Part shown: piece after piece, positions 1 through 27,463 of the stretch
Layout of the letters: the number at the start of each line of letters is the position of its first letter
How positions within the stretch are numbered: the stretch's first letter is position 1
DNA from: a virus
Direction: 5' to 3' (one strand)
Length of the DNA stretch: 27,463 nt
IMG/VR virus record: IMGVR_UViG_3300043419_000081
Coordinates: 1 to 27,463 of that record
Notes under the pieces: model-generated
The model's input: the letters and a program-made list of their open reading frames with translations, nothing else
What the model was told of the DNA's origin: nothing
The model's database searches: none
Made by a program: the position numbers and the translations under genes

Positions 1-419
1 TGTATCCAGATAGTGCGCCATTAGCAGCTAATGCTAGTTTGGATATTGCTCTCGCTGCTCCTGCTGGTGTATTCCCACACATAACTATTGATGCTATGTG
101 TTTAGGTGACGCTGAACTTTATATCTACGAAGGAGCCAGCGCAACTGGTGGTACTGCGTTTACTCCAATAAATAGAAATAGAAATTACGCACTTACCAAT
201 ACTAGCCAGATAGCAATGATCATTTCGCCTACAGTTACAGCATTAGGTAGCGAACTTGATGCACAAATTATTGCTGGCGGTGCAGGTAAGAAATCAGGTG
301 GTGGTGTAGCTGGATCTCTAGAGTATGTATTAAAACCATTGACTACATACTTGTTTAGGCTAACTAATGTAAACGGAACTTCTCATGCTGCTCACTTAGC
401 ATTGGAGTGGTACGAATGA
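1..419 (+). CDS. Phage structural-module protein, 5' end cut by the window edge
   Basis: The frame is open from base 3 to the stop at 417-419, with no stop upstream, so the gene begins outside the window; the TTG at 39 is an internal Leu codon rather than a convincing start. About 139 residues are visible. They are Gly/Ala/Thr-rich with a beta-strand feel and contain segments such as GDAELYIYEGA, FTPINRNRN and a C-terminal TTYLFRLTN...LALEWYE. I recall this type of small protein from podophage head modules upstream of the portal gene, where its role is unknown (possibly decoration or fibre-like). The stop overlaps the next start (ATGA), so it is translationally coupled to the DUF6321-like gene. 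Function is not assigned. Confidence 0.75.
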   Translation, partial: YPDSAPLAANASLDIALAAPAGVFPHITIDAMCLGDAELYIYEGASATGGTAFTPINRNRNYALTNTSQIAMIISPTVTALGSELDAQIIAGGAGKKSGGGVAGSLEYVLKPLTTYLFRLTNVNGTSHAAHLALEWYE

Positions 420-685
420 AGAAAGAGCATAAGAATCCAAAGGGTGGATTAACTGAGGCTGGACGTAAATATTTTAAACGTACAGAAGGAAGTAATTTAA
501 AGGCTCCAATTAAGGAAGGAACTAACCCTAGACGAGTATCTTTTGCTGCGAGATTTGGTGGTATGGCTGGTCCACTTGTGGATGAGAATGGTAAGCCAAC
601 AAGATTAAAACTAGCATTAAAAGCGTGGGGATTTGGAAGCAAAGAGGCAGCTCGCAACTTTGCGAATAAGCATAAAAAGGATTGA
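416..685 (+). CDS. DUF6321-like small basic phage protein
   Basis: An 89-residue Lys/Arg-rich protein. The start at 416 gives a 4-base ATGA overlap with the upstream gene. The sequence matches my recall of a family called DUF6321: a GLTEAGRKYF motif near residue 10, TEGSNLKAP, NPRRVSFAARFGGM in the middle, and a C-terminal KAWGFGSKEAARNFAN. This family commonly sits next to portal genes in T7-like and cyanophage-like genomes. The strong positive charge suggests nucleic-acid or virion-core contact, but no function is established here. The DUF number is from memory; the family resemblance itself is clear. Confidence 0.75.
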   Translation: MKKEHKNPKGGLTEAGRKYFKRTEGSNLKAPIKEGTNPRRVSFAARFGGMAGPLVDENGKPTRLKLALKAWGFGSKEAARNFANKHKKD

Positions 686-686
686 T

Positions 687-2279
687 ATGGCTACTAAGTA
701 TTCATCAAAATTATCAGCAGAAGACATTCTTAAACGACACGACATAGCATTAAGACGCAAGGATGACTTTCGTGCATTGTATGAGGATGCATACGAGTTT
801 GCTCTTCCACAAAGAAATTTATATGACGGGTACTGGGAAGGTAAAGTAGGTGGACAGAAAAAGATGGTGCGAGTATTTGACTCTACCGCTATCAACTCTG
901 TTCAGCGCTTTGCTAACCGTATGCAGTCTGGCATATTCCCACCACAGCGTAAGTGGTGCAAGCTTGAAGCTGGTACAGATATACCACCAGATCGCAAGAT
1001 GGAAGCGCAACTTGCTCTAGACGTTTACCTAGATAAGATGTTTGCTGTAATCAAGCAATCAAACTTTGATATAGCTATCGGTGAGTTTTTGCTGGATCTG
1101 TCAGTTGGTACTGCTGTAATGATGGTGCAGTCGGGTGATGATGTTAATCCTATTAACTTTGTGCCAGTGCCACAGTATCTAGTAGCAATTGAAGAGGGTG
1201 CGAATGGTGCGGTAGATAACGTGTACAGACGTATGCGTATTAAGGCTGAAGCAGTCCAGCGTCAATGGTCTGATGCAGAGATTACTGGTGATCTAGCTAG
1301 ACTTGTAGAACAAAAACCTACTGAGGAAGTCGAGTTTGTCGAGGCAACTATATTCGATCAAAAGCGTGGTGACTATTCTTACTGTGTCATTCATAAAGAA
1401 TCTAAAACTAAAATTGTAAATCGCACAATTAAGGTTTCACCTTGGGTGGTATCACGCTACATGAAAGTAGCTGGTGAGATCTATGGTCGTGGTCCCGTTA
1501 TCACAGCACTGCCAGATATTAAAACTTTAAACAAAACAAAAGAGCTGTTATTAAAAAATGCAGCGCTTGCAATTTCTGGTGTTTACACTGCCGCTGATGA
1601 TGGTGTCATAAATCCAGCAACAATTCGTATCGTTGCTGGTGCAATTATTCCAGTAGCTCGTAACGGTGGTCCACAGGGCGAATCATTAAAAGCATTACCA
1701 AGATCTGGTGACTTTAATGTGTCGCAGTTGGTCATTAATGACTTGCAACAAAACATCAAACGCATACTGCTTGATGAATCACTACCACCAGATAACATGA
1801 GCGCACGATCTGCTACTGAGGTAGTAGAACGTATGAAAGAGTTATCACAGAATCTTGGCTCTGCATTTGGTCGTTTGATTAATGAGACGATGATTCCACT
1901 AGTAGAAAAGATTTTGCAGGTAATGGATGATCGTGGATTAATCGATATGCCATTGCGAGTTAATGGTTTAGAAGTGCGTGTGATGCCTACTTCACCATTA
2001 GCTATGTCGCAGAACATGGAAGAGATCCAGAACATTATGCAGTACGCACAGATTACCGCAAGCTTTGGACAGGAGGCACAGTTCGCTTTGAAGAAAGGTG
2101 AAGCAATGGACATGATTGCTGAGAAGCTTGGTGTACCTGCAAGCTTGCGCTACTCACCAGAAGAACGTGCAATGGAGATGCAGAAGGCAGCACAAATGGC
2201 ACAGCAGTTTGCAGCTGCTAATCCAGAGGCTGCTGCTCAAGCAGTAGGTAAAGCTGTTCAAGGTGGAGGAATGGTTTAA
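687..2279 (+). CDS. Portal (head-to-tail connector) protein
   Basis: A 530-residue protein of the podovirus portal family (Head-tail_con, PF12236). Twelve copies form the ring at one capsid vertex through which DNA is packaged and ejected. Family features: an N-terminal LSAEDILKRHDIA helix, YEDAYEFALPQRN near residue 35, a DSTAINSVQRFANRMQSGIFPP segment around 65-85, and a C-terminal region rich in Gln, Met and Ala. The length is normal for the family. The start at 687 is preferred over an in-frame ATG at 633 because AAGG (677-680) is well spaced from it and it follows the stop of the previous gene at 685 directly. Its stop overlaps the next start by one base (TAATG). Confidence 0.95.
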   Translation: MATKYSSKLSAEDILKRHDIALRRKDDFRALYEDAYEFALPQRNLYDGYWEGKVGGQKKMVRVFDSTAINSVQRFANRMQSGIFPPQRKWCKLEAGTDIPPDRKMEAQLALDVYLDKMFAVIKQSNFDIAIGEFLLDLSVGTAVMMVQSGDDVNPINFVPVPQYLVAIEEGANGAVDNVYRRMRIKAEAVQRQWSDAEITGDLARLVEQKPTEEVEFVEATIFDQKRGDYSYCVIHKESKTKIVNRTIKVSPWVVSRYMKVAGEIYGRGPVITALPDIKTLNKTKELLLKNAALAISGVYTAADDGVINPATIRIVAGAIIPVARNGGPQGESLKALPRSGDFNVSQLVINDLQQNIKRILLDESLPPDNMSARSATEVVERMKELSQNLGSAFGRLINETMIPLVEKILQVMDDRGLIDMPLRVNGLEVRVMPTSPLAMSQNMEEIQNIMQYAQITASFGQEAQFALKKGEAMDMIAEKLGVPASLRYSPEERAMEMQKAAQMAQQFAAANPEAAAQAVGKAVQGGGMV

Positions 2280-2575
2280 TGGCTGGATGGGATGATTTTG
2301 ATGAACTACCTACTGACATTCGTGTTGCCACACAAATGTCTGATGATCTGGATATGTTATGTGCCAAGGTAATGACTACCGAGGACGGACAAAAGTTGAT
2401 GAGGTGGCTACGGTCTACCTTGTTGGAGCAGCCTGTTGCCACACCAGACTGCGACTCTTCCTATGCGTATTACAGGGAAGGACAAAATAGTGTGGTGCGT
2501 GATATAGAGATGCGAATTAAACGATCTCTGAAACCAAAGGAAAATGATGGAAGACAACAACCAACCCAGCAGTAG
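2279..2575 (+). CDS. Hypothetical protein between portal and scaffold genes
   Basis: A 98-residue acidic-to-neutral protein starting on the last base of the portal stop codon. It begins MAGWDDFDELPTDIR and has a central PDCDSSYAYYREGQNS stretch followed by a basic tail (MRIKRSLKPKEND). Small proteins with a similar YxxGxxxxxRxIxxxI motif sit at this position in other podophages, which suggests a head-assembly role, but I do not recognise a named family. Its 3' end overlaps the start of the scaffold gene and supplies that gene's ribosome-binding site. Confidence 0.75.
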   Translation: MAGWDDFDELPTDIRVATQMSDDLDMLCAKVMTTEDGQKLMRWLRSTLLEQPVATPDCDSSYAYYREGQNSVVRDIEMRIKRSLKPKENDGRQQPTQQ

Positions 2576-3323
2576 TAGTGATGCTGGCTTATTGGATGGT
2601 GCAACCGCAACTGAAGATACTCAAAGCCAAAATCCAGTAGCCACATCGGTAGATCATAGAGCAGCCACACCAGAGGATGATGATAGTCCGTTAGAGCGTC
2701 CAGACTGGTGGCCCGAAAACTTCTGGAAGAAAGACGAGTCCGAACCAGACTTGGAGGCAATAGCTAAAAGCTGGGGCGATCTCCGCAAGCAGATCAGCCA
2801 AGGCAAACATAAACCACCAGCTGATGGTAAATACGATACCAGCGCATTCGGTTCAATTCCCGAAGACGATCCTGTAAGAAATACGGTGATGGGCTGGGCA
2901 AATGAATTTGGCATCAGCCAACTGGCTTTAGATAAGCTAGTAGGGCAGGTAGTTGAGATGGGTGGCGCTCAACAGCAGCAAGCAGCATTTAATCGTGATG
3001 CTGAACTCAAGGCACTTGGACCAAATGCAAACGCTATGATCAAGTCTATGACTGATTGGGGCAGGGGATTGGTCAATAAAGGCATATGGGGCGCTGATGA
3101 TTTTGAGGAATTCAAGATCATGGGTGGCACAGCCAAGGGCATTAAAGCACTGGCTAAGTTGCGTGAAACTTATGAAGGCACTAAGATTCCAACCAACTCA
3201 ATGCCAGTCGATGGCGCTCCTAGTAAAGATGAGCTGTATCAAATGGTTAATGATCCGAAGTATAAGACTGACGCAGCTTACCGCCAAAAGGTGGAAAAGA
3301 TGTTTGCTCAGACGTTCGGTTAA
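2547..3323 (+). CDS. Capsid assembly scaffolding protein
   Basis: A 258-residue acidic, Gln- and Asp-rich protein. It has a disordered N-terminus, a RPDWWPENFWK motif near residue 50, and a helical C-terminal half with a charged end (DAAYRQKVEKMFAQTFG). This composition, the PxWxPExFW motif and the place between portal and major capsid genes are typical of podophage scaffolding proteins, which shape the procapsid and then leave it. Two adjacent ATGs (2544, 2547) are possible; the Shine-Dalgarno AAAGGA ends at 2541, giving 2 bases to the first and 5 to the second, so I chose 2547. The gene overlaps the preceding one and is followed by a strong terminator. Confidence 0.88.
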   Translation: MEDNNQPSSSSDAGLLDGATATEDTQSQNPVATSVDHRAATPEDDDSPLERPDWWPENFWKKDESEPDLEAIAKSWGDLRKQISQGKHKPPADGKYDTSAFGSIPEDDPVRNTVMGWANEFGISQLALDKLVGQVVEMGGAQQQQAAFNRDAELKALGPNANAMIKSMTDWGRGLVNKGIWGADDFEEFKIMGGTAKGIKALAKLRETYEGTKIPTNSMPVDGAPSKDELYQMVNDPKYKTDAAYRQKVEKMFAQTFG

Positions 3324-3349
3324 AGTCTCCCTCCTCTGTCTTGGAGTTT

Positions 3350-3375
3350 GCCCAGCCAAGTGCTGGGCTTTTTTT
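3350..3375 (+). terminator. Rho-independent terminator after scaffold gene
   Basis: GCCCAGC (3350-3356), a 5-base loop and GCTGGGC (3362-3368) form a perfect 7-bp GC-rich stem, followed by seven T (3369-3375). It separates the portal/scaffold transcript from the major capsid gene, so the capsid gene probably has its own promoter in the 3376-3554 leader. Confidence 0.9.
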
Positions 3376-3418
3376 CGTTTTGCGTTTTTTAAAAAATAGT
3401 GTAAAACAGCATCAAGGC

Positions 3419-3436
3419 ATATCAGGCTGATATCAG
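3419..3436. promoter_or_regulatory. 7-1-7 palindrome upstream of the capsid gene (operator candidate)
   Basis: ATATCAG-G-CTGATAT (3419-3433) is a perfect inverted repeat with a one-base centre. It overlaps a second palindrome CTGATATCAG (3427-3436), so the half-site ATATCAG occurs twice in tandem 11 bp apart, one helical turn. The layout matches the ATATCGC-A-GCGATAT palindrome at 23531-23545. It lies in the 231-base gap between scaffold terminator and capsid gene. That it is a protein-binding site is inference from symmetry and recurrence. Confidence 0.55.
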
Positions 3437-3508
3437 ACTGACCCTTACCACTGCGGATGCAGACGTTTAGGCTAACGTAAAAGGCAAGCTAAGACCCCAT
3501 CTATGGGC

Positions 3509-3522
3509 ATATCGTGGCGCAA
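3509..3522 (+). promoter_or_regulatory. 14-base element shared with the RHH-gene leader
   Basis: ATATCGTGGCGCAA occurs here, 32 bases upstream of the capsid ATG, and again exactly at 23614-23627, 16 bases upstream of the RHH gene. Both copies read in the direction of the downstream gene and both lie in intergenic leaders. The shared half ATATCG also occurs in the palindrome at 23531. It could be a phage promoter core or an operator; no good sigma-70 -35/-10 pair was seen around it. One 14-base match in 27 kb could arise by chance, so position is the main argument. Confidence 0.45.
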
Positions 3523-3554
3523 AACAATCTTATCAAACTATTAAGGAGTATAAC

Positions 3555-4397
3555 ATGAGCGTATCATTATCAAACGCTTTCGTTACCCTGTTTGATGCAG
3601 AAGTCAAACAAGCATTCCAAGGTAAGGCTATGCTTGTTGGTGCTGTGCGTCAGCGTAGAGGTGTCGAAGGCTCAACAGTAAAATTTCCTAAAGTTGGTCG
3701 TGGTGTAGCTACAGCTCGCATTACGCAAACTGATGTAACCCCAATGAACGTAGGCTTCAGCTCAGTGACTTGCACACTGCAAGACTGGAATGCAGCTGAG
3801 TATTCAGACATTTTCTCCCAGCAAAAAGTAAACTTTGACGAGCGTCAAGAACTCGTACAAGTTGTAGCTTCTGCAATGGGTCGCAGACAAGACCAGTTAA
3901 TTCTGGATGCGCTAGCTTCTTCTGGCACTTCATTGACAGTTGCTAACGGTATTGGCGGTACTACCACCAATATGAACTTAGCTAAACTGCGTGAAGCAAA
4001 GCGTTTGTTAGATAGAGCAAACGTACCTGCTGAAGGTCGTAACATTTTGATCCATGCAAATGGTTTATCTAACCTGTTGTCTGAGACAGCTGTAACTTCC
4101 TCTGACTTCAATAGCATCAAGGCATTGGTTCAAGGTGAGATCAACACGTACTTAGGTTTCCAATTCCATGTATTAGGTGATCGCTCTGAAGGTGGTTTGG
4201 CTATCGATGGTTCTTTAGATCGTACCTGCTTTGCATTCCACAAAGATGCAATTGGTTACGCTGAAGGCATTGGTATGCGCTCAGAAATTAACTACATTCC
4301 TGAGAAGACATCTTGGTTAGTAAACCAAGTTTTTAGCGCTGGCGCTATAACCATTGATGCGGAAGGTATTGTTCAAATTACCTGCCGTGAAACTTAA
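3555..4397 (+). CDS. Major capsid protein
   Basis: A 280-residue protein that I recognise as a podophage major capsid protein, expected to adopt the HK97 fold and build the icosahedral head. Typical features are an N-terminal LSNAFVTLFDAEVKQAFQG helix, a VEGSTVKFPKVGRG strand segment, and a C-terminal IPEKTSWLVNQVFSAGA followed by the closing IVQITC strand. The length is usual for the short T7-like/cyanophage-like capsid families. The start is well supported by AAGGAG about 8 bases upstream. It follows a terminator and a 179-base leader with two candidate regulatory elements, consistent with separate strong late expression. No frameshifted minor form is visible at the stop, which is followed by a new AGGAGG for the next gene. 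Confidence 0.93.
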   Translation: MSVSLSNAFVTLFDAEVKQAFQGKAMLVGAVRQRRGVEGSTVKFPKVGRGVATARITQTDVTPMNVGFSSVTCTLQDWNAAEYSDIFSQQKVNFDERQELVQVVASAMGRRQDQLILDALASSGTSLTVANGIGGTTTNMNLAKLREAKRLLDRANVPAEGRNILIHANGLSNLLSETAVTSSDFNSIKALVQGEINTYLGFQFHVLGDRSEGGLAIDGSLDRTCFAFHKDAIGYAEGIGMRSEINYIPEKTSWLVNQVFSAGAITIDAEGIVQITCRET

Positions 4398-4409
4398 TAG
4401 GAGGATCAT

Positions 4410-4685
4410 ATGCCTTTTAATGCAGATGGCTTTGCAACAATAGCCGCCAGTAAAGCTGGTAACGCACCGTCAATTTATTCTTATCGTACAGCTGACACAC
4501 AGGCAACTGTGAATACCGCTGGCTACTTTAACAGCGTTGCATCACTGTTAAAAGTTGGTGATGTTTTGTTTGTTTACGATAGCACTACTCCTAGCTTGGT
4601 ATTGACTTACGTCAACCAAGTAACGACAGCTGGTGTAGTTGACATTGCAGACGGCACAACTGTAACCGCAACTGATACAGACTAA
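4410..4685 (+). CDS. Small capsid-adjacent protein (putative decoration or minor head protein)
   Basis: A 91-residue Ala/Thr/Val-rich protein with no lysine-rich or membrane segment. It has an IYSYRTADTQATVNTAGYF motif near residues 22-40 and a SLLKVGDVLFVY strand. Proteins with the same YRT-D-xAT(V/I)-x-TAGYFN signature sit right after major capsid genes in other podophages and are thought to be structural; the precise role is unproven. A near-perfect AGGAGG lies 5 bases upstream of the ATG, implying high expression together with the capsid protein. It is followed by a terminator-like hairpin. Confidence 0.8.
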   Translation: MPFNADGFATIAASKAGNAPSIYSYRTADTQATVNTAGYFNSVASLLKVGDVLFVYDSTTPSLVLTYVNQVTTAGVVDIADGTTVTATDTD

Positions 4686-4704
4686 TCTAGTCTAAATCAA
4701 GTAC

Positions 4705-4738
4705 AGGGCTGCTCTTGCATAACAAGGGTAGCCCTTTA
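4705..4738 (+). terminator. Terminator-like hairpin after the capsid genes
   Basis: AGGGCTGCTCTTG and CAAGGGTAGCCCT pair around a CATAA loop (4705-4735) with one mismatch and one G-U pair. Only three T follow, so it may be an attenuator or RNA-stability hairpin rather than a complete terminator. It sits between the highly expressed capsid genes and the tail genes. Confidence 0.65.
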
Positions 4739-4756
4739 TCACATTAAGGATCTGAC

Positions 4757-5371
4757 ATGGCTGCTGGCGATACCAGTTTATCAATCTGCTCAGACGCATT
4801 AATAATGCTTGGCGCTCGTCCTATATCGTCATTCAATGATGGTACTGATGAGGCTAATATTGCTGATCGACTTTACCATGACATCAAAAATCAAATCTTG
4901 ATGACATATCCTTGGTCGTTTAGTTTTAAAAAAGAAAAACTAGCACAGTTAGTAACTACCCCAACCAATGAATATCGTTATGAATATGCTTTGTCTGGTG
5001 ATCGTTTAGGATCTCCTCGCAAGATATTCAACACTGGAAATATTGGCGCTTATCCAATCCAAAATTACAAGATTATGGGTGATAAGGTACTGACGAATGA
5101 GCAAACTATTTACGCTGAATATCAGTATTCAACTCCAGAATTCGCTATGCCATCGTATTTTGTGCAGCTGTTGAAATATGTAATGGCTTGGCACTTTGCT
5201 TTACCAATCACAGATCAGGTAGATAAGGCTCAATACTGGCAGAGTGTAGCTGTAGGATCCCCAGCTGAGAATGGTCGTGGTGGTTATATGCGTACATCAA
5301 TCAACATTGATGGACAGAATAATCCTGTGCAGTCTATTGAAGACTACTCATTGATAGCGGTTAGATACTAA
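4757..5371 (+). CDS. Tail tubular protein A-like (head-tail adaptor) protein
   Basis: A 204-residue protein resembling the T7 gp11-like tail tubular protein A, which links the portal to the tail nozzle. The N-terminal LSICSDALIMLGARPISSFNDG motif, the NILMTYPWSFSFKKEKL-type helix (the first W near residue 54) and the later YAEYQYSTPEFAMPSYF segment are characteristic of this family. Length is close to that of T7 gp11 (196 residues). The start has AAGGA 7-8 bases upstream. Its stop shares one base with the next start (TAATG), coupling it to the nozzle gene, the usual partner. Confidence 0.85.
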   Translation: MAAGDTSLSICSDALIMLGARPISSFNDGTDEANIADRLYHDIKNQILMTYPWSFSFKKEKLAQLVTTPTNEYRYEYALSGDRLGSPRKIFNTGNIGAYPIQNYKIMGDKVLTNEQTIYAEYQYSTPEFAMPSYFVQLLKYVMAWHFALPITDQVDKAQYWQSVAVGSPAENGRGGYMRTSINIDGQNNPVQSIEDYSLIAVRY

Positions 5372-7368
5372 TGGCACGTTTCGTATCACTCCAGACAAAC
5401 TTCTCTTCAGGAGAGATGGATCCGCTGCTGCTGGCTCGTGTGGATCTTGCTGCTTATCAGAATGCTTTGTCTGAGGCTACTAACGTAGTGATCCAGCCAC
5501 AAGGTGGATTGAGACGTAGAGCAGGTTTAAGATACTTATCAGCATTACCTAATAGTGGATCAGAGTCTGCCGCTAATGGTGTGAGGTGCGTTGCATTTGA
5601 GTTCTCAACTTCAGATAGTTATATGCTTGTTTTCACACATAACAGAATGTATGTGTACCGAAACAAGGTATTAATTACGAACATCAACGGAACTGGCAAC
5701 AACTTTTTAAACACATCGGCTGTAGGTTTAACTGGAGCAAGGCTGGCTAAAATATGCTGGACTCAATCGGCTGATACATTAGTCGTAGTTCATCCATCTA
5801 TAGCGCCAATTAAGATTGTTCGTGGAGCCACTAATGCTGACTGGACTGCATCAGCAATTACTTTCGACTCTATTCCTAAATATGCGTTTACTCTTAGCGT
5901 AACCAATCCAGCCACTACGCTGACACCATCAGCTGTAGCAGGAAAGATCACGCTAACTGCTGGATCAGCCGTATTTAATTCTGGCAGTGTTGGTCAATAT
6001 GTTAATGCCAGCCCACAAGGAAGAGCTAAGATTGTTGCGTTTACTTCTAGCACAGTAGTAAGCGCTATTACAGAGTTTCCATTTTTTAACTCTTCCGCTA
6101 TTGCATCAGGCAGCTGGGATTATGAATCTGGCTATGAGCCAGTATGGTCAAGCACAAAAGGCTATCCTGCTACGGTTACATTCCATGAGGGTAGGCTTTA
6201 CTTTGGTGGTAGTGAATCTAGACCATCTACTATTTGGGGCAGCAAGGTAGGTATATTCTTTGACTTTGAAGCTACCGAAGGATTGGATGACGATGCGGTA
6301 GAAGCTACGCTAGACACTAATACATACAACTCTATTACTGACATGATCTCAGGTCGAGATCTGCAAGTATTCACAACTGGTGGTGAGTTCTATGTGCCAC
6401 AAAATGGTCTAGATCCAATTACACCTACTAACTTTTTCGTAAAGACAATTAGTCGTAACGGTAGTAAGGAAGGTATTCGAGTACAGCAACTAGAGTCTGG
6501 CACTCTATTTATTCAGCGCCAAGGTAAGTCATTAAATGAGATGGCTTTCTCGGATACTCAGCTGACATACTTAACAAACAAGATCTCCCTGCTGGCTGGT
6601 CACTTACTAAAGAATCCTACTCGACTAGGTTTGCGTAGGACTGTGGCTACTGACGAGAATGACTTGCTATTAATTGTCAATGCTACTGGTGGATCAATAG
6701 CTGTATTCTCATTGCTGCGTCAGCAGAATGTTATTGCGCCATCAGAGTTTGATACTGACGGTGAGTTTGTTGATGTTGGTGTGGATATCACTACAATTTA
6801 CGCAATTGTTAAACGCACTGTTAATGGTGCTACTCAATACTTTGTTGAGTATTTTGATGACGATACTTACACAGATTGCGCTGTAAAAGGCGGTGCGGCA
6901 TCAAGTGTATCTGTGTCTCATTTGATTGGTAAGACAGTTAATATAAAACTTGATGGCACTATCCAGCCTGATCAGGTAGTACCTTCTGGTGGAACTATCA
7001 CATTTGCTAGAGCAGCTACATCATCATATGAAGTTGGTCTGCCGTATACAGTAACTGTAGCAACTCAACCAGTAGAATTAAGACTAGCATCAGGTACTCG
7101 CATTGGATTTAAAAAACGTATTGTGGAAGTGAATGCTGTGTTAAAAGATACGCAGCATTTAAAGATTAATAATATCGAAGTGCCTATCAGAAGCTTTGAT
7201 ACTGCCAGCATATTGGATGCTGATATTCCAGACTTCACTGGCATTAAGGTATTACATGGGATCTTGGGATATTCTCAGGATGCAAAGATTACCGTATCTC
7301 AGAATCTCCCATTGAAAATGACGCTACTAGGTATTGAGTACAAAGTAGCTACACATCAGGGAACTTAA
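5371..7368 (+). CDS. Tail tubular protein B-like (nozzle) protein
   Basis: A 665-residue beta-rich protein. It starts MARFVSLQTNFSSGEMDPLLLAR and continues ATNVVIQPQGGLRRRAGLRY, the signature opening of podophage nozzle/stabilisation proteins related to T7 gp12. The middle contains EGRLYFGGSESRPSTIWGSK and FTTGGEFYVPQN, also typical of this group. It would form the distal tail tube below the adaptor. It is somewhat shorter than T7 gp12 (about 794 residues), which is common outside the T7 supergroup. The ATG overlaps the stop of the adaptor gene. Confidence 0.85.
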   Translation: MARFVSLQTNFSSGEMDPLLLARVDLAAYQNALSEATNVVIQPQGGLRRRAGLRYLSALPNSGSESAANGVRCVAFEFSTSDSYMLVFTHNRMYVYRNKVLITNINGTGNNFLNTSAVGLTGARLAKICWTQSADTLVVVHPSIAPIKIVRGATNADWTASAITFDSIPKYAFTLSVTNPATTLTPSAVAGKITLTAGSAVFNSGSVGQYVNASPQGRAKIVAFTSSTVVSAITEFPFFNSSAIASGSWDYESGYEPVWSSTKGYPATVTFHEGRLYFGGSESRPSTIWGSKVGIFFDFEATEGLDDDAVEATLDTNTYNSITDMISGRDLQVFTTGGEFYVPQNGLDPITPTNFFVKTISRNGSKEGIRVQQLESGTLFIQRQGKSLNEMAFSDTQLTYLTNKISLLAGHLLKNPTRLGLRRTVATDENDLLLIVNATGGSIAVFSLLRQQNVIAPSEFDTDGEFVDVGVDITTIYAIVKRTVNGATQYFVEYFDDDTYTDCAVKGGAASSVSVSHLIGKTVNIKLDGTIQPDQVVPSGGTITFARAATSSYEVGLPYTVTVATQPVELRLASGTRIGFKKRIVEVNAVLKDTQHLKINNIEVPIRSFDTASILDADIPDFTGIKVLHGILGYSQDAKITVSQNLPLKMTLLGIEYKVATHQGT

Positions 7369-7369
7369 T

Positions 7370-7891
7370 ATGGCACAAGTAGCACTTATTGCATTTGCGG
7401 CATTATCAGCAGCTAACGCTATATCTGCTGGTAACGCTCGTGGTAGGCAGTTACATTTGCAAGCAGAGCAAGCAAGCCTTGAGAGTAAGCAACGTGCATT
7501 GCAATACGAGCAGCAAGCAAACATGACTTTGCAAAAATTAAATGAAACAAATGCAGCCGCTAGAGCTAGAGGATCAGCTGGCGGTGTTCAATCATTCCAA
7601 GGATCTGCTGCATTAATTCAAGATGTAAGTACTCGTAGAGCTGGTAAAGAGTTTGAAATATCTTTATCTGGTGCTGCTGGCGCTGAAAGAATGGGTGAGG
7701 CTCAAAAAGCTATGTATGCATCAGCTGCTAACCAAGCTGAAAAGCAAGGATATTTTCAAGCAGCTATGTCATTAGCTTCTGCTGGATTCCAGTATAGCCA
7801 ACTAGGATCTGCTCCAGCCGCTGGTGGTAGTGCTGCTCCAACTGTTGGTAGCGCTCCGATGAATACATCTTCTTACACATTTCAACGGTAA
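7370..7891 (+). CDS. Internal virion protein, small (T7 gp14-like position)
   Basis: A 173-residue Ala/Gln/Ser-rich protein with an N-terminal hydrophobic helix (about residues 3-20) followed by a long helical stretch containing LQAEQASLESKQRALQYEQQ. Next comes a conserved-looking RARGSAGGVQSFQGSAALIQ segment and a flexible Gly/Ala-rich tail. Small proteins of this design, placed after the nozzle gene, are ejection-channel components in many podophages: they are packed inside the head and inserted in the host outer membrane during DNA entry. The family assignment rests on layout and composition. It starts one base after the previous stop. Confidence 0.7.
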   Translation: MAQVALIAFAALSAANAISAGNARGRQLHLQAEQASLESKQRALQYEQQANMTLQKLNETNAAARARGSAGGVQSFQGSAALIQDVSTRRAGKEFEISLSGAAGAERMGEAQKAMYASAANQAEKQGYFQAAMSLASAGFQYSQLGSAPAAGGSAAPTVGSAPMNTSSYTFQR

Positions 7892-7922
7892 TAGATATGG
7901 AAAGTTTTATTAGGTAAATAAT

Positions 7923-9611
7923 ATGCCATTACCAGTATACCAACAATCAGGATTACTATCTCAGCCTACTCAAAAGTTAGACTTTGCTGACTTGCGTGAG
8001 AGCGAAAGAACGTCACAAATGATAGGTCAGTCTCTTGATCGGTTGAGTGAATTTGCGTTTAAAGTTGCTGCAAAAACTGCTGCTCGTGAAGGTGAGCAAT
8101 GGGCATATAACAATCCAATCTCTGACGAGCAGATCATGGCTGCAAAGCAGGGATCATTAGATATTGCAATACAGGCTCCAAAAGCTGGCACAATATTTGG
8201 TGACGCAGCAAGAAAAATACAGGCTGGTCAACTTAGATCTACGCTAGAGCTTGCGGCTAGAAGTGAGATTGCCAGTATATACAAGCAAGTTGAGGCTGGT
8301 CAGATTACAAATATTAGACAGCTAGATGACCAGTTCTACGGCATTGCAAAAGGTAACGGTAATGTAATTGCAAAACTAGATCCAGAGCAAGCTAATGCTT
8401 TTAGGGCATCAGTAGCTACTGCATCAAACGTAGTGTATCAAGCGGCTGCTAAGAGAATTGGTGAATTTAATGCAAAGGTTATTGAAGAAAACGTCAATAG
8501 ATCTTTAAGTGATTTTGACTCTCAAGTTAGAGCAAGTATTGATAAAGAGACAGATCCTAAAAAGCTAAATGATCTTATATTTATTGAGCGTAATAAAAGA
8601 TTAGATCTTATTGCACAGACGTATGATCCTATTGCGTTTGCTAATACTCAAAAGAATTTAGATACAAGAACTGAGAAAGCTTATGTTGATAGGCTTTCAA
8701 ATTACTTTTCTTCTGATGAGTTCGGACAGTCTACTCCTGAAAATAGTTTGGCATCAAGAATGCAAGCTATTCAAGAAGGAAACACAGCTAAGTATCAAGA
8801 TTTATGGAAAACACTTCCCACAGAAACACGAGATAAAGTTATAGACCAATTCTACAATTCAGAAAGTAAAAAAGAAAAGTTTAGACAGGATGATTTTTCT
8901 CGTAAGGAAAAGTTAAATAAAGAAGAGGCAATGCTTGCAAGAGATGATTTCTACACTGGAAAAATAACTGGTGATGATCTTGTAAATATATTACTCAGCA
9001 CTGGTCAAGCAAGCAGTGCAGAAATAAAAGCAATTAGAAATGGTCAGGATAAATCTCCTGCTAATTTTGAATTTATGTTTAGTTTAGAACAGCGAATTGC
9101 ATTAAATAAAATTGGCGAAAATGAATTAAGGCAATTTGCAAAAGACGGAAAAATTAGTTGGGAAGAGGCTCATACTCTTGGCAAGCAAATACGATCACAA
9201 GACAAAGATTTGTCTATGGCTAAAAATATTATTGACAATGGTCTTGGTATATCTGATCCATTCCAAGCTGGTATGGATGATGCAAAAAGAAAATCTGCTG
9301 CATTAAAGAATCAAATTACATTTGAGTATTTAGAGGCTCGTAAAAAAGGTGAGCCATTTGATGTTACTACACGAGCGCAACAATTAGTTAGCGCTGGTCA
9401 GTCTGATCAAAAATTAAAAAATATTGATGAGGAATATAAAGCTTTAAAAACTGTATTTGGAAAAATGAAGAATGGAGTTGCTCCACCTGAAAAAGGTAAA
9501 TTCTTTACACCTGAAGAAATAAAAAGAAAAAATAAAGAATATGAATTTTCTGATGAGGATATGAATAAGTTAATGAAAGCCCAAGAAAGAATGAGAGAGG
9601 CTATGAAATGA
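7923..9611 (+). CDS. Internal virion protein (T7 gp15-like position)
   Basis: A 562-residue, largely helical and highly charged protein with no membrane segment. It begins MPLPVYQQSGLLSQP; proline-rich openings of this sort are common in podophage internal virion proteins. It probably forms part of the DNA-ejection tube together with its neighbours. The second half (roughly residues 200-562) is strikingly rich in Lys, Asn, Glu and Asp and the DNA is more AT-rich than the rest of the structural module. The stop overlaps the next start by 4 bases (ATGA). The ribosome-binding site is weak (AGG about 10 bases upstream). Function is inferred from position, not from a recognised domain. Confidence 0.7.
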   Translation: MPLPVYQQSGLLSQPTQKLDFADLRESERTSQMIGQSLDRLSEFAFKVAAKTAAREGEQWAYNNPISDEQIMAAKQGSLDIAIQAPKAGTIFGDAARKIQAGQLRSTLELAARSEIASIYKQVEAGQITNIRQLDDQFYGIAKGNGNVIAKLDPEQANAFRASVATASNVVYQAAAKRIGEFNAKVIEENVNRSLSDFDSQVRASIDKETDPKKLNDLIFIERNKRLDLIAQTYDPIAFANTQKNLDTRTEKAYVDRLSNYFSSDEFGQSTPENSLASRMQAIQEGNTAKYQDLWKTLPTETRDKVIDQFYNSESKKEKFRQDDFSRKEKLNKEEAMLARDDFYTGKITGDDLVNILLSTGQASSAEIKAIRNGQDKSPANFEFMFSLEQRIALNKIGENELRQFAKDGKISWEEAHTLGKQIRSQDKDLSMAKNIIDNGLGISDPFQAGMDDAKRKSAALKNQITFEYLEARKKGEPFDVTTRAQQLVSAGQSDQKLKNIDEEYKALKTVFGKMKNGVAPPEKGKFFTPEEIKRKNKEYEFSDEDMNKLMKAQERMREAMK

Positions 9612-11752
9612 ACTTGGAAGAAAAGTTTTTAAACTCTGCTGCTGCTGCATTACCTACTGCTGAGATAGAAGAAGGTGATCCTAACTTTCGTGGTCCAGTT
9701 CCACCAGCTGCACAGTTAGAAGCTCCAATGGGTGAGGTTAAATTAACACCAGAATCTCCAGAAGCTATGGCTCGTGTTGCTGCTGATCCAAGCACAGCTG
9801 CTAGTGTTATTGGTCAACAAGTACCAACTGATGAACGTATTACACCAACTGGCGCTATGCCAACTACTGGTCGTGTATTTCCAGAAGAAACATCATCAAT
9901 TCAAAATATACCTCGAACACAATTAGAGGAAATGATGGGTAACATTGGATCTGCAATACAGTCTGGCGCTGAGTATCTAGACTTTGCTGTGATTGGCTTA
10001 CCTGATGTTGGCACTCTTACTTTAAAGGATCTAACTGTAGGCGATCTTGGTAAAGTAATGGAGGCTATGAGTTATGGCTTTACTCCTACTACTGGCGAAG
10101 GTCAAACTCTACGTCCTACACCAGAGGCACTAGATCTGCTGAATGCTATACCTGCATTCCAAGCTGCTAGTAAAGCAGTTAAGTATGGCGCTAAAGGATT
10201 AAGGGCTGGCGCTGAAGCATTGGCTCCTGCTGCTGCTGATGTAATTGAATCTGGTTTGCGTAAGACTGGCATGATTGCAGACATAGTTCCATTCACAGCT
10301 AAAGGAAAGTTATCTGACATCACAAACACCATAACAGAATTAAGCACTGCTGGTGTTGAGCCTAAGTCAATAATGGAAGCTGAGAAAGCATTATCAAATG
10401 GTGACAGAGTATTTGCATTTGCCGAAATGGATGAGATGCCAATGCTTATAAAAAATGTTGGCGATTTAAAAGCATACACTCCAGATCAATTACTTGTATT
10501 GCCAGCTAAACAGCAAGCACAAACAGCTGCTCAAGTAGTAACTCCTGTTACAGATAAAGCAGGTAAAGTTAAAAAAGGTAAAACAGCTGAAGTAAATATG
10601 GCTATCTATGATGAGCCTATACCAGTTCAGCCTAGCGTAAAAACTTTATCTGGATCATTTGATAATGCTCTTTCTTCATACCTTTCATTGCCGCCAGATC
10701 AGCAAGCAGTAAAGTCAAGAGAGGCTAATACAGCATTAGCAAAATGGCTTGGTGTTGGTAAGGATGGTAAGACAAGAGCTTTACTTGGTAAAAATCAAAA
10801 GTTACTAAAGACTGAAACTGGTGTTAAAGGTGAAGAGGCTGTTACTTTACCTGATGGTAGAGGTGTTGAAAACTCAGGATTAGCATTATCTCCTGCATTC
10901 AAAGAAGGTAAATTTACTACCTGTCCTAATTCAGCATCATGTGCTGAAGATTGTTTAGGAAAAACTTCTGGTGGATATTTCCAGTTTGGTGGTGGAAAAG
11001 ATTTAACTAAGATGATTGGACCACGTTTAGAAAGCTTTAGACGTACACAGGCATTTATGCGTGATCCAGAAAACTTTGCTATCAAGCTGCATAATGAAAT
11101 TAGCGCAATGAAGTTTATTGCTGCACAAAATGGAAACCATCTTGCTTTACGTTTAAATGTTTTATCTGACATTAATCCTAGAGTGCATGAGCAATTAATT
11201 AAGGCTCATCCAGATGTGACTTTCTATGACTACACTAAAAATAACACTAATCCTATAGCGCCTAATCATCACTATACATACTCATCAACAGGTGTCAGCC
11301 AGAATGTTAATGGTGTGGAAGTTATGAATTCCAATCAAAACTGGAAGCAAATGAGACGCAGATTAGATGAGGGTAAGAATGTTGCTATGGCATTTAGCCA
11401 TAAGAGCTTATTGCCTGAAACTATATTGGATGAAGAAACAGGGAAAATATATAAAGTCATTAATGGCGATGCCCATGACTTTAGACCAATGGATGCGGTT
11501 CCAGCTGGTGTTGATGGTGTAATTGTTGGATTGAAAAATAAAGCAACAACAAGATCCGCAACTGGCGCAGCTAAAGATTCTAAGGGATTCTTTGTAAATT
11601 ACGATCCAGAAATACCAATGGTAAAAGGCAAGCGGGGTAGAGATGAATCAGGTAATTTAATGATTCAAAATACACAGGTAAAAATAGCCAAGCAAGGCAC
11701 TGGTCAGATTACAATGACGAATGATTACACTCCAATGAAGGAGGCAAAGTGA
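9608..11752 (+). CDS. Large virion-module protein with C-terminal GP88/DUF7227-like domain
   Basis: A 714-residue protein. The first ~390 residues are low-complexity, Ala/Pro/Thr-rich with helical stretches, as in other ejection proteins. From about residue 415 a distinct domain begins with a Cys cluster, FTTCPNSASCAEDCLGK (C-x5-C-x3-C, about residues 438-448). It is followed by an ARxxxTxxFMRDP-type helix, a LALRLNVLSDI strand, DVTFYDYTKN, FSHKSLLPETI and VINGDAHDFRPMD. This order matches a free-standing phage protein family I know as gene product 88/DUF7227, proposed to be a metal-cluster-type barrel enzyme of unknown reaction. Its fusion to a virion protein is unusual. It is coupled to its neighbours by an ATGA overlap upstream and a GTGA overlap downstream. 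Confidence 0.75.
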   Translation: MNLEEKFLNSAAAALPTAEIEEGDPNFRGPVPPAAQLEAPMGEVKLTPESPEAMARVAADPSTAASVIGQQVPTDERITPTGAMPTTGRVFPEETSSIQNIPRTQLEEMMGNIGSAIQSGAEYLDFAVIGLPDVGTLTLKDLTVGDLGKVMEAMSYGFTPTTGEGQTLRPTPEALDLLNAIPAFQAASKAVKYGAKGLRAGAEALAPAAADVIESGLRKTGMIADIVPFTAKGKLSDITNTITELSTAGVEPKSIMEAEKALSNGDRVFAFAEMDEMPMLIKNVGDLKAYTPDQLLVLPAKQQAQTAAQVVTPVTDKAGKVKKGKTAEVNMAIYDEPIPVQPSVKTLSGSFDNALSSYLSLPPDQQAVKSREANTALAKWLGVGKDGKTRALLGKNQKLLKTETGVKGEEAVTLPDGRGVENSGLALSPAFKEGKFTTCPNSASCAEDCLGKTSGGYFQFGGGKDLTKMIGPRLESFRRTQAFMRDPENFAIKLHNEISAMKFIAAQNGNHLALRLNVLSDINPRVHEQLIKAHPDVTFYDYTKNNTNPIAPNHHYTYSSTGVSQNVNGVEVMNSNQNWKQMRRRLDEGKNVAMAFSHKSLLPETILDEETGKIYKVINGDAHDFRPMDAVPAGVDGVIVGLKNKATTRSATGAAKDSKGFFVNYDPEIPMVKGKRGRDESGNLMIQNTQVKIAKQGTGQITMTNDYTPMKEAK

Positions 11753-11919
11753 AAACAAATATAAAACTTAATGAAGAAGATTTTCTGCAGCAATTTCCAA
11801 ATGAGGATAAGTTTGTAGATAATGAACAGTCATTGCCAGAATGGTATGAGTTGAACGGTGGTCAGCCTATTCCAGTCGGAAAGCCTTTGAACTTAGCAGA
11901 TTTGCAAATGAAGGAATGA
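11749..11919 (+). CDS. Small hypothetical protein, 56 residues, GTG start
   Basis: An acidic, soluble 56-residue reading frame in the gap between two large virion genes. GTG at 11749 overlaps the stop of the upstream gene (GTGA) and has a strong AAGGAGG at 11738-11744. The stop at 11917-11919 is one base before the next ATG, so the three genes are contiguous. The sequence has FLQQFPNEDKF near residue 13, LPEWYELNGGQPIPVGKP in the middle, and ends NLADLQMKE. I do not recognise a family. Spacing and ribosome-binding site make it very likely to be translated; it may be a chaperone or linker for the neighbouring ejection proteins. Confidence 0.75.
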   Translation: MKTNIKLNEEDFLQQFPNEDKFVDNEQSLPEWYELNGGQPIPVGKPLNLADLQMKE

Positions 11920-11920
11920 T

Positions 11921-14851
11921 ATGGCAATCGAATCACTTAGCCAGCGCCTAGACCAGCTAACTCCTGAGAATCTACAGGTACAGCAGACGCTACCTAACAT
12001 TGAGCCTCCACCAATTGACATGGAGGCTGATGCCATTTTACCTGCTGTCGAACAGCAGCCAGATCAGTTTGAGCCAGAGGCTGGACTAATTACGCAGCTA
12101 GTTAAAAAGATCAAGAAAGTTCCAGCTGGAGCAGAGCGCAAGATCCTGCAAAAGGATATCCAGTCTGGCAAGGTTGGTACATACTCTGTAATTAAAGAGA
12201 CTGCCCCAGTCAATGAAATTTTGAACAAGGCTCCCACTACGACAGCATCAGGCAAGCCATCTCCTACTCAAGAACAGTTAGATGCTGGTGTACAAAAGAC
12301 TGTATTTAATCTAGATCAGATTAAGGACGTAGATGGTGTGCGTCAATTCATTGAGGCTACCGCATTAGAGTATGGCGCTGATAAGCTACCTAAGATCTCT
12401 TATAAGGAAGTAGCTGAGAAGGCTGCATTAGATGGATATGATGAGCGATTCTTGGCTCGTATACTTGATCCTAAAGTACAGACCACTGCTAGTCCAGAGG
12501 AAGCATACAAAATGTTGCTGGCTATTACTGATGCTGGCAAACGTGCGTTTGATCTTGGTCAACAGGTAAAGGCTGCGGCTGCATCAGGCAATCTTACGGC
12601 TGATCTTGCTACTCAATTCCATCAGGCTGTGGCTCTTGAGGGTGTGCTATTAAAAGCATCCAAAGGTAGACAGGCTGACATTGCTAGGACGCTGGGTATA
12701 TTCTCACAGGCTCGTACATCAACCGCAGCCAGAGGCGCACAGTTAGAGACAATCCTTAATGAGGCTGGTGGCATTAGGAATTCATTCGAGCTTGCTAATA
12801 GCTACACTGCATTAGATAGTCGTGCTGATCGTGCTGCTTTATCTGAGAAGACTATATCAGGCACAGTGCGTGATATATGGTACTCGACATGGATCAACGG
12901 TCTATTGTCTTCTCCAGTTACCCATGCAAAGAACATAGTAGGTAATGCTGCATTTGGTGCGTATCAACTTCCAGAAAGAGTTATAGCGTCAGGTATTGGC
13001 AAGGCTAGGAATTTTGTTTTTAGAGGTGGCGAGGAAGCTATCCAGCTAAATGAAATTTATGCACAAGCAATGGGTATGCTACAAGGTATGCGTGAAGGTG
13101 GACACATATCTGTTACTGCATTTAAAAAGAATGAGCCTACTGATGCGCTGGCTAAGATTGAGAACTTCAGAAATGGTAGAGACACGTTTGATGTTTCATT
13201 TGGTGACTCTACTACTGCAAAAGCGCTTAATGGAGCAATGAAGTTTTGGGGTGGTTTTGTAACTATTCCTAGTCGCACATTAATGGCAGAGGATGAATTC
13301 TTTAAAGCTGTCGGATACCGCATGGAATTGAATGCGCTAGTAACTAGAGAGTCCAATAAAGAATATAGCAACTTAATTAAGAATGGTGTTGATGAAACTA
13401 CAGCTGCACAGCAATCAGCAGTATTACATCAAAAGCTTTTGGTTGAGCCTACAGCTGAAATAGAAGAGGCAGCTAAATCAATGGCTTCAACTGTTACCTT
13501 TACAAGAGAACTTGAGGAAGGTTTGCAGGGCGCTCAAAGATTCTTAAAGGACACTCCAGTCCTAAAAATATTCTTCCCATTTGTGAAGACTCCTACCAAT
13601 ATTGCGATGGAGGCTATGAGTCGCACACCAATTATAAATCTTACTTCACCTAGATTTTGGGCTGATTACAATGCTGGTGGTATCCGCAGAGATATGTCGA
13701 TGGCTAGAGTTGCTCTTGGCGCTGGCATTATTTATGGCGCTGGAACTTATGCTCTTGATGGCAAAGTAACTGGATATGGTCCAATGAGAGCGCAAGACAA
13801 AGCTGCACTTGAAGGTACAGGCTGGCAGCAATTCTCATTTGTGTTTAATAGATCTGATGTGAGTCCAGAATTACTTTCTCAATACAAAGAAATAACTCAG
13901 GTCAAAGAGACACCAGATAAAGTATATGTTAGCTACGCTGGTATTGAGCCATTCTCCTCCATTATGTCTATTGCTGCCACAGCTGGTGAGTATGCAATGG
14001 TGGACGGAAGTGAGGCAGACATGGAAAAACTTATGATGGGTGGCGCTCTAGGTTTATACCAATACACATCTGAACAGCCTATGCTGCAAGGCTATGGTGA
14101 GTTGATGAAAATGCTTTCGTCTAAGGCGCAGGATGCACCATCAATGCTTTATAACGTGATGGCGCAGGTATCCAAACAGACCAGCTCATATGTGATTGGT
14201 GGATCTCCTGCTGGCGCTTACTCGTCATTTATTGCAGGTATTGAGCGTATCCTAAAACCAGAGAAAAGCTTGGTCATGGAGGCAGTATCTCCTGATGATG
14301 TAGATCTTATATCTGGCGCGCAAAAGGGATTTTGGGAGGCTTATGCACAAGCTAAGTCTAGGAATCCGCTGACATCAGACACTCTTCCAGTGCAGCTAGA
14401 TGCCATCACAGGAGAAGAAAAGCGTATTGGTAAGGGTAACTGGGCTGAGTTCTTTGATCCATTTAAATCAAGCGATGGTAAGTATTCTCCAGCTCATGCG
14501 GTACTAGTGGAATACGGTGTGCCAATGCCTAAGATCCCTAAGAAAATTGATGGTGTTGAATTAACAGATAAACAATATAATCAATGGATTGAAATTGCTA
14601 CGACTAAGTTTAAACTTGAGGACAATCTTATCAAGATGGCTAGTAGCGATGGCTTTAAGAGATTAGCATCAAGGGATCTGGCAGCTGCTCAGACTTTGCT
14701 TGGTAAGGTGATCTCTGATGCATACACAGGCACACCAGAAAACATGGGTGCTAAGTATTTATTATTGGCTGATCCAGAGAATCGAGACTTGTACGATGCA
14801 ATTCAAGGTGTGAAAGAAATGCAGCGTGAAGAAGGTAAATATAAACGGTAA
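11921..14851 (+). CDS. Large internal virion (DNA-ejection) protein
   Basis: A 976-residue protein of the large podophage internal-virion type. The N-terminus is proline-rich (IEPPPIDMEAD). The middle carries a DIWYSTWINGLLSSPVTHAKN motif near residues 320-340, which I recall from many podophage and prophage large virion proteins. A hydrophobic segment (ALGAGIIYGAGTYAL, about residues 599-613) may cross or touch a membrane during ejection. It occupies the T7 gp16-like position just before the tail fibre gene. No lytic transglycosylase signature (the usual Glu-Ser and AYN motifs) was found, unlike T7 gp16. The start is ATG one base after the upstream stop. Confidence 0.8.
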   Translation: MAIESLSQRLDQLTPENLQVQQTLPNIEPPPIDMEADAILPAVEQQPDQFEPEAGLITQLVKKIKKVPAGAERKILQKDIQSGKVGTYSVIKETAPVNEILNKAPTTTASGKPSPTQEQLDAGVQKTVFNLDQIKDVDGVRQFIEATALEYGADKLPKISYKEVAEKAALDGYDERFLARILDPKVQTTASPEEAYKMLLAITDAGKRAFDLGQQVKAAAASGNLTADLATQFHQAVALEGVLLKASKGRQADIARTLGIFSQARTSTAARGAQLETILNEAGGIRNSFELANSYTALDSRADRAALSEKTISGTVRDIWYSTWINGLLSSPVTHAKNIVGNAAFGAYQLPERVIASGIGKARNFVFRGGEEAIQLNEIYAQAMGMLQGMREGGHISVTAFKKNEPTDALAKIENFRNGRDTFDVSFGDSTTAKALNGAMKFWGGFVTIPSRTLMAEDEFFKAVGYRMELNALVTRESNKEYSNLIKNGVDETTAAQQSAVLHQKLLVEPTAEIEEAAKSMASTVTFTRELEEGLQGAQRFLKDTPVLKIFFPFVKTPTNIAMEAMSRTPIINLTSPRFWADYNAGGIRRDMSMARVALGAGIIYGAGTYALDGKVTGYGPMRAQDKAALEGTGWQQFSFVFNRSDVSPELLSQYKEITQVKETPDKVYVSYAGIEPFSSIMSIAATAGEYAMVDGSEADMEKLMMGGALGLYQYTSEQPMLQGYGELMKMLSSKAQDAPSMLYNVMAQVSKQTSSYVIGGSPAGAYSSFIAGIERILKPEKSLVMEAVSPDDVDLISGAQKGFWEAYAQAKSRNPLTSDTLPVQLDAITGEEKRIGKGNWAEFFDPFKSSDGKYSPAHAVLVEYGVPMPKIPKKIDGVELTDKQYNQWIEIATTKFKLEDNLIKMASSDGFKRLASRDLAAAQTLLGKVISDAYTGTPENMGAKYLLLADPENRDLYDAIQGVKEMQREEGKYKR

Positions 14852-14859
14852 GGACTAAC

Positions 14860-16755
14860 ATGGCAAACTATCCAATATCAAACGTATCACGAAGAGTGGT
14901 CTACACAGGTAGTGCTGGTGTGGGTCCATACTCATTTTCATTCGAGATCATTGCAGCTGGTGACGTAGATGTCTATAAGAATGACACGCTACTTAGCCTG
15001 ACTACTAACTACACAGTAACGATCAATAGCAATGGCACAGGCTCTGTGACTCTTGTATCAGCTGCTACTGGCAGTGATCGCATTACCATTGTCGGAGCTA
15101 GAGCAATTGAGCGCACCACAGACTTTGTAACTGGTGGTGACTTGTTTGCGAATACTCTGAATGAAGAGATCGACTCACAGACTATCTTTGTACAGCAGGT
15201 AGCAGAGACAGCGGAGCGCTCGATTAAGGCTCCAGTAACTGATCCTACCAACATCAACATGACTTTACCATCACAGACTTCACGAGTTGGTAAGACGTTA
15301 GCATTTGATTCTGATGGTAATCCTATAGCTGGTGATCCAATTGGTAACTGGCGAGGTAACTGGACTACAGCTACATCATATCAAAATCGTGACTTGATTA
15401 AAGACACGACAAACAGCAATGTATATATTTCATTGGCTGCTCATACATCAACTGGATCATTGCCAATTAGCACTAATGCTGATTCTGCAAAATGGGGATT
15501 GGTTGTAGATGCTGCTGCTGCTGGAACTTCAGCTACTAATGCTGCTGCTTCAGCTAGTGCTGCCTCATCAAGTGCAAGCTCTGCAAGTACCTCTGCTTCT
15601 AATGCTTCTAGCTCTGCATCAAGTGCGTCAACGTCTGCTACTACAGCAACAACTCAAGCAACTAATGCATCTAACAGCGCAACATCTGCATCTACTAGCG
15701 CAACTAACGCAAGTAACAGCGCAACATCTGCATCAACATCAGCTACGTCTGCTACTAATAGCGCATCATCCGCAACATCATCCGCAAGCACAGCATCAAC
15801 AGCTGCATCTAATGCATCAACATCTGAAAGTAATGCCGCAACAAGTGCTACAAATGCATCAAATAGTCAAAGTGCGGCAGCGACATCTGCAACGAATGCA
15901 AGCAATAGCGCATCTTCTGCATCTACATCAGCTACTAATGCAAGCAATAGTGCTACTTCTGCGAATACTGCAAAGGTTGCTGCTGAGTCAGCAAGAGATT
16001 CTGCACTGGCTGCATTAGATAACTTTGATGATCGTTACTTAGGACAAAAATCTACTGCTCCTACTTTGGATAATGATGGCAATGCTCTTGTTACTGGTGC
16101 GCTGTACTTTAATACAACAACAAATGTAATGAATGTTTATGATGGTACGCAGTGGCTTGCTGCTTATGCGTCTTTATCTGGCGCATTACTTGTTGCAAAT
16201 AATCTTTCCGATCTTAGTAATGCTGGCACAGCAAGAACAAACTTGGGATTATCATCTGCTACCCAAGCTGAAATGGAAGCTGGAACGGAAGCTAATCTAA
16301 GATCTGTTTCTCCACTTAGAGTTAAACAAGCAATATCAGCTCTAGCTCCAGTGGCATTCCCAACTGGAACCAAATTAATTTTTGCTCAAACAGCTGCGCC
16401 AACTGGATGGACTAAAGATACTACGCATGATAATAAAGCTTTGCGTGTTGTAACGGGTACAGCAGCATCTGGTGGTACGGTAGGTTTTACTACAGCGTTT
16501 GCTTCTAAAGCGGTAAGTGGAACAGTTGATAATACTACATTATCTAGCGCACAACTTGCTGCACATAACCACACTTACGCAGGATTTTCGTCTGGTGGCG
16601 CTGGTGGCGCTTTGGGTGGTGGTGGAGGCGCTAATTATACTTTTACAACTAATAATTCATCTGGTGGTGGAGGCGCACATAACCACTCATTTACTGGAAC
16701 CGCTATAGATTTAGCTGTGCAATATGTTGATGTAATCATTGCTACTAAAAATTAA
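14860..16755 (+). CDS. Tail fibre protein
   Basis: A 631-residue fibre. Residues 1-150 resemble the T7 gp17 N-terminal tail-binding domain (starts MANYPISNVSRRVVYTGSAG, with FANTLNEEIDSQTIFVQQVAE around 90-110). Residues about 222-375 are almost purely Ala, Ser, Thr and Asn in heptad-like repeats, a flexible or trimeric shaft. Next come FDDRYLGQKSTAPTLDNDG and a tail-repeat motif (LVANNLSDLSNAGTARTNLGL). The tip resembles a collar domain (TAAPTGWTKDT) with two HNH-type His boxes (AAHNHTY, GAHNHSF), as in fibre tips that bind metal. It should be the receptor-binding protein. It starts 8 bases after the previous stop. Confidence 0.93.
   Translation: MANYPISNVSRRVVYTGSAGVGPYSFSFEIIAAGDVDVYKNDTLLSLTTNYTVTINSNGTGSVTLVSAATGSDRITIVGARAIERTTDFVTGGDLFANTLNEEIDSQTIFVQQVAETAERSIKAPVTDPTNINMTLPSQTSRVGKTLAFDSDGNPIAGDPIGNWRGNWTTATSYQNRDLIKDTTNSNVYISLAAHTSTGSLPISTNADSAKWGLVVDAAAAGTSATNAAASASAASSSASSASTSASNASSSASSASTSATTATTQATNASNSATSASTSATNASNSATSASTSATSATNSASSATSSASTASTAASNASTSESNAATSATNASNSQSAAATSATNASNSASSASTSATNASNSATSANTAKVAAESARDSALAALDNFDDRYLGQKSTAPTLDNDGNALVTGALYFNTTTNVMNVYDGTQWLAAYASLSGALLVANNLSDLSNAGTARTNLGLSSATQAEMEAGTEANLRSVSPLRVKQAISALAPVAFPTGTKLIFAQTAAPTGWTKDTTHDNKALRVVTGTAASGGTVGFTTAFASKAVSGTVDNTTLSSAQLAAHNHTYAGFSSGGAGGALGGGGGANYTFTTNNSSGGGGAHNHSFTGTAIDLAVQYVDVIIATKN
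15525..15980 (+). repeat. Ala/Ser/Thr/Asn-coding tandem repeat in the fibre shaft
   Basis: Degenerate repeats based on GCA/TCA/ACT/AAT codons. One 21-base unit, starting TAACAGCGCAACATC, recurs exactly at 15672-15692 and 15714-15734, a 42-base (14-residue) period. The codon mixture makes open frames in other phases, which are artefacts. Such repeats can expand or contract by slippage and so change fibre length. Confidence 0.8.
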
Positions 16756-16757
16756 TT

Positions 16758-17087
16758 ATGGAACTAAAACCTAAAAACGGATGCCCTCTTAATTCTTTTG
16801 ATCCTTGTAAGCAGCTTGATTGTGCATGGTTTACTCAAGTGCGAGGAACAAATCCTAACACTGGGAAAGAAGTTGATGAATGGGCTTGTGCAATTTCGTG
16901 GATTCCAATGCTTACAATTGAAAATAGCCAACAGCAAAGACAAACAGGCGCAGCAATTGAGTCTTTTAGAAATGAAATGGTAAAAGCAAATCAAATAGGG
17001 CAGCAAGTATTAATTGCTACAGCTAGAGAAAACCAAGCAAAACAAATTTTTATAGGAGAAAAAAATGAGAATGATAATTTTAATTGA
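16758..17087 (+). CDS. Conserved phage protein, Cys-containing, after the tail fibre
   Basis: A 109-residue soluble protein. The N-terminal half has a cysteine pattern (GCPLNSFDPCKQLDCAW, C9/C17/C22 and later a WAC near 44) that could bind metal. It is followed by a highly typical SWIPMLTIENSQQQRQTGAA and IESFRNEMVKAN region. I recall very similar proteins from phages of Burkholderia and other proteobacteria, always hypothetical. It begins right after the fibre stop and overlaps the following gene by 23 bases. The location suggests a fibre-related or lysis-adjacent role, but that is inference. Confidence 0.8.
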   Translation: MELKPKNGCPLNSFDPCKQLDCAWFTQVRGTNPNTGKEVDEWACAISWIPMLTIENSQQQRQTGAAIESFRNEMVKANQIGQQVLIATARENQAKQIFIGEKNENDNFN

Positions 17088-17343
17088 TGATAAAAGAGTT
17101 GCGATAGATGGTGAAGGATATAATGATCTTAATTTATCTTTTATTGATCCAACTATTCATGCAGTGCAATGGTACGGCACATATGGAGAAGTTGAACATA
17201 AAGACCTTGCTACAGGTAAGATGATTGGTAATCGTAAGATTCAAAATATAGATGAGTTTCAACAAGCAATTACAGTATGGCAAGCCGCAAAAGATTTGGA
17301 AGCAGCACGTATAGAATCTGAGCTTTTATCTATACAAACATAA
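17065..17343 (+). CDS. Small conserved phage protein (possible fibre-associated)
   Basis: A 92-residue protein beginning MRMIILIDDKRVAIDGEGYN, followed by LSFIDPTIHAVQWYGTYGEVE and a helical acidic tail (about residues 60-92). Short proteins with the same IDG-x-GY-x-(D/N)L-x-x-(D/S)(F)IDP and AVQWYG motifs occur near fibre and lysis genes in phages of Gram-negative bacteria; none has a proven role that I know of. AGGAG lies 7-8 bases upstream of the ATG. The gene overlaps the end of the preceding one in a different frame. Confidence 0.75.
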   Translation: MRMIILIDDKRVAIDGEGYNDLNLSFIDPTIHAVQWYGTYGEVEHKDLATGKMIGNRKIQNIDEFQQAITVWQAAKDLEAARIESELLSIQT

Positions 17344-17358
17344 TTAAATGAGTAAATC

Positions 17359-17538
17359 ATGGGAACAGTAAATGAAATCGAAAACAAACTAATCACGCAC
17401 GAGGCTGTCTGTGCAGAGCGCTATAACACTTTCATTATGCGAGTAGATAGATTAGAGAAGCTGCTAATCAAAGCTGCTGGTGTAATGATTATGGGCATGG
17501 CTGGTGTGATCATATCGATACTGCTAAAAGGTATCTAA
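17359..17538 (+). CDS. XhlA-like small membrane protein (lysis-associated)
   Basis: A 59-residue reading frame. The N-terminal 35 residues form an amphipathic, coiled-coil-like helix (MGTVNEIENKLITHEAV then RYNTFIMRVDRLEKLL). The C-terminal ~20 residues are one hydrophobic segment (AAGVMIMGMAGVIISILL) ending in a short Lys-containing tail. This matches the layout of haemolysin XhlA-type proteins (PF10779): short, coiled coil plus C-terminal TM, placed in lysis cassettes. The stop is one base before the next ATG, so it is the first gene of the lysis block. Assignment is by architecture and context, not by a diagnostic motif. Confidence 0.7.
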   Translation: MGTVNEIENKLITHEAVCAERYNTFIMRVDRLEKLLIKAAGVMIMGMAGVIISILLKGI

Positions 17539-17539
17539 G

Positions 17540-18163
17540 ATGGAACCTATCTCGACTGCGATCATGGTGGTGCAAGGTGTTGGCGCTATCATCAAGGGTA
17601 TCAGAAGCTTTGCTGATGAGGCTAATAAAGCAGTCGGTGAGATTAATAAGTGTGTTGAGTCTGGCAAGCAACTCAAAGACTCAATGGCTCCTATTACAAA
17701 GTTCTTCTCTGCTGCCAGCAAGTATGAGTCTGCTCGTACCCAGCTAGAACAGGCAAAGGAAATACAAGACAAGGCAATAGCCGCTGGCAATCCTGTAGCT
17801 GATGCCATGTCTGACGCTGAGTATGTAATGGAGATGATGTCCATTGATCGACAGATCAAGCAGCACTATGATGACATCAAGCATTACTTCATCTATCACT
17901 TTGATGAAGCTGGGATGTGGGATGACTTCTCTAGCAGGTTAAACAGTCTAAGGCAGGAGCGTGAAGCAAAGGCTGAAGCAAAGCGTAGAGAGGAGACTGA
18001 GAAAAGATTAGCTATTGCTGCTGAGAAAATGAGGCTGCGTAGGATTAGCCAGCGTAGGTGGGAAATTTTTTACAACTGTATTGGTGGCTTTGTAATTACA
18101 CTGATCATTGCAGGGTTTGCGTGGTTTATTCGGTGGATGTTTAATCAGGGAGGTAGTCAATGA
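17540..18163 (+). CDS. Phage membrane protein with C-terminal TM anchor
   Basis: A 207-residue protein. It begins MEPISTAIMVVQGVGAIIKG, continues as a long helical region, has a charged Arg/Lys/Glu coiled-coil segment (about residues 130-175), and ends in one strong TM helix (about 183-202). A protein with the same plan (Gly/Ala-rich N-terminus, YxxYxFDEAG-like centre, charged helix, C-terminal TM) is widespread in the tail/lysis region of pelagiphages, cyanophages and other T7-like phages and is unnamed. Its place between the XhlA-like gene and the holin suggests a role in the envelope at late times. It overlaps the holin start by 4 bases (ATGA). Confidence 0.75.
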   Translation: MEPISTAIMVVQGVGAIIKGIRSFADEANKAVGEINKCVESGKQLKDSMAPITKFFSAASKYESARTQLEQAKEIQDKAIAAGNPVADAMSDAEYVMEMMSIDRQIKQHYDDIKHYFIYHFDEAGMWDDFSSRLNSLRQEREAKAEAKRREETEKRLAIAAEKMRLRRISQRRWEIFYNCIGGFVITLIIAGFAWFIRWMFNQGGSQ

Positions 18164-18444
18164 ACAATGATGATTGGATGACCAAGAAGTGGAGACCAAT
18201 GATGGCTATCACTTACATGGCTATTTGCTTGTGCGACTTTGTAATATTTCCTGTCTTCTGGACTATCGTACAGTTTTGGGAAACGCAAGCAGCCAATGAT
18301 GCATTTAGAGAATGGACTTCACTGACTCTGCAATCAGGTGGATTCATACATATTACTTTCATGGCTATCCTTGGTATATCTGCTTGGACTCGTGGTCAGG
18401 AAAAGATTGAGTCAATTAAAGCAGGGAAGGAAGAGAATGCCTAG
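18160..18444 (+). CDS. Holin, 3-TM type
   Basis: A 94-residue protein with a charged N-terminus (NNDDWMTKKWRP), a first hydrophobic helix (AITYMAICLCDFVIFPVFW, about 17-35), a middle stretch including FWETQAANDAF, and a second hydrophobic segment (about 57-77, GGFIHITFMAILGISAW) followed by TRGQEKIE. The pattern of CDF-x-x-FP-x-(W) and LQ-x-GG-x-x-H...ISAW-x-RGQEK is that of the 3-TM phage/gene-transfer-agent holin family (PF11351). It would form the inner-membrane lesion that releases the endolysin. It overlaps its neighbours by 4 and 8 bases. Confidence 0.88.
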   Translation: MNNDDWMTKKWRPMMAITYMAICLCDFVIFPVFWTIVQFWETQAANDAFREWTSLTLQSGGFIHITFMAILGISAWTRGQEKIESIKAGKEENA

Positions 18445-18928
18445 ATCATGGATCGTACTGGCTATGCTGGTGGTGGCTATCTCTGCCTACTTCTACGGAC
18501 ACAGGCAAGGACAGGCTGTCATACAGGCTGAGTGGCAAGCAGAGAAAGCAGAGGCTAATGCACAGGCTGCACTGGCTATTAAGAAAGCGCAGGACGCAGC
18601 TATAGCTACCGAGCGCAGACAGGCTGCACAGTTTAGAACTGTGGAGGCTAAGTTAATTGCAGACAATAGAAAGGTACAAGATGAAAAGAATGCTTTGCTT
18701 GATGGGTTTAGTAAGTCTGGTGGGTTGCGCCTCCCAAGCGCCAAGAGTTCAAACAATAGTAACGGACTGCCCGAAGCTACCGCCAGTGCCAGCGGCAATC
18801 AGCCAGAAACAATCTGCTACCTTCCTGAAGAATTTGTCAGAGATCTTGCAGCTGAAGCCGAGCGAGCAGACCAAATTGTCTACCAACTAACTGCCTGTCA
18901 AATGATACTAGAGGAAGAACGTAAATGA
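18437..18928 (+). CDS. Rz-like inner-membrane spanin subunit
   Basis: A 163-residue protein with an N-terminal membrane helix (WIVLAMLVVAISAYFYG, about residues 5-21) and a long helical, coiled-coil periplasmic domain rich in Ala, Gln, Lys and Glu. This is the layout of the i-spanin. The ATG at 18437 is chosen over an in-frame upstream start because it places the TM helix at the N-terminus and overlaps the holin stop by 8 bases, with GGAAGG just upstream. The Rz1 lipoprotein gene is entirely nested inside it in the +1 frame, which confirms the assignment. The stop overlaps the endolysin start (ATGA). Confidence 0.88.
   Translation: MPRSWIVLAMLVVAISAYFYGHRQGQAVIQAEWQAEKAEANAQAALAIKKAQDAAIATERRQAAQFRTVEAKLIADNRKVQDEKNALLDGFSKSGGLRLPSAKSSNNSNGLPEATASASGNQPETICYLPEEFVRDLAAEAERADQIVYQLTACQMILEEERK
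18681..18890 (+). CDS. Rz1-like outer-membrane spanin lipoprotein, embedded in Rz
   Basis: A 69-residue protein in the +1 frame, wholly inside the Rz-like gene. From the ATG at 18681 it has a basic n-region (MKRM), a short hydrophobic core and a lipobox (SLVGC) with the acylated Cys near residue 16. The mature part is short and Pro-rich (CPKLPPVPAAI), as in o-spanins. AAGG at 18671-18674 is well spaced. It pairs with Rz to fuse inner and outer membranes at lysis, so the host has an outer membrane. An in-frame start 24 bases upstream is less likely because it would spoil the signal peptide. Confidence 0.88.
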   Translation: MKRMLCLMGLVSLVGCASQAPRVQTIVTDCPKLPPVPAAISQKQSATFLKNLSEILQLKPSEQTKLSTN

Positions 18929-19353
18929 ATTTAAGCGAACACTTTACCCTTGATGAACTTACGCATACGGATCATCGTGAGTTTGATAACGTGCCGAATG
19001 AATCTGAACTGGCGAACCTTAAACGACTGGCTGCATTTCTGGAGACGGTTAAGTCTGCGGTAGGCGGCAAACCTATTATCGTAAACAGTGCATTCAGGTG
19101 TAAGGAAGTAAACGATGCCGTAGGTAGTTCGGATAAGAGTCAGCATCGGGTAGGATGTGCTGCTGATATTCGAGTCCCGCAAATGTCTCCTGATGAAGTT
19201 GTGAAAGCGATCATCGCAGCTGGTCTTCCATTTGATCAGGTCATACGAGAGTTTGACAGGTGGACTCATGTGTCTATTCCTAATACGGCTGATGCTAAAC
19301 CTCGTGGTCAGAAGTTGATCATAGATCGAGCTGGGACAAGACCATATGTTTAA
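18925..19353 (+). CDS. Endolysin, M15-family peptidase (peptidoglycan endopeptidase)
   Basis: A 142-residue protein of the Peptidase_M15_3 type (PF08291), a zinc D-Ala/L-Ala-D-Glu-cleaving muramyl peptidase. Seen: N-terminal HFTLDELTHTDHREFDN, VNSAFRCKEVNDAVGSS, the zinc motif SQHRVGCAADIR (H74, D81), and the third ligand H115 in RWTHVSI. It is full length and probably active. No signal peptide, so release depends on the holin. The last residues (AGTRPYV) are encoded at the point where an HNH gene has entered. A degraded second copy of this 3' end lies at 19861-19900 and codes for GTRPYA-stop, which is probably the older gene end. Confidence 0.93.
   Translation: MNLSEHFTLDELTHTDHREFDNVPNESELANLKRLAAFLETVKSAVGGKPIIVNSAFRCKEVNDAVGSSDKSQHRVGCAADIRVPQMSPDEVVKAIIAAGLPFDQVIREFDRWTHVSIPNTADAKPRGQKLIIDRAGTRPYV
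19312..19348. repeat. Left copy of duplicated endolysin 3' end
   Basis: This segment of the intact endolysin gene aligns with 19861-19895 at about 28 of 37 positions, with two one-base gaps. The core, 19331-19348 against 19878-19895, is 18 bases with two differences, both silent in the endolysin frame. The pair flanks the HNH gene as direct repeats 547 bases apart. Confidence 0.8.
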
Positions 19354-19841
19354 CCATTGTTAGAAAATTCACCGTGTATTTTTTTTCTTTCTTTAATTAT
19401 TTCTTGCTCTGCTTTTTTTATGTCATTAAAAAAACCAATTTGATATTCTTTATTATTAAAAAAAACTCTTGCTCTCCATTTGTTTTTTTGTTTGCACCAA
19501 TTAACTCCCTTAACTCCTGAAGTATTTGTTATATATTTTTTTGAGTTAAATCTATTTTGATTTATATTGCAATCTCTTAAATTTTCAATTCTATTGTCAA
19601 ATGTATTGCCATTAATGTGATCTATATAATCTGGGTTTGTTGCATTATGATAAATCCAGATTATTCTATGGACTCTATATATCTTATAGTTAATGCATAC
19701 TTGCCAATAATAATTAGATTTAGTGCCAGCAATTCCTCCTTTTATTTTCCTTCCTTTTGTTTCTTTCCAATATAAATTACCATTTGCATATGTAAATATA
19801 GATTTTAAATATTCTTGTGTAAAGATGTTATCTGTTCTCAT
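19350..19841 (-). CDS. HNH homing-type endonuclease with AP2 domain
   Basis: A 163-residue protein starting at M (19841), preferred because the longer frame (to 19898) runs through the endolysin repeat and adds an atypical Cys-rich start. Residues ~55-98 form an HNH_3-type nuclease domain: RVHRIIWIYHN (H58), YIDHINGN (D74-H75, N77) and DNRIENLRDCN. Residues ~108-160 form an AP2-like DNA-binding domain (SGVKGVNWCKQKNKWRA, then KIHGEFS). The gene is far more AT-rich than its neighbours and reads against the endolysin, signs of a selfish insertion. Its stop overlaps the endolysin stop. A TATAAT (-10-like, minus strand 19872-19867) lies 26 bases upstream; no -35 was seen. Confidence 0.9.
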   Translation of the reverse strand: MRTDNIFTQEYLKSIFTYANGNLYWKETKGRKIKGGIAGTKSNYYWQVCINYKIYRVHRIIWIYHNATNPDYIDHINGNTFDNRIENLRDCNINQNRFNSKKYITNTSGVKGVNWCKQKNKWRARVFFNNKEYQIGFFNDIKKAEQEIIKERKKIHGEFSNNG

Positions 19842-19860
19842 AAGTTTCTCGCTGGTAGAT

Positions 19861-19900
19861 AACTTAATTATACAACACTGGCACAAGACCATACGCATAG
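19861..19900. repeat. Right, degenerate copy of endolysin 3' end
   Basis: Reading plus, this remnant decodes as ...TGTRPYA-stop (stop TAG 19898-19900), the expected end of an M15 endolysin. Upstream of that, a two-base deletion relative to 19312-19330 breaks the frame, but AACTTAATTATA still matches AAGTTGATCATA mostly at first and second codon positions. It is best read as the old gene end displaced by the HNH insertion. Confidence 0.75.
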
Positions 19901-19909
19901 TCCTGTGCC
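19880..19909. terminator. Hairpin between convergent operons
   Basis: GGCACAAGAC (19880-19889) and GTCCTGTGCC (19900-19909) can pair over 10 positions with one mismatch around a 10-base loop. It overlaps the relic endolysin end and precedes the convergent stop at 19916. No T-tract on either side, so it is a weak candidate, possibly a bidirectional terminator. The left endolysin copy lacks the partner arm. Confidence 0.45.
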
Positions 19910-19915
19910 TGTGGT

Positions 19916-20650
19916 TTACTCTGCTACTGGCTCGACTTCTGGTTGGGCTGGTGGCATAGCAGCGCCAAGACTTTTCAGTCTATCAGCGTACTGCTTGCCA
20001 TGCCAAAGTTTACGTACAGGATCAAGCTTATCTAGCGTAGCTTGGTTAGCCTCTTTAAGTTCACGCAGTTTAGTCATACGCTCCCTGTGTGTATAGCTAG
20101 GCGACTTAGCTGTCTTCATGGCTGTGGAATTGTACTCGTCCTCCCACTCATCAGAAGTCGCAAAGCTTTTTGCCGGATCAGGTTTGTTCGGATACATGAG
20201 ATGCCATTCTCCACCAGTAACCACAGGCTCTGGCGCCACTACCACAGGCTTAATAGCATCCAGTGGATTGGATGACTCTTGATCCTTTGGTACGTCCTCA
20301 CCAGCGTAGATATATAGACCTATCCCATGCAAAGCTATAGCCTTGGCTAGGCAGCGCTGCATTGCTGTGTTTACTTGAAACGCATCAGGATTAGGCACTG
20401 CCTTATTTCTGTGATCCATTACTGGCAGCTGTGCTGTACGCTCCACACCAAAAGCTTTGACTGTACAGAAAACCATTACAGTATCATTCCAGCGCACTGG
20501 CTCTTTGTATTCCCATGTAGCAGCTGGATCATTGAGCAATAATGTATCTACTGCCCAAGCCCAAGACAGATACGACAGCCCCATTTTTTTTTCTACAATT
20601 CCAGACACATCTATTTTCCGTAGCTCTGAAAACTTACTGATCTCTGACAT
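19916..20650 (-). CDS. Single-strand annealing protein, Sak3/DUF1071 type
   Basis: A 244-residue protein matching the DUF1071 (PF06378) Sak3-type annealing proteins, which coat single-stranded DNA and promote strand annealing in phage recombination. Signature parts: LSYLSWAWAVD (about residues 25-35), the VRWNDTVMVF strand region, LPVMDHRNKAV and NTAMQRCLAKAIALHGIGLYIYAGED (about 90-125). The C-terminal ~115 residues are variable, charged and Pro-rich, ending in an acidic tail (QPEVEPVAE) that may contact a single-strand-binding protein. Two adjacent ATGs exist; GGGAGG is better spaced for the second (20650). It is the last gene of the minus operon, two genes downstream of its exonuclease partner. 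Confidence 0.88.
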   Translation of the reverse strand: MSEISKFSELRKIDVSGIVEKKMGLSYLSWAWAVDTLLLNDPAATWEYKEPVRWNDTVMVFCTVKAFGVERTAQLPVMDHRNKAVPNPDAFQVNTAMQRCLAKAIALHGIGLYIYAGEDVPKDQESSNPLDAIKPVVVAPEPVVTGGEWHLMYPNKPDPAKSFATSDEWEDEYNSTAMKTAKSPSYTHRERMTKLRELKEANQATLDKLDPVRKLWHGKQYADRLKSLGAAMPPAQPEVEPVAE

Positions 20651-20810
20651 CATGTCCTCCCATATATGCTTGAATAGTTGCAAGAGTTGCAGCCACAATA
20701 GCGTCCACTGCCAACAGAGATCTGTCTTCCAGCGGATAATCTATTGCTGCCTGTACAGCTTTGGCTGCCTCAAGTCTGGCTTTAATTAACGTGCCATCAT
20801 TTATATTCAC
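20634..20810 (-). CDS. Small helical protein between exonuclease and annealing-protein genes, GTG start
   Basis: A 58-residue frame starting GTG at 20810. The start overlaps the exonuclease stop as GTGA, with AAAGGAA about 7 bases upstream. The stop lies inside the annealing-protein gene (17-base overlap), so the three genes form a coupled chain. The protein is Ala-rich and helical: NINDGTLIKARLEAAKA, then YPLEDRSLLAVDAIVAA, ending GGHDVRDQ. No Cys cluster or membrane helix. I do not recognise a family. Its place inside a two-component recombinase operon suggests an accessory role, but this is inference only. Confidence 0.7.
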   Translation of the reverse strand: MNINDGTLIKARLEAAKAVQAAIDYPLEDRSLLAVDAIVAATLATIQAYMGGHDVRDQ

Positions 20811-21766
20811 GACAATTCCTTTATTGTTAATGTAGATTGGCGCACTGAATATGCCTCTTTCGCTGGTGTAATTTTCTCAGGCTGGGCTTTGTAGTTACGC
20901 ATACCCCAGTTAATCTTGTACTTGCCAGCGATACCAATAGGTTTATCCTGTAGAAGTTCTTTTAGCTGTGTCTCGCACTGGTTGATCAATTCAGTTCGTG
21001 CCTCGATCTCTGCTTTACATTCAAGGATAAGCTTTGCGTACTCGGCTGCTGCATCATCCAGTTCTAGTGGCTCAGATTCTGAGCTTGCTACCGAATACAT
21101 TCTGTCTGCGTCCTTGCTATTCTGTGCAGGGAATGCCTCGATCCTATGCTCATTCTTGTAGATCTCCAGCCGATTCTGGAAGTCTAGTGCTACCTGCTTA
21201 ATGCGATCCAGTGTGGCTTGGTGTGGAGTGAATAAGAATATGCGTAGCTTAGTGCCTTGATACAGTGTAGCTACACAGCCCCACTTAGCTTGCATGATAT
21301 CCATTTGAGCCTGTAGTTGGATTGCTCCTCTCCACAGTGGTGGCTCTTCCTCTGGTGCATTGCCTGTGAGCTTTGCCTCTAGCACTCCGAGCCCGTCCAG
21401 CACAATGCTTGGCGCGCCCATCACATAGATACCTGCATCAGGATCATGCTTGATCAGCTGGCTACGTCCATCAGCTAGACCATCGAGCGAGCAGCACAAA
21501 GGTATGGACTCGTGAAAGTATGGTTTTTCATGAGTTAGCTGGAGATCGGATAACTCTAGGCGCTTTGCGGTCTCAGCCAAGATCATAGGCTCCAACTGGT
21601 TGCCCCAATCCATTGCCTCATTGCTTATGTTGGGTGGAGTCTTACCTGCTATAGCTCCAATGGATACCTGTAGCTCATCGTTAGCACTGCGGTACTTACT
21701 CATGCCCATCACAGCTGGCAAACGGCTGGCTGACAGGATTGTATCGGGTGTGACTTTTCCAACCAT
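20807..21766 (-). CDS. YqaJ-type viral recombinase exonuclease
   Basis: A 319-residue protein of the YqaJ/lambda-exonuclease-like PD-(D/E)xK family (PF09588). It would resect double-stranded ends to give the strand used by the annealing protein. Motifs in order: ASRLPAVMGMSKYRSANDEL (residues 13-32), DWGNQLEPM with E59, CSLDGLAD with D95, GVLEAKLTG with E130 and K132, and QLQAQMDIM with Q154. All expected active-site residues are present. A helical C-terminal part (about 230-290) follows. TAGGAG sits 6 bases upstream of the ATG. About 54 bases separate it from the upstream gene, the largest gap in the operon. Confidence 0.9.
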   Translation of the reverse strand: MVGKVTPDTILSASRLPAVMGMSKYRSANDELQVSIGAIAGKTPPNISNEAMDWGNQLEPMILAETAKRLELSDLQLTHEKPYFHESIPLCCSLDGLADGRSQLIKHDPDAGIYVMGAPSIVLDGLGVLEAKLTGNAPEEEPPLWRGAIQLQAQMDIMQAKWGCVATLYQGTKLRIFLFTPHQATLDRIKQVALDFQNRLEIYKNEHRIEAFPAQNSKDADRMYSVASSESEPLELDDAAAEYAKLILECKAEIEARTELINQCETQLKELLQDKPIGIAGKYKINWGMRNYKAQPEKITPAKEAYSVRQSTLTIKELS

Positions 21767-21820
21767 AGTTATTCTCCTATTTGGTTTTTGTTTTGTTTAA
21801 AAATCTTTCAATAATACTCA

Positions 21821-22135
21821 TCACCATATTATGTCTCCCAAGTATTTATAAGTGCGGATTGTACGAGCATGAGCGCTCGAATGCTTTGCTACTGTGTAAC
21901 CGTTTGGCTGCCACTGATGACCACGAAAGACAGCGCCTAATACTGATGGATGTATATCATCAGGCACAGGCACAGCCTCCCTTACTTCATTAATGCTAAC
22001 GCTGCCATGCTTTCTGCTGTAGTCGATGGCAAAGGATCTTGCAGCTGCTAAATACTCAGCCTTAGTCCTCTCATGGTGGCGCATTACAGCAAGTTTTAGC
22101 TGTTGGCCTGTAGGTATCTGCCATGCGGTACTCAT
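21821..22135 (-). CDS. Hypothetical phage protein
   Basis: A 104-residue protein, basic at the N-terminal half (LKLAVMRHHERTKAEYLAAARSFAIDY) with a possible helix-turn-helix-like segment around SINEVREAVPVPDDIHPSVLGAVF, and ending HARTIRTYKYLGDIIW. The C-terminal HSSAHARTIRTY part recalls phage proteins near recombination genes, but I cannot assign a function. The start has GGGAGG 6 bases upstream, inside the preceding tiny gene, with which it overlaps by 4 bases (ATGA). Confidence 0.7.
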   Translation of the reverse strand: MSTAWQIPTGQQLKLAVMRHHERTKAEYLAAARSFAIDYSRKHGSVSINEVREAVPVPDDIHPSVLGAVFRGHQWQPNGYTVAKHSSAHARTIRTYKYLGDIIW

Positions 22136-22215
22136 AGCCAGCCTCCCACTGCTGCGACTAGAACTGCTATTCCGATTGCGATGATGACGTTATCCATTAT
22201 GTCTTTATGATCCAT
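22132..22215 (-). CDS. 27-residue single-pass membrane peptide
   Basis: A tiny frame of 27 residues: a charged head (MDHKDIMD) followed by one hydrophobic helix (NVIIAIGIAVLVAAVGGWL). AAGGAG (minus strand 22228-22223) is 7 bases from the ATG at 22215. A second in-frame ATG at 22221 is only one base from it, so I prefer 22215. Its stop overlaps the next start as ATGA, and its last codons carry the ribosome-binding site of that gene. Good start signal and coupling suggest it is real; the function is unknown. A superinfection or membrane regulator is possible but unsupported. Confidence 0.6.
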   Translation of the reverse strand: MDHKDIMDNVIIAIGIAVLVAAVGGWL

Positions 22216-22226
22216 GTCCATTCTCC

Positions 22227-22409
22227 TTAATCTTTTCTCAAAGGGCTTACATATGGAATTCCCATTACTTCATCTCTTTGACGTAACTCCTTGTAATACT
22301 CATCTAACAAATTACAAGCTTCGTCATAACTTCTGTTAGGGTTTATACACATACAAGTAAGCATGATTGCAAGTCGGTGTGCGAATCGATCACCAATGTC
22401 ATCAATCAC
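22227..22409 (-). CDS. Hypothetical small phage protein, GTG start
   Basis: A 60-residue helical protein beginning MIDDIGDRFAHRLAIMLTCM and containing CINPNRSYDEACNLLDEYYKEL. It starts with GTG at 22409, overlapping the end of the upstream gene by 8 bases. The AAGGAG used for this start lies inside the last codons of the upstream gene. The same arrangement occurs on the plus strand at 26299. No family recognised. Confidence 0.7.
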   Translation of the reverse strand: MIDDIGDRFAHRLAIMLTCMCINPNRSYDEACNLLDEYYKELRQRDEVMGIPYVSPLRKD

Positions 22410-22587
22410 TATTTTTCTCCTTCAACTTATCTTCAACAGCCTTTAAAAATATTATCCAATCTGCGCTCATAGCTCCACAATCAATTGCAATTTTAATTCT
22501 CTCTACATCAGTTAAAGAAATCCATTTTTTCTTGGCTCTCATGGGAGTTATCGGATAACCATTTGAGCCATCTCCAACAGTATTCAT
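22402..22587 (-). CDS. Small phage protein with WxxLTD...KLKEKNSD C-terminal module
   Basis: A 61-residue protein. It has KKWISLTDVERIKIAIDCG (about residues 20-38) and ends AVEDKLKEKNSD. The same module (EWVGLTDDDVN... and the identical last eight residues) closes the protein encoded at 26037-26306 on the other strand. W(V/I)xLTD(E/D) is a frequent motif in small phage proteins of unknown role. The final codons also hold AAGGAG and the GTG start of the next gene. The start ATG overlaps the upstream stop (TAATG). Confidence 0.75.
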   Translation of the reverse strand: MNTVGDGSNGYPITPMRAKKKWISLTDVERIKIAIDCGAMSADWIIFLKAVEDKLKEKNSD

Positions 22588-22823
22588 TATTTTTCTACCT
22601 TATTAGTTATGTACCAGTCCTCATCATTAAGAATTCTTGCTATGACACTCATGACAGAATTATTTAATGCTTTATTAATTAAAAAAATCGAGTTATCAAT
22701 AATTTCATCATATATATCTGGCGCAGTTTTCTTGATAACTTCTAGTGTCATCTTTGCATCTTCTAATGCATCGGTATCTGCAATTAAAGCATCAAATAAA
22801 AAGTCTATATCCGCTTTGCTCAT
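22587..22823 (-). CDS. Hypothetical acidic phage protein
   Basis: A 78-residue acidic, Ile/Leu/Asp-rich helical protein: MSKADIDFLFDALIADTDALED at the start, then APDIYDEIIDNSIFLINKAL, ending NDEDWYITNKVEK. GGGAG precedes the ATG, which overlaps the recombinase stop (ATGA). High charge and small size are compatible with a DNA-mimic or partner protein, but nothing specific supports that. No family recognised. Confidence 0.7.
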   Translation of the reverse strand: MSKADIDFLFDALIADTDALEDAKMTLEVIKKTAPDIYDEIIDNSIFLINKALNNSVMSVIARILNDEDWYITNKVEK

Positions 22824-23467
22824 GCTGTCTCCCTAGCTATGATGTTGGATACTTGTGATGCTGACCAGTTGATGCTGCCACGAACTGTTTGAACTTGGCG
22901 CTCTGTCAGTGCTGCTGCGATCTGGCGCAAGCTTGTGTAACCAGCTGCTTTCAAGTCACGAATGATTGGCAATACTTTCTGTGCGAACTGGTCTGCATTA
23001 GCTTGCAGAGCTGCTACACCAGCCGCAGAGCTGATTGCTGGTGACTTAGTACCAAGCTTTACACCACGAGCCTTGGCTGCTGCCAGAGCTACCTTGGTGC
23101 GCTTGCTGATCTCTTCACGCTCATGCTGTGCAAAGATTGCTTTGATGCCGAATTCTAGTGTGCTGGCATTTGGCATATCAGCTGCCACGATGTCTACACC
23201 AGACTTGCGGATGGTCATTAAGAATGCTGCATCACGACTGAGACGATCTAACTTAGCGATCAATAAAGATGCGCCAGAGGTACGGCATAACTCAATAGCT
23301 GCTGCTAACTGGATGCGGCTATCGTTCTTGCCTGATTCGATCTCGGTGAATGAGTGGATGATGCTGTCAGCGTACTGCTTTACAGCCTCTTGTTGAGCCT
23401 CTAGACCCAAGCCTGATTGACCTTGCTTGGTGGTTGATACACGAAAGTAAGCTACATATTTAGTCAT
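22820..23467 (-). CDS. Small serine recombinase (resolvase/invertase family)
   Basis: A 215-residue recombinase. The N-terminal catalytic domain (about 1-135) starts KYVAYFRVSTTKQGQSG with the nucleophile S11, and has ESGKNDSR and LLIAKLDRLSRDAAFL with the conserved Arg pair. It continues through the long helix AIFAQHEREEISKRTKVALAAAKARG. The C-terminal part (about 170-213) is a helix-turn-helix for site binding (LRQIAAALTERQV...NWSASQVSNIIA). Length fits the resolvase/invertase class; it lacks the large C-terminal domains of serine integrases. It begins the minus operon with AGGAG 7 bases upstream. No crossover site was recognised nearby, so whether it resolves multimers, inverts a segment or controls lysogeny is open. 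Confidence 0.92.
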   Translation of the reverse strand: MTKYVAYFRVSTTKQGQSGLGLEAQQEAVKQYADSIIHSFTEIESGKNDSRIQLAAAIELCRTSGASLLIAKLDRLSRDAAFLMTIRKSGVDIVAADMPNASTLEFGIKAIFAQHEREEISKRTKVALAAAKARGVKLGTKSPAISSAAGVAALQANADQFAQKVLPIIRDLKAAGYTSLRQIAAALTERQVQTVRGSINWSASQVSNIIARETA

Positions 23468-23520
23468 TTTATATCTCCTGTTTCTCGGTAGATTGACTGG
23501 TTTGTTGTGCCAGTTCCGTT

Positions 23521-23549
23521 AATGTATTTGATATCGCAGCGATATGCAA
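23521..23549 (-). promoter_or_regulatory. Candidate promoter of the recombination operon
   Basis: On the minus strand TTGCAT (23549-23544) and TACATT (23526-23521) are 17 bases apart and the second lies 54 bases before the recombinase ATG. The match to sigma-70 consensus is partial (3/6 and 4/6). The palindrome at 23531-23545 covers the spacer and touches the -35, where a bound repressor would block RNA polymerase. Confidence 0.4.
23531..23545. promoter_or_regulatory. 7-1-7 palindrome in divergent region (operator candidate)
   Basis: ATATCGC-A-GCGATAT is a perfect inverted repeat with a one-base centre, between the divergent recombinase and RHH genes. It has the same symmetry and outer bases (ATATC...GATAT) as the palindrome at 3419-3433. 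Its half-site also begins the 14-base element at 23614. The adjacent RHH protein is an obvious candidate ligand; this is inference. Confidence 0.6.
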
Positions 23550-23613
23550 TACCCAAATGCAAAATAATTTGAAATAAATTGGATGGAATACTATTGATCG
23601 CAGGTCATTTATG

Positions 23614-23627
23614 ATATCGTGGCGCAA
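23614..23627 (+). promoter_or_regulatory. 14-base element, second copy
   Basis: ATATCGTGGCGCAA, identical to 3509-3522, placed 16 bases before the RHH start and 83 bases after the start of the 23531 palindrome (90 bases in the capsid leader). It precedes GGGAGGT, the ribosome-binding site of the RHH gene. Confidence 0.45.
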
Positions 23628-23643
23628 TACAAAGGGAGGTAAG

Positions 23644-23829
23644 ATGGAAAATAAGTACAACACGTTACTAATTAGGCTACGTCCTGAGACCAGAGCATTA
23701 CTTGATCGTGCAGCTGGCGAACAGCGCAGATCTAGAGCGTCAATCATTGACGAGTTGCTGCTGGACAGCCTTAAACAGCGCTATAACAGCACACATGACA
23801 GGCTAAATAAGATGCTGGGTGCAGTGTGA
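23644..23829 (+). CDS. Ribbon-helix-helix DNA-binding protein (regulator or antitoxin-like)
   Basis: A 61-residue protein with a clear Arc/MetJ-like fold pattern. A short strand (residues 5-13, YNTLLIRLR) is followed by helix A (ETRALLDRAAGEQ), a turn at RRSR and helix B (ASIIDELLLDSL). A 17-residue basic tail ends LNKMLGAV. GGGAGGT lies 5 bases upstream of the ATG at 23644. It is the first gene of the plus operon and adjoins palindromic sites typical of RHH operators, so it probably autoregulates. The stop overlaps the GNAT start (GTGA), an arrangement also used by RHH/GNAT toxin-antitoxin pairs. It is shorter than usual DUF1778 antitoxins. Confidence 0.8.
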   Translation: MENKYNTLLIRLRPETRALLDRAAGEQRRSRASIIDELLLDSLKQRYNSTHDRLNKMLGAV

Positions 23830-24368
23830 TCCGACTGGCAGCCATTCCAGATCTGCCATACATAGTATCTCTGTCCAAGACTGAGAGCCTATCTCTTGGG
23901 TTCATACCTAAGATGGCATACGAGGCTGCTATTACAGGTCACAAGGGTGGTAAGAGATGGTCTACTACTTGCAATGACAGGCTATTTGTGTGCGAGGAGA
24001 ACGGTGATCTGGTAGGGTTTGTGATGTTTAGCTACGGCAAGATAAGCAAGTGCAATCAGATAGCTATACAGGCTGATGCTAGGTTGATTGAGCGTGGTAA
24101 AGCTTTGCTATCAGCTGCTATCTCGCATGGGAATCTGGTAGGTAGGGAGGATTTTGCTTGTGGCTGTGCTGATGATCTGCCAAGCAATCTATTTTGGCAG
24201 CAAATGGGCTGGGTTAAGGTGGGTGAGCGCCAAGGTATCAGCCACAAAAACACATGGCTGGAGACCAGTAAGCGCAAGATTAACGTGTACAGATACCAGA
24301 CCAACTCATTATTCACTAATGACTTTGGATTGATTTTGCCTAAAGATGATGCAGTAATTGCTTTGTAG
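23826..24368 (+). CDS. GNAT-family N-acetyltransferase
   Basis: A 180-residue GNAT-type protein starting GTG at 23826, overlapping the RHH stop by 4 bases. Seen: N-terminal IRLAAIPDLPYIVSLSK, then RLFVCEENGDLVGFVMFSYG (motif D/strand pair). The acetyl-CoA-loop region has a degenerate signature (ARLIERGKALLSAAI). The C-terminal part includes SNLFWQQMGWVKVGERQG and SHKNTWLETSKRKINVYRY. I know this subgroup, with FWxxxGWxxVGxRxG and KRKxNVY, as a common phage-encoded acetyltransferase; its substrate is not established. Coupling to an RHH gene recalls AtaT/TacT toxins, but the sequence looks more like the phage subgroup. An alternative role is modification of a host or phage protein early in infection. 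Confidence 0.82.
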   Translation: MIRLAAIPDLPYIVSLSKTESLSLGFIPKMAYEAAITGHKGGKRWSTTCNDRLFVCEENGDLVGFVMFSYGKISKCNQIAIQADARLIERGKALLSAAISHGNLVGREDFACGCADDLPSNLFWQQMGWVKVGERQGISHKNTWLETSKRKINVYRYQTNSLFTNDFGLILPKDDAVIAL

Positions 24369-24376
24369 GGGGTTGT

Positions 24377-24697
24377 ATGAATGGAAGAGGTAAGCGTAAC
24401 AAGGGTGCAGCTGGTGAACGAGAGCTGGCAGGTATCTTGAAGGACAACCTAGGTTTCGAGGTTAAGCGCAATCTGGGACAGGCACGAGACGGTGCGGATG
24501 ACATAACAATCCAGAAGTTTCGTATTGAAGTTAAACGGCAGGAAAGATTACAGGTGGATAAATGGTCAGAGCAAGTGGAATTATGCAGCAAGTCTGGCGA
24601 AATACCAGTACTGGCATACAGACGGAACGGACAGCCTTGGAGGGTTTGCCTGAGACTGGACGATTTTATCCCGATGCTGAGAGATGCACTGGATTGA
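24377..24697 (+). CDS. Holliday-junction-resolvase-like PD-(D/E)xK nuclease
   Basis: A 106-residue protein with Hjc-like motifs: basic N-terminus, GAAGERELAGILKDNLGF (E14/E16), then KRNLGQARDGADDITI (D41/D42) and FRIEVKRQE (E51-x-K53). These are the residues expected for a metal-dependent structure-selective endonuclease. Length fits the archaeal/phage resolvase families. It could cleave branched intermediates made by the annealing system in the divergent operon, linking the two operons in function. It starts 8 bases after the GNAT stop. Confidence 0.82.
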   Translation: MNGRGKRNKGAAGERELAGILKDNLGFEVKRNLGQARDGADDITIQKFRIEVKRQERLQVDKWSEQVELCSKSGEIPVLAYRRNGQPWRVCLRLDDFIPMLRDALD

Positions 24698-24723
24698 CGT
24701 TTAAGCATTTGGTGGATCAGCTG

Positions 24724-25047
24724 ATGGGTATCAATCCACCGATCATCAGGGTTGCTGGAAAGATGGTCATCAATATCGGCATAGGTGGTGACACACCAAC
24801 CAAGGTAGGTAAGCCTCGTACATCCAATTTTGATCTGATTGTGGCTCATGTACTGCGTGAGGCTGGCAGCTTGTCTACACCAGAGCTGCATGAGGAGATC
24901 TTGCTGTTGCGTGAGCATATCAGCATGGAGTCGCTGTTTAGGCTGTGTAAAAAGATGGAGAACAGAGGTCAATTGGTATCTAGCAAACAGGCTAGGACTA
25001 GCGGTAATGGGAGAGGTGTGAACGTATGGCAGCTGGTAAAAAAGTAG
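24724..25047 (+). CDS. Winged-helix DNA-binding protein
   Basis: A 107-residue protein (or 117 from TTG at 24694, which overlaps the nuclease stop as TTGA). ATG 24724 has GGTGGA 7 bases upstream, so I prefer it. A still longer in-frame start at 24562 would run 136 bases into the nuclease gene and is unlikely. Residues about 35-105 look like a winged helix: FDLIVAHVLREAGSLSTPEL, HEEILLLREHISMESLFRL, KKMENRGQLV and the terminal GRGVNVWQLV wing. It probably regulates transcription or replication; no specific family. Confidence 0.7.
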   Translation: MGINPPIIRVAGKMVINIGIGGDTPTKVGKPRTSNFDLIVAHVLREAGSLSTPELHEEILLLREHISMESLFRLCKKMENRGQLVSSKQARTSGNGRGVNVWQLVKK

Positions 25048-25202
25048 AGGGTTTCATTGAAGACAGGCTGTGTAGCAGCTGTAGGCAAAGGAAAAAGCCG
25101 GAGGGAGGAGAATGGATAATCATCAACAAAGGATTAAATCGGAGGTGGAATTGCAAGGAGTGCAATACCAGAAGGGTTGCCAGACTTGCCAACATTCGGT
25201 AG
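25026..25202 (+). CDS. Zinc-ribbon-like mini-protein, 58 residues
   Basis: A short frame starting ATG at 25026, inside the last 22 bases of the upstream gene. Two CxxC knuckles, RLCSSCRQ (C16, C19) and WNCKECNT (C43, C46), are separated by a 23-residue loop. The C-terminus is basic (RRVARLANIR). This is the layout of a phage zinc ribbon, likely binding nucleic acid or protein. It overlaps the next Cys-rich gene by 91 bases in another frame. Small size and the absence of a strong start signal are the weak points; the paired knuckles are the main support. Confidence 0.65.
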   Translation: MAAGKKVEGFIEDRLCSSCRQRKKPEGGEWIIINKGLNRRWNCKECNTRRVARLANIR

Positions 25203-25291
25203 CTCATTCTGAAGGACTGTGGTGCAAGCTATGGGATTGTGAGTCTATTGGATATTGTGAAGGGTATGAGTATGAATCAGGCACAGCCTAG
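25112..25291 (+). CDS. Second Cys-rich mini-protein, 59 residues, overlapping frame
   Basis: ATG at 25112 is preceded by GAGGGAGGAGA, a strong ribosome-binding site. After a polar N-terminus, residues 20-51 read KGCQTCQHS...GLWCKLWDCES...GYCEGYEYESG: C23, C26, C38, C43 and C49. A CxxCxxS...WC...C-x-G-(F/Y)-x-YE signature is familiar from small phage proteins thought to bind zinc. It overlaps the previous Cys-rich gene by 91 bases and the next gene by 20 bases, all in different frames. Function unknown. Confidence 0.7.
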   Translation: MDNHQQRIKSEVELQGVQYQKGCQTCQHSVAHSEGLWCKLWDCESIGYCEGYEYESGTA

Positions 25292-25544
25292 TCCATGTCC
25301 ATTATGCGGTAGGTATCATTTACAGGCTGGAGTTGTAATGGTAAGTGGTAGAGAGGTTTGTACTTACTCTGATGAATGGAAGGCTGAATGCGAGATCAGG
25401 TATGCAATGAGGCTGCCAGATAAAGCTAGAAAGCCAAAGATTACCAAAGTAATGTACTTGGACATGGTAGAAAACAATAGAGGCTATCCAGCTAGGAAAG
25501 CCATGAGGGATGAGATGGTTAAACGATATAGGGAGAAGAAATGA
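25272..25544 (+). CDS. Small Cys-motif phage protein (DUF7696-like)
   Basis: A 90-residue protein. It starts with PSPCPLCGRYH near residue 10 and continues VSGREVCTYSDEWKAECEIRYAMRLPD, a signature I recall, with moderate certainty, from the family DUF7696 in phages of proteobacteria. The remainder is basic and helical (MVENNRGYPARKAM...RYREKK). The start at 25272 is chosen because GAAGGG (25259-25264) is 7 bases away; ATG 25266 is only one base from it and GTG 25239 has no such signal. The stop overlaps the next start (ATGA). Confidence 0.75.
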   Translation: MNQAQPSPCPLCGRYHLQAGVVMVSGREVCTYSDEWKAECEIRYAMRLPDKARKPKITKVMYLDMVENNRGYPARKAMRDEMVKRYREKK

Positions 25545-25759
25545 AAGCATTTCCAAAGATTAAATATATTTCACCAAAGGGTGATGGAACTTTTGGGGTG
25601 ACTCAAGACGATGGCATGGACTTGCGTGATTACTTTGCAGCTAAGGCTATGCACGCAATGATTGCTTCAGGAAAATTACCTACTGGAATTATGATTGATA
25701 CAGCAGAAGAAGCATATGTTATGGCTGACCACATGATGAAAGCAAGGGGGCAGCAATGA
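25541..25759 (+). CDS. Small conserved phage protein (LRDYFAAKAM type)
   Basis: A 72-residue protein with PKGDGTFGVTQDDGMDLRDY and FAAKAMHAMIASGK in the middle and a C-terminal AEEAYVMADHMMKARGQQ. The GM(T/D)LRDYFAA(K/H)AM motif followed by AY-x-MAD-x-M-x-A-R is widespread in small phage proteins near replication genes and has no assigned function. It overlaps both neighbours by 4 bases (ATGA), so translation is coupled along the operon. Confidence 0.78.
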   Translation: MKAFPKIKYISPKGDGTFGVTQDDGMDLRDYFAAKAMHAMIASGKLPTGIMIDTAEEAYVMADHMMKARGQQ

Positions 25760-26040
25760 TCTACAAAACTTTTAAAGAATGGGCTGCTGGTCTGTGGCTT
25801 GAGGACGGTGAGCCAAGGAAACAAGCGTACACCCGTGATGAATTACTCCTCATAGAGATGGGGTGGAACTACGGCAAAGAAGCTGGTGTAGCAGCGGAGC
25901 GTGAAGCGTGTGCGAAGGTGTGTGAAAAACTTGGTGAAGAATATAACAATGAAATAAATAAAAAACTTTGCATAGGTGATGAATTACAAGATGTGGCAAA
26001 TGATTGCGCAGAATCTATCCGAGCAAGGGGGCAGGAATGA
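25756..26040 (+). CDS. Small phage protein (AEREACAKVCE type)
   Basis: A 94-residue helical protein. The N-terminus reads MIYKTFKEWAAGLWLEDGEP. The centre has AGVAAEREACAKVCEKLGEE and the end CAESIRARGQE. The (A)AEREACAKVC(E/D)...CAxAIRAR pattern is a familiar motif of small phage proteins with three conserved cysteines and no known role. ATGA overlaps on both sides. Confidence 0.75.
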   Translation: MIYKTFKEWAAGLWLEDGEPRKQAYTRDELLLIEMGWNYGKEAGVAAEREACAKVCEKLGEEYNNEINKKLCIGDELQDVANDCAESIRARGQE

Positions 26041-26306
26041 CTGACAGAAAACTATTACAGCAAGCGTTAGATGCGTTAGATTCTGAATGCAACGCAACAA
26101 TAAGCCATGCACAAGAAACAATACGCAAAATACTAGATCAGCCAAAGAAAGAATGGGTAGGGCTGACGGATGATGATGTTAATCGCTTTGTAGAAGCAAT
26201 ATATAAAGGCTTTGACATAAAGACAGTAAACGAAATAGAGATTCAATACTTTGAAAGATTAATAAAGTTTATTGATAGGAAGTTAAAGGAGAAGAACAGT
26301 GACTGA
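26037..26306 (+). CDS. Small phage protein with WVGLTDDD...KLKEKNSD module
   Basis: An 89-residue protein starting at 26037, in the ATGA overlap with the upstream stop, and preceded by GGGGCAGG. The N-terminal part (MTDRKLLQQALDALDSE) is a helix typical of phage proteins that count as repeats of unknown function. Then follows KKEWVGLTDDDVNRFVEAIY and the tail FIDRKLKEKNSD. The final eight residues are identical to those encoded at 22402-22425 on the minus strand, with different codons. The tail contains the AAGGAG and GTG start of the next gene, which overlaps by 8 bases, exactly as in the minus operon. Confidence 0.78.
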   Translation: MTDRKLLQQALDALDSECNATISHAQETIRKILDQPKKEWVGLTDDDVNRFVEAIYKGFDIKTVNEIEIQYFERLIKFIDRKLKEKNSD

Positions 26307-26493
26307 CAGAGACTTACTTTGGAAGCTATACGCTGAGTACATGACGCATGGCAATCTGTGTACAGAGACGCTGACAATGCTTGTGATCAGGCTGAAGGAG
26401 CCAGTATCGATGGCTGATGAGTGGAAAATGGAATGCATCAGGATGTTGGAAGACATTAAACACTTGCAGACACAGTTAAACAGTCTCCAATGA
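26299..26493 (+). CDS. Hypothetical small phage protein, GTG start
   Basis: A 64-residue protein starting GTG at 26299, with AAGGAG 9 bases upstream inside the preceding gene. It begins MTDRDLLWKLYAEYMTHG, like the N-terminus of its upstream neighbour (MTDRKLL). It ends in a helical MLEDIKHLQTQLNSLQ that could form a coiled coil. Function unknown. The stop overlaps the next start as ATGA. Confidence 0.7.
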   Translation: MTDRDLLWKLYAEYMTHGNLCTETLTMLVIRLKEPVSMADEWKMECIRMLEDIKHLQTQLNSLQ

Positions 26494-27266
26494 CGCAGTT
26501 CAACATACCACCCAAGCCTACCTTAAAGAAGAGGAAGACTCCACCAAGGAAGACGCAGTACGCAATCATGCCTTTAAGAGCGCTGACAGATAAGCGTATC
26601 ACTGACAGGAATCGTACTGTACTTGCCATGATGTCATCATTTGCTAACAGGGCTGGAATCACTTGGGTAACTCAGAAAAGGATTGGTGAGGAGTTCAAAG
26701 TAACACCACAGGCTATCCAGAGAATGCTTGGCAAGCTTAGAGACTGTGGGTACATCGAGAAGGTATCAGGTTACAAAGTTGGCATCAAAGGTATCACTTA
26801 CAGGATCATCTACGATCCCAAGATCAGCGCACAGGATGCAGTTTCAATAGCAGGTAACGGCATAGATTTAGAGGTAGAGCAGTACAACCAAGAGGATCCA
26901 GTAATGACATTTAGATCACATCAACCACAGCCGATAGGCGCATTCTTAAAGGACATTCCAATGGCAAAACCAAAGCAGCAGAATAAAACACAACAGCAGG
27001 AGGTTGAGCAAGTGCAGAAGACGTATAAGGGAGAAGACTATAGTCGAGAGTTCTCTCGCACAGCGCAAGCCATCTGCGGAGTTGAGCGCTTGCCAAATGA
27101 GCAAGATAAGCAAATAGCTGCCGAATTAGCAACACATCAGGTAGATATGGATCAGTTTAAGCAGATGCTAGTGGAATCAATCAGTTGGCACAAGGCAACA
27201 GGTAAGCAACCACCAGCAGGACTGGGTTATTACAGGCAAGTAGCGCTTAGTTTACGTAAAGCCTAG
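26490..27266 (+). CDS. Replication-initiator-like winged-helix protein
   Basis: A 258-residue protein. The basic N-terminus (PPKPTLKKRKTPPRKTQYA) is followed by a winged helix-turn-helix: IMPLRALTDKRITDRNRTVL (about 26-46), WVTQKRIGEEFKVTPQAIQR (helices 59-78) and LRDCGYIEKVSGYKVGIKG (wing). A linker rich in Gln and Lys spans about 140-180. The C-terminal helical domain (about 185-258) contains LATHQVDMDQFKQMLVESISWH. The plan resembles lambda O-like phage replication proteins, which bind an origin and recruit helicase. The last gene before a non-coding stretch with strong inverted repeats, which would suit an origin. Role is inferred; a transcription regulator is possible. Confidence 0.75.
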   Translation: MTQFNIPPKPTLKKRKTPPRKTQYAIMPLRALTDKRITDRNRTVLAMMSSFANRAGITWVTQKRIGEEFKVTPQAIQRMLGKLRDCGYIEKVSGYKVGIKGITYRIIYDPKISAQDAVSIAGNGIDLEVEQYNQEDPVMTFRSHQPQPIGAFLKDIPMAKPKQQNKTQQQEVEQVQKTYKGEDYSREFSRTAQAICGVERLPNEQDKQIAAELATHQVDMDQFKQMLVESISWHKATGKQPPAGLGYYRQVALSLRKA

Positions 27267-27447
27267 GTAGTGGGTGTGTCTGTACAAAAACGAATGGTTC
27301 GATTAGAGTTTGTACAGGCACAATACGTTATCATTATAGTACGTTACGATATCAATTAATTAACGCTGTGTTATCAAAGTGGCATTATCCCCCCCCCACC
27401 CCACCACCTATCGATGGGGGGACTCACACAATTTTTCCTAGGAAATC
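27267..27447. other. Non-coding region with C9 tract (origin or promoter candidate)
   Basis: After the inverted repeat comes an AT-rich part with TACGTTA twice, 16 bases apart (27324-27330, 27340-27346). A partial match to the 14-base element lies on the minus strand at 27353-27339 (GATATCGTAACGTAC, 11/15). Then follow nine C (27389-27397), CCCC and CC runs, and six G (27416-27421), which could pair with the C runs. No convincing gene is seen. The location after an initiator-like gene suits a replication origin or a promoter region for the next gene. Confidence 0.45.
27275..27322. repeat. Large inverted repeat with TGTACA cores
   Basis: TGTGTCTGTACAAA (27275-27288) and TTTGTACAGGCACA (27309-27322) are complementary over 14 bases with one G-T pair, separated by 20 bases. 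Each arm contains the self-complementary TGTACA. No T-tract follows, so it is not a normal terminator. An operator or origin-associated structure is possible. Confidence 0.7.
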
Positions 27448-27463
27448 ATGACTAGTCTAATTA
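27448..27463 (+). CDS. Start of a gene cut by the window edge
   Basis: ATG at 27448 follows TAGGAAATC, with AGGA 5 bases upstream, and reads MTSLI before the window ends. The reading direction continues the plus operon. Too little is visible to say more. Confidence 0.4.

Follow-up and report, generated by a model that had tools for sequence, protein, structure and literature searches.

A conserved structured RNA in the capsid leader

The leader of the major capsid protein gene in the viral DNA analyzed here almost certainly encodes a conserved structured RNA, as judged by comparison with related leaders, and this RNA is predicted to form the very 5′ end of the capsid mRNA (Table 1). The DNA, hereafter called the window, comprises 27,463 bases and is stored in IMG/VR as a linear virus record. 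Genes for the portal protein, a T7-type capsid assembly protein, the capsid, and tail proteins are followed by recombination and replication genes, and this gene order together with the capsid protein assigns the window to the small podoviruses. Its nearest named phage is Methylophilales phage MEP301, whose genome lacks both an RNA polymerase gene and a DNA polymerase gene according to its published description (PMC8024684). Relatives of the capsid protein are encoded on at least 599 stretches in IMG/VR.

Table 1. Features of the window discussed in the text
Feature	Position	Strand	Description
Intrinsic terminator after capsid-assembly gene	3350-3375	+	Stem GCCCAGC/GCTGGGC, followed by T7 run
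Sigma70-like promoter	3379-3407	+	TTTGCG (3379-3384), 17 nt, TAAAAC (3402-3407); ends 6 nt before the RNA
Conserved structured RNA	3414-3526	+	First ~113 nt of the predicted capsid mRNA; covariance model 83.1 bits, E 7.4e-19; covariation
Domain 1 (predicted)	3415-3445	+	P1 3415-3417/3443-3445; module GG-CAUA-U / A-C-CC; P1a 3422-3425/3438-3441
Hairpin P2 (predicted)	3451-3462	+	CTGC/GCAG; 99.7% of cells can pair; both partners vary in 3 of 4 pairs
P3 hairpin and pseudoknot (predicted)	3463-3485	+	P3 3471-3473/3483-3485; pseudoknot C3464-G3477, G3465-C3476
Domain 4 (predicted)	3488-3518	+	P4 3488-3489/3517-3518, 3493-3494/3512-3513; hairpin 3496-3499/3504-3507; second module copy
Major capsid protein gene	3555-4397	+	PF19821 Phage_capsid_2, E 2e-75
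91-aa gene directly after capsid gene	4410-4685	+	
Hairpin between 91-aa gene and tail tube gene	4705-4737	+	13 bp, short T run
Early-region palindrome ATATCGCAGCGATAT	23531-23545	+	Probable DNA operator, not part of the RNA; in 18/18 close RHH relatives
Early-region second element	23614-23627	+	Probable degenerate operator copy; adjoins RHH start at 23644

For a first alignment, the leaders of 78 IMG/VR loci and of the window were compared, and 44 sequences were aligned with MAFFT without being fitted to a model; a second alignment contained 88 distinct sequences fitted to a covariance model. The predicted fold agreed with both levels of sampling: 95.4% of the cells could pair in 41 sequences, with changes on both sides in 16 of the 26 pairs, and 96.9% in the 88 distinct sequences, with compensatory changes in 17 of the 26 pairs. 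Cells changed on both sides numbered 331 compared to 106.8 ± 9.1 in 500 shuffles, the rows being related and the shuffle counts therefore not to be read as probabilities. The covariation score of the 88 distinct sequences was 0.389 and fell to 0.066 or less when the partners were slid, and when 60 non-redundant rows were scanned across the whole alignment, the seven pairs with the highest mutual information were all predicted pairs. Covariation support is thinner for the pseudoknot than for the other helices: all of its cells are paired (100%), one pair being C-G in 86 and A-U in 2 of the 88 sequences and the other pair being invariant. A candidate additional pair at alignment columns 51-58 (C-G in 40 and A-U in 18 of 60 rows) was left out of the model and may reflect a lineage effect. 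Folding of the window leader by itself was no better than that of shuffled sequences (z +0.73), and its lowest-energy fold was partly unlike the consensus; the case for the RNA thus rests on comparison and not on energy.

In the consensus, the 5′ domain comprises AGG, C-N-N-A, a short hairpin, R, C, and CCU, and the 3′ domain comprises GC, GG, a hairpin, CNNA, CC, and GC. The two domains share an internal-loop module, which may be akin to the C-loop motif. In the 5′ domain, 5′-GG-CNNA-Y-3′ lies opposite 5′-R-C-CC-3′; the 3′ domain has the same two strands with the hairpin at the opposite side. The string GGCNNAY occurs at least twice in 74 of the 78 leaders, and both copies in the window are spelled GGCATAT-C. 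Between the domains, the loop of P3 contains CG(U), which can pair with an ACG just upstream to form the pseudoknot. The window positions of the domain 1 helices were taken from the alignment of leaders. In the window, the two inner pairs of P3 are A-A, and, as read from the sequence, the pseudoknot could be extended in this lineage to five pairs by A3463-U3478, U3466-A3475, and U3467-A3474. The loop letters of P2 showed no conservation across the aligned leaders; a CsrA-type GGA loop was ruled out, as these letters vary.

Distribution and novelty of the RNA

The covariance model gave a single strong match in the window, at the capsid leader, with the next best match at 7.0 bits (E 1.4). Among the loci that had been fetched by their capsid genes, 77 of 78 were matched, the sole miss (L030) being a contig that starts within the capsid gene, past the leader; two further weak matches in this set (15.6 and 15.3 bits) lay within E 1, and no second strong copy was present. 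All 64 loci fetched by the RNA pattern regardless of their genes were matched as well, one of them cut off at a contig end, and in a mixed set the model recognized 99 of 100 loci and missed the SI2-like locus L339. The RNA is followed by a capsid gene in 42 of 43 loci, with the start codon 27 to 33 nt downstream, and in the 43rd (L225) only 38 nt of sequence are left. MEP301 also carries the RNA (84.3 bits). As this phage of an OM43 host is in culture, the function of the capsid leader is directly testable, and the covariance model can be used to annotate the leader in many viral contigs.

No match to the model was obtained for the SI2-like and Manatee-like capsid leaders (46 loci; best 9.8 bits, E 1.4), nor for the phages SI2, HTVC010P, Skadi-3, Lederberg, Baldr, and Hodr, one Manatee Spring phage, and three Vibrio phages. 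The exact RNA pattern was absent from bacterial genome contigs, and a BLASTN search of the RNA against phages returned nothing meaningful. Rfam 15 yielded 0 matches in the whole window, the best chance-level matches of the RNA reaching 15.2 and 14.1 bits compared to thresholds of 37 and 70.7. By these comparisons, the leader is a structured mRNA leader outside the catalogued RNA families. In the open literature, we found no description of a structured RNA preceding phage capsid genes, and the word capsid does not occur in a paper on 104 metagenome motifs (PMC2864571). According to this paper, manA, wcaG, and other metagenome RNA motifs are likewise structured leader RNAs of marine phages, but manA and wcaG precede metabolic genes, whereas the RNA described here precedes the capsid gene.

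A predicted separate transcription unit for the capsid gene

The RNA lies directly behind elements that point to a new transcript. Of 69 distinct upstream regions, 50 (the window included) have a terminator similar to that of the window in the last 200 nt before the RNA. In 66 of these 69 regions, the best -10-like hexamer ends 5 to 7 nt before the RNA, compared to a mean of 13.5 and a maximum of 23 for shuffled sequences. The promoter listed for the window is the site scored in L007 and L008; automatic scoring picked another one for the window. From this spacing, the 5′ end of the RNA is the predicted transcription start of a sigma70-like promoter. A strong hairpin is found at the position after the 91-aa gene in most of the relatives listed, and in Vibrio phages the hairpin at this position has a full T run. 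With a promoter and terminator upstream and a hairpin downstream, the capsid gene and the next gene would constitute a unit that has a dedicated start and ends in a structured element.

In the gene 10 segment of phage T7, the capsid gene likewise has its own promoter in front and is followed by a terminator-like hairpin, which is the arrangement predicted here. T7 uses its own RNA polymerase and is not known to have such a leader fold. The capsid segment touches on the question of how these abundant small podoviruses, the nearest isolate of which (MEP301) is described as lacking an RNA polymerase, favor the capsid over other late proteins.

Two other types of leader element were considered and discarded. 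An attenuator was rejected because the spacer that separates the RNA from the capsid gene has no conserved T runs. A leader peptide was rejected as well, since start codons are missing in 14 of the 78 leaders and reading frames and lengths vary among the rows listed.

The repeated letters of the capsid leader mostly belong to the RNA fold

An earlier note on this DNA, made from its letters, had drawn attention to matching palindromes and a shared 14-mer in the capsid leader and in the divergent early region. Every string it named is present: the palindromes ATATCAGGCTGATAT at 3419-3433 and ATATCGCAGCGATAT in the early region, the identical 14-mer ATATCGTGGCGCAA at both 3509-3522 and 23614-23627, a second half-site ATATC at 3430 in the capsid leader, and a weaker version GATATCGTAACG on the minus strand starting at 27353. 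The third large gap, at the end of the record (27266-27463), contains a C tract together with a short inverted stretch and is possibly an assembly edge or a replication region.

The two palindromes with matching outer letters are above chance, as ATATC-N5-GATAT occurs at 2 sites in the window compared to 0.03 expected. The 14-mer, which the note itself allowed to be a chance match, is not above chance. The window contains 33 different repeated 14-mers (both strands counted, many of them overlapping), and the match is therefore no evidence by itself. The 14-mer is present in at least 119 IMG/VR stretches, and the contexts read were mostly unrelated sequence; an extra copy in close relatives lies within an acetyltransferase-like gene, where it reads D-I-V-A-Q.

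In the capsid leader, the palindrome falls within domain 1 and the 14-mer begins inside the module of domain 4. The ATATC copies at 3419 and 3509 occupy the same position of the module GGC-NNA-Y, and the copy at 3430 falls within the tip of hairpin P1a, which is variable. The spelling of the module differs among relatives (GGCATACC, GGCCCACC, or GGCTCACC), which argues that the repeated half-site is an RNA module and not a DNA site. The paired palindromes thus very probably do not represent an architecture shared by the capsid and early regions, since the capsid-side copies of ATATC are parts of the conserved RNA fold. The early region gave no match to the covariance model, and its interpretation as a second copy of the RNA was rejected for this reason.

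A scan of relatives for ATATC-N5-GATAT, as proposed in the earlier note, had a divided outcome. The motif is conserved at the early site in close relatives, but in the capsid leader it is kept in only 3 of 78 relatives (L003, L005, and L007) and is already gone in L004 and L008. At the capsid promoter, relatives thus do not keep a palindrome at the same place, and the capsid leader is, on this comparison, no conserved member of a DNA operator system. Since the palindrome is intact in the closest relatives L003, L005, and L007, it may nevertheless serve as an additional operator within the narrow lineage of the window.

Putative DNA operators of the early region

The early region plausibly holds a pair of DNA operators for a putative binding protein. 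The two probable copies are located between a serine recombinase gene and the RHH gene, whose product showed a weak Pfam match (TacA1, E 0.034). The promoter region of the RHH gene differs in kind from that of the capsid gene. In a set of 67 RHH relatives, all 18 with 92 to 100% identity carry ATATCGCAGCGATAT at the same place, whereas the exact form is found in 0 of the 49 others, some of which show similar TATC...GATA letters. The second element reads ATATC(G/T)TGGCG followed by CAA or ATAT and is a full ATATC-N5-GATAT in L423 and L426.

The shorter motif TATC-N5-GATA was counted 17 times in long capsid loci compared to 4.4 in shuffled sequences (maximum 8). Beyond the span of the window, it reappears behind the terminase gene, close to a promoter-like stretch, in about ten of the 29 long capsid loci. 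These sites, ~5 kb upstream of the capsid gene, were seen in L016, L019, L027, L035, L038, L044, L058, L063, L072, and L074, and perhaps serve the same regulator as the early region. Because of the early operator pair and this recurrence, a DNA operator system likely exists in these phages.

The proposal of one regulator for early and late promoters holds up on the early side, where all 18 close RHH relatives retain the palindrome. Its extension to the capsid promoter, with ATATC-N5-GATAT and the 14-mer as operators common to both regions, is very improbable in our assessment. Both palindromes are real, the early one is conserved, and the terminase-side recurrence would suit such a system. Against it stand the loss of the capsid palindrome in nearly all relatives, the 14-mer being just one of many repeats in the window, and the fact that the letters of the capsid leader obey RNA pairing rules.

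Possible functions of the capsid-leader RNA

We tentatively favor a role in cis, in which the RNA would seal the 5′ end of the capsid mRNA and keep this mRNA abundant and capsid expression high. The upstream terminator would close the preceding transcript, and transcription from a host-type sigma70 promoter would start afresh exactly where the RNA begins; downstream of the fold would come a spacer without structure, then the ribosome-binding site and the capsid gene. With about 1 free base, the folded 5′ end would be a poor target for RppH and RNase E, and the other end of the mRNA would be protected or defined by the hairpin that follows the 91-aa gene. The start site, the stabilization, and any bound partner are parts of this scheme that we infer. 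P1 begins at base 2 of the predicted transcript and has only 3 bp as the outermost helix.

In E. coli, the ompA and papA mRNAs, which carry 5′ stabilizers, are mRNAs of abundant proteins, and a plain hairpin suffices for mRNA stabilization. Invariant internal loops and a pseudoknot would therefore call for more than shielding of the 5′ end. The ompA and papA stabilizers resemble the capsid leader in that the mRNA of an abundant protein begins with folded RNA and leaves few bases free at its 5′ end, but they are generic hairpins, whereas the capsid-leader fold is elaborate and has invariant unpaired bases. A review (PMC3997798) states that 5′ secondary structure stabilizes mRNA and that RppH and RNase E favor single-stranded 5′ ends. 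As the RNA lies in cis, occurs as a single copy, is linked to the capsid gene, and is predicted to be the very 5′ end of the mRNA, stabilization of the mRNA is the simplest reading. It is also possible, though with less confidence, that the RNA is a capsid-specific riboregulator, the twin module of which binds a partner (a metabolite, host RNA polymerase, or a protein of the ribosome or the phage) and thereby sets the timing and amount of capsid synthesis in a large group of aquatic podoviruses without their own RNA polymerase.

The put RNA of phage HK022 works via the zinc-binding domain of RNA polymerase to suppress transcription termination. An analogous action, in which the nascent capsid leader binds host RNA polymerase and makes it resist pausing and termination along the late operon, is the strongest rival to stabilization, because HK022 putL, too, is a folded RNA with which a phage transcript from a host-type promoter begins (PMC9378689). 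According to this source, putL folds from about +3, just after the host promoter, and acts without a phage protein. The fold here begins where transcription of a long late operon is predicted to start (+1), this operon contains a conserved hairpin with a weak T run, and the related phage MEP301 lacks its own RNA polymerase according to its description (PMC8024684). We nevertheless consider a put-like action rather unlikely. HK022 put consists of two stem-loops of about 70 nt with copies at both early promoters, whereas the capsid-leader RNA, at ~110 nt, contains two GG-CNNA-Y/R-C-CC modules, two hairpins, and a pseudoknot and has one strong copy per genome, always at the capsid gene and at none of the other operons of the window, which is a fragment. 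Furthermore, the + strand of the window beyond the RNA showed no strong terminator inside the operon.

Alternatively, the fold could be a sensor that switches capsid synthesis upon binding a metabolite or a protein, either ribosomal or encoded by the phage. The invariant unpaired bases in the twin module and the pseudoknot suggest specific recognition, and in the more distant phages L327-L338 one arm of the leader is complementary to the ribosome-binding site, as a switch needs. In the family of the window, however, an expression platform is not visible. Complementarity between the ribosome-binding site and the leader did not exceed that of shuffled sequences, with mean z values of +0.21 (n = 29) and +0.91 (n = 10), by which a translational switch through such pairing was rejected for this family, and the spacer contains no conserved terminator. 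A sensor thus appears unlikely to us.

Small RNAs can also act apart from an mRNA, as does the pRNA of phage phi29 in packaging. The compact conserved fold next to the capsid gene could in principle be cut from the leader and act elsewhere, for example in packaging, but neither a terminator nor a conserved processing signal was found in the spacer of the aligned leaders, and a link to packaging was not apparent. This origin of the conservation seems extremely improbable.

Other capsid-leader families

Two further groups of capsid leaders were observed. The SI2-like leaders (L339-L381) do not match the RNA model and show little covariation; they are strongly conserved (GCAGACCC, GGCACCC, and AGGCCC) and follow a terminator and a promoter-like stretch. 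The Manatee-like leaders (L327-L338) form a different family, in which the complementarity of the ribosome-binding region to the leader arm extends in L329 up to 13 bases without a mismatch. The z value of this complementarity was below -2 in 13 of 21 Manatee-like leaders, and changes on both sides were found in 10 of the 21 predicted pairs (11 sequences). These leaders seem to use a similar module, GG-NNNA-Y/R-C-CC.

Follow-up and report, generated by a model that had tools for sequence, protein, structure and literature searches.

At the 3' end of the M15 endolysin gene of the window (the whole stretch of DNA analysed here, a 27,463-base IMG/VR virus record) lies an insert that is very probably a free-standing HNH-AP2 homing endonuclease gene, targeting this gene end and bringing a substitute for it. 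The comparison of sequences reveals an insertion, a foreign endolysin tail in use, the native tail displaced downstream as a relic, the same endolysin codons occupied at 13 loci, and HNH proteins that belong to one clade. The features of the region are collected in Table 1.

Table 1. Features at the endolysin 3' end of the window (coordinates in the window; strand as + or -).
Feature	Position	Strand	Remarks
M15 endolysin	18925-19353	+	Pfam Peptidase_M15_3, E 1.2e-17
Native part of the endolysin	18925-19326	+	Up to codon GAT (Asp) just 5' of the insertion point
Replacement endolysin tail ('cap'), RAGTRPYV-stop	19327-19353	+	Foreign to the phage group of the window
HNH-AP2 homing endonuclease gene (predicted), 163 aa	19350-19841	-	HNH_3 domain; stop overlaps the endolysin stop
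HNH leader and right element end	19842-19879	-	TATAAT at 19867-19872, minus strand
Relic, the displaced native tail GTRPYA-TAG	19880-19900	+	21/21 against the L007 tail; now untranslated
Hairpin between the convergent genes	19880-19909		Kept, but the outer pairs of the empty relatives are missing
Sak-type single-strand annealing protein	19916-20698	-	SSAP_Sak, E 1.3e-39; start at 20650 or 20698

Loci containing both neighbours, the endolysin gene and the Sak gene, were gathered by a protein search of viral contigs. In 19 relative contigs (30 loci, 11 of the contigs having been fetched twice), the endolysin gene directly adjoins the Sak gene and no HNH match is found, the identity to the window being 86-97% for the endolysin and 86-98% for Sak. 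The endolysin of these empty relatives typically ends GAT AAG ACA GGC ACA AGA CCA TAC GCA TAG (or TAA), with 15 bases from its stop to the Sak stop, and the Sak gene, which holds the same position in all of them, is the native right-hand neighbour. In the tail alignment, the stretch before 19327 is the same in the window as in empty relatives, among them L006, L007 and L010; after the GAT codon (19326) the window abruptly departs from every relative, and it rejoins the empty-site sequence at GGC (19880), so that an insert of 553 bases replaces six (AAGACA) of the empty site. The original prediction was that the endolysin end of phages lacking the HNH gene would join directly to the relic sequence, with a stop at 19898-19900, 15 bases before that of the annealing protein; the junction is present in the 19 contigs and the position of the stop is exact. 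No HNH-less relative showed the opposite pattern, an endolysin that ends in GTRPYV at the left copy and is followed by unrelated DNA. Presence and absence of the gene are polymorphic at this precise site, as documented by the 19 empty relatives for the window and by further empty relatives for the L072, L171 and L169 loci.

The active endolysin of the window ends CGA GCT GGG ACA AGA CCA TAT GTT TAA, and the relic reads GGC ACA AGA CCA TAC GCA TAG. Over the last 21 nt the two agree at 16 positions, a match that 1000 random sequences of similar composition never reached; the tail repeat that had been described around an AT-rich minus-strand HNH gene with overlapping stops is real. As first delimited (19312-19348 and 19861-19895), it contained a true copy but reached too far to the left: the relic proper is 19880-19900, because the element itself ends on the right with 19861-19879 (AACTTAATTATACAACACT), where other elements share TTAATTATAC. 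The two-base deletion that had been read into the repeat is needless, arising as it does from the alignment of this element stretch to the endolysin. When the last 21 nt are compared with the tails of the empty relatives, the relic of the window matches at 21 of 21 positions and the active tail at 16 of 21 (five differences); the corresponding values for relic and active tail are 21 v 11 in L171, 19 v 13 in L169, 19 v 12 in L165 and 18 v 12 in L174. The silent right copy is thus the native one, which led us to reject both a target-site duplication and an internal duplication as the origin of the repeat.

These values also bear on three other explanations of the paired tails. One is that the endolysin tail was first duplicated in tandem and that the HNH gene, bringing no tail of its own, then entered between the two copies; this would explain why the gene is flanked by two related tail copies, but it has a very slim chance of being correct, since a copy under selection should look native afterwards, whereas in the window and in L171 it is the functional left copy that is divergent and the non-functional right one that is native, and since the stop of the cap is overlapped by the HNH stop in 13/13 loci. 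It is scarcely probable, too, that the left tail is native and that a relative supplied the right copy along with the HNH gene. HNH-less members of the window's own immediate lineage are absent from the collections, so that the earlier tail is not seen directly, which favours this explanation; against it, the endolysin body and the right flank match the same empty relatives, whose live tail is the relic, and the same holds for L171, both flanks of which are matched by the empty loci L308 and L320. A transposon-like insertion with target-site duplication would be in keeping with an AT-rich insert between direct repeats; we regard its probability as negligible, given that the relic rather than the live copy is native, that the copies are divergent, with a cap-relic DNA identity near chance in most loci, that the six target bases are missing, that the only protein is HNH and not a transposase, and that the element is always bounded by the same codons of a single gene.

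The content of the insert is consistent with the preferred reading of a homing endonuclease gene. The HNH protein of the window matches HNH_3 with an E-value of 2.9e-9 (36.8 bits against a curated cut-off of 24.8), and the D-H, N and N of this motif are invariant in nine aligned members. The AP2 match is weak (E 0.0051; 17.5 bits, below the Pfam cut-off of 33.3), as it is in all of the nine members scanned, the best of which reaches an E-value of 1.8e-4. The GC content of the HNH gene is 25%, against 45-47% in the neighbouring genes. Its dN/dS is 0.24-0.29 when compared with L072 and L165, and values of about 0.1-0.3 in most pairs of HNH genes indicate purifying selection, as would be the case if repeated transfer keeps the element active. 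The minus-strand TATAAT of the leader is read as the HNH gene's own putative -10 box. No Rfam match was obtained within 19200-20000 at E<=1, and the insert contains no known structured RNA and hence no known intron family. It is taken up by the HNH gene, which runs on the opposite strand, and the endolysin frame is open as far as its own stop with no need of splicing. An intron was rejected on the basis of the Rfam result and of the opposite strand. The insertion had also been said to move the endolysin away from the convergent hairpin, which is right, although the hairpin itself lost its outer pairs at the insertion point: its folding energy (+/- strand) is -16.6/-24.0 kcal/mol in the window and -20.1/-27.0 kcal/mol in L006.

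A 60% identical HNH gene occupies the same place in L072, a contig fetched as an endolysin relative. Searches with an alignment of this pair, and then of nine members, brought the number of distinct insertion loci to 13, the window included. Each of the 13 has an HNH gene facing an M15 endolysin gene tail-to-tail, with the two stops overlapping at the same -4 offset; a minus-strand TATAAT box lies directly at the right junction, and the remains of an endolysin tail are located 507-527 nt 3' of the endolysin stop. A foreign in-frame tail in use together with a displaced near-native tail is found in the window, L171, L169, L165 and L174; the relics of L072, L170, L246, L248 and L174 are decayed or deviating. 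In most loci the direct DNA similarity between cap and relic is weak and near chance, and the relic is therefore recognised by its frame, its position and the empty relatives. A general DNA-repeat screen over all HNH loci did not separate the endolysin-linked loci from the others, the divergence of most caps from their relics being too great. The proposal that an endonuclease arrived with a replacement 3' end, or that the left side was co-converted during repair, is supported and fits the 12 further loci, but a long co-conversion is needless in the window, since no more than about two codons separate the junction from the start of the foreign sequence. In L072, on the other hand, the divergence from its empty relatives already sets in some 45-60 nt 5' of the insertion point, which is what a co-conversion tract would produce. 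Found again in a dozen other phage lineages, the arrangement appears to represent a mobile gene family specialised for one spot, the endolysin end. In the L072 group (L072:5945-6439 and the relatives L018-L079), the endolysin gene and a convergent gene of 144 aa have overlapping stops, so that the insertion splits two overlapping gene ends simultaneously, both of which can still be read.

The insertion point is constant, between the Asp/Lys and the Gly-Thr of the motif IID-K-X-G-T-R. Whereas 125 of 143 empty genes have KxGT intact, none of the 13 filled genes does; this comparison was chosen after the data had been seen, and the 13 loci in it are related and not independent. Nine of the filled genes have Gly-Val, two Ser-Thr, and two (the window and L247) Gly-Thr with Arg in place of Lys. 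The relics are devoid of the left half of the motif, which was lost to the element end; as the cap alters the left motif, neither flank restores the presumed target. It can be hypothesised that the cap is a cut-resistant replacement tail conferring immunity on the filled allele. The altered codons alone are no proof of immunity, because natural GVR alleles, GVR being the commonest form of the cap, exist without HNH: in the whole viral collection, 61 of 72 M15-like genes with a GVR tail have no recognisable HNH gene downstream. With only the remaining 11 of 72 followed by one, the GVR tail was rejected as an exclusive mark of HNH insertion.

A tree of 92 HNH proteins unites the endolysin-linked members in one clade with a support of 0.999; L319 and L273, which fall within it though named as unlinked tips, are contigs of L174 and L169. 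On the endolysin-core tree, the presence of the HNH gene is scattered and implies at least 10 changes, and the right-hand gene neighbourhoods of the insertions differ among loci. This distribution leaves a slim chance for the view that the HNH nuclease has been domesticated as the endolysin's partner in a useful gene pair, with tail replacement as a by-product: purifying selection on the HNH frame and the tight joining of its stop to that of the endolysin would fit such a role, but the gene is absent from nearly all close relatives, is scattered over the endolysin tree and has different genes to its right. Proteins at least 60% identical to the HNH of the window or of L169 were not found among isolate phage records, nor was a close relative in bacterial genomes, where the one match, in genome contigs, had 32% identity. 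No direct donor of the window's cap emerged from a pattern search of viral contigs, and the HNH-AP2 neighbourhoods of Bas79 and Sf11 (GenBank) are not linked to an endolysin.

Several observations concern other genes of this kind. L384 (IMGVR_UViG_3300028569_000664) and L361 (IMGVR_UViG_3300021428_000026) belong to a second, divergent HNH-AP2-like clade, 38-39% identical, whose genes occupy this endolysin end as well, with the stops overlapping in the same way, and are accompanied by a DKLGVRPYA cap; a decayed relic is seemingly kept in L361 and seemingly lost in L384. The int-alpA RNA (Rfam RF02996) is found above its curated threshold in HNH leaders at L384:428-496 (+) and L178:3910-3976 (+), which places this RNA upstream of HNH homing-type genes. 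At L274:2395-3261 (-), a gene that is GIY-YIG-like by eye lies at the same endolysin 3' end and overlaps its last codons; the endolysin has a GAR tail without visible relic, and the gene may encode a homing enzyme of unrelated origin that has the same target. In L266, an HNH gene is located between two short copies coding for DGSAGVTFP, which may represent a further captured gene end, or no more than a motif that is repeated.

We propose that the enzyme would recognise DNA spanning the endolysin 3' codons around Lys-X-Gly-Thr-Arg, and would nick or cut the uninterrupted gene there. Repair would then copy into the cut gene the HNH gene together with the substitute tail, which overlaps the HNH stop codon, so that the lysis gene would stay whole while the old tail would be pushed downstream as a relic. 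The changes in the cap would protect the filled allele, the intact target then being nowhere present. Cutting, homing and immunity through the altered cap are all what we infer from the arrangement of these loci. A broader view, which we consider evenly balanced between right and wrong, is that a phage homing lineage has specialised on the last endolysin codons, spreading as an endonuclease with a cleavage-proof end, and that the L361/L384 clade, and possibly the L274 GIY-YIG gene, have converged on the same strategy.

HNH endonucleases are encoded in group I introns of lysin genes in Streptococcus thermophilus phages. The element described here is likewise an HNH endonuclease gene aimed at an endolysin gene, but differs from these introns in having no Rfam match, in the opposite strand of the HNH gene and in the absence of splicing. 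A parallel in behaviour is offered by the mORFs of fungal mitochondria, which replace gene 3' ends in Allomyces atp6 and in Glomus sp. atp6, atp9, cox2 and nad3: a foreign C-terminal coding end arrives with an endonuclease gene, and the displaced native end is nearly identical to that of relatives (PMC3630166). In both cases the endonuclease gene is located near a gene 3' end, a foreign in-frame tail is used and the native end is displaced downstream. The mORFs, however, are mitochondrial, encode LAGLIDADG or GIY-YIG enzymes and are in some cases in phase with the host gene (PMC3630166), whereas the window has an HNH-AP2 gene in a phage, on the opposite strand, with a tail of ~9 codons and a single target gene that has been re-invaded many times. 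The element works like an mORF and is not a member of that group, since its HNH protein is found in IMG/VR phage contigs and is not a mitochondrial LAGLIDADG or GIY-YIG enzyme. Free-standing HNH or HNH-AP2 homing endonucleases of phages include the T4 mob genes, the ICP1 IPA-HNH and the Xanthomonas phage HNN-AP2 genes, and are described mainly between genes (PMC2988022, PMC10448857, PMC2248197). They share with the present family an HNH_3-type domain, a gene of their own, an essential neighbour and a patchy distribution, and probably an AP2-like C-terminus. The spread of the Xanthomonas HNN-AP2 genes was judged to be sequence-independent (PMC2248197), whereas the endolysin-linked clade brings a substitute tail and has a single, precisely placed target within a coding sequence. 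On its sequences, this clade is best read as a predicted HNH-AP2 homing endonuclease lineage of phages dedicated to endolysin gene ends. No report of gene-tail replacement in phages was found in the open-access literature, subscription papers lying outside the search.

The arrangement shows how a selfish endonuclease with neither intron nor intein can occupy an essential coding sequence, the route being that the element carries the missing gene end, altered at the presumed cut site. It also accounts for small C-terminal changes in phage endolysins and is a warning for annotation, as differences at the tail end may be imported. The many natural pairs of filled and empty sites make the target site, self-immunity and tail replacement directly testable. 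If the broader view of a specialised homing lineage is true, an essential lysis gene can serve as a permanent homing site.
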